Both the position numbers and the translations under genes were made by a program. Of a stretch of 64,000 bases of DNA, positions 1 through 64,000 are shown piece after piece. Source of the stretch: Armatimonadota bacterium (GTDB lineage: Bacteria > Armatimonadota > Zipacnadia > Zipacnadales > JABUFB01). Location of the stretch: the NCBI GenBank assembly GCA_013314775.1, contig JABUFB010000008.1, positions 496,001-560,000 on the forward strand. Reading direction: 5' to 3'. Below the pieces are notes generated by a model. The model did no database searches. It was given only the letters and a program-made list of their open reading frames with translations, and was not told where the DNA came from. Positions within the stretch are counted from its first letter, which is position 1. Every line of letters starts with the position of its first letter.

Positions 1-308
1 TGAATGGCAAGCCGGTGCTCGAGGGCACCACTGTCACCGCCCGCTTCACCCACAAAGGCATCGGCGGAAACGGGGGTATCAACACCTACGGCGGCGACTG
101 TAAGGTTGATGGCTCCAGGCTGTCCATCGGCGCGGTGGTCTCCACCATGATGGCTGGCGATCCGGCTACCATGGCCCAGGAGCAGGAATACTTCAAAGCC
201 CTCTCGGCGGCGAAGAGCTACACAGTGGCGGGGGATGAGCTAATCATTCAGGATGCGGACGGCGAGGCCATCCTGTCTTTCGTGCGCGCGGCTCCGGACA
301 CCGAGTAG
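1..308 (+). CDS. META/HslJ-like domain protein, C-terminal part (5' end outside window)
   Basis: The frame is open from the left edge and reads NGKPVLEGTTVTARF, so the GTG at 15 is an internal valine and the true start lies upstream. The visible 102 residues show the META/HslJ pattern: a beta-strand ending in ARF, a glycine-rich stretch (GGNGGINTYGGD) where the family usually has aGCN.y.G, then a G..LSIG strand, a helix (residues around ATMAQEQEYFKAL), and a final strand pair ending LSF. The usual Cys of the GCN motif is replaced (GIN). META proteins are small, usually secreted or lipoprotein beta-fold proteins of unclear function, HslJ being linked to heat and novobiocin tolerance. Signal peptide not visible because of truncation. 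A strong terminator follows 40 bases after the stop. Confidence 0.6.
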   Translation, partial: NGKPVLEGTTVTARFTHKGIGGNGGINTYGGDCKVDGSRLSIGAVVSTMMAGDPATMAQEQEYFKALSAAKSYTVAGDELIIQDADGEAILSFVRAAPDTE

Positions 309-348
309 TTGCCTGCCGCCGGCGTCCATGGTGAACTGAGCTGATCCG

Positions 349-401
349 AACGGGGACTGGCGATCCGGGAAGAGTCTGGAACTCTCGCCAGTCCCCGTTT
401 T
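349..401 (+). terminator. Rho-independent terminator
   Basis: A perfect 15-bp inverted repeat (349-363 with 385-399) encloses a 21-base loop that itself contains a 5-bp stem (AGAGT/ACTCT). The right arm runs into TTTT. It sits between the convergent META-domain gene and the GH106-like gene, and the T run serves plus-strand transcripts. Confidence 0.88.
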
Positions 402-405
402 GTCG

Positions 406-2310
406 TTACCGGCTCCGCGGAGCAAGTCCGAAGCACTGTGCGCTTCCTTCGAGCAAATGCACTGCGATCCGCGTCTGCCCATTCTCCACCTCACACGCAA
501 CTCCATCCACCTGCCCGCAGCCAAGATCCCAGGCGGTCACGGCGTATTTGCCGGGGATAGAGACTACGCCCGCGTAGGGCGCACTGCCCTCGTTCACCAC
601 AAACAGCAGGTCGCCATCCACGGCGGACCGGCGGGTCACGGTGATCTGGTCGCTGGGGGGATCGAGCGTGACGGTTCGCCACTGCCGGGCGAGAACCACA
701 GCATTCCCATCGTCGGCGCTGATTACCGCAACCCCGGCATTCCGGGCTTCCTCAACCGTCGCCCGCGCCGATTCTGAGACCCCGCCTTCCGGAACCAAAA
801 GCGCGCGATATTCCCGCCCATACAGGCAGAGCGCACCGTGCCTCAATTCGGCTGCATTGAGCGCGACATCGTCCAGGATATCGTAGTCGATCTGGGCCCG
901 GAACAGTCCGTCCGTCAGACGGCGGAAAGCCAGCCCAAGGCGTCCCGCTTCCCCTGCGTTGCGTTCATCAAGGCCCCCACCCAGGGAACGCGGAACCTGT
1001 GGGCTGGTTACCGCGCGCACCGCGTCAATTGGGTAGTACACCGCCACTTGAGCAGCCGGCTGGGTATTCTCAAGCAGCCAACTCCAGCGGTTCATATAGC
1101 GCAGGAGCCCGGTGATGGCCGGCCAGTGGGGGCTCTGAAAGAACAGGGAGGGGGGACATTCGTGGTAGCGGTCGCCGGCGATGGAGTAATAAAACGCATG
1201 GGGTACGATGCGCGTGACCCCGCGGACACTCAGCCAGTCGGCAATGCGCCGAATCTCCTCGGGCGTGAGGCCCCAGCCGGCTGCTCCGTATGTCTCGCTC
1301 ATGGACCGAACATTCCCCCGGGTGTGGGCGGCTGAACTGGTGAGCTTCGCAACGAAGCTGTCGGGCTGTCGGTGCCAGTCTCCCGCGGGTCCGATGACGT
1401 CCATCCCCGGCATATCCAGCCCGTCCATGGCGCTGAAGAAGTCGGCGTTGTACCTCACGTGGTCCACCAGGTACTCCTCGTTATTCACGTGTCCCACGAG
1501 CTTCGTGCCATGCGCGTTGCACCAGTGCTTGAGCGGCAGGTAGAACCGTTCCACGATCAGCTCGGATACCACACGGTAGAAGTCCTGCCTCACCTTGGCC
1601 GCATCCGGGCCGTCTTCGAACAGCACGCGCAGGTGGGGCAGCAGGCTGTAGCCGCAGCGCTGCTCAAACTGCTCGGGGATGTCGCGGGTCCAGATGACGG
1701 TCCCCGGTGCGCAGTCGTGGAAATGGTTGTAGAAGCCGGGCTCGTCGGTGAAGACGGCGGTGACAGTCGTGCCCATGTGCTCGCCCAGCGTCTGTGCATA
1801 CCGTTCGTGGGTACTTCGGATGAAAGCCTCGGTCGCTTTGAGGTCCAGCAGGTCCGTGTACCAGCCGGGATTGTAAGCGGGGTGCCAGGGCGTCGGACGC
1901 ATGACGAACGCGCGGTCTCCCACTTTGACGACAACCTCGTCCCCCTCTTCCGCCTGTTGAACCATCGCCAGGTGCTTCGCCTGCCCATCCGGATAAGCCG
2001 CGAGGGTGGCTCCGCCTGCATAGCCCGACGGCCAGTTATCCTCGTCATACAGCCAGGCGGTCATGCCCAGTTCCGCGCAGGTTTCCACACAGAACCGGAT
2101 GCCCTCGAACCACTCGTCGGAGAGATACTTCACCGTATGCCCCTGCCGCGCATGCAGGACAACTGTGCCGATACCAACGGAATGCATGAGCCGCAACTGA
2201 CGCTCGAGTTCGGTGCGGTTCATGTCTCCGTTCAGGAACCAGAAGGGGATCGGCGCATACTCCGCGGGGGGATTGGCCAGACTGGCGCACAGGACGCTCA
2301 GGGTCATCAT
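406..2310 (-). CDS. GH106-like glycoside hydrolase (putative alpha-L-rhamnosidase clan)
   Basis: 634 residues, no signal peptide, so probably cytoplasmic. The N-terminus carries the run PFWFLNGDMNRTELERQL, then HARQG, YLSDEWFEGI and WLYDEDNWPSGYAGG, a signature of large uncharacterised glycosidases usually grouped near GH106 alpha-L-rhamnosidases. A TDEPGF motif near residue 190 and a NNEEYL motif further on supply candidate carboxylate catalytic residues at strand ends of a TIM barrel. The C-terminal ~180 residues look like a Rossmann-like trimerisation domain plus beta-sandwich (VAVYYPIDAVRAV, LLVPEGG). Start ATGATG is preceded by GGAGG at proper spacing. Divergent from the heparinase-like gene, with 173 bases between the starts. 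Substrate unknown; another GH-A type activity is possible. Confidence 0.65.
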   Translation of the reverse strand: MMTLSVLCASLANPPAEYAPIPFWFLNGDMNRTELERQLRLMHSVGIGTVVLHARQGHTVKYLSDEWFEGIRFCVETCAELGMTAWLYDEDNWPSGYAGGATLAAYPDGQAKHLAMVQQAEEGDEVVVKVGDRAFVMRPTPWHPAYNPGWYTDLLDLKATEAFIRSTHERYAQTLGEHMGTTVTAVFTDEPGFYNHFHDCAPGTVIWTRDIPEQFEQRCGYSLLPHLRVLFEDGPDAAKVRQDFYRVVSELIVERFYLPLKHWCNAHGTKLVGHVNNEEYLVDHVRYNADFFSAMDGLDMPGMDVIGPAGDWHRQPDSFVAKLTSSAAHTRGNVRSMSETYGAAGWGLTPEEIRRIADWLSVRGVTRIVPHAFYYSIAGDRYHECPPSLFFQSPHWPAITGLLRYMNRWSWLLENTQPAAQVAVYYPIDAVRAVTSPQVPRSLGGGLDERNAGEAGRLGLAFRRLTDGLFRAQIDYDILDDVALNAAELRHGALCLYGREYRALLVPEGGVSESARATVEEARNAGVAVISADDGNAVVLARQWRTVTLDPPSDQITVTRRSAVDGDLLFVVNEGSAPYAGVVSIPGKYAVTAWDLGCGQVDGVACEVENGQTRIAVHLLEGSAQCFGLAPRSR

Positions 2311-2483
2311 TGTGGTGCCTCCAGCATTTCGGTGCGAACGAGAACGGGGCGAGCATGGCCCCGCCGGCCTGTCCCCTATTCGACCATCTCGCCGGGTCTC
2401 CCTGCCTGCCCAAGGGAAACCGTGCCGCCGTGAGGAATGATTACCAGTCCAGCGCCCGCCGACACTCAGATACGGAGGCCAAC

Positions 2484-5400
2484 GTGTCCTGCATCGCCAC
2501 CACGATCATCGTCGCGCTCTCATTGTGCCTGGCAACGTCCGTCTCAGCCGATTCCCCTGTGAAGACCCGGCGCACCCTCATCACGCCGGATAAAGCCGCC
2601 GAGCTTCAGGGGTCGGCGTGGTTCAAGAATCTTGCCCTGAAGGGCGACAAGATGCCCTTCTGCGCGGCGGTGGGGAACGCACCCGCGGAGACCTGGGTGG
2701 ACAAGCCGGATGACTGGTTCTGGCAGACCATGCCCTCCACGAAGATCATGCGCTGCACCACCGTGGGCAATGACAACTTCCGCACACCCAAGGCCGGCTG
2801 CCCGGTGCATGGCCCGAAGATCTACGAGATTGATGCGTACTACCCGTGGATCGTGGATGTGGAGACCATGCCGTACAAGCTCAAGTGCCCCATCGGCGGC
2901 GAGACCTACCCCAGCAACGACTTCGCCGCGGGCGACATGACCAGCGGTCAATACCCCGACGATGGCAGCGGCTACAACGACCACGGCTGCCTCTACCATT
3001 TCATCGGCCTGTATGCTCATTACGCCTACAACACCATGCTCCAGCCGGCCATCAAATCCTTCGGGCATGCGTACCTGGCCACCGGGGACAGGCGCTATGC
3101 CCACAAGGCCGCTGTCTGCCTGCTCAAGGAGGCCTTCGAGTACCCCAACTCCACCGACCGCGCCGACCGCACCTATATCCCGGGATACGGTCACGGTTCG
3201 GGGATGATCACGGATGTGGTCTGGTCTGGCGGCGCGCTCATCGCCAGCGCGACGTGTTATGACGAGATCTGCGAGGCCCTGGACGGCGACACCGAACTGG
3301 TTGCTTTCGCCCGGAAGTACATCCCCGAGATCGAGACCGTTGACGATGTGAAGGTGTACATCGAGGACCGGCTGTTCCGCGCTGGGTTGCAGGCGCTTCT
3401 CGACGGCCGCATCCTGCCCAACACCGGCTGGGCCGAGGAAGCCATGGCCACGCTTGCGCTTATGCTGAATGATTTCGGCGACAAACGTCCGAACACCATC
3501 GATTGCCTGGAGTGGCTCTACTATGGCGGCGGCCGGCTCATCACGGTGGGTAACCAGTTCTACAAGGACGGATCGAGCTACGAGTCCACCGGCTACAACG
3601 ATGCCCGCGCGGGGTTCGTGCGTTGCGCCGAAACGCTCAAGCGCCTGCGCGAACTCTCACCCCACGCCCTCGACTGGAGCAGGTACCCGGACATCAGCCA
3701 GAACGAGAAGCTGCTGGCGTACACTAACGTCTACAAGCAGGCGATCTATGCGCTGGGAGGCCAGTACACCCTCTGCGTTGGCGACATCGGCAGCCCCACG
3801 GTGAGCCGAGAGCCGCGGGTTGGCCACAGGGAGCGTCTGTCCGAGTTCCTGGACGGCTATGGCCTCGCGCTCCTGCGCGCAGGCAAGGGCGAGCACCAGC
3901 GCGACGCCATGCTTTTCTATGGCGGGGTGCGCGGACATGCTCACTACGACCCGCTGATGCTGAACCTGTATGGGTTCGGTCGCGATCTCCTGCCCAATGT
4001 AGGCTACCCGCAGTCGTGGAATTTCGCTCGCGCCTGGGAATGGAGCCTGTTCACCCACAACACGGTGGCAGTCGACCGCAATGAGCACCCCTGCTCCACG
4101 GTGATCGGGTCGATTACGGTCTGGGCCCCCGGCGACAGCGATTCAAACACTCCGGGAGTGCAAGTGATGGAAGCCGCCAAGCGCCCGTACCGCATCCATG
4201 AGCCCCGCGGCGAAAAGGGGCCGGATGTTACCGATTACAGGCGCATGGTCGCCCTGGTGGATATCGACGCAGAGCGGTGGTACGCCGTGGACATCTTCCG
4301 CGTCACCGGCGGCCGCGATCACATGCAGAGCTGGCATGGCGGATACACGCCCAACCCGATCTTGGTCGCGGGGGTGGAGCTCACGCGCCAGGAAAAGGGA
4401 ACCCTTGCCGGCGAAGACGTGGAGTATGGGGCGCACTACAAGGGTCCTGACGGCGCCGACCGCTGGGACCCTTACTGTTACCTGCACGACGTCGCTCGAG
4501 GACCGATGGCCCCCGAGACCAGCGTGGACTTCGCCTATGACACCGTGGATGACCTCCACGTGCGTCTGAACTTCGTGCCGATGGATGAGACCGAGCTCAT
4601 CACCGCACGCGGAGGCGCGCCCATCGCCCCGGACAAGCAAGTCCTGCAGTGGGCTATCCCGCATCGCACGGTTGCCGCGGACTCGGACGACAACACGCTC
4701 AAGTCCCAGTTCGTCACCGTGCTCGAAGCGTATACGAGTGAACGGTTTCTCGGCCCGATCCGGCGGCTCCCCGCTGAAGCAGTCTCAGCGAGCGAATATG
4801 CCCCCATAGCGGTGGAAGTCGCCGTACCCGGTGGCCGAGATATCATCCTGGCTAACGGCTCGCAAGACGGATCCCTGGTCTGCGGGGAGTTCGCCCTCAC
4901 CGGCAGATTCGGACTCATCCGAGAGCGTGGCGGGAAGATCACCGATCTGCAGCTTATCGCGGGGACGAGTCTCTCGGCGGGTGATCTGCGCGTGACCCAG
5001 GAACTGCCCGGAAGCGGCCGGATCGTGGCCGTTGACCGGGCCGGCAAAGCCATCACAGTCCAGGGCAGGCTTCCGGCCCCGGAGACGCTTATCGGCAAGC
5101 GCATCGCCATCGACAACCACGGCGAACGGATATCCAGTTACACGGTGACCCGTGCGGAACCGGCGGGCGAAGACCGCCTGCTCATCACCCTGGACTCATC
5201 CGGCAACATCGGCGAGGGGATCGCCGTCGATTTCGCGGACGGGTTCATCCAGAACGGACCCGAGGTCAACATGCCCTTCGCCGGCCTGGTGAAGATAGGC
5301 GATCGGTTCGACTATAGTGACTGCTTCTACAATGGTGGGCACCTTGAGACGGGCAAACCGGGCGTGGCCTACAAGGTCCAGGGCGTCATGGGCTTCCCGT

Positions 5401-5576
5401 ACCAGGCCTGGGGAAATCTGCATATCGCCGGGACCAACCACGTCTATCTTCGAGAGCAGGTGCCCGCTGCACAGTTACACGAGAGCATCGGAGAGAACGG
5501 GCGCTGGATCATTTACGAGTATGGAGTCGGCGACGAAGTGCATTTCGACTGCCGTGCCGGCCTGGCCGAGCACTGA
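2484..5576 (+). CDS. secreted heparinase II/III-like polysaccharide lyase
   Basis: 1030 residues from a GTG start with GGAGG five bases upstream; the same frame is open further 5' but lacks a ribosome site. Residues 1-22 form a signal peptide ending SVSA. Residues about 100-470 are helical and aromatic-rich, as in the alpha/alpha-toroid of heparinase II/III-type lyases. The motif FYGGVRGHAHYDPLMLNLYG (about 477-496, H485, H487, Y488) matches the G.H.HYD..n...G segment of the family at the start of the beta-sandwich half. Expected role: beta-elimination of uronic-acid-containing glycans outside the cytoplasm. The protein is long for the family, and the last ~250 residues add beta-rich sequence. 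The secreted hypothetical gene follows after 36 bases, probably co-transcribed. Exact substrate cannot be read. Confidence 0.75.
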   Translation: MSCIATTIIVALSLCLATSVSADSPVKTRRTLITPDKAAELQGSAWFKNLALKGDKMPFCAAVGNAPAETWVDKPDDWFWQTMPSTKIMRCTTVGNDNFRTPKAGCPVHGPKIYEIDAYYPWIVDVETMPYKLKCPIGGETYPSNDFAAGDMTSGQYPDDGSGYNDHGCLYHFIGLYAHYAYNTMLQPAIKSFGHAYLATGDRRYAHKAAVCLLKEAFEYPNSTDRADRTYIPGYGHGSGMITDVVWSGGALIASATCYDEICEALDGDTELVAFARKYIPEIETVDDVKVYIEDRLFRAGLQALLDGRILPNTGWAEEAMATLALMLNDFGDKRPNTIDCLEWLYYGGGRLITVGNQFYKDGSSYESTGYNDARAGFVRCAETLKRLRELSPHALDWSRYPDISQNEKLLAYTNVYKQAIYALGGQYTLCVGDIGSPTVSREPRVGHRERLSEFLDGYGLALLRAGKGEHQRDAMLFYGGVRGHAHYDPLMLNLYGFGRDLLPNVGYPQSWNFARAWEWSLFTHNTVAVDRNEHPCSTVIGSITVWAPGDSDSNTPGVQVMEAAKRPYRIHEPRGEKGPDVTDYRRMVALVDIDAERWYAVDIFRVTGGRDHMQSWHGGYTPNPILVAGVELTRQEKGTLAGEDVEYGAHYKGPDGADRWDPYCYLHDVARGPMAPETSVDFAYDTVDDLHVRLNFVPMDETELITARGGAPIAPDKQVLQWAIPHRTVAADSDDNTLKSQFVTVLEAYTSERFLGPIRRLPAEAVSASEYAPIAVEVAVPGGRDIILANGSQDGSLVCGEFALTGRFGLIRERGGKITDLQLIAGTSLSAGDLRVTQELPGSGRIVAVDRAGKAITVQGRLPAPETLIGKRIAIDNHGERISSYTVTRAEPAGEDRLLITLDSSGNIGEGIAVDFADGFIQNGPEVNMPFAGLVKIGDRFDYSDCFYNGGHLETGKPGVAYKVQGVMGFPYQAWGNLHIAGTNHVYLREQVPAAQLHESIGENGRWIIYEYGVGDEVHFDCRAGLAEH

Positions 5577-5612
5577 GAGCGATCTCCGGACATCAGAGTG
5601 GGTGGATCGAGA

Positions 5613-6845
5613 ATGAACCCGTCTGTCAGTGACGCGTTGCTGTCCGCCCTGACCCCGGTGTGTCTCGCGGCGGGAGCGCTGCTGACCTGCTGTAACTGCG
5701 CCGGAGAACCGCGTGACTACCGGTTCGACGGCTCCATCTCCCGGCCGGTGCTGGAAAACTACCTGTCCCGCGCGGTCACCTTCATGGACCTGCTCAGTGG
5801 AGTGGGGAACGTGGATGACAACCTGCGCATGCTGCAGAACATTGGCGCGAAGTTCGCAGGTCGCACGGTGTACCGGTGGGGCTCGGAAGACCACCTGCCC
5901 GGCCTCCTGTCCCGCGCCGAGGAGATCGCAAAACGCGTTCACGCCGACGATCCGGAGATGATTCTGCAGGCCGGGGTGTTCGAGATCGTGACCCGCGGGG
6001 TTGAGAGCCTGCCGGTTCCGGACTGGGTCCTCGCCGAATTCGGCCTGCCGATAGAGCAGCGTAACTTCAGTTATGACGCCATGCTCTTCCCCGATGGCCG
6101 GTTCCGCGATCACTGGGCGAAGGGCGCCTCAGTTCCGGACATGTGCCGGCTTGAAACCCGGCTTTGGTTCTTCTACGCAGCCGCGCGGTACATCGACATC
6201 GGGTGCGAGGCGATCCACTTCGGCCAGGTCCATCTCATCGGCGCGACGGACGAGGGCATGCGCAACTGGTGGGACATGCTCAGCCGGGTGCGTCGCTACG
6301 CGAAAACCCACGCACGCCGGCATTTCGTCCTGTGCGACGCCCACACCCACGGTCTGCATGCCGAAGGCGACAACCTGCTCTTTGACCTGCATGCCTTCCC
6401 GCTGCGCATCAAGGACATCCCCGACAGGCCGCAGGAAGGCAAGCTGGAGGTCGGCTATATCGACAGCATCTTTGGCAAGAGCCTGGGCGGCATGACACCA
6501 AGCGGCTGGCGCTGCGAAAGCCTGCCGTACATCGTGGAGTTCGACAACTGGGGCGTCAGTGACAAGCCGGGCACCCATGTGGGCGACTGGTGGACGTGGG
6601 GCTGGGACGAGATCTGCTGGTTCGCCCACCAGCCGGCGGAGTACCGCAACTCGTGGCTGCGGTACGCGCAAGACTGGATTTGCGCCACTGACCCTAACGG
6701 CTTTCTCCAGATGCCGGCAAGCCGCTGCCTGGCCAGCCCGGTGGGCGAGATCAGCTGGTATCTGGCCAACACCCCGAGCCCTGCCACTCCCAACGGGTTT
6801 GGCCAGGAGGAGACGATCAAGGCCATCTGGGCCGGCGACACGTGA
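5613..6845 (+). CDS. secreted protein of unknown function, TIM-barrel-like
   Basis: 410 residues. The ATG at 5613 is preferred over the GTG 15 bases earlier because GGGTGG lies seven bases before it. The N-terminus has a hydrophobic signal segment ending near CNCAGE. I do not recognise a named family. Segments such as IGCEAIHFGQVHLIG and RHFVLCDAHTHG resemble the strand-loop pattern of a TIM barrel, with candidate polar residues at strand ends. The C-terminal third is rich in tryptophan (WWTWGWDEICWF), compatible with a carbohydrate-binding groove. It lies 36 bases after the heparinase-like gene and ends 7 bases before a convergent gene, so it probably works with the lyase. Confidence 0.55.
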   Translation: MNPSVSDALLSALTPVCLAAGALLTCCNCAGEPRDYRFDGSISRPVLENYLSRAVTFMDLLSGVGNVDDNLRMLQNIGAKFAGRTVYRWGSEDHLPGLLSRAEEIAKRVHADDPEMILQAGVFEIVTRGVESLPVPDWVLAEFGLPIEQRNFSYDAMLFPDGRFRDHWAKGASVPDMCRLETRLWFFYAAARYIDIGCEAIHFGQVHLIGATDEGMRNWWDMLSRVRRYAKTHARRHFVLCDAHTHGLHAEGDNLLFDLHAFPLRIKDIPDRPQEGKLEVGYIDSIFGKSLGGMTPSGWRCESLPYIVEFDNWGVSDKPGTHVGDWWTWGWDEICWFAHQPAEYRNSWLRYAQDWICATDPNGFLQMPASRCLASPVGEISWYLANTPSPATPNGFGQEETIKAIWAGDT

Positions 6846-6852
6846 GCGGCGA

Positions 6853-7812
6853 TCACGGCTGGACGATTGCACGGAAACCAAGGTATTCATACTCGCCGTC
6901 GAACATGCGGTAGTTGCGGTTCCCGCAGCGACAATCGTACCACTGCACAGACCACGAGCCGCCGCGCATCACCCGGGAATCGCCGGTGAGCGCACCAGTC
7001 GGGTCCTCTTCGGGCGAGCTGAGATAATAGTCCGCCGCGTACCGGTCCTGGCACCACTCGTTGGCATTCCCGATTATATCGTACAGGCCGAAGGCATTGG
7101 GTTTGAAGGAGCCTACTGGCGCGGTCACGGCATACCCATCATTCACATCGAGGACCTTCCAGTCACGCCAAGTCTTCTTGCCGGTGATGTCGGGCACGTT
7201 CGCAAACTCTGCCGCCGCAGAAGCGTCTTCTCCCCAGAAATAACGCGTTTTCGTGCCTGCGCGACAGGCGTACTCCCACTGGGCCTCGCTCGGGAGACAG
7301 ACCCCGGCCCAGTCGCAGTAGGCAGCAGCGTCCCGCCACTGCATGCGGACTGCGGGTTGCATGGGTCCCTCCAGCGAATGTCCCTCGCGCACGCCGCTTC
7401 TGTGGCTGCGTTTGAACTTGCGGAACTGGTTGTTGGTCACTTCGTAACGGTACATCCAGAACCCTTTGGTTAGCCGTACGCCGTGCCGGGGCCCCTCGTC
7501 ATCGAACCATTCACGCAGCGCACGACTCCCGAGAGCCTCCTGAGCCTGCCCGAATGCCCACTCGATCTCCTCGGCGCTGCTGCCCATCTCGAAGTCCCCC
7601 GCCGGCACCCACACCATCTCAGCACCGTCCTTGGGATTGACAACAAACCGGTCGGGATAGGCAACGTTGTCCGCACCCCATTTCAGCGTCGCAGGGGTCA
7701 TTCCCGCTTCGAAAGCCGGTCCCGTCCGCTTCATGATCGACTGGATTTCCGCGCAATCCACCGCGGACAAGGACAGGCCTGCGAAGATCGTCAGCACGAT
7801 GACAGCTCGCAT
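6853..7812 (-). CDS. SUMF1/FGE-fold protein, secreted, lacking one catalytic Cys
   Basis: 319 residues with signal peptide (VIVLTIFAGLSLSAVDCAE). From residue ~65 it follows the formylglycine-generating-enzyme (SUMF1) fold: MVWVPAGDFEMGS, YEVTNNQF, AVRMQWRDAAAYCDWAG, LPSEAQWEYACRAG, NAFGLYDIIGNANEWCQD and RVMRGGSW. True aerobic FGEs need two cysteines after GGS (human C336 and C341). Aligned without gaps, the first is Val289 here and only the second (C294) remains, so sulfatase maturation by this protein is doubtful. Many bacterial SUMF1-domain proteins are non-catalytic or have other roles (for example C-type-lectin-like binding). The start has GGAGG eight bases upstream. Confidence 0.85.
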   Translation of the reverse strand: MRAVIVLTIFAGLSLSAVDCAEIQSIMKRTGPAFEAGMTPATLKWGADNVAYPDRFVVNPKDGAEMVWVPAGDFEMGSSAEEIEWAFGQAQEALGSRALREWFDDEGPRHGVRLTKGFWMYRYEVTNNQFRKFKRSHRSGVREGHSLEGPMQPAVRMQWRDAAAYCDWAGVCLPSEAQWEYACRAGTKTRYFWGEDASAAAEFANVPDITGKKTWRDWKVLDVNDGYAVTAPVGSFKPNAFGLYDIIGNANEWCQDRYAADYYLSSPEEDPTGALTGDSRVMRGGSWSVQWYDCRCGNRNYRMFDGEYEYLGFRAIVQP

Positions 7813-7998
7813 ACCGAAAGCCTCCAGAAACTACTAGAGTCAGGCGTGATCACCTGAAACGTTGACACCTTCCTCCGAAGGCCCCTGATTCCTGCAATGA
7901 CCGCGCGGAGGGAAAGGGGAGTACCCGCGCGAACTGTCCGACGTCGCGGCGCACAGTACCGCGTGCCGCCGGCTATACCCACACTCGGGAGAAAAGTA

Positions 7999-10302
7999 AT
8001 GCCCACGACGCTGGCCTCGGCAGACGGACAGATCAACCTCGCCAACGACCTTGTCCGCTTTGTGTTCAGTCTCGGACATGGTGGTGCACTGGTCTCAATC
8101 GTGGACCTCGCCACCGGCACCGAGCTTGTGCGCGACCAGAACGCGCCTCGACTGCTGTGGCGTATTGGCCTGCGGCGCAGCGCCGCACCGAACTTGGAGT
8201 GGCTCAACAGTGACCAGGCGGCGTCGGTGGCATGGGAGAGCGTCGAGACGAGTGAAGGGGAGACCCTCGAACTGATTTCGTCCGGGCTCCCAGAGCCCGG
8301 CATGACCGTGCGCGTGCGGGTGACGCTGCCGCACGAGTCCGCGCTCAGCGCTTGGCGCATCGAGGTAGATGGCCCGGGGGATGATCTGGCGGTCTGCGAG
8401 CTGACCTGCCCGGTCCTTTGCGGGCTGGTGAAACTCGGCGACCCGGCGCCGGGTGAGGCTCTTCTCTTCCCGGTGCAGAGCGAAGCTTACCTGTATCGGA
8501 ATCCCTTCCCGGTACGCGACAGCCTGCCGCTGAAAGCCGGAGCGGGACCGGAGACGGCGGATGTGGGTGTGGGGACTGTCGGCGGACGGTATCCGGGGGC
8601 CATCGGCCTGCAGATGGCCGCCCTGTACAACGACGCGGCGGGCTTGTACTTCGCGACCCATGACGCGGGCCAGCACCCGAAGGACCTGAGGATGGGACCG
8701 TTTCCCGACCTGGGGCAAACCCCGGTGCTCCAGGTCACCCACTACCTCAGCGAGTTCCCGGGCCAGGAGGCGGGTACTGACTACGATACCATCGTCGGTG
8801 TGTTCCATGGCGACTGGTATGCTGCCGCCGACATCTACAAGCAGTGGGCGACGAGCCAGTGGTGGTGCAAGAAGAAACTGTGGGACCGGGACATTGCGGG
8901 ATGGTTGCGCGAGGGGGTGGGCGGGGTCTTCCAGATGTCCAACTACCACATGCCCCGTCTGGTCATGAACCACTCGATGAGACAGATCGCCGACACGGTG
9001 AATGAGATTTCGCGCCGTGCCGGAGTGCCACTGCTCAGCTTGACCTTCAACTGGGAAGGCGGCGGTGCATGGACCGGCCCCGCAGGGTTTTTCCCTCCGC
9101 GCGAGGGTGAGGAGCAGTTCCGGGCAGCGATGGCGAAGCTGCGAGAGGCCGGCAACTACGGGTTCGTCTACATCACCGGGAACAACTGGTACGTGAAGAA
9201 CGGGTACGACCCGCCCTGGGACAGTTGGCCGCGCTTCCGGGCAGAGGGCGAACACATCGCCCTTCGCAGGCCAGATGGCGAGTACACGGTGATGAGCTGG
9301 TTCGACAACTGGGAAGTGGTGCGCCTGTGCCCTGTGCCTGACGACGCCTTGCCGCTGCACGTGGATGTGGCGCTCAAATGCCTGGAATTGGGCTGCACGG
9401 TGGTGCAGATCGACAACTTCCCCTGTGGCGGCAGTGAGGCGTGCTATGAGCCGGAGCACGGGCATCCCATGGGGCACGGCCCGTGGTGGTCACTGGCCTG
9501 CGCGCGGATACTGGACGAGACCCGGCGTCGCGCCAAGGCAGCGTACCCGGACTGCGCATTCTCCACTGAAGGTGTCAGCGAGAATTTCATCCCCTGGCTG
9601 GACCTGTATGACCAACGGGCCGGGAACATGGAGTACTTCGGCCACTACTCGCGCGGCATGCCCATGGGCGGCGAGACGGTTCCCCTGTTCAATTACGTCT
9701 ACAATGAGTACATCGGCTCATACTACGCCGCCATGCCCGAATGCAACCGCCCCGAGGTCCTGTACTGGACGCGGGGCATCGGCAAAGCCATATGCCAGGG
9801 CGTGTTGCCTTCAGCGGGACGCTACTTTCCTGACCCGCCTGACCACAACCCGGTCACTCTCGCTTTCTACGAGCGAGTCGTCCGCGCCACCGGCCGCGAA
9901 CTGTACCCCTATCTCATGTTTGGCGAGATGCTCCGGCCGCCTGACATCGATGTGCCGTCCTTCACCGCGCAGTACCTGAAGTTCATGTATGACGGTCACA
10001 GAATGGTCCATCAGATGGACCCCAATGATCGGCACGAGGTGACCGACCGCGCAATTCAGAACGCGGCTTTCCGGGGCCGGGATGGCAGCGTCTGCCTGCT
10101 GTTTGTGAATGTCACCGACCAGCCGGTAGAGTTCTCATGCCAACTGCCGGATTACGGCCTGCCTGGAAGCGTGAGCATCGAGCGCATCACCAACAGCCAA
10201 TCGGAACATTGGCTCGATGGGGTCTCCTTGCCGCGGAACGTGAACCTCGGCATGGAGCCTTTCTCCATCACGCTGATCATCGTCCGGGAGGTACAGGCAT
10301 GA
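7999..10302 (+). CDS. DUF6259-like TIM-barrel glycoside hydrolase
   Basis: 767 residues. ATG at 7999 chosen because GGGAG precedes it; the upstream open frame lacks a ribosome site and is Arg-rich like noncoding GC-rich DNA. No signal peptide, so probably cytoplasmic. The N-terminal ~250 residues are a beta-sandwich (ASADGQINLANDLVRFVF) typical of galactose-mutarotase-like domains. A TIM barrel follows (LLSLTFNWEGGGAW, YGFVYITGNNWYV, CTVVQIDNFPCGG, CAFSTEGVSE), then a short C-terminal beta-domain. This resembles proteins grouped as DUF6259, glycosidase-like and uncharacterised. D and E of QIDNF and STEG are plausible catalytic residues. Its stop overlaps the next start (ATGA), so translation with the URO-D gene is coupled. 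Confidence 0.65.
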   Translation: MPTTLASADGQINLANDLVRFVFSLGHGGALVSIVDLATGTELVRDQNAPRLLWRIGLRRSAAPNLEWLNSDQAASVAWESVETSEGETLELISSGLPEPGMTVRVRVTLPHESALSAWRIEVDGPGDDLAVCELTCPVLCGLVKLGDPAPGEALLFPVQSEAYLYRNPFPVRDSLPLKAGAGPETADVGVGTVGGRYPGAIGLQMAALYNDAAGLYFATHDAGQHPKDLRMGPFPDLGQTPVLQVTHYLSEFPGQEAGTDYDTIVGVFHGDWYAAADIYKQWATSQWWCKKKLWDRDIAGWLREGVGGVFQMSNYHMPRLVMNHSMRQIADTVNEISRRAGVPLLSLTFNWEGGGAWTGPAGFFPPREGEEQFRAAMAKLREAGNYGFVYITGNNWYVKNGYDPPWDSWPRFRAEGEHIALRRPDGEYTVMSWFDNWEVVRLCPVPDDALPLHVDVALKCLELGCTVVQIDNFPCGGSEACYEPEHGHPMGHGPWWSLACARILDETRRRAKAAYPDCAFSTEGVSENFIPWLDLYDQRAGNMEYFGHYSRGMPMGGETVPLFNYVYNEYIGSYYAAMPECNRPEVLYWTRGIGKAICQGVLPSAGRYFPDPPDHNPVTLAFYERVVRATGRELYPYLMFGEMLRPPDIDVPSFTAQYLKFMYDGHRMVHQMDPNDRHEVTDRAIQNAAFRGRDGSVCLLFVNVTDQPVEFSCQLPDYGLPGSVSIERITNSQSEHWLDGVSLPRNVNLGMEPFSITLIIVREVQA

Positions 10303-11417
10303 CCGCTCGAGAGCGTTTCATGGGTTGTATGACATTCGAGCCGGTGGACCATGCTCCGAACATGGAGATCGCGGTCTGGGCGCAGACCCGGGAACGGTGG
10401 ATCAACGAGGGCATGCCCGAAGAGTACAACACTTCTTTCATGCATCGCGGCGAGCCTGCGCTGGGCCTGGAAGGATATGAAACGCTGGCCATCGACGCCA
10501 CCGGACCAGTGCCGCCGGTGGAGCAGGTAGTGCTGGAGAACACGCAAGAGCATGTCGTGTTCGTGGACGGCTTCGGTCGCAAGCGCCGCGCGCGCAAGAG
10601 CGGCACCGTGGGCGGCACCCGCATGAGCATGGACACCTACATGGACTTTCCGGTGAAAGACGCGAAGTCCTTCCGCGAGTATCGCCAAAGGTACGAGGGC
10701 CCCGCTGAGGAGCGCTACCCGGAAGGCTGGGACGCGCCCGACAGCCCGCTGAGGAGCACCGACCTGCCGCTGACGCTGATGAACCCGCTCGGGGGGACTT
10801 TCGGCTACTACTCCATGCTGCGCAACTGGATCGGCACCGAGAAACTGTCATTTCTGTGGTACGACGACCCCGCGCTGATCCACGAGTGCCTGGAGTTCCT
10901 GACGGACTTCATCCTGCGCATCCTGGAACCCGCGGTGCGGGAGCTGTCCTTCGACTTCGTCATCATCCACGAAGACATGGCGGGCAAGGGCGGCCCTCTC
11001 ATAGGCCCGAACCACTTCGCGCAGTTCCTGCTACCTCACTACAAGCGGTACATCGAGTTCCTCAAGTCGAACGGGATTCGCCTGGTGCTCGTGGATACTG
11101 ATGGCGACCACAATGTGCTGACGCCCGTGTTCCTGGAAGCCGGCGTGGACGGATTCAACCCCATGGAGCGCGCAGCGGGCATGGACCCTGTGCAGATGCG
11201 CCGCGAATTCGGAAAGTCCGTCTGCATGATCGGCGGGGTGGACAAGCGCGAGATCGCCAAGGGTCCGGCGGCGATCGACGCCGAACTGGCGCGACTGGTC
11301 CCGGTAATCGAGAGCGGCGGCTTTGTGCCCACCATCGACCACGCCGTTCACCCGGATGTCTCGTACGCGGACTTCTTGTACTACCTGGAAGCCAAGCGCA
11401 GGATCCTGGGCTGCTGA
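10299..11417 (+). CDS. uroporphyrinogen decarboxylase (URO-D)-family protein, probable methyltransferase-like
   Basis: 372 residues. The start overlaps the upstream stop as ATGA, with GGGAGG inside the upstream gene; earlier in-frame starts are excluded by this. It begins MTARERFMGCMTFEPVDHAP, the usual opening of the URO-D superfamily (PF01208), and ends with the family GGF.P..DH...P.vs...F..Y pattern. Around residue 265 it has DTDGD where methylcobamide:CoM-methyltransferase-like members have H-x-C, so it lacks this zinc motif. It is unlikely to be haem-pathway HemE, since no other haem genes are near and six paralogues occur in the window. Its coupling to a glycosidase suggests a step on a sugar-derived substrate; substrate unknown. 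Confidence 0.75.
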   Translation: MTARERFMGCMTFEPVDHAPNMEIAVWAQTRERWINEGMPEEYNTSFMHRGEPALGLEGYETLAIDATGPVPPVEQVVLENTQEHVVFVDGFGRKRRARKSGTVGGTRMSMDTYMDFPVKDAKSFREYRQRYEGPAEERYPEGWDAPDSPLRSTDLPLTLMNPLGGTFGYYSMLRNWIGTEKLSFLWYDDPALIHECLEFLTDFILRILEPAVRELSFDFVIIHEDMAGKGGPLIGPNHFAQFLLPHYKRYIEFLKSNGIRLVLVDTDGDHNVLTPVFLEAGVDGFNPMERAAGMDPVQMRREFGKSVCMIGGVDKREIAKGPAAIDAELARLVPVIESGGFVPTIDHAVHPDVSYADFLYYLEAKRRILGC

Positions 11418-11443
11418 CACTGCAGATCGGAGCTGACACCGAC

Positions 11444-14206
11444 ATGGATGACCAGACTTGCCGCTTCCCCGCCCGCGTAAACCCGGTGCTGCTGCATCCG
11501 CGGGAACGGCGCGTGAGTCTCAGCGGGCAGTGGAGGTTCCGTCTGGACCCGGAGAACGTTGGCCTGGCGCGGGAGTGGTACTTGAACCCGCACTGCATCG
11601 GAGAGCCGATCAACGTTCCCGGCTCCTGGCAGGGCCAGGGGTTCGGGCATGACGGAGATGATGAGCTGTGGGATTTCCGCCTGCGCGCTCGTGTATTCCG
11701 GGCAACCTACCAGGGAACCGGCTGGTATGCCCGACAGTTCCGGATGCCTGCTGACTGGCAGGGCGTCCGGGTCTGGCTGAATTTCGGCGGCGCTCATCCC
11801 AGCGCGGACGTGTGGCTGAACGGGGAGAAGGTCGGCGGGAATGACATGCCCTTCGTACCATTCGCTTTCGAGGTGACAGGACTGCTGCGCGCGGACAGGG
11901 ACAATGACCTCGTTGTTCGCATCCACGAGCACAACCGCATCTACGGACTGGCCTACAACTGGCAGGGCAACTGGTCGGGCCTTTACCGCGATGTGGAACT
12001 CACCGCGACCGGGAGAGCGCATTTGCAGGAAGTCCATCTGCTGCCCAACGCAGACGCCGAAAGGATCCGCGTCCGCGCCTGGGCTCCCGGTGTCCCCGAT
12101 GGTTCCGTTCTGCGCATCGCTGCCCATCGCGCCGACGGTTCCGGGCAGGCGCACAGTGCGGAGTTGCCCGTCCAGGGCGGGCACATTCAGGGTGAGCTGC
12201 GCGTACCCGGGCCGGTGTTGTGGAGCCCGGATGACCCGTCATTGTACCGTGTGGACATGGAACTGGTGGACGGGGAGGCCACCCTCGACGCGCGCTCGGA
12301 GCGTACCGGTTTCGTGAAGCTTTCCACCGAGGGCAGGCGGTTTCTGATCAATGATGAGCCGTACTTCATCCGTGGCACCGGGGATTTCATCAGTTGCCCT
12401 GAGACCGGGTGCCCTGATACAGATCGGGATCGCTGGCGCCGGAAGCTCCAGACATTGCGCGACTATGGCTACAACCAGGTGCGCTGCCAGTCGTACGTGT
12501 ACGCGCCGGAGTACTTCGACGCGGCGGATGAAGTGGGACTGCTGATCCAGAGCGAGATGGGCGCGCTGGGCGGTTGGGGAGGGCACAACCAGTGGCACCT
12601 GTACGCGTGGCCCGCGCCGCATCCGGACCACTGCCCGATACTCAGACGCCAGTGGAACCTGGTGGTCCGTCGCGATGCGAACCACCCCTCCGCCGCGACC
12701 TACTGCATGAGCAACGAGCTTGGCGCGAGCACACTCTATCCGCGCATTGCCTGGCGCTGTTACAACGAAACGAAGGCCATCAAACCCCACGCCATGGTGA
12801 TCTGGACCGACGGGGGGTACAACCCCGACCTGCCTGGTGACTTCATCAACACCAACTGGCCGGACAGTCAGGAACCGCCAGACAAGCCGATCATCGAGCA
12901 CGAATTCCGGTGGTGGAGTTCCTTCCCCGATCCGCGCGTGAGCCGCAAGTACTCCGGCGCGGTGCGCCACTATGCCGGAGACATCGCTGGCGAGGCCGCC
13001 CGAAACCGTGGCCAGCAGCACCTGCTGGAGACCTACGCCCACAACAGCCAGCGCCTGCAGTTCATCGAGGCGAAGGCCCGAATGGAGCAGTGCCGGCGCG
13101 ACCGGGCTTTCCTCGCGGGAATCTCGCACTTCAACGCCATGGACACAAATCCCTCACCCCAGGGGATCATCGACGAGTTCTATGAGCGCAAGCTGGTCGA
13201 CGCGGAGACCTGGCTGCAGACCAACGGGGACACGGTGATCCTGAGCGACCTCGGCCTGGATGATCGCGTGCTTGTCAGTGGCGCGGAGTTCCACTGCTCG
13301 CTGGCCGTGTCGGACTACTCGCACCCGCCATTTGTCGATCCGCTCCTCACGTGGTCCCTTGCCGAAACCGGAGGCGAGGGTGCTTCTGGTCGCCTCAAGT
13401 GGAAACACATGCCTTTCGCCACCTGCCCGGCGGGTGAGATCGGCTGCGCGCTGCCATTTGTGGATCGTCCCCTTCGCATCCGGTTGCACACGGAACTGTC
13501 AGACGGCCCGCGTATCGTGACGAACGCGTGGGACCTGTGGGTCTTCCCGGAACCGGTGCGACTGACGGCCACGGTGCGCTATGGAGAGCCCAGGAACACG
13601 TGGGTCGCAGCGTGGGAAGACTTGCCTGTGACCGGCGCGGAGGGCCTTCCGGCGGGTGGCCTTGTGCTTACGGAAGTGCTCGATGATGCTATCGTCAACT
13701 ACGCGCGGTCAGGCGGAACGGTGCTGCTCGCTGCGGCCGAGGGTCTCGTGCGCCCTCACCAGCCCAACTTCGGCTACGTGCGCTATTTCCTGACTCCGCC
13801 GGCCAACTACGGTCCCTATGAGGACGGGCAGAATGGCACGGTGATTCGCGATCACCCATTGCTGGGCGATTTCCCCCACGAGGGGTTCGCCGACCTGCCC
13901 TTCTTCCGCATGATCGATGGAGCTCCGCCGCTGGCGCTGGAACCCTTCGGGCTGAACGACGAAGATCCGATCGTCCGGGTGATCCACCGTTACCCGGTGC
14001 TGCACCCGCTGGGCTATCTCGTGGAACGGTCGGTCGGTTCTGGCCGATTGATCATCTCTGCCTTCGACCTCCAGCCTCAGTGGCCCGAGGCTCGATACCT
14101 CCTGCAATGTTTCGCGCGCGCCGCCGGAGATCCGCGCGCCATCCGGCCAGCGGAACTGAGCGACCGGTCCGTCGCTCTGGTACGGGAGGCAAGCTCGGGC
14201 CTGTAG
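11444..14206 (+). CDS. GH2-family glycoside hydrolase
   Basis: 920 residues, no signal peptide. Domains: jelly-roll sugar-binding domain (about 20-190, with GTGWYARQFRMP, VWLNGEKVG and NWSGLYRDVEL), an Ig-like domain (195-290), and a TIM barrel from ~295 (FLINDEPYFIRGTG, YGYNQVRCQSY). The acid/base is E425 in CMSNELG; the nucleophile is probably E485 in KPIIEHEF. This is the GH2 layout of beta-galactosidases, beta-glucuronidases and beta-mannosidases; which one cannot be read. About 300 further residues after the barrel form extra domains, including a Rossmann-like part (GGTVLLAAAEGL). Third gene of the operon with the DUF6259-like and URO-D genes, 26 bases after the latter. Likely an intracellular oligosaccharide trimmer. 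Confidence 0.85.
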   Translation: MDDQTCRFPARVNPVLLHPRERRVSLSGQWRFRLDPENVGLAREWYLNPHCIGEPINVPGSWQGQGFGHDGDDELWDFRLRARVFRATYQGTGWYARQFRMPADWQGVRVWLNFGGAHPSADVWLNGEKVGGNDMPFVPFAFEVTGLLRADRDNDLVVRIHEHNRIYGLAYNWQGNWSGLYRDVELTATGRAHLQEVHLLPNADAERIRVRAWAPGVPDGSVLRIAAHRADGSGQAHSAELPVQGGHIQGELRVPGPVLWSPDDPSLYRVDMELVDGEATLDARSERTGFVKLSTEGRRFLINDEPYFIRGTGDFISCPETGCPDTDRDRWRRKLQTLRDYGYNQVRCQSYVYAPEYFDAADEVGLLIQSEMGALGGWGGHNQWHLYAWPAPHPDHCPILRRQWNLVVRRDANHPSAATYCMSNELGASTLYPRIAWRCYNETKAIKPHAMVIWTDGGYNPDLPGDFINTNWPDSQEPPDKPIIEHEFRWWSSFPDPRVSRKYSGAVRHYAGDIAGEAARNRGQQHLLETYAHNSQRLQFIEAKARMEQCRRDRAFLAGISHFNAMDTNPSPQGIIDEFYERKLVDAETWLQTNGDTVILSDLGLDDRVLVSGAEFHCSLAVSDYSHPPFVDPLLTWSLAETGGEGASGRLKWKHMPFATCPAGEIGCALPFVDRPLRIRLHTELSDGPRIVTNAWDLWVFPEPVRLTATVRYGEPRNTWVAAWEDLPVTGAEGLPAGGLVLTEVLDDAIVNYARSGGTVLLAAAEGLVRPHQPNFGYVRYFLTPPANYGPYEDGQNGTVIRDHPLLGDFPHEGFADLPFFRMIDGAPPLALEPFGLNDEDPIVRVIHRYPVLHPLGYLVERSVGSGRLIISAFDLQPQWPEARYLLQCFARAAGDPRAIRPAELSDRSVALVREASSGL

Positions 14207-14220
14207 TTGCCTGACCCACG

Positions 14221-16464
14221 TCACCGTGCCACGATCACGTGCTTTTCCGTCCCTGGATGCCGGAGCACGATCACGCCGGAGGCCTCGAGCTTCCAACAGT
14301 CATGGTTCACCGTGATCTGCGGGCCTTTGCCCAGGGAACGCGGCAGGCGCACGCGCATCTGTCCCGGCACTCGGCCCGTCCTCCCAAGGCTGATGCTGAC
14401 GGTGAACGACCCGCTCGCGTCCGTCCGAGCCTTGAGGCTCACCGGGCACCAGCGCGTGGGCACATTGCGCGCCACGACACCCTCCCTGTCAGCCAGCCAT
14501 GCCTCCGGGCACGCACGCAGAATGTGCAGTACATCGCGATCCCATTCCTCGTCCACCAGCATGCACTTTAGCATGAGTGGCGCCATCGCCTGGCATGGGA
14601 CGACCTGCTCCTGGCCCCGGGCATGAGCGCGGTGCACCCGGCCGCCAGGTTCCGCGCCCGCAGGCACCGTGCGGTTCGGGTCGATCTGGATACCCTCGTA
14701 CGAGGCCCAGTTGCCCCGAGAATGGTGGTGCGCCAAGTGCCCATAGAAGGACATCAGGTAGCCATCGACGTCGTCCAGGTCCAGCAGGCCTCGACAGTAA
14801 TGCCAGGCGGGCCAATCGTCGAGGCTCTCCCCGAACCGCGTGGTCCCCAGGAGTTCGCCACCATGGCTGCGACGGTACTCCACCACAGTGCGGACGGCCC
14901 TTTTCTCCAGAATGCCTCCCGAGACCATCTCCAGCAGATAGCGGTAGTTGCAGTAGGATGCGTGGTTGCTCTCGGTGAGGCGATCGAAGGCCCGCACCAC
15001 GTCGGCGCCCGGCGGGACAAAGCCCGGCGTCTGCTTCATGGCGGCTGCGACGGCCCGACGGATGTCCCTCTCGTAGCAGGTGGCCTCCGCGAGCAGCGCA
15101 TCCGCCTCGGGATTTCCGCTGGGCTCGAGGTCGCCCATCGCGCACCCCATCTCGCGGATGCCCCGGCAGACCCAGACATCCCCCGCGTAGTAGACCTTGC
15201 TCCACTCACCCTCCACGTTGTGGTAGTCCGCCTCGGGCAGGCCGGGGATCATCCCGCAGCGCAAGGGGTCGTTTGCGTTGCGGCGCATGGATTCCTCACG
15301 CAGGCCACGAAGCCGGCTGATGATCCGCCGGAGAATGGGCAGATGGGCCTCAAACCATACGCGGTCATGCGACAGTCGAGCGTATCTGGCAGCCAGCGCG
15401 AGAACCTGACCGTACTCCGCCACGGCCGGTCCGTAGTAGTCGAAGCTGCCATCATCATTCACCCGGCGGCTCAGGTAGTGCGCGAGCACGTCGCGGGCAC
15501 GCTCGAGCCGGCCCCACTCCAGGTTCACCCAGGCCAGAAAGATAGTTGCAGGCGGGAAGCTGTCGTGCATCGGCTGGTCGTACTGCCCCACTCCGTAACG
15601 CGGCAGGATGCCCCGGAAAGTCAGGTCGGCCAGACGAAGGGACGCATGCACACCTTCCTCCACCGCGGCTTCCGGAACGCGGAACTGCGCCCCACGGCAG
15701 AGGTAATCCTGGTGTCGCCGCCACGCTGTCAGGAGAGCAGCGTAGAAGTCCGCCCCGATCTCCTGGCACCCGTCGCACGATCGGTGACAGACCTGACACT
15801 CGCCAACATCGAGGCTCTCAATCACCCGGCGGTAGACCGCGAGCTTCCCCGACGCATCATCGGCAAGCCCAAAGGCGATCATCTCCACGCGCCGGCCGGT
15901 CTGATCGTCGGCAAAGGCGTAGCACACTGCATTCATACTCCCGCCGAGGAGCCCGTGCCTGTAGTGGAAAGACGGATTGGCGGGATCGAATGGAAACGCC
16001 GCTTCAAAGTGGCCCTCGATGGCCCCGTCCGGGCGAACGATGGGTCTCTCGAAGGCTCGGTCGTCACCGAGGAACGTGTCATCCAGAACCGGCGGAAGCA
16101 GGTCCGCAACCGCCGCAAAGCTCACCTCCCCCTGGGCCTGGACCTGCAGGGCAAGCTCGTCTGCTTTACTGTCCAGGAGACGCTGATAGTATTCCGGCTC
16201 AAAGTGCGAGATCGCCGCTCCCTCGGCGTCGGCGAATGGCCGGCTGATCAGGGCTTCCGGCGCGATGCCATGCTCTCTCACGATGCAGATGGCATCCGGG
16301 GTTTCCAGGGCTGCCATGCCGGTGTCCCCGCACTGCCACAGCGCGCGCAATACCCAGCCCGAGACGCACTCGCCCACACTGGCATCTTGCTCTCTATTCG
16401 CGACTCGCAGTCGGGCTGAGGTTCCTCCGGTGAATCCGACAAGTTGCGGCGGTTTTGAAGCCAT
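14221..16464 (-). CDS. alpha/alpha-barrel glycosidase-like protein with CxxCx3CxxC cluster
   Basis: 747 residues, GGAGG six bases before the ATG, no signal peptide. I do not recognise a named family. Residues ~260-600 show the helix and aromatic pattern of a six-hairpin (alpha/alpha) glycosidase: RGILPRYGVGQYDQPMHDSF, WGRLERARDVLAHYL, NDDGSFDYYGP, CNYRYLLEM and DDWPAWHYCRGLLDL. The C-terminal ~80 residues look like a beta-sandwich. Unusual is C223-x2-C226-x3-C230-x2-C233 between the N-terminal half and the barrel, able to bind a metal or a cluster. It converges on the GH2 operon with 14 bases between stops and is divergent from the lactonase gene. Likely role: hydrolase or lyase acting on intracellular oligosaccharides; unproven. 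Confidence 0.55.
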   Translation of the reverse strand: MASKPPQLVGFTGGTSARLRVANREQDASVGECVSGWVLRALWQCGDTGMAALETPDAICIVREHGIAPEALISRPFADAEGAAISHFEPEYYQRLLDSKADELALQVQAQGEVSFAAVADLLPPVLDDTFLGDDRAFERPIVRPDGAIEGHFEAAFPFDPANPSFHYRHGLLGGSMNAVCYAFADDQTGRRVEMIAFGLADDASGKLAVYRRVIESLDVGECQVCHRSCDGCQEIGADFYAALLTAWRRHQDYLCRGAQFRVPEAAVEEGVHASLRLADLTFRGILPRYGVGQYDQPMHDSFPPATIFLAWVNLEWGRLERARDVLAHYLSRRVNDDGSFDYYGPAVAEYGQVLALAARYARLSHDRVWFEAHLPILRRIISRLRGLREESMRRNANDPLRCGMIPGLPEADYHNVEGEWSKVYYAGDVWVCRGIREMGCAMGDLEPSGNPEADALLAEATCYERDIRRAVAAAMKQTPGFVPPGADVVRAFDRLTESNHASYCNYRYLLEMVSGGILEKRAVRTVVEYRRSHGGELLGTTRFGESLDDWPAWHYCRGLLDLDDVDGYLMSFYGHLAHHHSRGNWASYEGIQIDPNRTVPAGAEPGGRVHRAHARGQEQVVPCQAMAPLMLKCMLVDEEWDRDVLHILRACPEAWLADREGVVARNVPTRWCPVSLKARTDASGSFTVSISLGRTGRVPGQMRVRLPRSLGKGPQITVNHDCWKLEASGVIVLRHPGTEKHVIVAR

Positions 16465-16597
16465 CGTTGTCCTCCATCGCTGCCTTGCGGACGGTTAGGA
16501 CGGTACCCATCTCCGTGGGTGCATCAGGAAGGTGCATTCGGGCCGGGTCCGGAAAACCCTCCCCGAGATCTGAACGCGGAGTAACGGAGGCGTGACA

Positions 16598-17644
16598 ATG
16601 CTCACCGTGGGAACCTATTCGGTGCGGGGAAGCAAGGGCATCTATGCTCTGGATTTCGACGCGGAGACGGGGGCCCTCTCGAACCAGAGGCACATCGCGG
16701 ACTTACGCAACCCATCCTTTCTCGCCCTTCACCCGCGGGAGCCCTGGCTCTATGCGGTAAGCGAGGCCGAGGGGCAGGGCGCAGTGGCTGCGATTGCGCT
16801 GCCCGTGGAGCCGGGCCCAGGCACTTTGCTCAACCACGAGAGCACCCGCGGCGTCGGCCCCTGCCACGTGGCGGTGGACCCCACCGGACATTGGGTGGCC
16901 AGTGCGAACTACGTCAGCGGCAGCGTGTGTCTGCATGCGATCCAGGCCGACGGGACACTCGCTCCCGCCGCCGATGTTGCGCAGCACACCGGTTCGGGTC
17001 CGAACCCGGGCAGGCAGGAGGGGCCCCATGCACACTCCGTCACCTTCGACCCGTCCGGCACGTTCATCATCGCCGCCGACCTCGGAATAGACCGGATGCT
17101 TGTCTACCTCCTGGATCGTGAGCTCGGCAAGCTCGTGCCGCACCACCCGGCCGGGCTGGGTGTGAAGCCGGGAGCGGGCCCCCGGCACTTCGCCTTCCAC
17201 CCGACGGGCGAATACGCATACATCATCAATGAACTGGACAACACTGTGGTCGCCTGCGCGTGGGATGCGATGGCGGGGGAACTGAGCGCTCTGCAGACGC
17301 TCTCCACACTGCCCCCGGACTTCACGGAAACCAGCTACTGCGCAGACATTCACGTTCATCCGAACGGGCGGTTCCTCTACGGGACCAACCGCGGCCACGA
17401 CAGCCTCGCGGTGTTCGCGATTGACACGCGAACCGGGCTGCTCGAAGCCACGGGGCATGTGAGTACTGGGGGCCGAAATCCGAGGAACTTCACGATCACC
17501 GCGGACGGAAAGTGGCTGCTCGCGGCTAACCAGGATACGGACAACATCGTGGTCTTCCGGGTAAGCGAAGATGGCGCGGCGCTGGAGCCGGTTGGGGAGC
17601 ATCTCGGAATCCCCGCGCCGGTGTGCCTGGTGTTTGGCAAATGA
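16598..17644 (+). CDS. lactonase family beta-propeller (6-phosphogluconolactonase, Pgl type)
   Basis: 348 residues. ATG at 16598 is used because GGAGG ends seven bases before it; the GTG at 16592 is too close. The sequence is a seven-bladed propeller of the Lactonase family (PF10282): opening TVGTYSVRGSKGIYALDFD, then NPSFLALHP, GPCHVAVDPTGHWVASANY, GPHAHSVTFDPSG, GAGPRHFAFHPTGEYAYIINE and GRNPRNFTITADGKWLLAANQD, which are hallmark blade motifs. No signal peptide. Known members hydrolyse 6-phosphogluconolactone or related sugar lactones. Between glycosidase genes, a sugar-lactone step in monosaccharide oxidation is plausible. A hairpin follows the stop. Confidence 0.87.
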   Translation: MLTVGTYSVRGSKGIYALDFDAETGALSNQRHIADLRNPSFLALHPREPWLYAVSEAEGQGAVAAIALPVEPGPGTLLNHESTRGVGPCHVAVDPTGHWVASANYVSGSVCLHAIQADGTLAPAADVAQHTGSGPNPGRQEGPHAHSVTFDPSGTFIIAADLGIDRMLVYLLDRELGKLVPHHPAGLGVKPGAGPRHFAFHPTGEYAYIINELDNTVVACAWDAMAGELSALQTLSTLPPDFTETSYCADIHVHPNGRFLYGTNRGHDSLAVFAIDTRTGLLEATGHVSTGGRNPRNFTITADGKWLLAANQDTDNIVVFRVSEDGAALEPVGEHLGIPAPVCLVFGK

Positions 17645-17660
17645 CCCGCCGCAAAGCAGA

Positions 17661-17692
17661 GAACGCCGCGATCATTGCACTGCGCGGCGTTC
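17661..17692. terminator. hairpin between convergent genes
   Basis: A perfect 10-bp inverted repeat (17661-17670 with 17683-17692) and a 12-base loop in the 72 bases between the stops of the lactonase gene and a URO-D gene. No long T run follows on the plus strand; on the minus strand it is followed by TCTGCTTT. Probably a two-way transcript end. Confidence 0.6.
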
Positions 17693-17716
17693 CCACTTGC
17701 TACTATTCAGGTACGG

Positions 17717-18952
17717 TCAACCCTCCGCGACTTCCATCGCCACTTCGCCCCACTTCTTCAGGCGCATGGGGTCGTAACGCACGGTGCTGATGTCCTTCAG
17801 AATAATCTCCAGCGGGCAGCCGTAACGCTTGCAGACCTCTCGCGTTGCCACTAGGTCTTCCCGCACGGCTTCGGCGTCGAAGGTATCCGTAGCAAGCAGC
17901 GCGGGACTCGGCTTGCGCGAATAGACGTACTCGCCCGCAATCTCGCTGGCCCCGCGTTCCTGATCCACCCAGGCGCTCATGGAGACTTTGCGAACATGGG
18001 GGATCATGCGCACTTCGGCCATCTTACGGTCCAGCGGGTCGCAGCAACCGTAATAGACCAGTCCGAACCGCTCGCAGATGCGGCTCGTGTAATCCACCTC
18101 GAACTCCCGGAACATCGCGGGAGAGACGGTTGAGAACATCTGGGCCAGTCCGAACATCCACAGGTCTTTGGTGCGCGGCTTATCCGGGTTGTAGCCGGGG
18201 GCGGGCAACTCATCCACCCACGCCCCCGTGCAGTGGATCAGGCTCTGCGGCCCGCACAGGAGGCCCTGCTCCTCGAGCTGGTCCAGCATGGTCAGGTAGC
18301 CTTCGGTCACCCGTCCCGCAAGCTTGTGCATGAGTTCCGGCTGATCGACCAGCGCCCAGAGCGCCCCTTCGACGCTCATCCAGGTACTGATCGGGTCCCA
18401 GAGCGACAGGTACGGGTCGACGCCCTCGGCTCGCAATTCCATGATGCCGTCAAAGATCTCGTGGGCCACGCTCATCCGCCGCTCGGTCTCGGCGGCGTCA
18501 TGGCTCACTCGGGGCGTTTTGATCTGCTCAAGGTCCTCTTCCGTCTTGAACTGGTTCACGAACCGGTGTCCAACCACCGAGTTCGTGGGGTCGGTGATTG
18601 CCCGCTCTTCCTCGACTCCCACGCCGAACCCCGTGTTGTGCACCGCCTTTGGCACGCGGATGAACGGTTCCACGACCATGTCCACGGGAAAGTACTTCCA
18701 CTGGAAGAGCGTGCGCCGCAGGAAGTTTTCGTAGCCGCGGCACTCGGGGTCCTCGCACCGCAGGGTGAGCTCGTCGTCGATGTTCATTTCATTCCAACAG
18801 ACTTGGTCGATCATCACCATGGGCCGCTGAGGCCGCAGGGCATTGAGAGCGCGCCAGAGTTTGCGTTTTTCCTCTTGCACAGGAAGCGCAGCGATCTCGG
18901 CAGTCCGGCATGCAAGGTCGCGCAAGATGGTCAGGTCATGTGGACTGGGCAT
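17717..18952 (-). CDS. URO-D-family protein
   Basis: 411 residues. The ATG at 18952 has GGGAG about eight bases upstream; an ORF extension 12 codons longer lacks one. C-terminal features (VDQERGASEIAGEYVYSRKPSPALL, CKRYGCPLEIILKDISTVRYDPMRLKKW) and the middle (LSLWDPISTWMSVEGALWALVDQPELMHKL) match long URO-D-like proteins often annotated as uroporphyrinogen-III decarboxylase. At about residue 302 is YGCCDPL, the position of the HxCG zinc motif in other members, here with paired cysteines. Probably a methyltransferase or another enzyme of this superfamily, not HemE. It stands alone, transcribed away from the sialidase-like gene. Confidence 0.75.
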   Translation of the reverse strand: MPSPHDLTILRDLACRTAEIAALPVQEEKRKLWRALNALRPQRPMVMIDQVCWNEMNIDDELTLRCEDPECRGYENFLRRTLFQWKYFPVDMVVEPFIRVPKAVHNTGFGVGVEEERAITDPTNSVVGHRFVNQFKTEEDLEQIKTPRVSHDAAETERRMSVAHEIFDGIMELRAEGVDPYLSLWDPISTWMSVEGALWALVDQPELMHKLAGRVTEGYLTMLDQLEEQGLLCGPQSLIHCTGAWVDELPAPGYNPDKPRTKDLWMFGLAQMFSTVSPAMFREFEVDYTSRICERFGLVYYGCCDPLDRKMAEVRMIPHVRKVSMSAWVDQERGASEIAGEYVYSRKPSPALLATDTFDAEAVREDLVATREVCKRYGCPLEIILKDISTVRYDPMRLKKWGEVAMEVAEG

Positions 18953-19370
18953 TGGCGATCTCCCACAAGAAGGTTCGTGACGGGTCACTCACGGCGAAAA
19001 GGGAAGGCACTAGAGAAGTCCGCATTATCCACGGCTATTCTCTGTACGCACGTCCTCGACCTTCAATCTTTGGCGTGTCCTGCACGCCCATTCTGCCGTA
19101 CCCAGTTCTGCGAAGAGCCTCGGCAGCGTCATCCCGCCACCATGATCGTGATCACCCCGGGTGAATGCGACATGGGCCCGCGGCATTTACCGTTTCCTAT
19201 TCTGCTCGCGCTTCACAGTATTCACGCGCCGGCGCGCCCATCTCAAGGTCGTAACGAATGCGTCTTCTGGCCCTGTTCGCCAGACTGAAGGAACTTACCG
19301 TCGCACCGGTGAATGTGCATTATTCTTCACCACTCGAATGCCGGCTTCGCTGGCCGGGAGAAGCTCTCCA
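18953..19370. other. 418-bp divergent intergenic region
   Basis: Lies between a URO-D gene (minus) and a sialidase-like gene (plus), so it should hold both promoters. I see a small palindrome GTGACGGGTCAC at 18977-18988 just upstream of the URO-D ribosome site, and no convincing -35/-10 pair. The open frame running through it toward the sialidase-like start looks noncoding and has no ribosome site. Confidence 0.45.
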
Positions 19371-20531
19371 ATGGCGATATCAGTGATCGCGCTCCTGTTG
19401 ATTCTTCTGTGCATGTCGGTTCATGCCGAGGAGGCGTACCCGCTCTGGGCAGGCGGCCCGTTCCCTCCGAAAGCTGAAATCCCGACGCTGGACGGTGTGG
19501 AGTTCTCGGTCATCAAGCCGTGGGAATTCGAGACCGACGGATACCGCTTTCTGCATGGAGTTGCCCTTGTCTGGCACAAGGGGCGTCTCTACGCGTCATT
19601 CGGGCACAATCGGGTCGGCGAGAACACCGCCACCGAGGAGGCGCGGGGGCGAATCAGCGACGACAGTGGGAAGACCTGGGGCGAGGTCTTCACCATCGAC
19701 CCCGGGGAGGGTGACCTCGCGGTGAGTCATGGCGTGTTCCTCTCGACAGGCGGCGAGCTCTGGGCCTTCCACGGCGCGTATTACAACACCATGGAACGCG
19801 TGCATACCCGCGCTTATCTACTGGACGAGCCCACCGGGACCTGGCAGCCGAGAGGAACCGTGGTCGAGGGCGGCTTCTGGCCCATGCAGGAGCCGCAGAA
19901 GATGCCTGACGGGAACTGGATAATGTCCGGCATCTCTGTGGGCGGCAGAAACCCCGCAGCAGTAGCAATCAGCCACGGTCACGACTTCACCCGCTGGGAC
20001 CTGGTGGCCATCCAGGCGGCGCCGGGCACCGGGAGCATGTGGGGCGAGTCGTCAGTCATCCTGGAGGGTAAGCGCGTGGTCAACATCGCCCGTTACGGCG
20101 CTCAGGCCGTGCCCCTGGTGGCCGTGAGCGAAGACTGCGGGCGCAGCTGGACCCAGTCGCGCCCCGGGAACATGCCCATGACCCCATCGAAGCCCTATTC
20201 TGGGACCTTGACCACAGGCCAGCGTTACCTGATTTGCACAATGGCTGCGGATACAGGCAGCCGGCGCGCACCCCTGACCATCGCAGTCAGCCGCCCCGGG
20301 GAGCAGCCCTTTGCGCGGGTCTTCACCATCCGGGACGCAGTACACCCCGGTGGCCCTGGCGAATCTCATCCCGGTGCAGGTCTCGCTTATCCGTACGCGG
20401 TCGAGTACGAAGGGAAGCTCTATGTGGGATACTCTAACAGCGGCGGACGTGGCGGGAAGGACCGCGCTAACTGGAACAATAACAGCGCCGAACTCGCGGT
20501 GATCCCGCTATCAGTGCTGGACGCTCGGTGA
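19371..20531 (+). CDS. secreted sialidase/BNR-repeat (Asp-box) protein
   Basis: 386 residues from ATG 19371 with GGGAG ten bases upstream. Signal peptide residues 1-20 (VIALLLILLCMSVHA). Two Asp boxes are clear: SDDSGKTW near residue 100 and SEDCGRSW near 255. They sit on a six-bladed propeller pattern with early motif RLYASFGHNRVGENT and late motif YPYAVEYEGKLYVGYSNSGG, as in exo-alpha-sialidase-like proteins. Sialidase activity itself is not certain, because the Arg triad cannot be assigned by eye; many relatives in environmental bacteria are uncharacterised. It converges on a URO-D gene with 19 bases between stops. Confidence 0.75.
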   Translation: MAISVIALLLILLCMSVHAEEAYPLWAGGPFPPKAEIPTLDGVEFSVIKPWEFETDGYRFLHGVALVWHKGRLYASFGHNRVGENTATEEARGRISDDSGKTWGEVFTIDPGEGDLAVSHGVFLSTGGELWAFHGAYYNTMERVHTRAYLLDEPTGTWQPRGTVVEGGFWPMQEPQKMPDGNWIMSGISVGGRNPAAVAISHGHDFTRWDLVAIQAAPGTGSMWGESSVILEGKRVVNIARYGAQAVPLVAVSEDCGRSWTQSRPGNMPMTPSKPYSGTLTTGQRYLICTMAADTGSRRAPLTIAVSRPGEQPFARVFTIRDAVHPGGPGESHPGAGLAYPYAVEYEGKLYVGYSNSGGRGGKDRANWNNNSAELAVIPLSVLDAR

Positions 20532-20550
20532 TCTAGCAGGAAGCCTGCGC

Positions 20551-21642
20551 CTACCACCTGGCCGGATATGTCCGCAGCCAGTCCACCACAGTGCGAATCG
20601 TGTCCGGACTGGTCGCAGGCGGCATGACCCCGGAAGAACTCACCACCAGGCCGCGATGGTGCGGCAAGGCGTCCAAGTCGCGCTCCAGCGTGGCGATGAT
20701 TTCCCTGGCCGGGCGCAGCCACAGGGCGGCGTTTGTGCCCCCGATGAGGCACTTGTTCGGGCACGCGGAGCGACCATCCAGGAGTGTGGTATTGCCCACC
20801 GGCGGGGATGTGAAGGCCTCGAAGGCTGCCACCGGCAGGGTGTCCAGGTCCGGAAGCAGCGCCTTCAGATACCCGCACATGTGCAGCACCATGCGCTTGC
20901 CATTGGCGACAGCACAGGTCGCATACTCGCGCAGCCGGGGCAAGACATCCGCGCGGAACTGGTCGGGCGAGTGTAGCGTGGTAGACGTGTTCTCCACCAT
21001 GTAGATGATATCCGCCGGGGTCGTCTCGCAGATAATCTCCGCCGCTCGCAGAAGGTTTCGGTGCATCGCGTCGAATAAGGCTTCTACCTCGCGCGGGTAG
21101 TCAGCCCACAGGTAGTGCCCATGGTCGATCCCCGCCAGGTGTTGCAGGAAATCCATCACCGGTGATGTGCCTATGCTGGTTGCCACGGCTGTGTCTGCAT
21201 TGCGCGCTTGCCGGCGTGCCTGCTCCAGCGCCGTTTCATCCAGTTCGATGCGCTCATCAAGATGCCACTCGGTGAGCATCTCCACGTCCTGCCGCGTGTG
21301 CAGTGGGAACTCCACCGGGTGCCAGGACTGGCTCAGGTCGTCGAACCGCTCCACCATGGTCAGCGTCCCCGATGGGCCGACGAACCGGGTGGTGCGCTCC
21401 CCGGGTTGCTCGTCCACCTCGCGGCTGGTCGTCGTGCGCACCCGCCGAATACACGGGCCCACGCCGCCGTGAGGTTCACTTCCCGCGAGTGAATGCAGTT
21501 GAGCCAGGGACTTGCCGGAGTGTTCCGCACGCTGCGACCGGGCGTAGGAGGCCTCGAGTTTCGCCCAGAAAGGCAGGCGGTCCAGGGGCTGGAAGTCCAA
21601 CGCGCCGAGCCAGCGCTCGCGGCTGCTCATCGTGTCTGCCAT
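20551..21642 (-). CDS. URO-D-family protein with HxCG motif (methyltransferase-like)
   Basis: 363 residues, GAGGTG upstream of ATG; a second in-frame ATG four codons later begins MSSRERWLGALDFQPLDRLPF, the classic family opening. H254-M-C256-G is the zinc-ligand motif of corrinoid:CoM methyltransferases (MtaA/MtbA type), with further cysteines C294 and C298. In that family the zinc activates a thiol or similar methyl acceptor. The gene follows the large GH42-like gene by 25 bases, so it is the last gene of a minus-strand operon of secreted glycosidases. No corrinoid-binding protein gene is nearby. Confidence 0.8.
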   Translation of the reverse strand: MADTMSSRERWLGALDFQPLDRLPFWAKLEASYARSQRAEHSGKSLAQLHSLAGSEPHGGVGPCIRRVRTTTSREVDEQPGERTTRFVGPSGTLTMVERFDDLSQSWHPVEFPLHTRQDVEMLTEWHLDERIELDETALEQARRQARNADTAVATSIGTSPVMDFLQHLAGIDHGHYLWADYPREVEALFDAMHRNLLRAAEIICETTPADIIYMVENTSTTLHSPDQFRADVLPRLREYATCAVANGKRMVLHMCGYLKALLPDLDTLPVAAFEAFTSPPVGNTTLLDGRSACPNKCLIGGTNAALWLRPAREIIATLERDLDALPHHRGLVVSSSGVMPPATSPDTIRTVVDWLRTYPARW

Positions 21643-21667
21643 CGGTCACCTCTGGTGGGTACTGAGT

Positions 21668-24600
21668 TCATTTCACCCGCAATAGCATGGCATCCAGCGG
21701 CTCGAGAACCAGGGTATCACCCTCAAGCACTCTATCGTTCCGCAGATCATGAATCTCTTTCACTGCCCGGCTGCCCACCGAGAGCCGCACCGCTTTGGGC
21801 TTGCCCCACAGGTTCACAATCGAGACCAACACCCCTTCGTTGTCCCGCGCCGACCGGTATTCCACGGCCCACGGCGCCTGGCCGTCGCAGCCCGTGACTG
21901 TGACCGGACGGCTGATGCACTCGGACTCCATCTCGGCCAGGAACATCGCCCAAAGGTCTCGCGCGCTTGCCTCACCGGGGAAGCGCTGCAGTGCGCTCTC
22001 GGGCAAGCTCAACGAGCGCGGGCGGCCGTACTCTCCCCGTCCACAGACGGGCGCATCGCCAATCACCCACAGCTTACCGCCGGAAGCGCAATAATCCGCC
22101 ACGGCTTGCGCGACGGAATCCGGCGCGTATTTCACGGACGGCGCAATCACCGCCCGGAAGCTCTTGAGTCTTCCCTGAACGGCTTGTCCTTCGGACACGA
22201 ACCGCACCGGAACACCGCACGCGTTGAGGGCCTCATACGCCCGCAGCATTGCGCCGTGGGACTCATCAGACCACAGCAGGGAGGTCATGCTGTACAGGAT
22301 TGCGATGGGCGCCTTTGCCCGCTGCAGCCTGACCACTTCGGGCGCAAGCCGCTGCAGGTCCAGTCCCACCTTGCCCACCGCCATCACGTTCTCCGGGCGA
22401 TGCAGGATGCTCCCCTCGAAGTCGCTGGTCCGGTCGTATGTACGCTCCCAGACCCAGATCATGCTGGCGCCGCGTCCGTGGATCGCCCCCTGCCAGAGCG
22501 CGAAATCTGTATGCACAGGGGGGATGAGCCGCTGCTCGCGATCCAGGATGATGTGGTCCTCTGTATTGATCACCGGAACCTGCCGCATCGACCGCTGTAA
22601 GTCGTAATACACGTTCTGGCCGAGCCAGTGGCCGGCGTATTGGTCGCCGAAACCGGCGAACATACAGGAGCAGTCGTTCCCATTCAGGTCGCCCATCCAG
22701 GCGAACTGCTCGGGGTCGCACCCCCATGTGAGATGCTGGCGGTCCACTGGCACACACATGACCTTGGCATGTGCCCAGGTTCCGGGGCGGGTCGCGTGGA
22801 CAACGTCGGCCATGAACCGGTGGTATTCAGAGAACTGGCGCATGTTGAAGCGTGCCATCTCGTAACGCAGAGGCGTCATCTCTTCCTCGCGAGGCAGGCT
22901 CCCCGTCTCGAGAACTGGCACTGCATCGAAGCTCTCGCAGTGGCTTCCCCACGCTTCGTTCAGGGCGCCGATGGACCCGAACTTCACGCGCAGATACTCC
23001 GTGAACGCATACCGACGGAAGGGGTCTTGTTGCCAGTTGGTGAAGGTGGGTTCGTTACTCAGGCAGACACTGTGCAGCGCCGGACTGTCCTTGATGGCGT
23101 TGAGCGAAGTGTGCAGGTGAGTCCGGAAAATCTCCCGTGCCTGCGGAGCATCCACTGCCAGCCCAAAGAACCCGCCGTCACCTTTCTGCAGCTCCGGCCA
23201 TTTCTGCAGTGCCCAACCCGGGAAGTAGTGTGGCGAGGCCAGCCAGCAGATCATCACATTGTTCTGTGCAGCAGTGTTCAGGGCCCGGCCGATGAAGTTG
23301 CGGACCGGTTCATCCGTCACCACATTCTCCGCCGGCTGCGTGGAGTTTGGTCCGCACTCGATCTGGATGATGTTTGCGCCCAGGTGCGTGAACTTAGGCA
23401 GGTCCCTGACAGCTGAGCTAAAGTGTCCGTACCCCGTGAAGAACACGGGCCTTCGCTCACGTTTCCCCGTGCTCGGTATCACGGTATCGGCCCAGAATGC
23501 GCCGTCTTTCGCCTCCACCGGACTTGTCACGAACCGCGGAACCAGCAGGGGCCTCGCTGTGCCGCTGAGGTACGCCTTCAATGCCCGTTCCGCTTCTGTC
23601 AGCGCCTGATCCAACACTGCCAGCACATGCTCTGCCCGCGCCGGGCGACCGTGTGTGATGTCATCCAGCGCGTAGTCCACGAAGTCCTGCGCGGTGGCGA
23701 TGGCCACCCGCTCGTAGTCCGTGGCAATGCCCTTTGTCTCCGCCTGCGCAGCGAGTTCCGCCACCTGGGCTGTTCGGTCACGCAGCCGCGCTGCGTCCTT
23801 CACGAGGCGGGCTTTCAGATCGCTCACTGTCACGGGCGCAGTACCCTGGGCGATCACACCCGCTGCGTCGGAGACTCTCGCCCGCAACATAACTGTGGAT
23901 ACGGGCAGCGCTCCCGCTGGCAGACGCGAGTGCAACTGCACCATGCCCGACGTTTCCGCGGCAAGCTCGGCGGAGGTCAGGGTGGTCTCCCTGCCCCGCT
24001 TGTCGACGGCCGCGATCTCCACCGTTGCGTTCTTTTCAAACGCAGCGCCCGGCACCACGACGACCTTTAGGTCCAGGGGCTCATCTACATAAGCCACAGT
24101 GCCGGCCGGCAGAACCGCAACACTCCGCGCGCCGCTGCTCATGGCCGTCACGTAGGACGCCGGGTCCTTGATCTTCCCGATGCCCTGGGTGAGCTCAATG
24201 TACCCGCGGCGACCGCTGCCGTCGTTATCGTTCACGAGCACATTCAGACCCAGCACCGGGCCGCCGGCACCCACGGTCACCCCGATGGCTCTCCAGAGGA
24301 ACGCGACTTCATAGACCGTGACCGCGCCTTCGCGCCGCACCGCGAGTCTGATGGCCTTGCTCTGATCTCCGAGACCCTGCGCCGCCTGCCAGCACTGCAC
24401 GCGCGCCACGCCGTCGTTGCCCAGCACCAGACTGTACTCGCTGTCGTGTGGGCCGTAACCGCTGGGGGTCTTCTCATGGCGCGGGTCGAAGGCTACCTGG
24501 AGCCCGTCATTGGTCCAAGCAACCGCTTCCGGAGGCGCCCAGTGGAGATCGTCGCGCACCGCAACGGACAGGTAGAGATGCTTAGCGTCTGTGACCGCCC

Positions 24601-25333
24601 GCAGGCTTGCACTCAGGTCGTCGTCGCCCCTGCGGTTGATCATCACCACTCCGGCATCGGCGGGCATTCGTGTCTCTGGTGCATCCGCAGGCCAGTCTGC
24701 GAGGTTACCGTCGATCTCCAGCGGCTGCTCCATGCGCGGCAAGAGCAAGTAGCCGGCCCTCGCAGCCGCACCCGGCGTCAGAGGACGAACCCGTGGCTTC
24801 AGCCCGAGAGGGTCGACCTCCTGGAAGCTCACATCATCCACCCAGAGCGCCTCGGTTTCGCTGTCAACGTTCACCCGCAGTTCGTACTGGCTCGCCGTCT
24901 CGGGCGCCGTCCAGCGCAGTTCCACCTGGGTCCAGTCGAAGTCACCCGAGGGGAGGGTCCTGCGCGATGCCCATTCTGGGCCGCCGCCGAACCAGCAGGT
25001 CCCAACGCCTCGGCCTTTCACCCAAAGACGGAGCACGTACTGGGACCCGGGCGCCAGGCCGCTGATGACCTGCGAGATTCCTCCGTAGACGTGGGGCTTC
25101 AGCGGAAGCTCGCTGTGTAGGCGCACGCTGCGCCTACCCGAATGGGCGACCGCATCATCAATGGCGAGCGTCTGCTTCTCGCCGTCAGAGGAGCCCCAGT
25201 GCCAGACATCCAATTTCCCGTCGCCCCGCTCGAAAGACCCATTGGTCACGAGATCGGGGCCGAGATCGTCTGCCGGAAGCATCGCCTGCGTCAAGCCCGC
25301 GAACACCACGAACAGCATCGCTCTCAGGTTCAT
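21668..25333 (-). CDS. secreted multidomain GH42-like beta-galactosidase
   Basis: 1221 residues. The ATG at 25333 has GGGAG nine bases upstream and starts a signal peptide (LRAMLFVVFAGLTQAMLPA); 57 upstream codons are discarded. Domains: CBM4/9-like jelly roll (about 28-172, LVTNGSFERGDG, WVDDVSFQEVD); CBM9-like domain (about 205-395, EIDGNLADWP, YLSVAVRDD, YEVAFLW); linker and helix (500-590); GH42-like TIM barrel (about 630-960) with acid/base E761 in SNEPTF and nucleophile probably E925 in VINTEDH; then a trimerisation-type Rossmann domain (IAILYSM, GGKLWVIGDAPVCG) and a C-terminal beta-domain. Role: extracytoplasmic cleavage of beta-galactosyl or related links. Upstream of a URO-D gene in one operon, downstream of the DUF4091 gene by 167 bases. 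Confidence 0.8.
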   Translation of the reverse strand: MNLRAMLFVVFAGLTQAMLPADDLGPDLVTNGSFERGDGKLDVWHWGSSDGEKQTLAIDDAVAHSGRRSVRLHSELPLKPHVYGGISQVISGLAPGSQYVLRLWVKGRGVGTCWFGGGPEWASRRTLPSGDFDWTQVELRWTAPETASQYELRVNVDSETEALWVDDVSFQEVDPLGLKPRVRPLTPGAAARAGYLLLPRMEQPLEIDGNLADWPADAPETRMPADAGVVMINRRGDDDLSASLRAVTDAKHLYLSVAVRDDLHWAPPEAVAWTNDGLQVAFDPRHEKTPSGYGPHDSEYSLVLGNDGVARVQCWQAAQGLGDQSKAIRLAVRREGAVTVYEVAFLWRAIGVTVGAGGPVLGLNVLVNDNDGSGRRGYIELTQGIGKIKDPASYVTAMSSGARSVAVLPAGTVAYVDEPLDLKVVVVPGAAFEKNATVEIAAVDKRGRETTLTSAELAAETSGMVQLHSRLPAGALPVSTVMLRARVSDAAGVIAQGTAPVTVSDLKARLVKDAARLRDRTAQVAELAAQAETKGIATDYERVAIATAQDFVDYALDDITHGRPARAEHVLAVLDQALTEAERALKAYLSGTARPLLVPRFVTSPVEAKDGAFWADTVIPSTGKRERRPVFFTGYGHFSSAVRDLPKFTHLGANIIQIECGPNSTQPAENVVTDEPVRNFIGRALNTAAQNNVMICWLASPHYFPGWALQKWPELQKGDGGFFGLAVDAPQAREIFRTHLHTSLNAIKDSPALHSVCLSNEPTFTNWQQDPFRRYAFTEYLRVKFGSIGALNEAWGSHCESFDAVPVLETGSLPREEEMTPLRYEMARFNMRQFSEYHRFMADVVHATRPGTWAHAKVMCVPVDRQHLTWGCDPEQFAWMGDLNGNDCSCMFAGFGDQYAGHWLGQNVYYDLQRSMRQVPVINTEDHIILDREQRLIPPVHTDFALWQGAIHGRGASMIWVWERTYDRTSDFEGSILHRPENVMAVGKVGLDLQRLAPEVVRLQRAKAPIAILYSMTSLLWSDESHGAMLRAYEALNACGVPVRFVSEGQAVQGRLKSFRAVIAPSVKYAPDSVAQAVADYCASGGKLWVIGDAPVCGRGEYGRPRSLSLPESALQRFPGEASARDLWAMFLAEMESECISRPVTVTGCDGQAPWAVEYRSARDNEGVLVSIVNLWGKPKAVRLSVGSRAVKEIHDLRNDRVLEGDTLVLEPLDAMLLRVK

Positions 25334-25500
25334 GTCTGGCGCTCCCTTGGCTGCCGCAGTCCACACATATCGCGGTTCAGTTCCCCGCCGCCGCGGTCCA
25401 TCCCTTGTCTTGCCGGCGCTGTCGAGCAGGCCTGGAGCGCCAGGGAGGCGCGATGGCCGCTCACCTCGCGGCACCGGGTATATCGAGCACCCCAGCGCCC

Positions 25501-27948
25501 TCACAGCGTCTCGAGTGCATCCAAGATCCTTTCGCGGACACGGTCAGCCGCAGCGCGGTCCCTAGGCTGGTCCCAGGTGTAGTTGCGCCCGTCATCGCCT
25601 GCAAGCACTTCCGAAGGACCGTCTTCCAGGAGCTGTCTCGCGTGTCGCACGGCCTCCTCTTCCCCACGCCCTGCCGCGTCAAGGGCCGCTACCCGATCGC
25701 GCAACATCGTCAGGTATTCGAAGTCCTGGGCGCTTTCGCGCACGGCTTCCATCCACTTGCCGGAAGTCACCGAAGTGTCGTCCAGGTAGTAAGGGCAATA
25801 GGGTCCGCGCCCGGCCGTCGCGTACTCGTTCCAGACTGACACGCGCCCTGTGTCGGTGAAGGCCCAGAAGCTCGAACCCCTGCCGCCCTCCGCGAAGATG
25901 TGCCACGCCTGCGCAAGGTAGTAGGCGTAGGGGTCGAAACGCCGCGCGGGACCGTCTGCGGAATAGAACCACAGTTCTTTGCCCTTTTCGCGCTGGGCCG
26001 CGAAGAATCCAGGGAACCACTTGGTGCCCAGCCACTGCGGCCTGTGAGGGCAGAGCACATCCATTTGCTCGAACATGGCCAGGGGCTTCTCCGGGTCTCC
26101 CGGCTGGGGATCGACGAACATGAGCAGTTCCGGCGCGGCAGCGTTGATGGCCCGGGCCCACTGCTCGTTGATGGCGTACCCGCGCTCATCGTGGGGCTCA
26201 TCATAGATCAGGATTCCGAGCTGTCCTGGTTCCAGCCCGAGGTCCCGCATGTGCCGGGACCAGAAACGCGCCCAGTTGCCGAGACGCATTTCGAAATCCG
26301 CACTCCCCATGGCGGCCCCTGCGAAGCTGTCGGTTTTCGCCAGGAAGACCATGTAACGCTCGGCAGTGGGCCAGTCACGCACCCAGCGGTCGAACTGCGT
26401 GGTATCGGGCGGCTCAACAAGCTGGTTGTCCTCGCCGAATGTCCCTGAAGGGGTGACTGCGGCCGTGCCCCAGGTAACGTTGACTCGCATGTCCTGCAGG
26501 TACTCGATGACCGCGTCCCGGTTCTGCGGCGTCACCCCGTACTGGCTGTCGCGCTCGGTGTAGTCCCAACCGCCCACGAGGAGCGAGGTTCTTTCTGGAA
26601 ACCGCACCGAGGAGATCACCAGCGTTGTCGGGACCTTCGCCTGCATCCCTCCAATGCCGCTGACCGTGAGCGTTCCCGAGTACTTCCCCGCATCCAGGTT
26701 CTCGGGGCGAAATTGAACCCACGCCTGCACGGTCATCCCGGCGGGAGCATTGATCAGCCAGTCCGCGCCGTCTTGTTCAGCCTGCGGGAGCGCGGCGGCG
26801 ACGGACTCGAAACGCCGCGTGCCTACGTGCAGGACCTCGTACACCGTGATGTAGTCCGCCGCGTCGCCGCCCGGAAGCCCATCGATGCGCAGCCGTAACG
26901 TCCCGTCTTCCTCGCCGGCATTGGTGAAGTTCACCACTTCCGCGCGGACTTCGCCGTTCATCATGCGCACATCGATCGCCGCGGCGGGACCATCGGCCGC
27001 CGGCTCCATCCACGGGACGAGGTGCTCCCAGCGATGAGTCTGCCAGACGCGCAGTTCCGGCTTGCCCTGGGCACGCCACACCTCGGCCTGCAGCCGGAAA
27101 ATCTCACGCTCCAGATCGTTCATCGGCAACACCGCGCGGAATGTCTCGATGGGCGGCACGGGCATCTCCTTGATCGCCTGCGTCAGTCTGTGGATGTGCG
27201 TCTCGAACGCGGCGCGCTGTTCACTGCTCAGACCGGGAGCGGCGATGCTGTCGCGAACCGCCTCGAGATCCCGCCGCAGCTGCTCGCGGATCATCAGGCC
27301 AAAGAACTCCACGTTCAGGTGCGCCGGAACGTCGGTCACTGCGGGGCCGGGCAGTTCAGCGGTAAGAAGCTCGTCCGGGCCGCGGTAGACCTCGATCTCA
27401 TCCGCGAAAAGGTACACCTCGCCGGGTTGCATCGCAAGCTGTACGAACCGCCCGTGCGCGCGGATATTGTGGGTGAAGATGCGCAGCACCGTGTAGGTGC
27501 CGTACTCGGGCAGATTCTCGCGGCCGTACAGCTCCATCAGGTCGCCCAGACCGTGCCAGGTATTACCGTCGTCGCTCACGAAAATCACGATATGGCTTGG
27601 CCAGCGCACATCCGCGACCCCTGCCGCAGTATTGAAGGACAGCCCGGCAATCGGCTGCACCTGTCCCAGGTCGATGGTGACGAACACATTGCGCGATCCG
27701 GACCATCCCACGGTGGTCTTCCGGGTCCAGAAGTGCCCCTGCGAGTACTCGCCGTCAGTGAGCTGCGTGGCGTCGTCCGCATCGGCGCAGAGGGCGTAGT
27801 TCGGCGCTGTCATGGTGTACGGCGCACCCAGGGCCACATTGGGCCCGGGCGGCTCAGAGACCGCCTGAGTGGCATCCTGGGCGCACGAGATGCCCATGAG
27901 CACGAGAACTCCGACCACAACGAGTGACAACACCGAATTCTGTCGCAC
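25501..27948 (-). CDS. secreted F5/8-type-C plus DUF4091 (GH123-like) protein
   Basis: 815 residues from a GTG start. N-terminal signal (VVVGVLVLMGISCAQ), perhaps a lipoprotein, although the lipobox is imperfect. Residues ~38-195 form a discoidin/F5-8C-like jelly roll (NVALGAPYTM, FVTIDLGQVQPIAGLSFNT, IVIFVSDDGNTW). After a helical linker, about 430-800 resemble the DUF4091/GH123 catalytic region: SLLVGGWDYTER, ILIYDEPHDERG, ELLMFVDPQPGD, GSSFWAFTDTG and the family ending ESAQDFEYLTMLRDRV. The adjacent D-E of YDEP is the catalytic pair expected for GH123-type N-acetyl-galactosaminidases; substrate not certain. Divergent from the GH42-like/DUF4091 pair at 28.1 kb. Confidence 0.72.
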   Translation of the reverse strand: MRQNSVLSLVVVGVLVLMGISCAQDATQAVSEPPGPNVALGAPYTMTAPNYALCADADDATQLTDGEYSQGHFWTRKTTVGWSGSRNVFVTIDLGQVQPIAGLSFNTAAGVADVRWPSHIVIFVSDDGNTWHGLGDLMELYGRENLPEYGTYTVLRIFTHNIRAHGRFVQLAMQPGEVYLFADEIEVYRGPDELLTAELPGPAVTDVPAHLNVEFFGLMIREQLRRDLEAVRDSIAAPGLSSEQRAAFETHIHRLTQAIKEMPVPPIETFRAVLPMNDLEREIFRLQAEVWRAQGKPELRVWQTHRWEHLVPWMEPAADGPAAAIDVRMMNGEVRAEVVNFTNAGEEDGTLRLRIDGLPGGDAADYITVYEVLHVGTRRFESVAAALPQAEQDGADWLINAPAGMTVQAWVQFRPENLDAGKYSGTLTVSGIGGMQAKVPTTLVISSVRFPERTSLLVGGWDYTERDSQYGVTPQNRDAVIEYLQDMRVNVTWGTAAVTPSGTFGEDNQLVEPPDTTQFDRWVRDWPTAERYMVFLAKTDSFAGAAMGSADFEMRLGNWARFWSRHMRDLGLEPGQLGILIYDEPHDERGYAINEQWARAINAAAPELLMFVDPQPGDPEKPLAMFEQMDVLCPHRPQWLGTKWFPGFFAAQREKGKELWFYSADGPARRFDPYAYYLAQAWHIFAEGGRGSSFWAFTDTGRVSVWNEYATAGRGPYCPYYLDDTSVTSGKWMEAVRESAQDFEYLTMLRDRVAALDAAGRGEEEAVRHARQLLEDGPSEVLAGDDGRNYTWDQPRDRAAADRVRERILDALETL

Positions 27949-28125
27949 ACCGAACCACCCTTTCCATCATGAAGCGCCATCGTTTCGGCAGTTCTACCCC
28001 GGCGGTGCCTGCACCTCCGCTCCGCCGCCCGAGTGCTCCGCAGGAGAGCCCGGTTTGTTCGGCGAAACTTCAACCCGCCGCCGGCAGGAGCGCGAGCTAA
28101 GACACTCCATCGGGGGAACGATACA

Positions 28126-31110
28126 ATGCCAGCATTGACCAACCGGACGGCCATCATCTCTGCCGCAATGCTTCTCTGCGTGGGGCATGTATGGGCGCAG
28201 GAGCCAGTCATTCTTGAGGGCGAAGACTTCGCGCGCGCCGGAGCCTGGAAGGCGCGTCCCTGGACGGAATCGTACTTCTGCGCCTCCTTCGCCAGTGATT
28301 TCCTGTCCCGGCAGGCATTCCTTGGCGCTCCCGCGCAATGCGACCAATCCGTGGCCCAGATCGCATTTGCCGTGCCCGCCGACGGAAAGTACGCGCTTTT
28401 CGCGCGCTATGCTTGTCCCTACATGCACAATGTGGCGTTCGAGGTCGTAATCCAGCAGGGCGGCCGCACTGTGTACTTTGACCGATTCGGGCGCATCCAG
28501 GAGCCGAAGATCTGGCCCTTTGGTGGCGGCATCCAGCCCATGGCCACCTACGACTGGGGCGGGGGCGACAACATGGTATACGAGGGTGGAACGGACGCCT
28601 TCCGCCTTCGCGCAGGCCCCGCGAGGGCCCTGCTCATCGCCGGTCCACAGGATGAACCCGCCGCGGAACGCCAGGTGGACGCGCTCCTTCTCATGGACTA
28701 CGACCAGGGGCATGCGAAGATTTCTTCCAGGTATTCCTACCTGCCACTGGACGGACTTCTGACCCAATCTGGCGACGTGTTCCTGCGCATCACGAACCCG
28801 GCGAATGCCCCGGGACCGGTGGTCGTTGACCTGACCACCACGGAACACAGCCCATACTGGGTGCATGGCCGTGACTGGCGCACCCCGAAGACCCTTGGCG
28901 CTCAAGGATATGTCGAGGGCAAGCCGCAGCCCGGCGACTTCCTGCCTGTCGGCGCGACAAGCCCGTGGGTCGAGATAGGTAGCCGATTGGACCGTTTGAA
29001 CGAATCGACCCTCAAAGCGCAGGTGCAGTATCAGGACGCGAAGGCTCCGGGAATCGACATCATATTCGAGTTCGCGACGCCGGACGCAGAAGACGGCAAA
29101 CGCCTGGTGCGCCGTATCCGGTATCGGGACCCCGGCAGCCGGCCAGTGCGTTTCGCAGTACCTGGAAATGTCCCGAAGAACGGCGACATACGCACCGCCG
29201 AAGAAGAACTGGAGCGCATTCTTGCGTACGTCCGGTCCCTGCCCAAAGAGGGCCGCACCCCCGAGCGCATCGGCATTCGGGGTGTTTTCACAACTCACTT
29301 CATGGCGTCGGAACTGTCGGACCGAGCCCGGACACTCTCCGACCGGATTCGGCGCGAGATGATCGGCGATGCCAATGAGGTCGGCCTGGAGGTGGAGAGC
29401 CTCGGGGACGAAATCGGCCTGAAACTCGCCGCGAAGTCACCCGAGAGCGACGCGGCATTCCGCGAGTACCTGAAGGGACTGGGACTGCAGCCCTCCGATG
29501 TGCTGTCCCCCGAAGCTCTCGCGGATGCGCAGGACCCATGGTCGCTGGTCGAACTGGAGTATGAGGATCGCGAGACGAACCCGCGCCTGTGGTACCACTC
29601 TCAGGTTTTCGGCTATGAAAACGGGAGCCTTCTCGAACTGAAGGAGCGCACCGAGGCAATCCAGGCAAAGAGCGGGGGCCGCGTGTATACGGGGGCGAAC
29701 TACTCGCCCCACCCGGTCTACTGGCCGCGCGAGCAGCAGTGGGTGAGACCTTTCAAACTCGGGGCGCTCACGATGCCCTGGAGTGAAGACTACGTCTGGG
29801 GCATCCCAGAAGTCAGCCCGCAGGTCACCGGGTATCTCACGGACGTCTTCCGCTGCGCCGCGAAATACCGCGATCTGCCCATCGTCTTCTACGTGATGCC
29901 CCACGAACCCGGAAACACACCGCGTAGCTTCCGGCTCAGCTATTACTCCGCACTTGCACACGGCGCGAAGCTAATACACCACTTCTGCGTGACCCCGGTC
30001 GTAACGGCCTACACCGAGAACTACGTGTCGTCCGAATTCCTGCCCATGTACCGCGAAATCCACGATATCGCGCGGGAACTGGGCGTGTTCGAGGACCTGC
30101 TAATAGAGGGCCGCGTCCGGCCCGCACAGGTCGCGATGCTGATCTCCGGTGTCACCGACCTGTGGGACCCTTCCCCCAACTACAACCACGAGCGCAAGTG
30201 CCTTTACTACGCCCTGCGACAGGCTGGAGTCCCGGTGGACTTCCTGACGGAAGATGACATTGCCGAAGGGCGTCTGGACGGCTACAAAGCCCTTTACATA
30301 AGCGCAAGCCACCTGCATTCCGGTGCCGCGAAGGCGCTCACCGAGTGGGTCAGCCGCGGCGGCGTCGTGTGGTCCTCAGCCGGCGGCGGGCTGCTCGATG
30401 AGTACAACAGACCCAATGACGCGATGCTCGCCCTTTTCGGGTTGTCCAGCGGGGAGATCACAGAGCACGACCGTCTCCCCGACACGAAACACACGCTGCC
30501 ACGCTTGCGCCCGGCTGACGGTATGCGTCTCAGCCTACCCGGCCTGGAACCTGTTGCGCTGCCCGCATTGGCAACCACACAGACGCTGGAGCCGGCAGGG
30601 GGGGCCCGGTCGGTGGGCATGTTCCACAACGGTTCTCCGGCGGCGGTGCTCAATCGGTTGGGCAAAGGGCAGGCGCTCCTCATCGGTGGGTTCCCCGGTG
30701 CGGCGTACGTGTCCCCCGCAATCCCTGCCCGGCCCTGGGATCGCGGCACTACGGACGCAGCGATGGCTCACTTCCTGCCCACGGACTTCGACCCGCATGC
30801 GCGAGAGGTCATCCTCTGGGCCGCAAGACAGGCGGGTATTGTCCCGGACGTGACCCTCTCCGCGCCGCTGGTGGAATGGACCGCCATTGACTCACCTGCG
30901 GGTACAGCGCTCATGCTCATCAACTGGACCGGACAGCCGGTGCGCGACCTGCGCATTACGGTTCGCGGGCAACTAGGCGGCGCAATAGTATCCTCGCTCG
31001 AGCAGGGCAGACTCAAGCCCGAGCAGGACGGGAATGTCTGGTGCGTTACGATGCCGCTGGGCCTGACCGATTGCATCATGGTCCGCAATGCACAGGAGGA
31101 CGGGCAATGA
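28126..31110 (+). CDS. secreted GH42-like glycosidase with N-terminal CBM-like domain
   Basis: 994 residues from ATG 28126; signal peptide (IISAAMLLCVGHVWAQ). Residues ~20-200 form a carbohydrate-binding-like jelly roll beginning VILEGEDFARAGAW. About 270-640 have barrel-like segments (RVYTGANYSPHPVYW, TMPWSEDYVWGIPE, LPIVFYVMPHE). From ~660 comes a beta-galactosidase trimerisation-type Rossmann domain (VAMLISGVTDLWDP, GYKALYISASHLHSG, EWVSRGGVVWSSAGGG), then a beta-sandwich (TALMLINWTGQPVRDL). The trimerisation-like domain supports GH42 relationship, but catalytic Glu residues are not as clear as in the 21.7-25.3 kb gene, so the barrel may be a divergent family. Its stop overlaps the next start (ATGA). 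Confidence 0.62.
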   Translation: MPALTNRTAIISAAMLLCVGHVWAQEPVILEGEDFARAGAWKARPWTESYFCASFASDFLSRQAFLGAPAQCDQSVAQIAFAVPADGKYALFARYACPYMHNVAFEVVIQQGGRTVYFDRFGRIQEPKIWPFGGGIQPMATYDWGGGDNMVYEGGTDAFRLRAGPARALLIAGPQDEPAAERQVDALLLMDYDQGHAKISSRYSYLPLDGLLTQSGDVFLRITNPANAPGPVVVDLTTTEHSPYWVHGRDWRTPKTLGAQGYVEGKPQPGDFLPVGATSPWVEIGSRLDRLNESTLKAQVQYQDAKAPGIDIIFEFATPDAEDGKRLVRRIRYRDPGSRPVRFAVPGNVPKNGDIRTAEEELERILAYVRSLPKEGRTPERIGIRGVFTTHFMASELSDRARTLSDRIRREMIGDANEVGLEVESLGDEIGLKLAAKSPESDAAFREYLKGLGLQPSDVLSPEALADAQDPWSLVELEYEDRETNPRLWYHSQVFGYENGSLLELKERTEAIQAKSGGRVYTGANYSPHPVYWPREQQWVRPFKLGALTMPWSEDYVWGIPEVSPQVTGYLTDVFRCAAKYRDLPIVFYVMPHEPGNTPRSFRLSYYSALAHGAKLIHHFCVTPVVTAYTENYVSSEFLPMYREIHDIARELGVFEDLLIEGRVRPAQVAMLISGVTDLWDPSPNYNHERKCLYYALRQAGVPVDFLTEDDIAEGRLDGYKALYISASHLHSGAAKALTEWVSRGGVVWSSAGGGLLDEYNRPNDAMLALFGLSSGEITEHDRLPDTKHTLPRLRPADGMRLSLPGLEPVALPALATTQTLEPAGGARSVGMFHNGSPAAVLNRLGKGQALLIGGFPGAAYVSPAIPARPWDRGTTDAAMAHFLPTDFDPHAREVILWAARQAGIVPDVTLSAPLVEWTAIDSPAGTALMLINWTGQPVRDLRITVRGQLGGAIVSSLEQGRLKPEQDGNVWCVTMPLGLTDCIMVRNAQEDGQ

Positions 31111-33995
31111 GAGTCTTCCGGGCAGTGCTGCTGATCGTCGCCGTGTCGGTTTCCGTGGCCATGGCGGCTGAGCCTGTAGATGAACCGGCGGGAGCACGTT
31201 ACTCCCTGGGCCTCACCCTTTGGCACCTGGGCCATCGCGCCGACATGATCCAGGCCTTTCACGAGTTCTGTCGCACCCATGGGGTTCCATCCGAATCGGC
31301 TCCGGCACCGGCGGAGCAGTCTATCCCGCAGACCACTGCTGACGTACTTCTCGAGCCGGAACTGATCCCCGAAGCCGAACGCTCGGGCTGGAATGTCCAG
31401 GGGCAGTTCATCACCAGCGGCGCTACCGACGCCGGCCCCACGGTTGCATTCCCGATGTCGGTACCACGCTCCGGATTTTGGCGGCTGTGGGTTCAGTACA
31501 GGGGCTGGGAGGACGGCACCGGCGTCACACGGATTCGCATCTACCCCAAGGGACGCGAAGAATTCGCGCCGATAGTGGATGACGAGATATACGACTATGC
31601 TGTGCCCGAAGACGGGCTGCATTGGAAGGACATGCTGGTGGACCTGGAAGCCGGGGAGTACCAGGTCAGCTTGGGCCACGTCACCCGCTGGTGGCACGCC
31701 GGCAAAGGCCCCCGGGGCTACAAGGTGCGGCAGATCGACTGCCTGTACCTCACACAGCGCCCGTGGGAGCAGCCGCCGGATGAGGCCGCGCGCGACGAGT
31801 TCCGCAGGTCATCCAGTCGGACCGGTATTCAGTGGCAACGCGAGCGGCCGTTGGATGCTGAAGCTGCTGAGAAGTGGCGACAGTGGCAGATGCGCCCCGT
31901 CTCGTGGGACCAGTGCGAAGCTGACCCGGCGTTGTTCGAGCTGAGCCGGCGCTTCTGGCGTCAACAGGTGGACACGCTCGCTGCCCAGGGCTACGATGAG
32001 GCCGACCTGCCAGACTACCGGGACGACCGCCGCCAGGTGATTTTCGACGACCAATGGAATCTCCTGGGCAACCCGGTGCGCATCAAACGGCAGATCGAGG
32101 CGCTTCGGAGTGACATCCGCAGCGAGTCCCCGCACCTGTATTACTGGATCAACGCAGGGGAGTTCGACGAGGTCACCGGGGGCTGGGAACGCAAAGGCAC
32201 CGAACTCGCGGCGACCTACTCGGACTTTCAGGGAGAAGCGAAGCACTCCCTGCGCGTGGACCGCAATGGAGACTATACGGTCTGGGTACGCTTCCGCAAC
32301 ATCGACTACCATGCGCCCTGGCGGGTCACGGTCACCGCGCCAGATGCGACCGAGATTGCCTTCGAACGCGACCAGCAGAGCTACCCCAAGGATGGGCCTG
32401 ATCGCGCAACGTGGCAGAAAGTGGGAACGTTGCGAGCATCTGCGGGCGACGTTTTGCGCCTGCGCATCGTGCCAAGACCATTCCGCCAGCCCGGCACATA
32501 TCGAGGCATCTACGCGTTTGTCATCACCACCGACCCCGATTACACCCCACACGGGCCCACGAAACCTGCAGTTACTGTGAACCAGTACCTGTCACGAGCC
32601 ACGGCACTGGGTGCATCACCTGATGACGGCTACCTGTTGTGGACGCCCCCTGATCCTTACACCCCGCCTGCCCACGATTCGTGGCCAGATGACCTCGCTC
32701 AGGGTTCGTCGCGGCATACAGCCCGAGACACGCTGGAGATCGGGCTGTCCATGGCGGCGGACAGCGTGCGAGCCGTCCCGGTATACCTGCGCAGCCTGCA
32801 GGCCGAACCCGCAGATGTTACCGTCAAGTGCGGCCCCCTGGCGGGCGAAAACAGGAGCTTCACCGCCAAAGTCTCCTGGCGCGCCATCGCCTTCGTGCCC
32901 TTCGGCCCGGAGCGTCACCAGTGGAGTCCCTTCGCGCTCCTGCGCCGTCCCTGGATTACCGTCCCTGCCTGGAACCTGGCGGGCATCTGGCTCACCGTGG
33001 ACAGTACGGGGGTGGAACCCGGACAGTACACCTGCGACGTCGCCCTGCGCGCCTCCGGCCTGCCAGAACGCACAGTGCGCTTGAATGTGCGGGTTTCGCC
33101 GGTGCGCATCGAGCCCCGCAATGGCATCCTGGTGGGTGGTTGGACGGCGCCACCCGAAGGTGAGGAGTACTGGGACGACTACCGGGCGCACGGGATGAAC
33201 ATCGGCTACAGGGATATGACGAAGAAGGAGATGGACCGGCGGGGCATCCGGTTGCTGGCATTGCCCTTGTGGGAGGCGACGCCCGAAGCCGTGCGCCAAC
33301 GCGTCGCAAGTCTTCGCGCCGCAGGTCTGGACTACTCAGACTTCCTCTTCACCATCCGCGATGAACCCTCCGGCGAAACCGCGGAAGAGCTGCAGCCTTA
33401 CCTGGACGTTGCCCGCGCAGTGAAAGATGCCGACCCGCGAGCCCGTGTGTCCTTCAACCCCGGCGAGGCCGGAAGCCTGAGAACCTTCGAACTCCTGGAC
33501 CCGCTCTGCGACTTCTGGCTGCCCTACACAATCCATCGCAGCTACCCGCCACGCGACGCTGCTGCGAAAAGAGCGATCTTCGCCCGCAAGCCCTGGATGT
33601 GGTACACCACACCGTGCCTGTGGGACAAGAGCCCTGCGCTGCCGTCACAGCATCTCGCCCAGATTCGCTCAGTACCTGCCCAGCCCGGACAGTGCGTCGG
33701 AACAGCCTTCTTCGCCTTCCACTACCCCTTCCGCGACCCCTGGGACACTGCATACGAGCACATTCCCGATGTGGCGGTGACCGTACTGCCCTCGCGGCTG
33801 GGCCCGGTGCCGACGCGGTCCTGGGAGGCGATCCGGGAAGGCATCCAGCATGCGAATCTCGCAATGATGGTGCGCGAGCGTATGGGAGCGGCGAGTTTCG
33901 ACGAGCTACCGGAGGGCGAGGCGAGACGCCTGGTAGAATCGGGAACGGTTGAGGAGTTGCTGGACTGGTTGGAGCGGAATCCCCAGCGCGAATGA
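31107..33995 (+). CDS. secreted DUF4091 (GH123-like) multidomain protein
   Basis: 962 residues. ATG overlaps the previous stop (ATGA) with AGGAGG eight bases before, so translation is coupled. Signal peptide (VFRAVLLIVAVSVSVAMA). Middle domains include beta-rich carbohydrate-binding-like segments (VTAPDATEIAFERDQQSY). The C-terminal ~300 residues carry NGILVGGWTAPP, FTIRDEPSGET, ARVSFNPGEAG and WMWYTTPCLWDKSP, the DUF4091/GH123-like pattern also seen in the 25.5 kb gene; the two share LVGGW and the DEP catalytic pair. Likely an exo-acting hexosaminidase-type enzyme, by family only. Converges with the PL26-like gene, 28 bases between stops. Confidence 0.68.
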   Translation: MRVFRAVLLIVAVSVSVAMAAEPVDEPAGARYSLGLTLWHLGHRADMIQAFHEFCRTHGVPSESAPAPAEQSIPQTTADVLLEPELIPEAERSGWNVQGQFITSGATDAGPTVAFPMSVPRSGFWRLWVQYRGWEDGTGVTRIRIYPKGREEFAPIVDDEIYDYAVPEDGLHWKDMLVDLEAGEYQVSLGHVTRWWHAGKGPRGYKVRQIDCLYLTQRPWEQPPDEAARDEFRRSSSRTGIQWQRERPLDAEAAEKWRQWQMRPVSWDQCEADPALFELSRRFWRQQVDTLAAQGYDEADLPDYRDDRRQVIFDDQWNLLGNPVRIKRQIEALRSDIRSESPHLYYWINAGEFDEVTGGWERKGTELAATYSDFQGEAKHSLRVDRNGDYTVWVRFRNIDYHAPWRVTVTAPDATEIAFERDQQSYPKDGPDRATWQKVGTLRASAGDVLRLRIVPRPFRQPGTYRGIYAFVITTDPDYTPHGPTKPAVTVNQYLSRATALGASPDDGYLLWTPPDPYTPPAHDSWPDDLAQGSSRHTARDTLEIGLSMAADSVRAVPVYLRSLQAEPADVTVKCGPLAGENRSFTAKVSWRAIAFVPFGPERHQWSPFALLRRPWITVPAWNLAGIWLTVDSTGVEPGQYTCDVALRASGLPERTVRLNVRVSPVRIEPRNGILVGGWTAPPEGEEYWDDYRAHGMNIGYRDMTKKEMDRRGIRLLALPLWEATPEAVRQRVASLRAAGLDYSDFLFTIRDEPSGETAEELQPYLDVARAVKDADPRARVSFNPGEAGSLRTFELLDPLCDFWLPYTIHRSYPPRDAAAKRAIFARKPWMWYTTPCLWDKSPALPSQHLAQIRSVPAQPGQCVGTAFFAFHYPFRDPWDTAYEHIPDVAVTVLPSRLGPVPTRSWEAIREGIQHANLAMMVRERMGAASFDELPEGEARRLVESGTVEELLDWLERNPQRE

Positions 33996-34023
33996 GGACC
34001 GCAGTATCCGCCGACTCAGGCGC

Positions 34024-37000
34024 TCACTGGCGCACGAAGACGATGCTGTCCAGCCCCACGCCGCCTCCGAGATTGGTGAGGCGGAGGCGGTGCGTGCCTG
34101 CGGTCAGGGCGATGGCCTGGCCCCCACCGGCCGCGTAATACGCCCAGTTGTCGGTCTGGGTGCAGAAACCACCCGTCACCGGCAGCGTCATCTGCTCGAA
34201 GGCTTTGCCGGGCGATGCGCCGTCCATCACAAGCGCCCGGCGGGGGTCGGTTGCACTGCCCGAGCAGTACCTGAGATACACCCGGTAATCGCCGGCAATG
34301 GCTATGGGCACATCCCATTCGAGCCAGTGCCCTTTGCTCTCATCCCAGTAGCTCAGCATCCGGCCCTGGCACCCGATGCGCTGGAAAAGTTGCACTGTTC
34401 CCTCGCCCTGGCCCGCGAAATCCTCGGCCTGCACCGTCACCACGCGGTCCGCAGCGATCCCCGCAAGCTCCTGCGGCGGGGCGCTCACGATGATCCGCGC
34501 ATCAGCGGTGTTGCCCGCCCGGTCCGTCACTCGCACGCTCACCGTCTGCGCGCCAGCGTGTGCGAATTCCACCTCAACATCTGAACCCTCGGCTTTCATC
34601 CCGTCGGGAAGCTCCCATCTGATGGTCTCAACGTCCCCATCAAAGTCGCTCACCCGTGCCTTGTACCTCACCCGGCTCTGACCGAGAGCCAGCGACTGCG
34701 GCCCGTCGATGCTCACCACCGGCGCGCCCGGGTTGACGAACTGCCCCGGCGAAATCGCGACGAAGGGGACCGCTCCCCGCAACGACAGCGTCACCATACC
34801 CGGACCACTGACATTGAGGGTTGCCGGCCCATCACCTGCAACGGCGACCGTCAGTTCGCGGGGCTGCCCGGCCTCGCACGTGCCCTCGGCCTTCGCGCCC
34901 CCCAGTTCCAGCGCCGCCGTCATCGGGCTATCCTGGGGCGCAACAACCACTCCCAGATCGGTCGCGCCGGGCTCCGGATGCAGTCGCAGAACTGCCGGCA
35001 GCTTGCCCAGCCGCAATTCCAGATCGCCGCCGACCTTCGCTACCCAGTCGCGGTTGCTCGACCGAAACTGCCACGCTCCGGCTCCCGCGGGAATCCTGAC
35101 TTCGTGGTATCCCGGCTCCGCCTTGTCGATGCGCAGCCGGCCGTCGGAATCGAAGGGCACGACCTGCCCGGAGGCGGTCACGAGATGCGCGAGTTCCGAG
35201 ACCGCCATGTCATCCGGCAGCGGCTCCACCGTTCCCAGCCACAGGTCCAGCGGCCCGGCTGCCTTCTGGTGGATGAGCAGCGAGTGGGACTGCTCGCCGC
35301 TGAATGCCGGCCCTTCACGAGACAGCAGATCCATGTTGTACAGAATGTGGGGCGTCCAGCGCAGGTGCGCGATCGACCCGATGCCTCCATTGAAGGCCGC
35401 CTGCATAGCGCGCATGGCAATCTCACCGTGCTCGGGGTCGCCTGCCAGCCGGTACGCGAAGAACAGGATCTCAGCCACCATGTCATTGTTCGCGATGTAC
35501 CCCGTCATGTTCGGACACGAGGTGTACCGGAACCCGTCCACTTCGGGGACCCACATCTCCGCAACGGCCTGCCGCGCGCCGCCCACGATCGACCGGGCAA
35601 CGCGTTCATCACCGGTCTCGTTGTAGAACTCCTCCAGGCCGTTGGCCAGCACACCCAGCATGAAATTGGCTTCCCCGCGGTGTCTCGGAAAGTCCAGGCA
35701 GTGCCCGGGAACCATTTGCCGGTGCCAGCCGCCATCCGGCGACTGGCGCTCAAGCGTGCGCTCCACGATGATCCGGCACGCATTCAGGTAGAACGGGTCG
35801 CCGGTGGCCCGGAATGCGGCCATCTGCAGCAGCAGATTCCAGCCATTGTCCCGGCAGTTGCTGAAGTCATAGTTACACAGGTACTCGCCGGCGTAATGAT
35901 CGGCAACCAGACCCGCGTTTTCGGCAGCAGTCGGGTCTCCACTCAGGGCGAACCAGTCGCAGAAGCCCTCTGTCCATGTGTGGCTGGGCGTGAAACCGCT
36001 GCCGGGGATGCCGCTGCCCTCGTACTGCTGGCTGAAGTACCTCCCCGTGTGCCCCATAGAGTGAATCCATTCGCCGCCCGTGTACGGCCCGTAGTGCGCG
36101 GTATCCACGTCGATGGCGTGCCTTGCGGCGCGTTCGCCGAGGCGGTACCACCTGGGGTCGGCACAACGCGCGAACTGCATCAGGAAGGCGTGGTGGTGGT
36201 CGTACTCGCCGTTAGCCCAGTTTACTTTTCGCTCGCCGAATTGGTCGCCGAAGTTGAGCATCCCGTAGTTCCGGTTGCTCTCGCGGTAGTTCACGTAGCC
36301 GTTGTAGACCTTCTCGCAGACCTGCTCATAGTCTGGCCAGCGCCCGGTGGTTGCCGGGAGGATCTCTCCGAACACCGCGGTGCCGCAATACCGCTCTGGA
36401 CTGCACAGCACCAGCGGCGGGTCCTGGAGGGCCTGCGCGAACTGCGGCGCATCGGCGGGCATCTTCCCCGGATGGAACCACAGCAGCACCTCATGCTGCT
36501 TCGTCATTCCCTGGCGCAGCTTGTACTTGCCGCCCTTGAGGTAGAAGTAGAGCTTGATATCATCCAGGAGCGTCTCGCTGTCGTACGTCCCCTCGGGGAA
36601 GTCCGGGCACAGGTCAAGGCTCAGGCCTTCGGGCGTCACCCGCAGGCCCTTCGGGTATGTCTGCCAGAAGTCCCGCACCATAGCCGTGACGCCCCAGCGC
36701 TCTCCGCTCACATCCACCCAGCCATCGGCCCGGGACTTTGCCGGCAGGTCGCCTCCCGCGGGTTCGAGAGTGAAACGGTCGTCCCGCAATTGCTCCAGCT
36801 TCATGTTGCCCTTCCCGCTCGCGACCTGACCATCACCCAGGCCAACCGTCCACGTTGAGCCTTCGCCCGGGTTGGCTGGCAACTGCAGGGACAGCCCCTG
36901 CATCTCTGCGAACTCGCCCGGTTCATCGTTCCCCCACGCGGTGTACATCCGAATCAGCTGCGACCCCGCGTGGAAGACGAACCGGTTTCGGTAGGTGAAG

Positions 37001-38973
37001 AACCCTTTGCCTTCCGCGTTCAGGTGGTGGCCACTTAGCTTCACCACGACCCGCAGCGGGCCGGCCTCCTCGATCTCCACAAGCTCCGGTGCGTGGAGGG
37101 TGTCAAAGTCTACTCCCGCGGCGTCCGTGAGTTTCAGGGCCATCGCTTCAGCGCCGATCTCCTCCGCATCCGCGAACTGGCCGTCGCCGTCTGCATCGAG
37201 CCAGAGCCGCGTTGGGCAGCCCGAGCGAGTTCCATCGAACTGCGCCCGGAGCACTCCGGTGTCCACGGTGATCTGCGGCCCGTCCTCGCTGACCTCCACC
37301 GGCGCGGGAACGGCCATCCGCCGCACCCTCGTCCCGTACTCAACCGAATACTCGCTCTGCCCGTTTGCCGGCAGGTCCGCCAGGAAGGTCACCAACAGCC
37401 ACTTGATGCTCCCGTCCAGCCAGCGCATGGTGGCCTGCGCCTGCACGGGGACCTCGCGGCCCCGGGAATCCAGCAGCCGCGCGTGGTCCGGATTGCCCAG
37501 TTCGCCCTTCGCGAAGGGGATGCCGTTGCTCACCGGGAAGCCGTTTAGCGCACACCCATACGGGTTGGCCACGGTAACCGGCACCCGTGAAAGCTCCACG
37601 GTCCCGTCGAAGGGAGTCGGCGGGGAGACCGTTGCCCGCGCCCATTCCGTCGCGAGTTCGCTCCCATCGGGCTTCGGAGCGATCACCCGGTATTCCACGC
37701 TTGCCCCTGCCGTCAGTCCTTCCAGGAACACCCGGTGGTTCGCCTGCGGCTTCGGCTCAGCGACCGTCCGGGCATCGCCCTCCCCCGCCCGGTACTCAAC
37801 CGTGCAGGCCGAGGGCCAGGTAGTGATCCACGTCACGCGCAATGCCGGAGCGCCTGTTTTCGTGACCGCGGAGGCCTCCAGGTTGCTCAGCTCGAACTTC
37901 CGGCCGCGCACCGGCGGCTTCTCGGCAAGGAGCAGCAGGTCCTCGGTGATGTGGGAGCCGTCCCCGAAAGTACGGAGCGTCACCGTATCGCCCTCGGCGA
38001 AGTCCACCGGCTCCTGCAGGAAGTGGATGCGCTGGCGGTTGTCATCCTCCGCCGCCACGAAAGCGCCCACAACTTCGCCATTGACCCTCATCTCGTAGAT
38101 TTCGCGACCGCGACTGTCATACACCACGATAGCGGGGTAGAACCGTCCCGCTCTCGGCACCGTGAAAGTGATCCGCCCATTGCCGATGACCGCGGGCCAG
38201 CGGTACTCGGCGTCATAGTAGCGGAAGCCCTGGAGTTCAGCCTGCGGGCTCTGCAGAGCGACGTTGCGCGGGTCTGCCTGGAGCTTCCAGATCAGGTCCA
38301 GGCCCTCTGTGACTCCGAAGTTCCGGTCGCCTTGCAGGTCCATGGCCATCTCCCTCGTGGGTCGGTCGCTGTCCGCGGGACCGTCTGCCGTCACCCAGCC
38401 CGTGCTTCTCACCGAGGCATGGGGCTGCCGCGTCTCGGAGAGCACGGTGAACCGGAGCTTCGACTTCCCGTCTGCCTGGGCCACCGGCGTGTCTACGCAC
38501 ATGTACAATACGCCATCCGCCAGCGCCACACGGGGAGACCTGCCCTGCCCGGGCGAACCGTCCGGCGCGAAAGCGGTCAGGCCCGGGGCTCCCTCGGTCT
38601 GCGAGAACATGAACTCGCAGCCCATCCCCTGCCGCCCGGTCTGAGGGTTGTTGTCGGTGTCCCAGTAGAGGATGAAGCCGCTGTTGGTGAACGTATACGG
38701 TTCCGCCGCGTGGAACGCCCATAGCCAGCGGTTCCGGGCGACATTCCCCATCTCCACCCGCACAATGTCCAGTTCTGGGTGGTCGGCAGATCTGGGGCTG
38801 GCGGTCGCCACCGTCTGCAGGACTTCGGCGAACTGAGGGTCAGTGCCGAGTTCCTCCTCGATCTCGTCCGCGAGTCCATCGCCGTCAGTGTCCGCTGCCC
38901 ACAGGGGCAGGGAAGCGCCCAACGCCAGGATTGCCACGACGAGGGGCCACGTCGCCCCGCCTGTTCGCTTCAT
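34024..38973 (-). CDS. giant secreted PL26-like (exo-rhamnogalacturonan lyase, PcRGLX/YetA) protein
   Basis: 1649 residues; ATG 38973 has GGAGG about five bases upstream, 14 earlier codons discarded. Signal peptide (LVVAILALGASLPLWA). Residues 28-46 are a thrombospondin-type-3/EF-like calcium loop (DTDGDGLADEIEEELGTDP). About 60-470 contain beta-domains. From ~470 comes the RIFT-barrel opening of PcRGLX/YetA proteins (VSNGIPFAKGELGNPD, RWLDGSIKWLLVTF, GTRSGCPTRLWLDADGDG), then a long alpha/alpha-toroid with aromatic clusters (to ~1300). About 1415-1490 look like a PKD-type domain (VRVTDRAGN); about 1500-1649 a CBM6/35-like module (VTVQAEDFAGQG, LTAGTHRLRLTNLGGGVGLDSI). Expected role: exo-lysis of rhamnogalacturonan outside the cell. 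Last gene of a five-gene minus-strand operon. Confidence 0.72.
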   Translation of the reverse strand: MKRTGGATWPLVVAILALGASLPLWAADTDGDGLADEIEEELGTDPQFAEVLQTVATASPRSADHPELDIVRVEMGNVARNRWLWAFHAAEPYTFTNSGFILYWDTDNNPQTGRQGMGCEFMFSQTEGAPGLTAFAPDGSPGQGRSPRVALADGVLYMCVDTPVAQADGKSKLRFTVLSETRQPHASVRSTGWVTADGPADSDRPTREMAMDLQGDRNFGVTEGLDLIWKLQADPRNVALQSPQAELQGFRYYDAEYRWPAVIGNGRITFTVPRAGRFYPAIVVYDSRGREIYEMRVNGEVVGAFVAAEDDNRQRIHFLQEPVDFAEGDTVTLRTFGDGSHITEDLLLLAEKPPVRGRKFELSNLEASAVTKTGAPALRVTWITTWPSACTVEYRAGEGDARTVAEPKPQANHRVFLEGLTAGASVEYRVIAPKPDGSELATEWARATVSPPTPFDGTVELSRVPVTVANPYGCALNGFPVSNGIPFAKGELGNPDHARLLDSRGREVPVQAQATMRWLDGSIKWLLVTFLADLPANGQSEYSVEYGTRVRRMAVPAPVEVSEDGPQITVDTGVLRAQFDGTRSGCPTRLWLDADGDGQFADAEEIGAEAMALKLTDAAGVDFDTLHAPELVEIEEAGPLRVVVKLSGHHLNAEGKGFFTYRNRFVFHAGSQLIRMYTAWGNDEPGEFAEMQGLSLQLPANPGEGSTWTVGLGDGQVASGKGNMKLEQLRDDRFTLEPAGGDLPAKSRADGWVDVSGERWGVTAMVRDFWQTYPKGLRVTPEGLSLDLCPDFPEGTYDSETLLDDIKLYFYLKGGKYKLRQGMTKQHEVLLWFHPGKMPADAPQFAQALQDPPLVLCSPERYCGTAVFGEILPATTGRWPDYEQVCEKVYNGYVNYRESNRNYGMLNFGDQFGERKVNWANGEYDHHHAFLMQFARCADPRWYRLGERAARHAIDVDTAHYGPYTGGEWIHSMGHTGRYFSQQYEGSGIPGSGFTPSHTWTEGFCDWFALSGDPTAAENAGLVADHYAGEYLCNYDFSNCRDNGWNLLLQMAAFRATGDPFYLNACRIIVERTLERQSPDGGWHRQMVPGHCLDFPRHRGEANFMLGVLANGLEEFYNETGDERVARSIVGGARQAVAEMWVPEVDGFRYTSCPNMTGYIANNDMVAEILFFAYRLAGDPEHGEIAMRAMQAAFNGGIGSIAHLRWTPHILYNMDLLSREGPAFSGEQSHSLLIHQKAAGPLDLWLGTVEPLPDDMAVSELAHLVTASGQVVPFDSDGRLRIDKAEPGYHEVRIPAGAGAWQFRSSNRDWVAKVGGDLELRLGKLPAVLRLHPEPGATDLGVVVAPQDSPMTAALELGGAKAEGTCEAGQPRELTVAVAGDGPATLNVSGPGMVTLSLRGAVPFVAISPGQFVNPGAPVVSIDGPQSLALGQSRVRYKARVSDFDGDVETIRWELPDGMKAEGSDVEVEFAHAGAQTVSVRVTDRAGNTADARIIVSAPPQELAGIAADRVVTVQAEDFAGQGEGTVQLFQRIGCQGRMLSYWDESKGHWLEWDVPIAIAGDYRVYLRYCSGSATDPRRALVMDGASPGKAFEQMTLPVTGGFCTQTDNWAYYAAGGGQAIALTAGTHRLRLTNLGGGVGLDSIVFVRQ

Positions 38974-38998
38974 GGCGTGCCTCCAGGTTCGTCCCTGC

Positions 38999-40144
38999 TT
39001 AGCTGCTGATCTCATGCACGATATTGCAGTACTCCCGCACCCGTTCGATCGGCGTCCCGGGGGTCACCGGGCTGCCGATGCTCACCACGAACCGTCCCCT
39101 GTTGCGCCGTCCCGCCTCGCATTGCCGCTCGATTTCTGCCCGCAGGGCCTGGGATGACCCGTGTTCCATGACGGCGATGGCATCGATGTTCCCCAGCAGT
39201 GCCATGCGCCCATCCACCAGTTCCGCCACCCGCAGGATATCCACCTCGAACCCCTTCTTGCTCTCCTCCAGCGCCAGAGCATCGGCCCCGGTATCCAGCA
39301 AGTACTGCCAACGATCATCGGGCCGCCCGCAGTAGTAATGTACGGACCACAGGCCAGCTTCGCGGATGGCCTCCACCAGAGGCCGCACATACTTCAGGCT
39401 GAAGTCCCGGCATTGCGCAGGGCTGATCATGTCACTCATGCAGTCCTCAATCCAGATGAGCTCAGCGCCCGCCGCTGCGGAGCCCCTGACGCTGTGGATG
39501 CTGTGCTGGAGCAGGCGCTCGCAGGCCAGGGAGACGAGCTCCGGCGTGTGGATCATCCGCTCCATCAGTCCAACGAACCCCCATAGGGCGTGCAACCACC
39601 ACCAAGGAGAAGGCACGTGCGCGATGGGCATTCGCTCAGCGCCGAGTTCCCCCAGCAGCAGGCGGGGCAGGTCCAGCGAGCCGTCCGCGGGAGCGACGAA
39701 ATCCGTCGGACGTTCGCCGTAGACCCGGTCCATGGCGGCCTCGAGTTCGTCAGGCGAGGACACACTCGCGCCTGGAGGCGTGGCGTCGCTCCCGGGAGCG
39801 GGTTGGTTACCGCCGATCGGAGGGCGATGAAGCCGCCTGCGGTCCCCGGTTGCCCGATTGACCTGCCACGCCTCTTCGCCGTTAGCCTCAATGACCAGGT
39901 CCTCTTGCAGCTTCCGGCTGTGCCCATAGTGGACCTGGAACCAGTCCTCGCCGGTGCGCTTGATCATGTCCAGCCAGGGTCGGGCAGAGCGTGCCGGATC
40001 GGCATCGAACTGGGCCCACCAGGGCGCATCCGTAGCCTCCTCCCAGTGGTCCCGCAGAAACAGTCCCTGGTAGCAGGTCACCGCGGCAAAGGAGTTGGTA
40101 CCCTCGCTGCTGAGGCCGGCCCGAATCTTATCGCGCCCCGTCAT
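38999..40144 (-). CDS. URO-D-family protein with HxxC motif
   Basis: 381 residues; ATG 40144 has GGAGG eight bases upstream. Opens MTGRDKIRAGLSSEG, consistent with the URO-D superfamily. The zinc-type motif is H269-Y-Y-C272-G (one residue longer than HxCG), and the C-terminus has the family LLGNIDAIAVMEHGSSQALRAEIERQCE pattern and GRFVVSIGSPVTPGTPIERV. Probably methyltransferase-like. It lies between the PL26-like gene (25 bases) and the glycyl-radical enzyme (52 bases) in the same operon. Substrate unknown. Confidence 0.75.
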   Translation of the reverse strand: MTGRDKIRAGLSSEGTNSFAAVTCYQGLFLRDHWEEATDAPWWAQFDADPARSARPWLDMIKRTGEDWFQVHYGHSRKLQEDLVIEANGEEAWQVNRATGDRRRLHRPPIGGNQPAPGSDATPPGASVSSPDELEAAMDRVYGERPTDFVAPADGSLDLPRLLLGELGAERMPIAHVPSPWWWLHALWGFVGLMERMIHTPELVSLACERLLQHSIHSVRGSAAAGAELIWIEDCMSDMISPAQCRDFSLKYVRPLVEAIREAGLWSVHYYCGRPDDRWQYLLDTGADALALEESKKGFEVDILRVAELVDGRMALLGNIDAIAVMEHGSSQALRAEIERQCEAGRRNRGRFVVSIGSPVTPGTPIERVREYCNIVHEISS

Positions 40145-40196
40145 CGCTTGCCTCCGTCGGGATGCATCGCGGGATGGGCTGACACCATGCGGCAAC

Positions 40197-42497
40197 TCAC
40201 CCCAGCGTCTGAGCGGTTCGTCCGATGATCTCTTCCTGTTCTTCCGGGGACAGATCGACGAACCGCGCGCTGTACCCGGCCACCTTGACCATTAGATTCG
40301 GGTGGCGTTCCGGGTGCTCCCGGGCATCAAGAAGCGTCTGGGTATCCACCATTGAGACCTGCATCTGCATAACCCCGAGATCGACGAAGGACTTCAGGAA
40401 TCCAGCCAGCATCTGCCTGCCCTCGGCGGTATTGAAGAGTGCCGGGTCGAAACGCAGGTCCAGTGAGGTCCCATCAGGGAACTTCGTGAAATCGATGGCA
40501 CTGAGAGACGTGAGCACCGCCGTGGGCCCGTGCCGGTCCGTGCCCCAGGTGGGGTTGAGATTGCGGGTCAGCGATGTCCCTGCCGGGCGCCCGTCGGCCG
40601 AGGCGCCCACGACCCGCCCGAGAGTATGGTTCGCCACAAAAGAATATAGCGCAAGCTGCCAGCGGCCGCCGCGGGCATTGGTCCTGTGGCGGAACTCCTC
40701 GTACAGGGTTTCCGTCACGAATGTCGCGAGGTCATCAACCCGAGGATCGCCATTGCCCCATTTCGGCGCCGCGAGAAGCTTCCGCTGCAGGGCGTCGTCA
40801 CCCGCGAAGTCGCGTCTCAGCGCGGCCAGCAGCTCATCCATGGATAGTTCACGCCGGACGAATACGAGTTCGCGGATAGCGGCCAGCGAGTTCACCACGT
40901 TCGGCAACCCGGCGACGATGCAGCCGGTAAGATTGTACCGCGCGCCACCGGAACAGACGTCCTTGGCCCGGGCGATGCAGTCCTCCGTGAGCAGCGACAT
41001 GAGAGGGTAGCGCCGGTTCTCGCAATGGGACACATCCACTGCATTGACCAGAGCGACCAGCTCATTCGCCACGAAATGCAGTTGCTCACAGAAGGCCGAA
41101 AGCACAGCCTCGAACCCACGGAACGTTCCGTCCCCGGCCGGCGGGATGCCCAGCGTCTCACCGGTCATGAGCGACCTGCCCTCATTGAGAGCAAGTTCCA
41201 GGATGAAGGGGAGGTTGAGATACGCGCCGTTTGGATTGAAGGCCTCCCGGCCCGGGATTGTATTCTCGTAGCAGCACGAGCAGATGTAATCCCGGGCGTC
41301 GTACAGGGCCCGACCGTGCCGCAGGAAGCACGGGATCAGCGCCTCGTCATTGACTACCGGAAATCCTAGCCCGCCTGCCACATAGTTGGCATATGCCTGC
41401 CAGGCACGTTCGGGTGCACCCTTGTGCAGACGCAGCGACAGGTAAGGCGCCGGCATGGCGATGCGCAGCGACGCTTCCATAATCAGTTCAGTCAGGTCAT
41501 TGTGGGCGTCCAGGCCCAGCGGTGTCACGCCGCCGAGACTGCCGTGGCTGCCTGGAGTGTAAGGCTGGTGACCCGTGTAGTAGTCCACGTGGCGGAAGGC
41601 AAGCAAAAACAGTTCCAGGAGTTCCAGTGCTTCCTCGCGTGTGAGCAGCCCAGCCTCAATGTCGCCGCGGTAATATGGAAAGAGGAACTGGTCCAGCCTC
41701 CCCAGCCCCAGCCCCCCGCCGGGACAGCAGCCGCCCATCTCCAGCGTTACAAGGCAGTAGACAAGCCAATATGACTGGAGCGCTTCAGCAAAGGACTGTG
41801 CAGGGTGCTCAGGAACCCGACTGAGCCGGTCCGCAACGGAACGCATTTCGGCGGCCAGCGCGTCATCATCAGTGCCCTCCGCCAGAACCAGCGCCGCCTC
41901 TCTATAGCGCTGGGCGTAGGTCAGGACGCTCTGGCACGAGACCAGCAGCGCCTGGAAGAAGTCCTCCTGGTCGGCGCTAAGTGTCCCGGCAGCCCGGCGA
42001 TTGGCCAATTCCTCCTCCACCCTTGCCCGCAGACCGACGATCCCCTGCCCAAGGATGAACTCGAGGCCAGGCGTGATATGACCCTCGAAGCAGGCGGCGT
42101 AATACATGCTGGCCGCGCGCAGGCGGTCGGCTGCTTCGCTCGGAGCCATCTGTCCTTCTCGGCTGTGCCGGTCAGCCTGCAAAGACGGAAGGAGCAAGTT
42201 GAAGAAGAACGGATTTTCGCCGCCGGCGAAGAGCGTGTCCGGCTCGGGGGTGATCTCGCAGTTCTCCACCACATGCCGCAGCGCCAGAGCACGGGCCATC
42301 GCGGGCCCATCTGGTTCTCGCGCCAGAAAGACATCCCGCGCTTCAGCCGCGAGCCGTGCGTACTCCGGGGGCTGCGTGCGGCTCTCGTAGCCCATCTCGA
42401 ACCGGCGTTGGCGAAGCCGCGACGACCTGGGAGTGCTGCAATCCGGGCCCAGCCCCGGTGGTCGGTAGTACGGTTCAGATCGCGCGAACTCGTGCAT
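40197..42497 (-). CDS. glycyl-radical enzyme (pyruvate formate-lyase family)
   Basis: 766 residues; ATG 42497 is preceded by AAGGGG, 11 bases after the upstream stop. Both catalytic signatures are present: the thiyl loop I-C-S-C-C409-Y-E411-N and the radical site VKVAGYSARF near the C-terminus with Gly at about 741. The Cys-x-Glu pair resembles eliminase/dehydratase members (GCVE) more than true pyruvate formate-lyase (CCVS), but with Cys408 where Gly is usual, so the reaction is uncertain. Oxygen-sensitive and in need of a radical-SAM activase, which is not seen in the window. Placed between two URO-D genes in the PL26 operon; a role on a sugar-derived diol or similar compound is an inference. 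Confidence 0.85.
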   Translation of the reverse strand: MHEFARSEPYYRPPGLGPDCSTPRSSRLRQRRFEMGYESRTQPPEYARLAAEARDVFLAREPDGPAMARALALRHVVENCEITPEPDTLFAGGENPFFFNLLLPSLQADRHSREGQMAPSEAADRLRAASMYYAACFEGHITPGLEFILGQGIVGLRARVEEELANRRAAGTLSADQEDFFQALLVSCQSVLTYAQRYREAALVLAEGTDDDALAAEMRSVADRLSRVPEHPAQSFAEALQSYWLVYCLVTLEMGGCCPGGGLGLGRLDQFLFPYYRGDIEAGLLTREEALELLELFLLAFRHVDYYTGHQPYTPGSHGSLGGVTPLGLDAHNDLTELIMEASLRIAMPAPYLSLRLHKGAPERAWQAYANYVAGGLGFPVVNDEALIPCFLRHGRALYDARDYICSCCYENTIPGREAFNPNGAYLNLPFILELALNEGRSLMTGETLGIPPAGDGTFRGFEAVLSAFCEQLHFVANELVALVNAVDVSHCENRRYPLMSLLTEDCIARAKDVCSGGARYNLTGCIVAGLPNVVNSLAAIRELVFVRRELSMDELLAALRRDFAGDDALQRKLLAAPKWGNGDPRVDDLATFVTETLYEEFRHRTNARGGRWQLALYSFVANHTLGRVVGASADGRPAGTSLTRNLNPTWGTDRHGPTAVLTSLSAIDFTKFPDGTSLDLRFDPALFNTAEGRQMLAGFLKSFVDLGVMQMQVSMVDTQTLLDAREHPERHPNLMVKVAGYSARFVDLSPEEQEEIIGRTAQTLG

Positions 42498-42508
42498 CAA
42501 TGCGCCCC

Positions 42509-43633
42509 TTACAGATCGAAAGCTTTGCGGGCTGCAGATACCCACTGGTTCACCCGGGTGACAAACTCCGCCTCACTCTGAAGTGGGGTAAGACCCGATG
42601 TCGCCACCGTGTAACTCCGCCCCGAACCCCTGAGCAAGTCGGCCTTCGCCTGTAGCTTGCACGCCATTTGCTCCGGAGCGTCCACCACCACGTCATTGGG
42701 GTGTGCCGCGAGGTTCAGGTGCTTGTCAGAGGGCAAGTTCGCCATAGACTGCGCGAGGTCCATCCACGGACTGACCTCGAAGCACCCGAGGGTTTTGATC
42801 TGCAGCATGTACGGGTGCAAAGGTGCCTGGTCGCCACATGAGTGGAAGCCCGCGAACACGCCGTGGAATGCCTCGATTTCCAGGTAACGCGGGAGGACAA
42901 AATCATGGAACACCGAGGGCGAAATGTACGGCACCGCCACCCAGTCATCCGCGACGAAGCTGGGGCCGATCTTCTCACCCAGGTACTCGGCCGCCGCCTG
43001 ATGCCACCGGCAGCGCTCCCGGACCAGCAGAGCCATCAGCTCGTGTACGAACTCGGGCCGCTCGAGGGTATCCAGCATGAAGTTTTCGTACCCGCGCAGC
43101 TGCACCGCGAGGTCCAGACAGCCTCGAAACCACCCGAAGAAGCCGATGTTCAGCCTGTCCAGGGACAACTCCCGGAGGTCCTCGTACCAGCGAAGCATCC
43201 GCGGCATCCATCCGGAGTTGCGGAAGTCGACGGGCGGCAGCATCCCAAGATCCGGGGACTTCGTGAGTGGGTGGTCAGTCTGGATATCGGGTCCGCCGTG
43301 TGAGCGCACGTCCACTTGCATCCCGAAGAAGGTGTACTCGGGGTAATGGCCCAGCCACGCGGGCACGAAGTTGTCGATGGGCAAGTCATCGTCGATGTTG
43401 CGGAAACGCCACAGCTTCTGCCGCAACTGCTGGCAGAGATTGAACACAGGGTCATTGAAGTATCTCCGGGGATCGAAATGGAAGAGATGGACCCATGCGA
43501 TGGGGTTTTCGATCTCCACCACAACCGCAGGCCCGGGCGGCCTGTTCAGCCGCGCTTGGTTCCGCTCACTGGCGATGGCCTCATCCAGCGCGTCCATGAG
43601 CCTGTGAAGCTCGGGCCGTTCCACATCCGGCAT
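42509..43633 (-). CDS. URO-D-family protein with HxCG motif
   Basis: 374 residues; ATG 43633 has AGGAGG eight bases upstream (an earlier in-frame ATG overlaps that site). H264-S-C266-G-D is the zinc-type motif of methylcobamide-dependent methyltransferases; the N-terminal region is an atypically long lead (PDVERPELHRLMDALDEAIASER) before the barrel. Other cues are YENFMLDTLERPEFVHELMALL and YISPSVFHDFVLPRYLEIEAFHG, both characteristic of the URO-D barrel. It overlaps functionally with the next gene: 11 bases to the glycyl-radical enzyme, so they are likely co-expressed. Confidence 0.75.
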   Translation of the reverse strand: MPDVERPELHRLMDALDEAIASERNQARLNRPPGPAVVVEIENPIAWVHLFHFDPRRYFNDPVFNLCQQLRQKLWRFRNIDDDLPIDNFVPAWLGHYPEYTFFGMQVDVRSHGGPDIQTDHPLTKSPDLGMLPPVDFRNSGWMPRMLRWYEDLRELSLDRLNIGFFGWFRGCLDLAVQLRGYENFMLDTLERPEFVHELMALLVRERCRWHQAAAEYLGEKIGPSFVADDWVAVPYISPSVFHDFVLPRYLEIEAFHGVFAGFHSCGDQAPLHPYMLQIKTLGCFEVSPWMDLAQSMANLPSDKHLNLAAHPNDVVVDAPEQMACKLQAKADLLRGSGRSYTVATSGLTPLQSEAEFVTRVNQWVSAARKAFDL

Positions 43634-43691
43634 CTCCGTCAGCCTCCTGTTCACCGGCTGTTCCCGGGCCGCGCAGGCCCAGCGCGCGGCC

Positions 43692-44693
43692 TCAGCTGCG
43701 TGGCGACCAGTCTTCGGGAAGCTCCAGCGTCCAGACCTCGCTGTTTAGAACATTCGCATAGCCCCCGTAGACCCAAATCTTGTCCTTGAAAACTACCGCG
43801 GACAGCTCGTGGCGGTTGTCCCAGATCACGTCGGATTTCACTTCAGTCCAGTTCTTTCCGTCCTTCGAGCACCACACATCGCCGAAGTTGCCGTTCGCCC
43901 TGGACCATCCGCCGAGGACCCACATGTACCCTCGATAGACCACCAGTGAGAACCACATGCGCGGCGCCCATGGCGCGTTTTCCGTCACTTGGGTCCAATT
44001 GACGCCGTCTTCGGAGCACCAGACATCGTTCAGGGGCACGGTTTCCGGGCTCCAGCGTCCCCCACCCATGAGCCAGATCTTCCCGTCGAACACTACCGCC
44101 TGGGCGTGGGTACGCTTCGACCAAGCCGCATGTGCGGTCTCCAGTTCCCAGTTCTTCCCGTCGGTGCTGGACCACACATCGTTCTTGAGCGTCTGATCAT
44201 TGTCCTCGTAGAAGTTCTCGGAGCCGCCCATGACCCACATGCGGTCCTTGAAGACGACGAACGACGGCGAGACCCGGGGGCACCATCCGGCGCTTTCGCA
44301 CTCCAGCGTCCAATCGGCGCCGTCGGTGGATGACCAGACCTTGTTGCTGTTTTCGGCTCCTGGCAGCTTCCGGCCACCCATGAACCACATCTTCCCCTTG
44401 TAAACCAGGGCTACCGACAGATCACTGTGTTCCCAAGGGGCCACCTCCACGGTACGGACCCAGTTGATGCCATCAGGCGATTTCCAGACATCCCGGGGAT
44501 TGGGTGTCTGCGGCGCAAACCAACCGCCGAGTATCCAGAGGTGATCGTCGAACACAAACTCGCCCTGCGAGTCCCGAGCCTGCCAATCCGCTTTTCGATT
44601 CACCAGCACCCAGTCCGGTGCCTTTACAGAATCACCCATCGACGCGCTCACTCCCAACAGAATCAGTCCGAGGACGGCCATGAGTTGGCCCAT
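43692..44693 (-). CDS. secreted kelch-repeat beta-propeller
   Basis: 333 residues; GGAGG seven bases before the ATG. Signal peptide (LMAVLGLILLGVSASMG). Five clear repeats of about 55-60 residues, each with DVW.S.DG.NW followed by an APW..R stretch and W.LGGW or MGG turns (for example DVWKSPDGINW, DVWSSTDGKNW, DVWCSEDGVNW, DVWCSKDGKNW), plus a partial last blade. This is the kelch/galactose-oxidase propeller pattern. No copper-oxidase ligands are recognisable, so a binding or scaffold role is more likely than oxidase. First gene of the operon leading to URO-D, radical enzyme and PL26-like genes, 58 bases upstream of the first URO-D gene. Confidence 0.8.
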   Translation of the reverse strand: MGQLMAVLGLILLGVSASMGDSVKAPDWVLVNRKADWQARDSQGEFVFDDHLWILGGWFAPQTPNPRDVWKSPDGINWVRTVEVAPWEHSDLSVALVYKGKMWFMGGRKLPGAENSNKVWSSTDGADWTLECESAGWCPRVSPSFVVFKDRMWVMGGSENFYEDNDQTLKNDVWSSTDGKNWELETAHAAWSKRTHAQAVVFDGKIWLMGGGRWSPETVPLNDVWCSEDGVNWTQVTENAPWAPRMWFSLVVYRGYMWVLGGWSRANGNFGDVWCSKDGKNWTEVKSDVIWDNRHELSAVVFKDKIWVYGGYANVLNSEVWTLELPEDWSPRS

Positions 44694-44809
44694 GGTTCAC
44701 CCTCCAGGCCAGGCTGCCGGAGTGTCGGCAGAATCCGAACACCTCGGAAGAATGCAGCACATGGAACTGCGCCTGCTGCCCGCGATGTTCGCCGTCCATG
44801 ACACACCAC

Positions 44810-44836
44810 CTCTCCCGTGACGAGTGGTCGGGAGAG
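44810..44836. promoter_or_regulatory. 8-bp inverted repeat in kelch/micro-protein intergenic region
   Basis: CTCTCCCG (44810-44817) pairs perfectly with CGGGAGAG (44829-44836) around an 11-base loop, in the 269 bases between the divergent kelch gene and the first micro-protein. Could be an operator or a leader hairpin; no promoter is obvious beside it. The in-frame codons through here upstream of 44963 look noncoding. Confidence 0.35.
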
Positions 44837-44962
44837 ACCAGCGAAACATCAGCGGAGGGCAGGAAGGAGGACGCGGGGCAGGCGTCGAAATTTGCAGCGT
44901 CTGTAAGGTGCGCGTGGCGGCTGTCCGGATATCTCTCAGGCAAGAACGGGAGGTTCCCCATA

Positions 44963-45169
44963 ATGGAAGTCAGTAAGCCGGTCATGATTGCCGTCATCGT
45001 CGTCGCAGTTCTGGTCGTTGGGTTCATCGGCTTCAAGACGCTTGCGCCCAAGAAGCCAAACGCAACCGAGCAGATCATGGCGCCCCAGCAGCTGATGCAG
45101 AACACGCCGGGAGGCGGCACGCCGGGAGGTGCGCCCACGCAGCCAATGGGTGTGCCGCCAGGCAGGTAA
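44963..45169 (+). CDS. 68-residue single-pass membrane protein (tandem copy 1)
   Basis: ATG with GGGAGG nine bases upstream; a longer in-frame ORF lacks a ribosome site. Sequence: a short MEVSKP lead, one hydrophobic segment at about residues 7-24 (VMIAVIVVAVLVVGFIGF), a basic patch KTLAPKK, then a Gly/Pro/Gln/Met tail ending MGVPPGR. The basic patch after the helix suggests the C-terminal tail stays in the cytoplasm, by the positive-inside rule. The downstream gene is a clear paralogue. No family recognised; not a known toxin, holin or leader peptide as far as can be seen. Confidence 0.7.
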   Translation: MEVSKPVMIAVIVVAVLVVGFIGFKTLAPKKPNATEQIMAPQQLMQNTPGGGTPGGAPTQPMGVPPGR

Positions 45170-45231
45170 CCCATCGCGCGGCCCATTAGGCGCGGGCGTC
45201 TATGCCGCGAGCCCCGGTTCAGTGCTGGTCC

Positions 45232-45252
45232 TGCGCGGCGAAAGGCCGCGTA
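45232..45252 (+). terminator. hairpin between the two micro-protein genes
   Basis: CGCGGC (45234-45239) and GCCGCG (45245-45250) pair around the loop GAAAG; two outer pairs (one GU, one UA) extend it. It follows the stop of copy 1 by about 65 bases and precedes copy 2; only TCTGTC follows, so it is a weak terminator or a processing site at best. Confidence 0.35.
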
Positions 45253-45282
45253 TCTGTCAACCCATACGGGAGGGATGTGACC

Positions 45283-45480
45283 GTGGAAGTCAGCAAGCCC
45301 GTCGTGATCGTCGTCATCGTCATCGCAGTTCTGATCGTAGGTTTCATCGGCTTCAAGTCGCTGGCGCCCAAGAAGATGCCTGCACAGCAGCCGCCGCCTG
45401 AGATGATGCAGGGTATGCAGGGCGGCGCGGCCCAGGGCGGCGCCGCCGGACAACCCGCCGGCGTCCCGCAAGGAAGATGA
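45283..45480 (+). CDS. 65-residue single-pass membrane protein (tandem copy 2)
   Basis: GTG start with GGGAGGG eight bases upstream; an in-frame GTG six bases earlier is too close to the ribosome site. VEVSKPVVIVVIVIAVLIVGFIGFKSLAPKK is near-identical to copy 1 over its first 31 residues (about 80 percent), after which the tail is Met/Gln/Gly/Ala-rich and ends AGVPQGR, so the GVPxGR C-terminus is conserved while the middle diverged. Same predicted topology. The intergenic spacing (113 bases) and separate ribosome sites suggest tandem duplication with each gene kept functional. Function unknown. Confidence 0.7.
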   Translation: MEVSKPVVIVVIVIAVLIVGFIGFKSLAPKKMPAQQPPPEMMQGMQGGAAQGGAAGQPAGVPQGR

Positions 45481-45482
45481 CC

Positions 45483-45507
45483 GCGGGGAAGCACGAAGCT
45501 TCCCCGC
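45483..45507 (+). terminator. 10-bp hairpin just after micro-protein copy 2
   Basis: GCGGGGAAGC (45483-45492) pairs with GCTTCCCCGC (45498-45507), loop ACGAA. It starts two bases after the stop codon of copy 2. No T run follows, so it may stabilise the transcript end instead of terminating alone. Confidence 0.6.
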
Positions 45508-45513
45508 AAGCAG

Positions 45514-45570
45514 AACGGGGCCGCGGAGCCGGCATCGGCGCTGGTATCTGGTATTCCGCGGCCCCAGTTT
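45514..45570. terminator. bidirectional terminator hairpin
   Basis: An 11-bp perfect stem (45517-45527 with 45555-45565), extended by AAC/GTT with one bulged base, and a 27-base loop. GTTT follows on the plus strand. It directly abuts the stop codon of the convergent MttB-like gene (45571), so it serves both directions. Confidence 0.7.
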
Positions 45571-47043
45571 CTATCCGCAAAGCTCGCGCCGCGCCCGGTC
45601 GACGACCTCTCGGGCCGCGGCCAGTTGGTCCCCACGGCCGCTGGGCTTCTCATGCGCGGCCACGAGTTCGTGGACCTTCCGCAAAGCCCGGTCCCGGATC
45701 GCCGCGTCCTCATCAGGCGTCCACCCACTCCGGCCGTAGAACTCCGGCAGCCATGATTCCGACCGCAAGTACCGGCAGGTATGCTCTTCGCCCAGGTAGT
45801 TCCGGTCGAAGCCGAACCCGATCTCCTCGATGGTCTCCAGCCCCAGACTCTCTTCGTCTATCCCGCCGGGCTCGAGCTGCCGGACTGCTTCGGTGATCTC
45901 GCGGTCGATTAGAACTTGAACCGGGCTGATTGCGAGCCCCGAATCCAGGTGCCCCATGCCGATCTCCGGGTGGTAGCCGGTAAACGCGGCTACCGTCATC
46001 GCCACGTAGGCTTTCTCAAGCGCCGTGAACATGCCCGTCCTGCAGGCGCTGGACCACTCGCCGATTGAGGGGCTCACTTCCACCCCTGTCCAGACCCGCA
46101 TGAACTCGGCCGCCGCCAGTCTGCGCCGGAGAGCGTCGAAGGCGCTGAAAGACACGTCGCCGCCGCGCATGTCCATGGTGCCGCAGACAACCAGCCCAGC
46201 AAGGGGCACATCCGACACCAGAGCGCGAGCGGCCATCCAGACAGCGATGAACTCGGCCGCCATGATCACCACACCGCCGCCCGTTGTGATAGGCATGTTC
46301 ACCCCGGCGGCAGGCATGCACGCGAGCTTCGCCGGGTAGAGCCCGGACTTCACCATCTGCACCACGCGCTGCGCCACCCCGCGATCGAGCTTCAGAGGAG
46401 AGTTCGGGCAGATATTCGCCATCCAATGCCAGTAGGGGTCATCTATCCCGAAGATCCTCTCGATCTCCTGGAGATACTCGACCTGCCGGGCATCCTGCAC
46501 ATACACACCCCGGGGGTTGTGGGAGTACTCAAGCTGACACAGCGCCGCTTCCAACGGTTCCACCTGCGGGGGGACTTCGGTCAGGATCAGTGAGTGTCCG
46601 CTGCCCTCGTCGGGGTGCAGCATGTCCCCGAACTGTATGAGTCGAATGTAGTCTCTTCGGTTGCCCTTGCGCGACTGCTCGATTTCATCGTCATAGTAGA
46701 AGGTCGCGAGCTGATGGAACAGGTGAGGAAGGAAGGGAGCCCGCAGCTCAGGCCCCTTCTCATACGGCGTCCAGCCGGACATGCCCGTCTTCAGGTTCTC
46801 CCCGGTCGATGCCATCCATCGCGTCCACGCCGCCTTGTCCTCTGCGCGGATCTGATCAACGAAAGCCTGCGTCATCGACTGCGGAAAGCGCGCGCGCTGA
46901 GCGTCGAAGTCCACCTTCGCTCCCGCAACATGCAGGGCGGTGAGTATCTCACGGTTCTCCACATGCAGCCCGACCCGCTCCAGGACATGCAGCGTGCCTT
47001 TGGCGAGAACCTCTACGTCCTGCTCACGCAACAGTCGGAACAT
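45571..47043 (-). CDS. trimethylamine methyltransferase-family (MttB-like, non-pyrrolysine) protein
   Basis: 490 residues; GGGAGGG upstream of ATG. The segment LACMPAAGVNMPITTGGGVVIMAAEFIAVWMAARAL matches the MttB family core (PMAGATAPVT...NAE motif), followed by the usual GTMDMRGGDVSFS and EIGMGHLDSG regions. There is no in-frame amber codon, so it is the pyrrolysine-free type, whose characterised members demethylate quaternary amines such as glycine betaine or L-carnitine with a corrinoid protein. No cognate corrinoid protein or reductive activase is in the window. It follows an aminotransferase gene by 86 bases containing a hairpin, so is probably in that operon. Confidence 0.82.
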   Translation of the reverse strand: MFRLLREQDVEVLAKGTLHVLERVGLHVENREILTALHVAGAKVDFDAQRARFPQSMTQAFVDQIRAEDKAAWTRWMASTGENLKTGMSGWTPYEKGPELRAPFLPHLFHQLATFYYDDEIEQSRKGNRRDYIRLIQFGDMLHPDEGSGHSLILTEVPPQVEPLEAALCQLEYSHNPRGVYVQDARQVEYLQEIERIFGIDDPYWHWMANICPNSPLKLDRGVAQRVVQMVKSGLYPAKLACMPAAGVNMPITTGGGVVIMAAEFIAVWMAARALVSDVPLAGLVVCGTMDMRGGDVSFSAFDALRRRLAAAEFMRVWTGVEVSPSIGEWSSACRTGMFTALEKAYVAMTVAAFTGYHPEIGMGHLDSGLAISPVQVLIDREITEAVRQLEPGGIDEESLGLETIEEIGFGFDRNYLGEEHTCRYLRSESWLPEFYGRSGWTPDEDAAIRDRALRKVHELVAAHEKPSGRGDQLAAAREVVDRARRELCG

Positions 47044-47061
47044 CGGTTACCCTCCCGTTTG

Positions 47062-47089
47062 TGCCGGTGCACGCCGGCCTGCACCGGCA
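47062..47089. promoter_or_regulatory. 10-bp hairpin upstream of the MttB-like gene
   Basis: TGCCGGTGCA (47062-47071) pairs perfectly with TGCACCGGCA (47080-47089) around an 8-base loop. It lies between the aminotransferase stop and the MttB-like ribosome site on the minus strand, with no T run. It could attenuate read-through or be an operator. Confidence 0.45.
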
Positions 47090-47129
47090 GCCCCTAGGTC
47101 TTTGCCGGCCCACCTGATCCCGAGCGGTC

Positions 47130-48491
47130 TCATCGCGCAGGGGAGCGGATGGTCCCTTCCGCCGCCGTCAAAGCCTCGTCGATCAGAGCTACCATCTCAT
47201 CGATCTGCTCCCGGGTGATGACCAGTGCCGGGGCAAACACGAGAATGTTGCCGTTCGCGCGCATGATCATCCCGTGGTCCCAGCAGTAGTCGCGCACAAA
47301 GGCTCCCAGGCCCCGCCCATCATATGCGTTCCCTTCAAGGAACAGCGCCTTCAGCAATCCGATGCCACTAATCATCCCCACACACGTGTGCCCTTCCCGC
47401 AGATCGGCGAGGCGCTCTGACAGGTACTCGCCAAGCTCTCTTGCCTTCTCCACCAGGCCCTCACGCAGAATGTACTCCAGGTTCGCGAGGGTAGCGGCGC
47501 AGGCCAGGGTATGCCCGCCATAGGTGCTGCCACTGCGGAACTCGTGCCCGGGCCTGCGGAAGACCGAGTATATCTTCTCCGTGGTCACGGTAGCCCCCAA
47601 CGGCACATACCCGCCACTGAACCCTTTGCCGAGCGTCATAATATCCGGCGTGACGCCCCAGTGCTCACAAACGAACATCTTCCCTGTCTTGCCGAACCCC
47701 GACTGGACTTCGTCGAAGATCAGCAGGATGCCATACTTGTCGCACAGATCACGGACGCCCTGGAGATAGCCGTCAGGAGGCACCGGAAACCCGGTGTTCG
47801 AGCCCGGCAAAGGGTCCATGATCAGCGCTGCGATGCTGTCGGGGCCCTCCCATTTGATCTGGTCCTCCATCATCCCCAGGCAAGCGAGATTGCAGGTCTC
47901 CGACGCAAGCCCAAGTTCACAGGCATAGCAGCGGGCTGAGTACGTGGGGCGGCATGCCTCGCTCAGGAGGGGTTCGAAGTACTCGCGGAACCAGGGCAGA
48001 CCGGTTGCCGCGCCGGCTCCAAGCGTGGTTGCATGATATGACCAGCGCCGGAATAGTATCTTGTGCCGGTTTTTCTCCCCGATCTCCCACTGGTACTGCC
48101 GCGCCAACTTCATCGCGGTCTCATTGGCTTCCGAGCCGCTATTGACGAAGAAGCTGATTTCCAGGTCGCCGGGCAGCACCTCCGCCAGTCGCCTGGCCAG
48201 GCGCACTAAAGGCACCGTGAACGTGTCCACGTAGTTCGGGAAGAACTCGAGGTCCTCCAACTGCCGCCGGATCGCTTCGTCCACATCCGGATTCCGGTGC
48301 CCGCAAATGGTGGTCAGCAACGACGCGAAGGTGTCCAGGTACCGATTCCCTTCGATGTCAAACAGGTAGCAGCCCTCACCCCGGACGAAGACCTTGGGGT
48401 CACGTGCGACAGAATCATAGTCCGCGAAATGCGGAATCACGTACCGCACGGCGTCGGCCTTGATCTGCTCGATATCACGGGGATCGGGCAT
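47130..48491 (-). CDS. class-III PLP-dependent aminotransferase
   Basis: 453 residues; GGAGG upstream of ATG. Fold type I, class III: NSGSEANE (117-124), FDEVQSGFGKTG (259-270) and LGKGFSGGY with Schiff-base Lys289. Includes a cysteine cluster (C188, C191, C200, C204 in CYACELGLASETCNLAC), seen in a subgroup of these aminotransferases and often linked to metal binding. Typically moves amino groups of omega-amino acids or related amines to pyruvate or alpha-ketoglutarate; substrate not readable. 41 bases after the sulfatase gene, upstream of the MttB-like gene, so a catabolic amine pathway is plausible. Confidence 0.9.
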   Translation of the reverse strand: MPDPRDIEQIKADAVRYVIPHFADYDSVARDPKVFVRGEGCYLFDIEGNRYLDTFASLLTTICGHRNPDVDEAIRRQLEDLEFFPNYVDTFTVPLVRLARRLAEVLPGDLEISFFVNSGSEANETAMKLARQYQWEIGEKNRHKILFRRWSYHATTLGAGAATGLPWFREYFEPLLSEACRPTYSARCYACELGLASETCNLACLGMMEDQIKWEGPDSIAALIMDPLPGSNTGFPVPPDGYLQGVRDLCDKYGILLIFDEVQSGFGKTGKMFVCEHWGVTPDIMTLGKGFSGGYVPLGATVTTEKIYSVFRRPGHEFRSGSTYGGHTLACAATLANLEYILREGLVEKARELGEYLSERLADLREGHTCVGMISGIGLLKALFLEGNAYDGRGLGAFVRDYCWDHGMIMRANGNILVFAPALVITREQIDEMVALIDEALTAAEGTIRSPAR

Positions 48492-48532
48492 GTTCCACCT
48501 CCGGCTGCGTGCGGCGTGTTGACTGTGACCTG

Positions 48533-50086
48533 CTACTCAGGCTGGCCTGCCTGTTCGGCCGGACGCTTCGCCAGGAACTCCCGCACTTCGGCGCGCGTCA
48601 CACTGCCGTCGCCATCCGCATCCATCTGCCTGAACAGTCTCGGTCGTCCCACTTCATCCTCAGTGACCTTCCCGTCGCCGTTCTTGTCCAGTTGCCGGAA
48701 TCGCTGGGCGGCAGCGTTCTGCCTCTGCCCTCCCCGATTGGCAGCGGGAGTCCGTCCTTTCCAGCGAGGCTCGATGTTCTCGGCGTCCCACGCTTCGAAA
48801 GCCGCCAGCAGTTCCGCCGCCTTTTCGGGTTGCGCCGCGGCCAGATCAGTGGTCTCGCCGATGTCATCTGCGAGATTGTACAGCTCCCACGCCTGGCTCT
48901 GGGGACCCCGCACAAGTTTCCAGTCGCCCTGCCGGATCGCGCGCTGCTGGGAGAAACGCCAGTAGAGGCTCTCGTGGGGCTGAGCGGCATTAGCGCCCGT
49001 GAGGGCCGGCATGAGATCAACCCCGTCCAGTTTCCAGTCGGCCGCCAGGGTTCCCCCGGCGGCGGCAACAGCGGTCGGGAGGATGTCCAGCGAGATCGCG
49101 GGGTGGCTGAACACCTGGCCTGCCGGGATGTGCCCTTTCCACTGCATGAGAAACGGAACCCGGATACCGCCTTCATATGTCTGCCCCTTGGTTCCCCGCA
49201 GCGGCCCGTTGCCGGAAGTGGTCTGTGGGGTCGGGCCGCCGTTGTCCCCCAGGAAGAAGATGAGTGTGTCTTGCTCCAGGCCAAGCCGGCGCACCGTGTC
49301 AAGGACGCGCCCGACGTTGTCGTCCATCGAGGCCATCATGCCGGCGAAGGTCCGACGCTTTTCGTCCTGAATGTGCGCGAAGCGTTCCAGGTACTTGTCC
49401 GGGGCCTGCAGGGGACCGTGGACTGCGTTGAAAGGCAGGTAGAGGAAGAACGGGTCGTTGGCATGGGCTTCGATGAAGGCCACTGCTTCACGTCCGAAGG
49501 CGTCTGTGAGGTACTCGGGCTCAGGGACCACCTCAGTCCCCCGCAGGATCGAGTCCGCGGGCCTCTTGTCGGCTAGGTACCCGTTCGCGCCGCCCAGGAA
49601 GCCGAAGAACTCGTCGAAGCCGCGCTGCGGCGGCTGAAACCCCGCTTTGTAGCCCAGATGCCACTTCCCCACCATCCCGGTGACATAGCCCAGACCCTTG
49701 AGGCGCTCCGCGATGGTGGGCTGATCAAGGGGCAGTCCGTAATCCGGGTCCGCCTGCTGCTGGGGACCAGGGTTGAGTTCCAGCCCGAATCGCTGCTGGT
49801 AGCGCCCGGTGAGCAGCCCGGCCCTGGTCGGCGCGCAGACGGGGCAGGACACATACCCGTCCGTGAACCGCACTCCGGCCGCCGCGATGGTGTCGATGTT
49901 CGGAGTGGGAATGTCCTGGCAGCCCTGGACGCTGAGTTCGCCGTAGCCCAGGTCGTCGGCCAGGATAACAATGATGTTGGGCTTGCGGCCTGCTTGCGAC
50001 CAGCCTATGCCTCGCAGCCCCAGCGCTGCTGCCCCGATGCCGGCAGCACCGATCCCTGCCACCTTGAGGAAGTCTCGGCGATCCAT
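48533..50086 (-). CDS. Tat-exported Cys-type sulfatase with C-terminal EF-hands
   Basis: 517 residues. Tat signal RRDFLKVAGIGAAGIGAAAL (residues 3-22). Alkaline-phosphatase-fold sulfatase: metal ligands DD44-45, active-site C84-A-P-T-R, with C84 the residue converted to formylglycine, LLTGRY, MVGKWHLG, and DNGGP. Two EF-hand loops close the protein (467-478 DKNGDGKVTEDE; 489-500 DADGDGSVTRAE), an arrangement common in Planctomycetota and Verrucomicrobia sulfatases. Expected role: removal of sulfate esters from polysaccharides or other compounds in the periplasm. C84 needs an FGE or anSME; the only SUMF1-like gene here lacks one catalytic Cys. Confidence 0.92.
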   Translation of the reverse strand: MDRRDFLKVAGIGAAGIGAAALGLRGIGWSQAGRKPNIIVILADDLGYGELSVQGCQDIPTPNIDTIAAAGVRFTDGYVSCPVCAPTRAGLLTGRYQQRFGLELNPGPQQQADPDYGLPLDQPTIAERLKGLGYVTGMVGKWHLGYKAGFQPPQRGFDEFFGFLGGANGYLADKRPADSILRGTEVVPEPEYLTDAFGREAVAFIEAHANDPFFLYLPFNAVHGPLQAPDKYLERFAHIQDEKRRTFAGMMASMDDNVGRVLDTVRRLGLEQDTLIFFLGDNGGPTPQTTSGNGPLRGTKGQTYEGGIRVPFLMQWKGHIPAGQVFSHPAISLDILPTAVAAAGGTLAADWKLDGVDLMPALTGANAAQPHESLYWRFSQQRAIRQGDWKLVRGPQSQAWELYNLADDIGETTDLAAAQPEKAAELLAAFEAWDAENIEPRWKGRTPAANRGGQRQNAAAQRFRQLDKNGDGKVTEDEVGRPRLFRQMDADGDGSVTRAEVREFLAKRPAEQAGQPE

Positions 50087-50186
50087 GGCGAGAGTCCTTT
50101 CCCGGACGTTAGAAATCGGGGAGACGCCCCGCTAGATTCCACTCGGCAGACGCACTCGCGCGCAGGCAGGTTCACCCGCAGAGGCG

Positions 50187-50957
50187 TCACGCAATCCCCA
50201 GTATCCAGCCCTCAAGACTCGCGATCTTCCGCTCCTCATCAGTCAGCGGCGGATCGAGGTACCTGCCCATGAACCCACGCTGGCACGTCTCCTTCAGCCA
50301 CCGCGCGATGGAGTAGGCGTCCTGCTCGTCCGTGCTGCGCTTCTCCCTGGGGTAGCGGTTCCGCAGGATCGACGGGTACATTTCGGCGATCACCGACTTT
50401 CCCTCCGGGACCCCCCACCCGTCGAAGGGCCAGAAGTGCAGCCGATCCCCTGCTGCCACGCGCATGCGCCGGAGCCAGGGAATGCCCGCGTGCGTCGACT
50501 TGGCGACTTGCCCCTGCACATCGAACCGGAAAACAGACTTGGCCGAGCTCGTCCACTTCTCGCACAGACGCAGCTCATTGCTGGGTCCCGTTCGCGGCGG
50601 ATGGTTGCGGCGGACGTGATCAACGTACATGTGTGGTTCGTCCGTAGGCCAGTTCTCCACGAAGTCGTCCAGGAAATGTCCCCAACTGCTCAGCTTGTAG
50701 CGCCTGAGGTAGCTCACCGGGAAGCCGAAGCCGTGATCCAGTCCCGCGATGAATGATTCGCCGCTCAATGCGAGATCAGTCAGCCAATCGGCGATCTCCT
50801 GCCGCGACCAGTTTCGGCGCTGGTCCGCCGATCTGAAGGGCGCGAAGACCTTCTCGGGCAGGCCGTCCGAAGCGCAATACACCTGCAGGGTTCTGAGGCG
50901 CGATGTCGGCGCTCTTGCCCCGCTGTAATCAATTCCCACATATCGGCTGAACCTCAT
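50187..50957 (-). CDS. RNase-H-fold (DUF429-like) hypothetical protein
   Basis: 256 residues; GGAG upstream of ATG. N-terminal RYVGIDYSGAR resembles the first strand of DUF429/RNase-H-like predicted nucleases; a later acidic motif (VIAEMYPSILRNRYP and STDEQDAYSIARWL) gives the expected D/E set. I do not recognise it more exactly. No signal peptide. It sits between the sulfatase (100 bases downstream) and the palindrome/secreted-hypothetical region upstream, and may form its own transcript. Function unknown. Confidence 0.6.
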   Translation of the reverse strand: MRFSRYVGIDYSGARAPTSRLRTLQVYCASDGLPEKVFAPFRSADQRRNWSRQEIADWLTDLALSGESFIAGLDHGFGFPVSYLRRYKLSSWGHFLDDFVENWPTDEPHMYVDHVRRNHPPRTGPSNELRLCEKWTSSAKSVFRFDVQGQVAKSTHAGIPWLRRMRVAAGDRLHFWPFDGWGVPEGKSVIAEMYPSILRNRYPREKRSTDEQDAYSIARWLKETCQRGFMGRYLDPPLTDEERKIASLEGWILGIA

Positions 50958-51075
50958 GCGTGACTCTCCGAGCAGTCTGATTCATAGCGGGCGCCTGCGG
51001 CTAGGCCGGCTCTACGCGCGTAATCTTGTGCGCCTGTTTCTCTGTCGCTGCTGTCAGGACCTCGCAGGCCTGGAA

Positions 51076-51112
51076 ACCATTGTGGCAACTGGAGGCCAGT
51101 TGCCACAATGGT
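51076..51112. promoter_or_regulatory. 17-bp perfect inverted repeat with 3-base spacer
   Basis: ACCATTGTGGCAACTGG (51076-51092) and its exact complement (51096-51112), spacer AGG. It lies in the 190-base gap between the stop of the secreted hypothetical gene (51147) and the start of the DUF429-like gene (50957), both on the minus strand. No T run follows, so it may be an operator or a Rho-assisted hairpin. It is much longer than other repeats in the window. Confidence 0.7.
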
Positions 51113-51146
51113 GCAGATTGCGTTCAGTCACTGGTTCTTTTAGGCG

Positions 51147-52178
51147 TCAGTAGCGCCATTCCCAACTATTCCCGGCGATGTTGTTGCTGATGATCGTGCT
51201 CGTATTTGCACTCATCTTCAGCACGTTACTCATCACCTGGAAGCTCTGCCGTTGGGCTTCGAGCAGCGCCTGCTGCTTCATCAGGTCTTCCATTCGCGTT
51301 GCGCTGTCGTTTGCCGTGTCGGCTGGGGCCTCGGCCTGTTCGTCCTGAGCAGGCTCCTGGGGCGCAGAGAGCTTGAACTGCTCAGCCCACGAGGCTCGCA
51401 ACTGCGTCTTCTGCTCTTCGTCCAGAGTCGGCCACACAACTCGGAGCGCAGCCCATTGGATAGGCAGCTTGGACGCTTCGGCCTGCTCCTCGGGTGCGAG
51501 CGCAGGCCACTGAGCAGCCAGGTCTGCGGCAAACTCATCCCTCATCTCCGGAGTCGCGGCGAGCCCTTCTGTGCCGGTTGCCTCAGCGACCATGAACACG
51601 ACCATCTCCACCAGGGCATCGGTCACCTGGCGGGTCAGCGGCGGGTTGCCCTGCGCGAGAGGAACGTGGGCCGCGTCGTAGATGCCGAGGAGCCATTGAT
51701 TACCGGGGTCCTGGGGCGCTGCCCGGGCGCCGCTAAGTAACTCATGGCTCAACGATTCACGCAGCAGCTTCCGGTCTGCTTCTGAAAGCGTCGGCAACTG
51801 CTCCATAAGCGACACGATATCACCGGTACTCGTGATCGTTTCCGCATCTTTGTCCTGCCAGGCCGCAAGTAGGGATTGCCGGACTTCCAGCCGCTGCTGC
51901 TGGGTCAGCGTAGCATCCAGCGTCCATTCCAGGAAGTTCCCGAAATGCGAGACCATGACATCCGTCAAGGGCGGCTCCCCCTCGGCCAGTACCACCGGCG
52001 GCGCAACCGGCCTTTCAGGCTCCGGCGCGTTCTCGGTAGCCGCAACGACGGCGCCCTCGGCAGACGCAGCCTCTGGCGGGACCTGTTCATCAGCGAGCGA
52101 GAGACTTGGCGACACGAGCACGAGCAAGAGCGCTACCAGAGTCGACCCTGAGGAATGTCTAAAGAGTGTGGTTACCAT
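51147..52178 (-). CDS. secreted helical hypothetical protein
   Basis: 343 residues; ATG 52178 has GGAGGG eight bases upstream; an earlier ATG (52193) overlaps that site. Signal peptide (LVALLLVLVSPSLSLA). After an Ala/Pro/Glu-rich spacer, four helical segments repeat the theme L...Q/D..R..L/V..S/W (LTQQQRLEVRQSLLAAW, LSEADRKLLRESLSHEL, LAPEEQAEASKLPIQW, LDEEQKTQLRASWAEQF). The end ANTSTIISNNIAGNSWEWRY is polar. No family recognised. It has its own sigma70-like promoter, and a palindrome upstream; probably a separately expressed periplasmic or surface protein. Confidence 0.7.
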   Translation of the reverse strand: MVTTLFRHSSGSTLVALLLVLVSPSLSLADEQVPPEAASAEGAVVAATENAPEPERPVAPPVVLAEGEPPLTDVMVSHFGNFLEWTLDATLTQQQRLEVRQSLLAAWQDKDAETITSTGDIVSLMEQLPTLSEADRKLLRESLSHELLSGARAAPQDPGNQWLLGIYDAAHVPLAQGNPPLTRQVTDALVEMVVFMVAEATGTEGLAATPEMRDEFAADLAAQWPALAPEEQAEASKLPIQWAALRVVWPTLDEEQKTQLRASWAEQFKLSAPQEPAQDEQAEAPADTANDSATRMEDLMKQQALLEAQRQSFQVMSNVLKMSANTSTIISNNIAGNSWEWRY

Positions 52179-52213
52179 GGCCAATCCCTCCATCTCGACT
52201 TCTATCTAAACTG

Positions 52214-52241
52214 ATTATATATCGTTTATCAGCCGCGTCAA
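52214..52241 (-). promoter_or_regulatory. sigma70-type promoter (-35/-10) of the secreted hypothetical gene
   Basis: On the minus strand: TTGACG (52241-52236), spacer of 16 bases, TATAAT (52219-52214). Nearly consensus and placed in the only AT-rich stretch nearby; the predicted start is about 52207, leaving a leader near 29 bases before the ATG at 52178. Confidence 0.75.
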
Positions 52242-52254
52242 ACATAGTTATCCG

Positions 52255-52266
52255 TGACCGCGGTCA
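52255..52266. promoter_or_regulatory. 12-bp palindrome TGACCGCGGTCA
   Basis: Perfect palindrome 13 bases upstream of the -35 box above and between two divergent genes, so a candidate operator for one or both. Confidence 0.4.
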
Positions 52267-52397
52267 GGCTCTGCGCAATGGCCCCATATAAACGTCTTCC
52301 CGCGAAGCACACAGGTCAATCCACTGTCCCTGTCGAAACTTGCGATGCCAGCGTACCACCGAGCCGGTCGCTGACCGGCGAACCTCGAGGAACCACC

Positions 52398-53639
52398 ATG
52401 CATCTGAAGGCACAAACCTGCGCCGCGCTCACCTGCTGCGCCATCATCGCCGGAGGTCTCACCATGACCGTCCCCGCTGCAGCCCAGGAACGCTTCCAGC
52501 AGGACCGCTTTGCCATCGGATTCTGGGTAGACCCGCCGATGGATGACCGCGCGGATGAACGATACGCCGAAATTGCCGAGGCCAACTTCACCCTTGTCAT
52601 CGGCGGATTCGGCGCCCGCACGCCCGAGCAGGTGAAGCGGCAACTCGAGCTCTGCGAGAAGTACGACCTGCGCGCGGTAGTCTGGAGCCATGGCGTGGCG
52701 CCGGACGCTTTGCCCGAATCCCCGGCCTGCTGGGGCTATCAGATAGTGGATGAGCCCAACTCCCGGCTTTTCCCCGAACTGGCCGAGCGCGTGGCCGCGA
52801 TCCGCGCTGCGCGTCCCGGGCGCTTTGGATACATCAACCTTTTGCCCAACTACGCCAATGCCGCGCAGCTTGGCAATGACACGTATGATGAGCACGTTGC
52901 GTCCTTCATGCAGATCGTGAGCCCTGACGTGCTGAGCATGGATCATTACCCGATTCTGCACCCCGACGGCGACACCCGGTCGTCTTACTGCGCGAATCTC
53001 GAGGTCATGCGCAAGTATGCGCTCCAGCACGGCGTGCCTTTCTGGAACTTCTTCAACACCATGCCCTACGGCCCCCACATGGACCTGACCGAGGGCGGCC
53101 TACGCTGGCAGATCTTTACATCATTGGCCTACGGGGCGAAGGGCGTCCTGTACTTCTGCTACTACACGCCCGCCGGGGGCGAATTCCCCAAGGGTGGGGC
53201 CATTATCCACAGGGACGGTCGTCGCGGCCGGCACTACTATCAGGCCCAGCGCATCAACGCAGGCCTGAAGAGACTGGGCCCGACCCTCATGGCCCTAACC
53301 AGCGAGAAAGTGGTCCGGATTCCACCCGACAGCAACGCGGCGCAGCTTCTGGCAGGAACGCCCATTCGGAATATCACCCCCAGCCACAAGGGCGACTTTC
53401 TGGTGGGTGTATTCCGCCATGAGGACGGGCGACGCGCCGTGCTGCTGAACAACTACGAGTACCGCTACACGTCCTGGCCCACCGTGGAGTTCGATGCACC
53501 GGCTGCGGAGGTACTCGAGGTCGACCCGATGACCGGACAGATCGCCCCGGTCATCGACGACAGCCCGGCGATGGACGGCTTGCAGATCTCACTGGATGCT
53601 GGCGACGGAAGGCTATTCATCCTTCCAGCTGGGCAGTAG
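52398..53639 (+). CDS. secreted TIM-barrel glycosidase-like protein
   Basis: 413 residues from ATG 52398 with GAGG upstream. Signal peptide (CAALTCCAIIAGGLTMTVPAAA). The barrel pattern is clear: FAIGFWVDPP, FTLVIGG, YDLRAVVWSHG, YQIVDEPN, RFGYINLLPNY, VLSMDHYPIL, VPFWNFFNTMPYG, GAKGVLYFCYYT; then a C-terminal beta-domain (FRHEDGRRAVLLNNY, PAAEVLEVDPMTG). VDEP and the later carboxylates are catalytic candidates as in GH-A clan enzymes. No known family assigned. Followed by a second secreted gene after 45 bases. Confidence 0.65.
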   Translation: MHLKAQTCAALTCCAIIAGGLTMTVPAAAQERFQQDRFAIGFWVDPPMDDRADERYAEIAEANFTLVIGGFGARTPEQVKRQLELCEKYDLRAVVWSHGVAPDALPESPACWGYQIVDEPNSRLFPELAERVAAIRAARPGRFGYINLLPNYANAAQLGNDTYDEHVASFMQIVSPDVLSMDHYPILHPDGDTRSSYCANLEVMRKYALQHGVPFWNFFNTMPYGPHMDLTEGGLRWQIFTSLAYGAKGVLYFCYYTPAGGEFPKGGAIIHRDGRRGRHYYQAQRINAGLKRLGPTLMALTSEKVVRIPPDSNAAQLLAGTPIRNITPSHKGDFLVGVFRHEDGRRAVLLNNYEYRYTSWPTVEFDAPAAEVLEVDPMTGQIAPVIDDSPAMDGLQISLDAGDGRLFILPAGQ

Positions 53640-53684
53640 CCGGCGGGCAATGCAATCTCAAGCGCGACCGAATGGGTGATCGCC

Positions 53685-55274
53685 ATGTCCCCGCGACCGC
53701 TCTCGACCTTTACGAAGCTCTGGATGGTGATGTTCATGCTGGGTTGGTCATGTGCCGGCTCAGCCCAGGCGCCCAATACGCTGTTCTCCGCCACGGCAAC
53801 TGTGGATTTCAGCGGCGACACGGGGCAGAGCTTTGGCACCCTGTTTGAGGTGCGCAATGCTGATGGGCGGCCAATCATCGGTGCGGGCTTCCCTGACATC
53901 TACAACACTTGCGTCCGCACCGACCGGTACGGCCTGCAGTTCTATGTGCGACCCGAAAAGCCAGTCGAGCCGCACTGGGAACTGCTGCCGCGCTCAACCG
54001 AAATTGCCCACACTTCAATCCAGGACCTGGATGGTCACCTGTACGCCTACACCTACGCCCACGACAAACGGCTTCGGCGGTGGGACGATTCCTCAGGGGC
54101 CTGGGTGGATGATGACCTTCTCGACCCGGAGCGGCATGTTTTTGGAGATGGCTTCATGCGGGTGGCCGGGAAGCTCCTTGTGTTCCAGGACGGCCAGGCG
54201 TGGTACGACGGCGCCCGCATCCTCGGACGGCCCGAAACAGGTGCGTACTCAAACTTCTACTACGCCCACGGGCACCTGTTCTTCTACCACCGTGGCGGAA
54301 CGGGAGAAAGCGCATTTACGAACATCTGCGCCTGTCCCTGGAGACCCGGCCAGTCCGAGGCCGACGTGAGCGCCATGAAAGCAGTCTCCCCATCGATGAA
54401 GTCGGAGACGACATTCGTCTGGGGCCAACTCAACCACCAGGTGCTCACGGTGTCCAACTGGGGCACGGTGGCGATCTTCAGCGATGGCAAATGGCGTATC
54501 CTGCGGGAGCATGTCCCGGGCACCAGTTACCAGGTTTATTCCATGGTCAACTACCGCGGTGACCTGTATCTCGGGCATTACCCCACAGGGCGTCTCCTGA
54601 AATACGACGGCCAGCAAATCACAGAGCTGCCCAACTTCCCCCCGGTGATGCCCGGTGTCTCGGATTCGGCGCGTGAGGCCCAGACCACCATGATCTACGG
54701 CGGGGAGCTGTATGCCGGCGTCTGGCCCTGGGCCGAGCTTTGGCGGCTGGACCGTGATTCAGGCGAATGGTTACTCGCCCGGCGGATGTTCACGCAGCCT
54801 GAGCTCACCGACAAGGTCGCGCACCCATGGGAGCAAGAGATCCGCGACTATAACGAGGCCACAGGGGCGAAGATGGTGATCAATGAGTGGGGCCACCGGA
54901 TCTGCAGCATGACCCCATGGCGTGACTCACTGATGGTGGCAACATCCGCGAAAGGCCCCAGCAGGCGAGACCCGAACCTCGCGTTCCTGACCGACGACGT
55001 GTACGCGGAATACGGTCGCGTGTGGCGATGCACGCGGCCCGGACACCTGTCGGCGCGGGTCTCGTGGAAGCCCGGCCCCACGGTCCTGCAATGCGTGCTG
55101 CTGCGCGACAGGCTCCGGGTCCTGCAGGATGGCGAAATCATTGGGGAAGCGCTGATCGATCCCGCGTTGCTCGAGCAACTGCAACCAGCAAGCATCGCCT
55201 GGGCCACCGGGCTATACGGAGACTTCGGGGCACTTCTTGTTGACCGGGTCGCGTGGCCGCCGCTTCGCCCGTGA
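53685..55274 (+). CDS. secreted propeller-like hypothetical protein
   Basis: 529 residues from ATG 53685 (a GTG nine bases earlier is possible; ribosome site weak). Signal peptide (TFTKLWMVMFMLGWSCAGSAQ). After a beta-sandwich start (TLFSATATVDFSGDTG), repeated short strands with W and YxG turns (HLYAYTYAHDKRLRRWDD, YSMVNYRGDLYLGHYPTGRLLKYDG, TTMIYGGELYAGVWPWAELWRLDRD) suggest a beta-propeller. No named family. Probably substrate binding or hydrolysis alongside the preceding glycosidase-like gene. Confidence 0.6.
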   Translation: MSPRPLSTFTKLWMVMFMLGWSCAGSAQAPNTLFSATATVDFSGDTGQSFGTLFEVRNADGRPIIGAGFPDIYNTCVRTDRYGLQFYVRPEKPVEPHWELLPRSTEIAHTSIQDLDGHLYAYTYAHDKRLRRWDDSSGAWVDDDLLDPERHVFGDGFMRVAGKLLVFQDGQAWYDGARILGRPETGAYSNFYYAHGHLFFYHRGGTGESAFTNICACPWRPGQSEADVSAMKAVSPSMKSETTFVWGQLNHQVLTVSNWGTVAIFSDGKWRILREHVPGTSYQVYSMVNYRGDLYLGHYPTGRLLKYDGQQITELPNFPPVMPGVSDSAREAQTTMIYGGELYAGVWPWAELWRLDRDSGEWLLARRMFTQPELTDKVAHPWEQEIRDYNEATGAKMVINEWGHRICSMTPWRDSLMVATSAKGPSRRDPNLAFLTDDVYAEYGRVWRCTRPGHLSARVSWKPGPTVLQCVLLRDRLRVLQDGEIIGEALIDPALLEQLQPASIAWATGLYGDFGALLVDRVAWPPLRP

Positions 55275-55310
55275 CAGGCGCCATGGGAGATATCGCCATC
55301 TCGTCCTGTC
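55273..55310 (+). terminator. weak stem-loop at the end of the propeller-like gene
   Basis: GACAGG (55273-55278) pairs with CCTGTC (55305-55310), with an inner GAGAT/ATCTC stem; overlaps the stop codon. No T run. Confidence 0.3.
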
Positions 55311-55354
55311 AGCAGGTGCAAGGGTGCAATCCGGCGCATAGCTGGCACTACATC

Positions 55355-55377
55355 GGTCACGCGTCCCTGACGTGACC
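55355..55377. promoter_or_regulatory. 7-bp inverted repeat upstream of the DMT transporter
   Basis: GGTCACG (55355-55361) and CGTGACC (55371-55377) with a 9-base spacer, about 30 bases before the transporter start. Candidate operator; the GTGAC/GTCAC core recurs at 18977 and, in part, at 52254. Confidence 0.35.
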
Positions 55378-55406
55378 CGCGCGCAATCCAAACGAGGCTC
55401 GCACCG

Positions 55407-56288
55407 GTGTCTGACAGGCAACGCGGAATCATCTTCATGTTGGCCTCGGCAGTCATCTTCTCGCTGATGGCGGCCATGGTGCGTGGGGTGGCATCGGTCA
55501 ATCCACTGATCATGGTGGCGGCCCGGTTCGCCATCGGCATACTGGTGTGTCTCGCCATCTTCGCAACCGGCCGCGACAGGCCCCGCTGGACTGCCTGGCC
55601 CTGGCTTCTTGGCCGCGGCGTCATCGGCGGGATTGCGGTTATCCTGCTGTATTGGTCGATCCAGAACGTGGGCCTCGCGAAGGCCCAGATGCTCAGCTAT
55701 ACCTACGTTGTTTTCGCCGCGATCATGGCCGTCCCAGTGCTTGGCGAGCGCCTGAGGCCCCTGCAGTGGGCGGCGGTTCTCGCGGCAATGCTCGGGGCGG
55801 TGATACTCTGCGGCGTGCAGAGCCTTACTTTCAGGCCTGCGGACTGGATCGCGCTACTCTCCGGGTTCCTGAGCGGCGTCGCGGTTATCTGCGTAGCCCG
55901 GTGCCGCGCCACAGACACGTCCACCAATATCTTCTGGTCCCAGGCAGTTTTCGGGCTGGCGATCGTCGCCATCCCGGCAACCCGAGCTTGGGTCATGCCC
56001 ACGCCCACCGAGTGGCTCTGGCTGCTGCTTATCGGTGTGTTCGCTTCAGCGGGGCAGCTCTCCATGACTTACGCCTACAAGCACACCGGGGCATCGCAGG
56101 GCAGCCTCATCAGTCTCATTGCCCCGGTGATGAGCGCGACCATCGGCGTACTGTATTTCCACGAGCCATACACCGGCGAGTTCCTGATCGGTTCCGCCTT
56201 GATCATCGGCTCTTGCATCTATATGGCGCTGAACCCGGTGGCTGTGGCGGCCAAACCCGTCGCAGAGTGCGACGTTGTGGCAAAGTGA
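55407..56288 (+). CDS. DMT-superfamily (EamA) transporter
   Basis: 293 residues from a GTG start with GAGG nine bases upstream. Ten hydrophobic helices in two EamA halves: first IIFMLASAVIFSLMAAMV, LLYWSIQNVGLAKAQMLSY and VVFAAIMAVPVLGERLRPLQW; second WLWLLLIGVFASAGQLSMTYAY and ISLIAPVMSATIGVLYFHEPYTG. The glycine-glutamate GER and HEPYTG signatures are typical of drug/metabolite exporters. It is the only transporter in the window. Followed by the URO-D gene after 47 bases, so may be exporting or importing a product of that operon; direction unknown. Confidence 0.9.
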   Translation: MSDRQRGIIFMLASAVIFSLMAAMVRGVASVNPLIMVAARFAIGILVCLAIFATGRDRPRWTAWPWLLGRGVIGGIAVILLYWSIQNVGLAKAQMLSYTYVVFAAIMAVPVLGERLRPLQWAAVLAAMLGAVILCGVQSLTFRPADWIALLSGFLSGVAVICVARCRATDTSTNIFWSQAVFGLAIVAIPATRAWVMPTPTEWLWLLLIGVFASAGQLSMTYAYKHTGASQGSLISLIAPVMSATIGVLYFHEPYTGEFLIGSALIIGSCIYMALNPVAVAAKPVAECDVVAK

Positions 56289-56335
56289 CTGGGCGCCGGG
56301 CTCAGCGGGGTCTCGCGCCGGAGAGAGGAAATCCC

Positions 56336-57529
56336 ATGTCCTGGTACCTTCAGGATCCACCCGATTTCGCGAGACACAACGAAGAAGTCGCCGCAGTGTG
56401 GAAGGCCTACTATGATGGCAAGCCCACGCGCGTGCCGGTGTCCATTCACGGGAGCATCCGCAATCTCATCCAGAACTCGGCCATCAACGACACCGGATAC
56501 ACCTTCGAAGACTTCTTCACCGACCCCGAAGCGCAAATCCAGTGTCAGCTTGCCTACCAGGCATGGTACCGCAATCACGTGATCTGCGACCGGGAGATGG
56601 GCCCGCCCGCCGGCGGCTGGACGTTGAACGTCGACTTCCAGAACTCCTACGATGCAGGCTGGTTCGGCTGCCCCTTGCACTACGACGGCAATGCAGTCCC
56701 CGACACGGTGGAAATCCTGAAGCACGACAAGCACAGGCTGTACGAGATGGAGTGCCCGGACCCCCTGCGGGGCGGTCTTCTGGGGCGCGCTATGGAGTTC
56801 TACGAGTACATGCACGACCGCTGCCGCAACCTGGAGTTCCAGGGCCTTCCAGTGAACCCTCCAGTCACCATCCCCGGCGAGAGCAATGACGGCCCGCTCG
56901 ACGCCGCCTACAAGCTGCGCGGGGCCGCTGAAGTCTGTATGGATATGATCGCGGATCCGGACTACTACCACGACCTGATGACCTTCATCACTGACTGCTT
57001 CATTCGGCGTATGAAAGCCATCCGCCAGTGGAGATGGGAGAGGCATCCGGACTCGCCGGACAGGGGCCAGTTCAAGCGCCCCGGTTACGGGTTCGCGGAC
57101 GATGCCATCGTCCTGCTTTCGGTGGAGCAGTACCGGGAGTTCGTGCTGCCGTATCACAAACGCCTGGCGGAGGAGTTTAGTGACGGCGGCGCCAAGAGCG
57201 TCCACCTCTGCGGCGACGCCACACGCTTCTTCCCCATTCTGCGGGATGAGATGAACGTTACCAGCTTCGACACCGGCTTCCCCGTGGATCATGGGCAAGT
57301 GCGACGAGAGCTTGGGCCGGATGTCCAGATTTTCGGCGGCCCAACGGTCATGCTGCTAAGAGATGGCCCGGAGTCGGCAATCCGCGCTAAGGTCCAGGAG
57401 ATCTGCGAGTCGGGCATCATGGACGGCGGGAAGTTCGTGCTCATCGCCGCCAACAATATGGCCCCGTGCACACCCGTGGAGCACGTGAGGGCCATGTATG
57501 AAGCGGCGCAGGTGTTTGGTCGGTACTGA
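56336..57529 (+). CDS. URO-D-family protein with HxCG motif
   Basis: 397 residues; ATG 56336 with GAGAGGA upstream, earlier in-frame starts have none and lie inside the DMT gene. Motif H290-L-C292-G-D matches methylcobamide:CoM-methyltransferase-like members. Other cues: VTIPGESNDGPLDAAYKLRGAAEVCMDMIADPDYYHDLM, and the C-terminal FGGPTVMLLRDG and FVLIAANNMAPCTPVEHV. A tail of two Cys sits near NNMAPC. Operon with the DMT transporter before and the GH101-like gene after (23 bases). Confidence 0.78.
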   Translation: MSWYLQDPPDFARHNEEVAAVWKAYYDGKPTRVPVSIHGSIRNLIQNSAINDTGYTFEDFFTDPEAQIQCQLAYQAWYRNHVICDREMGPPAGGWTLNVDFQNSYDAGWFGCPLHYDGNAVPDTVEILKHDKHRLYEMECPDPLRGGLLGRAMEFYEYMHDRCRNLEFQGLPVNPPVTIPGESNDGPLDAAYKLRGAAEVCMDMIADPDYYHDLMTFITDCFIRRMKAIRQWRWERHPDSPDRGQFKRPGYGFADDAIVLLSVEQYREFVLPYHKRLAEEFSDGGAKSVHLCGDATRFFPILRDEMNVTSFDTGFPVDHGQVRRELGPDVQIFGGPTVMLLRDGPESAIRAKVQEICESGIMDGGKFVLIAANNMAPCTPVEHVRAMYEAAQVFGRY

Positions 57530-57552
57530 CGCGCCAACGGAGGCGAGATAAC

Positions 57553-60500
57553 GTGCTGCGCGCCACGATCTGCTGCTGTGCCGTCGCGCTCTGGGGCGCA
57601 GCCGCCTCGGGGCAGGTCCTGCACGAGTGGACCTTTGACGACCCTGACGCATCGGCGCTCTGGCCCCACGGATGCACCTCGAATGTCGAAGACGGCATGC
57701 TCAGGTGCGAGATCACCGGAAAAAGCTCCGGGGTATGGCTCTGGCTGCCCCAGGCCGAGACTCCCGCTCCCGCGAAGCTGGTCATGCGCATCCGAACCAG
57801 CGACACCATGGTGGGCCAGGGCGAAGCGTACATCAGAACCCGGGAGCGCCCCGACATCGGCATGCATGGCGTGGTGCGCTTCCCGGTGCCTCATGACAAT
57901 CAATGGCACGAAATCGCGATTCCGCTCCCCGCAGTTGGCACGATCCTCCAGGTCCGCCTCGCCGTGGGGCACAGACCGGGCACCTTCGAGATCGACTGGA
58001 TCCGCTTCGAAAGCGATCCGTACCCTGCGGAAATCCTGGCTGCGCGTGATTCCCTTCCCGACCATCTCACCATACAGAACGATGCCCTGCGGGTAACCCT
58101 GCGCACCCGTGACCACCGCTACAGTGTGGTTGACCGCCGCACGGGGAGACGATGGACCGCCAACGGTTCCGGCTGCAAGGCGCTCCTCACTGGAGCGCGG
58201 CGTGCCGATTCCCGGACGATGGTGCTCGACCTGTACGACCACAGTACCCGCACGGACTACACCAGTACCGTGTCCCTGCCTGAACAGGGAACGGTCTCCT
58301 TCGAGCTGAGCACCGAGCACCCGCGGTCACGTTTCCAGGCGCTGGTGGACTACCCGCCCATGCTTACCAGCGATCTTGCCGCGGCGAAGCTTGTCTTCTG
58401 CGACCGTTCCGCGGGAGTCTACGTGGATCAGAAAGAGGAGGCTTACGCCGGCAAGCTACTCACGGTCTATGGGAACACCGCCACCACTAACATGCCGCTG
58501 GTGGGCGTGGTCAGTTCGCCCCGTGGCGATGCTATGATGGCGCTGGTCGAAACGCCCTGCGACGCCCTGTTCCACCTCGCCCCTGATGCCGAAAAGCGCT
58601 GCTGGCCGCAGATTATCTGGCAGGAATCGTTGGACACCTTCGGCTATCCGCGCCGTTTGTCATACCGCTTTGTGCCTTCGGGCGGCTATGTCGCGCTGGC
58701 GAACCTGTACAGGAAGTACGCCACAGAGCAGGGGCATGTGCTCCCCTTCTCACGGAAGCTCAAGCAGCGCCCGCAGGTCGCGGGGCTCAGGGGGGCGCCG
58801 ATCCTCTGGGGCGCCCGAGATGCCTGGCGGTTCATCCAGGAAGCCAGGACCGAAGGAATGGTCGCCGGCGTACTCGCGAACGCCCACCACGGCCTGTGGG
58901 ACCATGGTTCCCTGCGCAAGCTCAACGAGTTGGGCTACTTGACCGCTCCCTATGACAACGTCACCGACGCCCTCGATGGTCCGACGGGCCCTCAGCGCGA
59001 TCCGCTGAAGGAGACGGCCTTTCACTCCAGGCCGGATTCCGGCCCCCAGGGCGGCTGGGAGGACGAACTCAACAAGCACTTCATGCGTTCCACAGCCTTC
59101 GCGATGAGGGCGCTCACAACCTACGCCCCCGCGGAACTCGAGCATTACGGCTATAACGCCTGGTTCATGGACGTCGCTCTCGCCATCCATCTCCTGGAGG
59201 ACTGGCACCCCCAGCACACATTCGATCGCCGGCAGGACATGGCCTACCGGCGCGAGTGCTTCCGCTGGCTCAACGATAAGGGGCTTGTTGTCGGCGCCGA
59301 GCATGGCAATGACTGGGGCATTGAGTTCATTGACTGGACCGAAGGCTCCCTTGGCGGCCCGTTTTGGTGGGACCGTGCGCGGGACGGGGGCTGGGACCCG
59401 GGGCGCTTGAGACGCGCCGTCTCGCGCGAAGACTACACCGACAAATACCTGCGCATCGGCCACGGGTACGACACCCGCGTGCCGTTCTGGCAACTGGTCT
59501 ACCATGACTGCGCGGTATCCACCTGGTACTGGGGGGACGGCCCGGATTTCCACCACGACGCCGCGCCGGAAGTCTCGGACCAAAAGGACCTCCAGACCCT
59601 CCTGTATGGCGGTGTTCCGATTCTGTGGCGCAGCGACGAAGGCTACGGCTGGGAACGCAACCGTGAACGCCTGATGCAGTCCTATCGCGACACCTGCATT
59701 TTCCACCGCGAGGTGGCCTTCGCCAGGCTGGTCGACCACGAGTTCCTGAGCCCGGACATGGCCCTCCAGCGGACCCGGTTCGATACGGGACATACTGCAG
59801 TGGTGAACTTCGGCGACGATCCCCGCGAGTATACATCCGATTCCGGCGAGACGGTGACCCTTGCTCCCGGCGGATATCTGGTCACCGGACCGGCCTTCCG
59901 TCAGACGAAACTCTGGCTGGACGGCGCGGTGGTGAAGAGCATCCAGGCGGAGGGCTACTTCGTTGGGGAAGCGCCAGACCGGCGGAAGGTCGGCCCAGTG
60001 GAACTCGATGGACGCTTCGTGGGCTTCCGGGTGAGCCCGAAGCGCTGGCAACTATCACTGGAAGCAGGCAAGCAGTACCGCTTCCGCACCAGCGACCTGA
60101 CCGGCTGGGATGCGGCAAGCCCTTGCGCGTTGGTAGAACTTGATCCGGTAAGCGCCGATCGCCGAGTGCTCCAGACCGGCTCCGCGGGCGACGAGATCCG
60201 GATCGACGCCGCTCCAGATACCCGCTTCTTCGCGCTGGTGCTTGACCCGGACCCCACCGTCGTCACGCTCTACCCGGCAGCCGAGACGCTCCCTGACGGG
60301 GACCTGGTGATGCTTTCCGTCGCCGCTGAGAACGGAACCATCCGCTACACACTGGACAACTCCGAGCCCACGCCGGAATCTCCAGCCTACGCCGAGCCTT
60401 TCGCACTGGAAGGCAGCGCCGTTGTCAAAGCTCGCCTGTTCGCCGGCTCGCAGGCTCTGGGGCAGACTGTCACCCGCGCACTGAGATCGTCGGTGCGGCT

Positions 60501-60993
60501 CTTTGGTTCCCCCCTGCTCAGGGGTGGCGACGATGCCCTGCGGGTAGATGTACCGGTGGCCGGACTGGATCAGCTGCGACTGGTGGTTGGCGATGGCGGC
60601 AACAGTTGCTGGAGCGACTGGGCGGGCTGGGCGGACGCGGCCTTCGCACGTGCGGACGGGTCGAAACTCTACCTGTCTGAACTCAAGCCTGTCGCAGCGA
60701 AGCAGACGTATCACGAGATGACCGTTGACGGCAACCCACCCGGCAGCGGATCGATCCGCATCAACGGCCGCAGGTTTGAGAAAGGCCTCTGCTGCTTCTC
60801 TGAGGCCGAAATCATCTACAAGGTGCCGGCCGACGCCGTACGGTTCTCCGCCTGGGTGGGCGTCGATGACCGGGCGAATCCCGGCCCGAATGGCCCTGAG
60901 ATTCTGCGCGGCACAGTTACTTTCAGCGTCTTCGGCCTGCGCCCGTGGAGGCACGGGACCGGACAATCCCGAGCCAATCAACCAGCGCCCTGA
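57553..60993 (+). CDS. secreted GH101-like/DUF5696-type glycosidase with NPCBM
   Basis: 1146 residues from a GTG start with GGAGG nine bases upstream. Signal peptide (LRATICCCAVALWGAAASG). Layout: N-terminal beta-domain (20-150), a galactose-mutarotase-like domain (180-370), a TIM barrel (about 400-760) with YNAWFMDVALA and VGAEHGNDWG giving D and E candidate catalytic residues near 539 and 582, a C-terminal beta-sandwich, an FN3/chitobiase-C-like segment (about 895-975: TVVTLYPAAETLPDGD, IRYTLDNSEPTPESP), and an NPCBM (about 985-1133: LVVGDGGNSCW, WADAAFARADGSKLYLS, FEKGLCCFSEAEIIYKVP, FSAWVGVDDRA). The catalytic part resembles GH101 (endo-alpha-N-acetylgalactosaminidase-like) by strand motifs only; activity unproven. 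Confidence 0.65.
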   Translation: MLRATICCCAVALWGAAASGQVLHEWTFDDPDASALWPHGCTSNVEDGMLRCEITGKSSGVWLWLPQAETPAPAKLVMRIRTSDTMVGQGEAYIRTRERPDIGMHGVVRFPVPHDNQWHEIAIPLPAVGTILQVRLAVGHRPGTFEIDWIRFESDPYPAEILAARDSLPDHLTIQNDALRVTLRTRDHRYSVVDRRTGRRWTANGSGCKALLTGARRADSRTMVLDLYDHSTRTDYTSTVSLPEQGTVSFELSTEHPRSRFQALVDYPPMLTSDLAAAKLVFCDRSAGVYVDQKEEAYAGKLLTVYGNTATTNMPLVGVVSSPRGDAMMALVETPCDALFHLAPDAEKRCWPQIIWQESLDTFGYPRRLSYRFVPSGGYVALANLYRKYATEQGHVLPFSRKLKQRPQVAGLRGAPILWGARDAWRFIQEARTEGMVAGVLANAHHGLWDHGSLRKLNELGYLTAPYDNVTDALDGPTGPQRDPLKETAFHSRPDSGPQGGWEDELNKHFMRSTAFAMRALTTYAPAELEHYGYNAWFMDVALAIHLLEDWHPQHTFDRRQDMAYRRECFRWLNDKGLVVGAEHGNDWGIEFIDWTEGSLGGPFWWDRARDGGWDPGRLRRAVSREDYTDKYLRIGHGYDTRVPFWQLVYHDCAVSTWYWGDGPDFHHDAAPEVSDQKDLQTLLYGGVPILWRSDEGYGWERNRERLMQSYRDTCIFHREVAFARLVDHEFLSPDMALQRTRFDTGHTAVVNFGDDPREYTSDSGETVTLAPGGYLVTGPAFRQTKLWLDGAVVKSIQAEGYFVGEAPDRRKVGPVELDGRFVGFRVSPKRWQLSLEAGKQYRFRTSDLTGWDAASPCALVELDPVSADRRVLQTGSAGDEIRIDAAPDTRFFALVLDPDPTVVTLYPAAETLPDGDLVMLSVAAENGTIRYTLDNSEPTPESPAYAEPFALEGSAVVKARLFAGSQALGQTVTRALRSSVRLFGSPLLRGGDDALRVDVPVAGLDQLRLVVGDGGNSCWSDWAGWADAAFARADGSKLYLSELKPVAAKQTYHEMTVDGNPPGSGSIRINGRRFEKGLCCFSEAEIIYKVPADAVRFSAWVGVDDRANPGPNGPEILRGTVTFSVFGLRPWRHGTGQSRANQPAP

Positions 60994-61011
60994 TGATGAA
61001 GGAGCGATCCC

Positions 61012-63114
61012 ATGCGTAGTCACACTGCGGTCCCGCTCGCCACGATGCTGATTCTGGGAGGCATTATGAGTGCTCAAGCGCAGTCTGTCATGTACCGTCC
61101 CGTCGCCACCAACAGCCACAGCGTCGACTTCCGAGACCCCGGCGACGGCTCGTGGGAGATCGTCACCACCGAACACGACCCATACGTGTTCCTGGAGCGG
61201 GTCTCCGGCCAACCAGGCCCGGAAGACACTGTTCTGGCTTTCGAATATGCCTGCCCCCAGGGCACCGACAGTGTGCAGGTCTACATCTTCCCGCCCCTCT
61301 CCGAGGCCAACAGCGTCAAGGGCCCCGGCCTCACGCTGGCCGAAGGCTGGACCTCGTACGCCATCGACCTGGAGCCTGTGCTGGACGCCCTGCAAGGCAA
61401 GTGGGAGGGCCTGCGTCTGGACCCCGGAAATCACGCGGGCCGAACCGTGCGCATTCGTAACATTGTCCTGCGCCCACCCACGGAGCGGGAACTGGAACTC
61501 AAGGCCCGCGCGGAGGCCCGCAAGCGGGAAGCGGTGGACCGGGACGCGCGCCTGCGCGAGTATCTGCAGGGCAAATTCCCTGCGCGCGTCAGCGAGGTGC
61601 GTGTGACTGCGGATGAGGTCACCGTCGCGGGCGACACCTGCGAGTCCGATGGACGCCTGCTTCTCGCCGAAGTGCCAATCTGGGCGGACATCACGCGGCT
61701 GCGTGAAGTCCCGACACTCACTGCGATCGAGAAACGCGGGAAGTTTCGAATCACCCTGCCACGGATGGAGGGCGCGCGGGACAGGATCTACTCACGCTGG
61801 GCGATCGTCAAGCGCGGCCGCCGACAGCTTACTCTCCTTTCGACCGGGCGCTACCCGGATGAGATTGTGCCCGAACAGAATATGCCTTTCGAAAAGCCTC
61901 GGGGGAAGAAGGGACTGGGGGGCTTCGGTCCGTGGGGCGACATCGTCAGCGACCTCGATGACCTGGACATCTCGGCGGTCACCGTCAATATCCTGCTCAA
62001 CGGGCTGATCGCCACCGTCCCCGGTGATGGACGCGCGGCCTTCGAGTTCGGCGGGCGGACGTGGTACATCAATGAGGGCACGGTGGCCCACCTCGACCGG
62101 ACGTTCGCGGAGACCAGCAAGCGGGGCATCATCGTCTCGGCCATCATCCTCCTGGCGCAGGGCCACAATGCCCCGGAAGGCGACTGGTCCCGCATCGTCG
62201 CACACCCGGACGCGGACCCGGCAGGCATTTTCGTGATGCCCAACATGGACAGCGAGGAGGGCGTGCTCGCTTACGCGGCTGCCCTTGATTACCTGGTCAA
62301 GCGCTACAGCCGGGAGGATAACAAGTACGGCCGCATCCACCACTTCATACTTCACAACGAGATCAACGCGGGCTGGGTGTGGACCAATGCGGGCGAGAAG
62401 ACCGATGTCTTGTATATGGATCTATACCATCGGTCCATGCGCCTGGCCCATCTCATCCTGCGACAGCGCGATGCCAACGGGAAGGCCTTCATCTCCCTGG
62501 AACACCACTGGAACATGAAGGGAGACCCGCACTTCTACACAGGAGCGGGCCTGCTGGACCTGCTCAATCAGTACTGCGCTGCCGAGGGCGATTTCGACTG
62601 GGCGCTGGCATTTCACCCGTACCCCGATTCGCTCTTCAACCCGCGCACGTGGGAGGACAAACACGTCACATTCTCCCTGGATACGCCGAAGATCACCTTC
62701 CGCAATCTCGAGGTACTCGAAGCCTGGGCGAAGCTGAAGTCCAACTGGTTCCGTGGCGAAACCCAGCGCACCGTGCATTGCACGGAACAGGGGCTCAATT
62801 CCCCGGACTACTCGGAGAAGTCTCTGCGCGACCAGGCGGCAGGCCTGGCATACACCTGGAAGAAGTTGAAGCGGCTGGACAGCATCGAGGCATTCCAGTA
62901 CCACGCGTGGCTGGACAACCGGCAGGAGTTCGGACTGCGCATCGGCCTGCGGAAATTCAGGGACGAACCCGGCGACCCCTGGGGACGCAAGCCGATCTGG
63001 TATGTTTTCGAGGCGATGGGCACGCCGCGCGAAGACGAGGTCTTCGAGCAATACAAGAGCGTGGTGGGCATAAAGGACTGGGACGATGTAATCTACAGTG
63101 GCCCCATCAGATAA
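61012..63114 (+). CDS. secreted DUF5722-like glycosidase
   Basis: 700 residues; AAGGAG upstream of ATG. Signal peptide (AVPLATMLILGGIMSAQAQ). An N-terminal jelly-roll-like domain (25-160, AFEYACPQGTDSVQVYIFPPL), a coil (ERELELKARAEARKREAVDRDARLREYLQG), then a beta-domain and a TIM barrel from ~310. HFILHNEINAGWVWTN (~445-460) and HCTEQGLN (~589-596) hold the likely acid/base and nucleophile Glu of clan GH-A. The motifs match DUF5722 proteins of unknown substrate. It ends the URO-D / GH101-like operon, 18 bases after the latter, and its end overlaps the convergent partial gene by 22 bases. Confidence 0.75.
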   Translation: MRSHTAVPLATMLILGGIMSAQAQSVMYRPVATNSHSVDFRDPGDGSWEIVTTEHDPYVFLERVSGQPGPEDTVLAFEYACPQGTDSVQVYIFPPLSEANSVKGPGLTLAEGWTSYAIDLEPVLDALQGKWEGLRLDPGNHAGRTVRIRNIVLRPPTERELELKARAEARKREAVDRDARLREYLQGKFPARVSEVRVTADEVTVAGDTCESDGRLLLAEVPIWADITRLREVPTLTAIEKRGKFRITLPRMEGARDRIYSRWAIVKRGRRQLTLLSTGRYPDEIVPEQNMPFEKPRGKKGLGGFGPWGDIVSDLDDLDISAVTVNILLNGLIATVPGDGRAAFEFGGRTWYINEGTVAHLDRTFAETSKRGIIVSAIILLAQGHNAPEGDWSRIVAHPDADPAGIFVMPNMDSEEGVLAYAAALDYLVKRYSREDNKYGRIHHFILHNEINAGWVWTNAGEKTDVLYMDLYHRSMRLAHLILRQRDANGKAFISLEHHWNMKGDPHFYTGAGLLDLLNQYCAAEGDFDWALAFHPYPDSLFNPRTWEDKHVTFSLDTPKITFRNLEVLEAWAKLKSNWFRGETQRTVHCTEQGLNSPDYSEKSLRDQAAGLAYTWKKLKRLDSIEAFQYHAWLDNRQEFGLRIGLRKFRDEPGDPWGRKPIWYVFEAMGTPREDEVFEQYKSVVGIKDWDDVIYSGPIR

Positions 63115-64000
63115 CCCGGGCCCGCCTCCTCAACTCGCGTCCAGTTCCGCAGCCTCAGCGCCACGATCTCGCCCTGTATGTCGTGAGCGTCCAGTCTGAT
63201 TGTGAGCAGCCCAGCCTCTGGCTGCCAGTCGGTGGCCTCCGCACGCACACCGGGGTTGTCCGTCTCTACAGCGACCGGTTCGGAGGCAAGCCTGATCCGC
63301 ACCGGTTGCGCTCCATACACCCGCATGTTCACCAGCATGCAGTCCCGGTGCATTGTGAGGCCCAGCACGCCGCAGGTCCCATCCCGGACAACCACAGGGG
63401 AAAGCGGTTGCGGACCGGTCTCGATGCGCAGCCGGTGAGTGCCCGGGGTTACGCCGCAAAGGCCCAGCAGTGCGTGGTGACCTGTTGCCCCGTACTGGGC
63501 TGGAACGGGCCCGTCGGTGATCACCCGCGACACGTGCTCGCCGGGCTTCAGTCTGAGCTTGAGCCAAAGCGGCCCGTCGCAGGCAATGTGCAGCAACTCA
63601 CTCGGAACACCGCTGGTATCCAGCACGACTTCCCCGTCTGATTGATCAACCCGCGCGAATGTATGCCAGACCCATTGCGAGAAGCACTCCGCCGAGCTGG
63701 CCGCGAGCATCATGTCGGACTGGGTGCCCACCGCGCGCAGGAACTCAACCCAGCGACTGACCGCGGCCGCGTTCTCATCCGGATCAGGCGACAGGATGTT
63801 GGGCCAGTGAATACCACAGATGCTGTTGCGCGTGAGTTCCACGGGCACCGTGTCGAAGACATTGTACGGGACCCCATTGCCCATTCGATCAATCACCAGC
63901 AGGCCGTGGTCCAGCGCGCCGTCAACTGCGATGAGTGGGCTGTGGGCGTGGAAGCCGCCCCCGAAAGGCGTGGAGCAGTACCGAACCTGTGCTTCCCGGA
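63093..64000 (-). CDS. partial gene, possible heparinase II/III-like C-terminal part
   Basis: The frame is open to the right edge, so the GTG at 63896 is probably internal; the visible part starts REAQVRYCSTPFGGGFHAHSPLIAVDGALDHGLLVID. The FGGG..HAH...L.VDG pattern is reminiscent of the heparinase II/III beta-sandwich active-site loop, and the rest is beta-rich (LWLKLRLKPGEHVSRVI, THRLRIETGPQPLSPVVV, CMLVNMRVYGAQPVRIRL). The assignment is weak. Start unknown, outside the window. Convergent with the DUF5722-like gene; the last 22 bases overlap its stop region. Confidence 0.45.
   Translation of the reverse strand, partial: REAQVRYCSTPFGGGFHAHSPLIAVDGALDHGLLVIDRMGNGVPYNVFDTVPVELTRNSICGIHWPNILSPDPDENAAAVSRWVEFLRAVGTQSDMMLAASSAECFSQWVWHTFARVDQSDGEVVLDTSGVPSELLHIACDGPLWLKLRLKPGEHVSRVITDGPVPAQYGATGHHALLGLCGVTPGTHRLRIETGPQPLSPVVVRDGTCGVLGLTMHRDCMLVNMRVYGAQPVRIRLASEPVAVETDNPGVRAEATDWQPEAGLLTIRLDAHDIQGEIVALRLRNWTRVEEAGPGYLMGPL

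Follow-up and report, generated by a model that had tools for sequence, protein, structure and literature searches.

A glycyl-radical enzyme of an apparently undescribed subfamily and its likely UroD-superfamily partner in Armatimonadota

Gene content and organization of the locus

The window discussed here, by which we mean the whole 64,000-nucleotide stretch of DNA that was analysed, belongs to contig 8 of a genome of 6.1 Mb and 98.5% completeness, the near relatives of which carry the name Armatimonadetes. Its minus strand carries a run of five genes in which a glycyl-radical enzyme (GRE) is flanked on both sides by UroD-superfamily (URO-D) genes; the genes and motifs referred to below are as follows.

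43692-44693, minus strand: kelch, a kelch-repeat protein with a signal-like N-terminus (Pfam); opens the run and is retained in L021, a contig piece of a same-genus genome
42509-43633, minus strand: UROD_up, a UroD-superfamily protein of 374 aa (PF01208, 1.6e-6); co-occurs with GRE
42833-42844, minus strand: HSCG motif of UROD_up (H264, C266)
40197-42497, minus strand: GRE, a glycyl-radical enzyme of 766 aa with PFL-like and Gly_radical domains (PF02901, 1e-123; PF01228)
41262-41282, minus strand: thiyl loop CSCCYEN of GRE, residues 406-412 (C409, predicted thiyl; E411, predicted base)
40272-40283, minus strand: glycyl-radical motif VAGY of GRE (G741)
38999-40144, minus strand: UROD_dn, a UroD-superfamily protein of 381 aa (PF01208, 1e-28)
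34024-38973, minus strand: lyase, a secreted PcRGLX-like (PL26-like) protein of 1649 aa with PKD and CBM domains (Pfam)

An earlier sequence-only reading had proposed the order kelch, UROD_up, GRE, UROD_dn and lyase, and the open reading frames, their starts and the gaps between them (58, 11, 52 and 25 bases) were reproduced exactly; C409 and E411 of GRE fall at the residues it had named, and G741 is the radical glycine. It had also given each gene an individual ribosome site, and while clear purine-rich sites precede kelch, UROD_up, UROD_dn and the lyase, that of GRE is weak. The Pfam match of UROD_up is itself weak (PF01208, scoring 27.8 bits where the cut-off is 23.9), and in the lyase the second, first and third PcRGLX domains all score over their cut-offs (3e-12 to 6e-7), yet as partial and weak matches. 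Pfam identified five URO-D genes in the window; a protein encoded at 17717-18988 was caught by our home-made URO-D profile and by no Pfam family. Upstream of the run there is an MttB homologue (45571-47043, Pfam), and between it and kelch two small tandem paralogous genes on the plus strand (44963-45169 and 45283-45480) encode single-membrane-helix proteins with Gly/Pro-rich tails.

Sequence and predicted structure of GRE

GRE has the marks of its superfamily, i.e., a PFL-like domain, a C-terminal Gly-radical motif and a thiyl cysteine. Its orthologues, 51–91% identical, are present in Armatimonadota, Victivallales (Lentisphaerota), Defluviitaleaceae (Bacillota), Thermoflexales and Anaerolineae (Chloroflexota), and all other GREs seen were at most 40% identical. 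In a tree from which an incomplete Anaerolineae row was omitted, the orthologues were monophyletic (support 100/100, stem 1.12) and separate from the CutC, glycerol dehydratase, PflD, YbiW and HypD rows. The orthologue of one Armatimonadota genome (G251, L029) is split in two overlapping frames, probably by a draft-assembly frameshift. The group around HypD, the hydroxyproline dehydratase, takes in GREs from several Armatimonadota families (L055-L058, L062, L063, L068, L070 and L071).

Against NCBIfam, GRE scored under every equivalog cut-off (CutC, HypD, HpsG and the other GREs with models), the best score being 434 bits to TIGR01774, and our literature search found no paper joining GREs and UroD proteins in one pathway and nothing on GREs under the name Armatimonadetes; two papers that use the newer phylum name mention each term just once or twice. 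With its separate clade, its low identity to other GREs and its sub-threshold scores, GRE belongs, judged by sequence, to a real, undescribed subfamily, which is probably isofunctional. Among GREs of established function, a threshold of about 60% identity tells one activity from another (PMC6453916); with no more than 40% identity to other GREs, the subfamily therefore probably has its own substrate.

The thiyl loop departs from known ones, as had been remarked from the sequence: CSCCYE is invariant in every orthologue covering the loop and absent from all other GREs seen, in which the alignment shows GCVE, GCHE and similar residues. CCYEN was found in all covering orthologues save the Victivallales enzyme (CCYEF). 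One other GRE of the source genome (L006, contig C24) has the aligned loop SCMGL, with Gly replacing the catalytic Glu. The subfamily also has a Gly-rich loop, EMGGCxPGGG, that is longer than its glycerol dehydratase counterpart.

Pocket residues were mapped by the numbering of glycerol dehydratase, whose substrate residues we take to be H164, H281, S282, E435, D447 and Y640. H164, E435 and Y640 are retained in GRE as H140, E411 and Y618, and the remainder are replaced: H281/S282 by G261/G262, which lie in the Gly-rich loop and are conserved in the clade, and D447 by N423, which is N in all orthologues but one (S). Y339 of glycerol dehydratase is likewise replaced, by G316, throughout the clade. 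An AF2 model of GRE (pLDDT 81.6, pTM 0.86) matched by Foldseek best to the Roseburia propanediol dehydratase (9rco and 5i2g, TM 0.87), then to glycerol dehydratase 1r8w, CutC and HypD; its low-confidence stretches take in parts of the pocket loops, and we draw on it for the overall fold, not for the form of the pocket.

Conservation of the neighbourhood and co-occurrence of UROD_up with GRE

The full gene order recurs in one same-genus genome (G254), on two contigs, one carrying aminotransferase, MttB, kelch, UROD_up and GRE genes (L021) and the other UROD_dn and the lyase (C292). Around the other GRE orthologues this order was not found outside the genus, and other neighbours stand there; many of those contigs are short and may hide a link over more than a few kb. 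GRE occurs in eight of 291 Armatimonadota genomes (G000, the source genome, with G254, G257, G274, G253, G007, G214 and G251). UROD_up, taken as orthologous at 52% or more identity (the next best match being 39%), also occurs in eight, with G275 in place of G274, so that seven genomes are common to both sets. G274, with GRE only, and G275, with UROD_up only, are two drafts of one genus, which agree only if pooled by genus. Outside the source genus the two genes co-occur and yet are not adjacent.

The naive probability of this co-occurrence is about 2e-12, or about 7e-9 counting GRE-bearing genomes only; these values are overstated, since presence of an MttB homologue, counted in the same way, already gives 3e-5, so that shared gene content inflates them. 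Outside Armatimonadota, four GRE-bearing genomes have only remote (about 30%) relatives of UROD_up; UROD_up is therefore not essential to GRE everywhere and the link is not universal. UROD_dn follows GRE weakly, with clear orthologues common only to G000, G254 and G257 (in trans in G257), and for this reason we rejected it as an obligate partner. The proposal that URO-D genes belong to GRE on both flanks accordingly survives for UROD_up, which tracks GRE in seven of eight genomes each way among the 291, and fails for UROD_dn and for a gene order confined to one genus. How often GRE homologues stand without URO-D genes, the check put forward with that proposal, gave a split answer: seven of eight co-occur in Armatimonadota, while the four genomes outside it have no UROD_up orthologue.

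Two further candidates were rejected as members of the system. For the MttB homologue, which served as a control gene from the window, no orthologue beyond the genus exceeds 47%, and an FAD-dependent oxidoreductase that seemed to bridge GRE (in G257) and UROD_up (in G007) proved to be two proteins only 27% alike. In G007, UROD_up is flanked on one side by an FAD-dependent oxidoreductase and on the other by a PcRGLX-like protein, a kind of which this genome encodes only about six; over 731 residues the latter shares 27% identity with the window lyase. We noticed this recurrence after the fact and take it as a mild hint at acidic-polysaccharide breakdown. We do not regard the pectin link drawn in the sequence-only reading as supported; behind it stand the weak lyase profiles and this one recurrence, and both this link and UROD_dn are lineage-specific.

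GREs, URO-D genes and activases in the wider genomes

The source genome encodes nine GREs, about 77 URO-D genes (79 matches) and one strong candidate radical-SAM GRE activase (C8:869536-870402; L042 8462-9427), remote from any GRE. Other Armatimonadota have 5–13 GREs against 1–3 activases, with ratios such as 8:1, 8:1, 7:1, 11:2 and 13:3 in members of the order. Around as many as 68 other GRE loci, 60 from the order and 8 from the source genome, we found URO-D genes at 5/126 immediate positions, all co-directional, at 6/115 second positions and at 0/87 third positions. Co-directional URO-D neighbours are about three times as frequent as expected from the genome density of roughly 1.4% of genes, a figure derived from the source-genome count assuming about 5,500 genes; the enrichment is modest. 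In G290 (L146 2308-8309) a GRE of another subfamily (loop GCQEN) stands in a run of URO-D, GRE, URO-D and URO-D in one direction, confirmed with Pfam. The URO-D proteins beside other GREs are mixed, many having HxDG or neither it nor HxCG. Given the 5/126 neighbours and the G290 run, we regard the GRE/URO-D pairing as a recurring theme and not a single case, and together with the co-occurrence of GRE and UROD_up it makes a functional link likely; UROD_up is likely the functional partner of GRE in Armatimonadota. The nearly one-to-one occurrence of UROD_up with a GRE, an oxygen-sensitive type of enzyme, points to an undescribed anaerobic pathway.

Proposed function and alternatives

The sequence-only reading took the HxCG motif as a sign of methyl transfer and envisaged a methylated or deoxy product of pectin degradation, processed by linked methyl transfer and radical elimination. 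In such a scheme the URO-D proteins would remove the methyl group, by transfer linked to a corrinoid or a thiol, and GRE would carry out the elimination. UROD_up weakly matches the methyltransferase MtaA (4ay7, E 0.048), with H264-S-C266 aligned to the MtaA H-I-C, and HxCG is invariant across UROD_up orthologues and two remoter relatives. In MtaA this H-x-C and a third Cys are the zinc ligands. Where the third Cys is expected near the C-terminus, however, UROD_up has T-S-G (S-S-G in one orthologue), i.e., Thr or Ser in every orthologue, a column placed by motif, the pairwise MtaA match ending before it; UROD_dn has HYYC or YYYC with no invariant His, and GSPxTP at the third-Cys place. HxCG therefore fails as proof of methyl transfer. 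The AF2 model of UROD_up, made from two sequences, reached a pLDDT of only 30.6. The presence of an MttB homologue upstream is in keeping with methyl transfer, as is the single corrinoid-binding protein (PF02607) of the genome (contig C9, L115 8055-10668), which lies beside a RACo-type activator and could be a shared hub; against this, no corrinoid protein gene was found in the operon, and one such protein stands against some 77 URO-D genes. That lone protein and its activator are possibly a hub common to these URO-D genes and several MttB-like genes. Among UroD-superfamily enzymes there are O-, S- and halogen-demethylases, but also decarboxylases, MetE and epoxide-CoM transferases (PMC10418091). 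With incomplete zinc ligands, mixed URO-D neighbours at other GREs and several chemistries in the superfamily, methyl transfer is possible but weakly supported, and we consider the coupled demethylation of a pectin product unlikely.

Less probable still is that GRE is a B12-independent 1,2-propanediol dehydratase acting in rhamnose catabolism, the input for which would come from the rhamnogalacturonan-lyase-like protein. The top fold match and the PcRGLX domains of the lyase would suit such a role; its clade is nevertheless separate from glycerol dehydratase, H281, S282, Y339 and D447 are replaced clade-wide, and the Pfam-scanned neighbours include no microcompartment or propanediol gene. We likewise give little credence to GRE acting alone with its URO-D neighbours there by chance. 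URO-D genes are certainly abundant in this genome and window, the order is not kept beyond the genus and carriers outside the phylum lack UROD_up, but GRE and UROD_up co-occur where they are not adjacent, and other GREs have more co-directional URO-D neighbours than the genome density would give.

The best explanation, to which we give a probability of roughly 0.6, is that GRE catalyses a 1,2-elimination as a member of an undescribed subfamily and is activated in trans, with UROD_up as its partner in a pathway. A radical-SAM activase encoded elsewhere and common to the nine GREs would place the radical on G741; activation in trans is suggested by gene counts only, i.e., one strong activase for nine GREs, repeated in relatives. 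The radical would then move from G741 to C409, whose thiyl would abstract a hydrogen from a small hydroxylated substrate, and with E411 as acid/base a leaving group, most likely water, would depart to yield a carbonyl compound. As the fold and H140, E411 and Y618 are those of glycerol and propanediol dehydratases and the binding residues differ, the substrate is presumably a different one. UROD_up would act on the same metabolite in Armatimonadota, before or after GRE, and UROD_dn and the secreted lyase may have joined the cluster within this genus. We infer the elimination chemistry, the trans activation and the shared metabolite; another chemistry for GRE is possible, since the C408-C409 pair recalls pyruvate formate-lyase.

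A bolder proposal, which we hold tentatively and rate below the eliminase explanation, is that GRE is of a new chemical type, with a PFL-like Cys-Cys pair and an eliminase Glu, coupled to a UroD-superfamily enzyme in a new anaerobic pathway, with one activase serving many GREs and the pairing recurring across GRE subfamilies in Armatimonadota. Because the genome comparison names a specific partner, UROD_up, a search for the substrate becomes tractable; a result would also account functionally for some members of the UroD-like expansion, which in this phylum is very large.

Comparison with known systems

Closest to GRE are the B12-independent glycerol and 1,2-propanediol dehydratases (1r8w, 5i2g and 9rco), which are alike in fold (TM 0.86–0.87), in H140, C409-x-E411 and Y618, and in VAGY; they are only 27–28% identical to GRE, which differs by the pocket replacements given above (N for D447, GG for H281/S282, G for Y339) and by CCYEN for GCVEP, and no activase adjoins GRE here. 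The choline TMA-lyase CutC shares the fold and C-x-E, but has Asp at the H140 column and differs in other pocket residues; GRE scores 376 bits against the CutC NCBIfam cut-off of 1050, and there is no cut operon here. Pyruvate formate-lyase, like GRE, has two adjacent cysteines in its thiyl loop and the radical loop. Its thiyl loop we take to be CCVS, without Glu; GRE keeps Glu (CCYE) where that enzyme has Ser, and matches 1h16 with only 111 bits. E. coli YbiW and PflD, the anhydrohexitol-phosphate GREs, have the GRE eliminase fold in common with GRE but form a separate clade with other loop residues. UROD_up shares its superfamily and the H-x-C pair with MtaA and MtaA-like methyltransferases, yet it is without the third zinc Cys and the sequence match is marginal. 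All three domain profiles of the PL26 exo-rhamnogalacturonan lyase (PcRGLX) match the secreted protein of the window; the matches are partial and weak, the window protein has added PKD and CBM domains, and its lyase activity is a prediction.

Follow-up and report, generated by a model that had tools for sequence, protein, structure and literature searches.

A perfect 17-bp palindrome in an Armatimonadota genome is probably a stem-loop at the 3' end of the upstream gene's mRNA

Results

A perfect palindrome lies between two minus-strand genes

The DNA analysed here is a 64-kb stretch of the genome of an Armatimonadota bacterium, referred to below as the window. Two genes on its minus strand, one encoding a protein of 348 aa and the other a protein of 256 aa, are separated by a perfect palindrome. 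The features of the locus, in the order in which they are met along the minus strand, are as follows.

52214–52241, minus strand: sigma-70-like promoter match (TTGACG, 16 nt, TATAAT) before the 348-aa gene; a consensus match only
51147–52193, minus strand: upstream gene, 348 aa, with a signal-peptide-like N terminus by eye
51076–51112, minus strand: perfect 17-bp stem with a 3-nt loop, probably the hairpin at the 3' end of the 348-aa gene's mRNA; kept in G001, a genome of the same genus
51066–51075, minus strand: tail after the stem, TTCCAGGCCT, with no U-tract; two T among the first eight bases
50187–50957, minus strand: downstream gene, 256 aa, conserved protein with no Pfam family

The inverted-repeat arms of the palindrome (51076–51092 and 51096–51112) are 17 nt each and 100% complementary, with a spacer of 3 nt, exactly as an earlier note on this DNA had described them, and 9 of the 17 pairs of the stem are G-C. 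The stop codon of the 348-aa ORF ends at 51147, which leaves a gap of 34 bases to the palindrome, and 118 bases separate the palindrome from the start of the downstream ORF at 50957; the distances to both neighbouring genes had also been given correctly. Among the 14 inverted-repeat pairs listed in the 64-kb window it is the longest perfect one, and within that list its earlier description as the longest and most perfect repeat of the window holds. The next-longest perfect inverted repeat, at 349–399, has 15-nt arms and a 21-nt spacer. This second repeat is followed on the plus strand by TTTGTC and is terminator-like, with a short T run.

The upstream 348-aa protein had no Pfam or NCBIfam match that reached a cut-off. 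For the downstream 256-aa protein no Pfam family was found up to E = 10, so that the label 'DUF429-like', under which the gene had been introduced, is unsupported by Pfam; its one NCBIfam match scored 27.7 bits, far under the 596-bit cut-off of that family, and neither a PHROG match nor a solved structure was found. Relatives of the 256-aa protein with 46–48% identity are present on four IMG/VR contigs. The scan for sigma-70-like promoters gave one match, against 1.4 expected in shuffles, and no Rfam family was found in the window at gathering thresholds.

A hairpin such as this one is expected by chance about 1e-4 times per 64 kb and 0.009 times per genome, on an estimate that takes account of composition only. 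The minus-strand RNA of the 111-nt surroundings folds with −49.2 kcal/mol (z = −5.4), with none of 200 shuffles as good, and in the folded gene-strand RNA the palindrome is predicted to be one stem of 17 pairs.

The hairpin is conserved behind the upstream gene

In G001 the hairpin is found in the same place, with 33 of the 34 arm bases identical, a changed loop and a stem that still has 17 pairs. By comparison, identity between G001 and the window is 59/90 in the flanks of the hairpin (45 bases on each side), about 56% in the remaining intergenic sequence, and, in the genes on either side, 59% and 65% at third codon positions. The contig stretch L023, which agrees with the G001 contig C629 in length (3693 bases) and in hairpin position, also has the window's order of features: a divergent gene comes first, then the 348-aa gene, the hairpin and the 256-aa gene.

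A hairpin is kept at this place with a different sequence in G011, where the orthologue of the upstream gene (43% identity) is followed, 27 nt after its stop, by a 13-pair hairpin whose sequence is unrelated; the gene beyond it differs from the window's downstream gene. Close behind this hairpin (L013, about 2420–2435) there is a −10-like TACAAT, before a gene that by eye is aldo-keto-reductase-like. Counting the window's own gene, a hairpin follows the upstream gene in all three of its closest orthologues. No consistent hairpin was seen behind eight distant homologues of 23–33% identity (a ninth, L021, was left out of the count): with G-U pairs allowed, a stem of at least 8 pairs was found within 160 bases in four of them and in none of the other four.

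In G002, the gene related to the downstream gene (60% identity) stands next to a different upstream neighbour, and its 300 upstream bases contain no stem of at least 8 bp. Since the upstream-gene orthologue in G011 has a hairpin and the downstream-gene relative in G002 does not, the hairpin goes with the upstream gene and not with the downstream gene. Near-identical arms that show no compensatory change are not in themselves proof of an RNA structure.

Perfect hairpins are concentrated at gene 3' ends across the genome

We sampled 864 kb of the same genome, made up of 40 stretches of 20 kb and the window, and ran a simple gene caller based on hexamers, which gave 615 genes, including those of the window, at 91% coverage. 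The caller is crude: for both neighbours of the palindrome it sets the start inside the longest ORF; the 3' ends of these two genes match the ORF list. The gene ends considered were those followed by a space of at least 40 bases, and an end was scored as carrying a hairpin if a perfect stem of at least 9 bp with a loop of 3–10 lay within 100 bases past it.

Such stems were present at 29 of 352 gene 3' ends, compared with 1 of 144 divergent 5' regions and a mean of 1.0 in dinucleotide shuffles. For perfect stems of at least 11 bp the counts were 15 at gene 3' ends, 0 in divergent 5' regions and 0.0 in shuffles. By a hand count, 23 distinct hairpins stand behind the 29 gene ends, as 6 convergent ones are counted for two genes, and the hairpins lie a median of 28 nt past the stop. 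Perfect stems of 16–17 bp were seen at two other places: at L064 18093, where two convergent genes stop 33 and 35 nt away, and at L049 8732, 30 nt past a stop. The palindrome, likewise a perfect hairpin soon after a stop, is therefore among the longest members of a genome-wide class of hairpins that is concentrated at gene 3' ends. The window itself holds two more perfect 10-bp hairpins of the class, at 45483–45507 and 47062–47089, between convergent and tandem genes.

Three members of the class besides the window's (L064, L046 and L053) were compared in the relatives, the L049 hairpin being left out because its comparison led to a multi-copy protein family, for which no orthologous place stood out. 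The L064 hairpin has 27 of 34 arm bases in G001, with the stem kept and at least two paired changes by eye. For the L046 hairpin the stem is kept in all three family relatives, with 24/24 arm bases in G001, 22/24 in G002 and 20/24 in G003, and the loop is CUUCGG in G002 and G003. The L053 hairpin has 24/24 arm bases in G001 and was not seen in G002 or G003. Since L046 and L053 are identical throughout their arms in G001, strong arm identity within the genus is not a peculiarity of the window's hairpin.

The stem is followed by neither a U-tract nor a Rho-site signature

On the gene strand, the first eight bases past the stem are TTCCAGGC, of which two are T, so that the absence of a T run, remarked on earlier, is true of the strand that matters here. 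The hairpin shares with an intrinsic (Rho-independent) terminator a stable stem-loop in an intergenic position, some tens of bases past the stop and close to where a transcription unit ends, but it differs in its stem of 17 bp with 9/17 G-C pairs and in having TTCCAGGC where a U-tract would directly follow the stem. Because the canonical U-tract is absent we do not class it as a canonical intrinsic terminator, and it is not among the predictions of a terminator scan of the window.

Across the class, 7 of 29 tails have at least 5 T in their first eight bases, whereas the same script applied to 200 kb of E. coli K-12 gave 14 of 33. The mean T content of the class tails is 0.32, against 0.175 in 3' regions of the genome generally; the corresponding figures for the 200 kb of E. 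coli K-12 are 0.50 and 0.283. The tails of this genome are thus enriched in T, but more weakly than those of E. coli.

Rho is encoded by the genome. A C-rich, G-poor Rho-site signature was not found after the palindrome, where the 118 bases contain 37 C and 37 G, and the composition after the hairpins of the class is 0.279 C and 0.297 G.

Discussion

The palindrome as a probable mRNA 3'-end stem-loop

We consider it very probable that the mRNA of the upstream 348-aa gene carries at its 3' end a stem-loop formed by the palindrome. Of the three roles originally offered for it, that of a structural hairpin is supported because its position class, its conservation and the hairpin of different sequence behind the G011 orthologue all fit an RNA 3'-end stem-loop, while for an operator or a recombination site no evidence was found. 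In the minus-strand transcript the 17-bp stem would fold 34 nt past the stop codon of the 348-aa gene, and it could then act in one of two ways. It might help RNA polymerase to stop, as a U-poor terminator-like hairpin that is perhaps aided by Nus factors. Alternatively, the stem might block 3'-to-5' exonucleases that trim a transcript ended farther on by Rho, in which case it would set a stable 3' end and separate the 348-aa gene from the next gene. Both terminator-like and end-protecting action fit, and either may apply.

Hairpin terminators without a U-tract go by the name 'I-shaped'. In an excerpt of PMC8355165, which describes terminators with a hairpin after the stop and no poly-U, as here, poly-U is argued to be non-essential after terminator hairpins, and 98% of correctly identified sites are within 80 bases of the stop; the palindrome is a single long stem, above the 8-bp average which that paper reports for single hairpins. 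PMC8355165 nowhere uses the word Armatimonadetes, and a literature search found nothing that pairs Armatimonadetes with transcription terminators. According to an excerpt of PMC13289151, a 3'-stabilising hairpin remains in E. coli after Rho-dependent termination and exonuclease trimming. The palindrome resembles the hairpin of that account in having no strong U-tract and in lying in a genome that encodes Rho, but differs from it in that no C-rich, G-poor stretch follows.

The hairpin is ordinary in kind and unusual only in its length and its missing U run. Striking and unique though it is, the palindrome has many counterparts among the 3'-end hairpins of this Armatimonadota genome, and as a single element it matters little. 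The tails of these hairpins have a lower U content than E. coli tails when both are measured alike, which makes the phylum a sensible choice for studying how transcript ends arise where strong U-tracts are lacking.

Alternative readings of the palindrome

A dimeric or double-dimer DNA-binding protein could instead use the palindrome as an operator and control the downstream 256-aa gene. The near-identity of the arms in G001, set against the low identity of the other intergenic sequence, suggests a constraint on sequence besides pairing, and the 118-nt distance to the downstream start would suit such a site. However, the arm has no other copy in the genome at up to 2 mismatches, and the palindrome is not kept upstream of the downstream gene in relatives with other neighbours: the G002 relative has no stem of at least 8 bp in its 300 upstream bases, and in G011 a hairpin stands behind the upstream-gene orthologue where that downstream neighbour is missing. 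Stems of at least 9 bp are also nearly absent from the divergent, promoter-bearing regions (1/144), and equal arm identity is seen at the 3' hairpins of L046 and L053. We regard an operator as improbable.

It is hardly likely, either, that the palindrome serves the downstream gene as a regulatory hairpin in its 5' leader, such as a processing site or a site of autoregulation by the gene's product. It does precede that gene on the same strand and is retained in both members of the genus, as would be expected of a leader element, but among nine upstream stretches examined only those of the window and G001 have it. One of the nine, from a viral contig, has an 8-bp GC repeat. The letter-for-letter conservation of the arms leaves a slim chance that the hairpin is a specific site of binding or cleavage, for instance for the downstream-gene product, which would then control its own leader.

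That the palindrome is a repetitive or mobile element (REP, MITE or recombination site) is very improbable. REP elements, too, are GC-rich 3' hairpins without a U-tract, as an excerpt of PMC13289151 describes, but the window palindrome is a single copy. The genome-wide search for the arm that the earlier note had called for, with up to 2 mismatches allowed, found it at a single locus of this genome (6.12 Mb, 98.5% complete), and the palindrome is therefore not a mobile or REP-type repeat. A 22-base core pattern occurred in 2 of the 291 genomes searched in the phylum, this one (G000) and G001, in both cases at the palindrome locus, and the exact 26-base pattern matched one stretch in genome_contigs (L023, on a contig of an Armatimonadetes MAG) and none in viral_contigs. 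A multi-copy element is thereby refuted; uniqueness, which had been put forward as counting against a function, does not do so, because the other hairpins of the class likewise have their own sequences. The probability of a chance palindrome is close to nil, as nothing favours it except that intergenic sequences are many, only some 1e-4 are expected per window, and it is refuted by the conservation of the hairpin in a second species, G001, despite diverged flanks.

Repeated sequences of other kinds were met in the sample. Within L049 8000–9500, two stretches of about 170 bases match 46–47 places in each of three relatives and belong to a large multi-copy sequence family. Contigs C2 and C7 of the same genome begin with a shared hairpin and flank (L048 95–120 and L054 95–120), so that a repeat lies at the ends of these two contigs.
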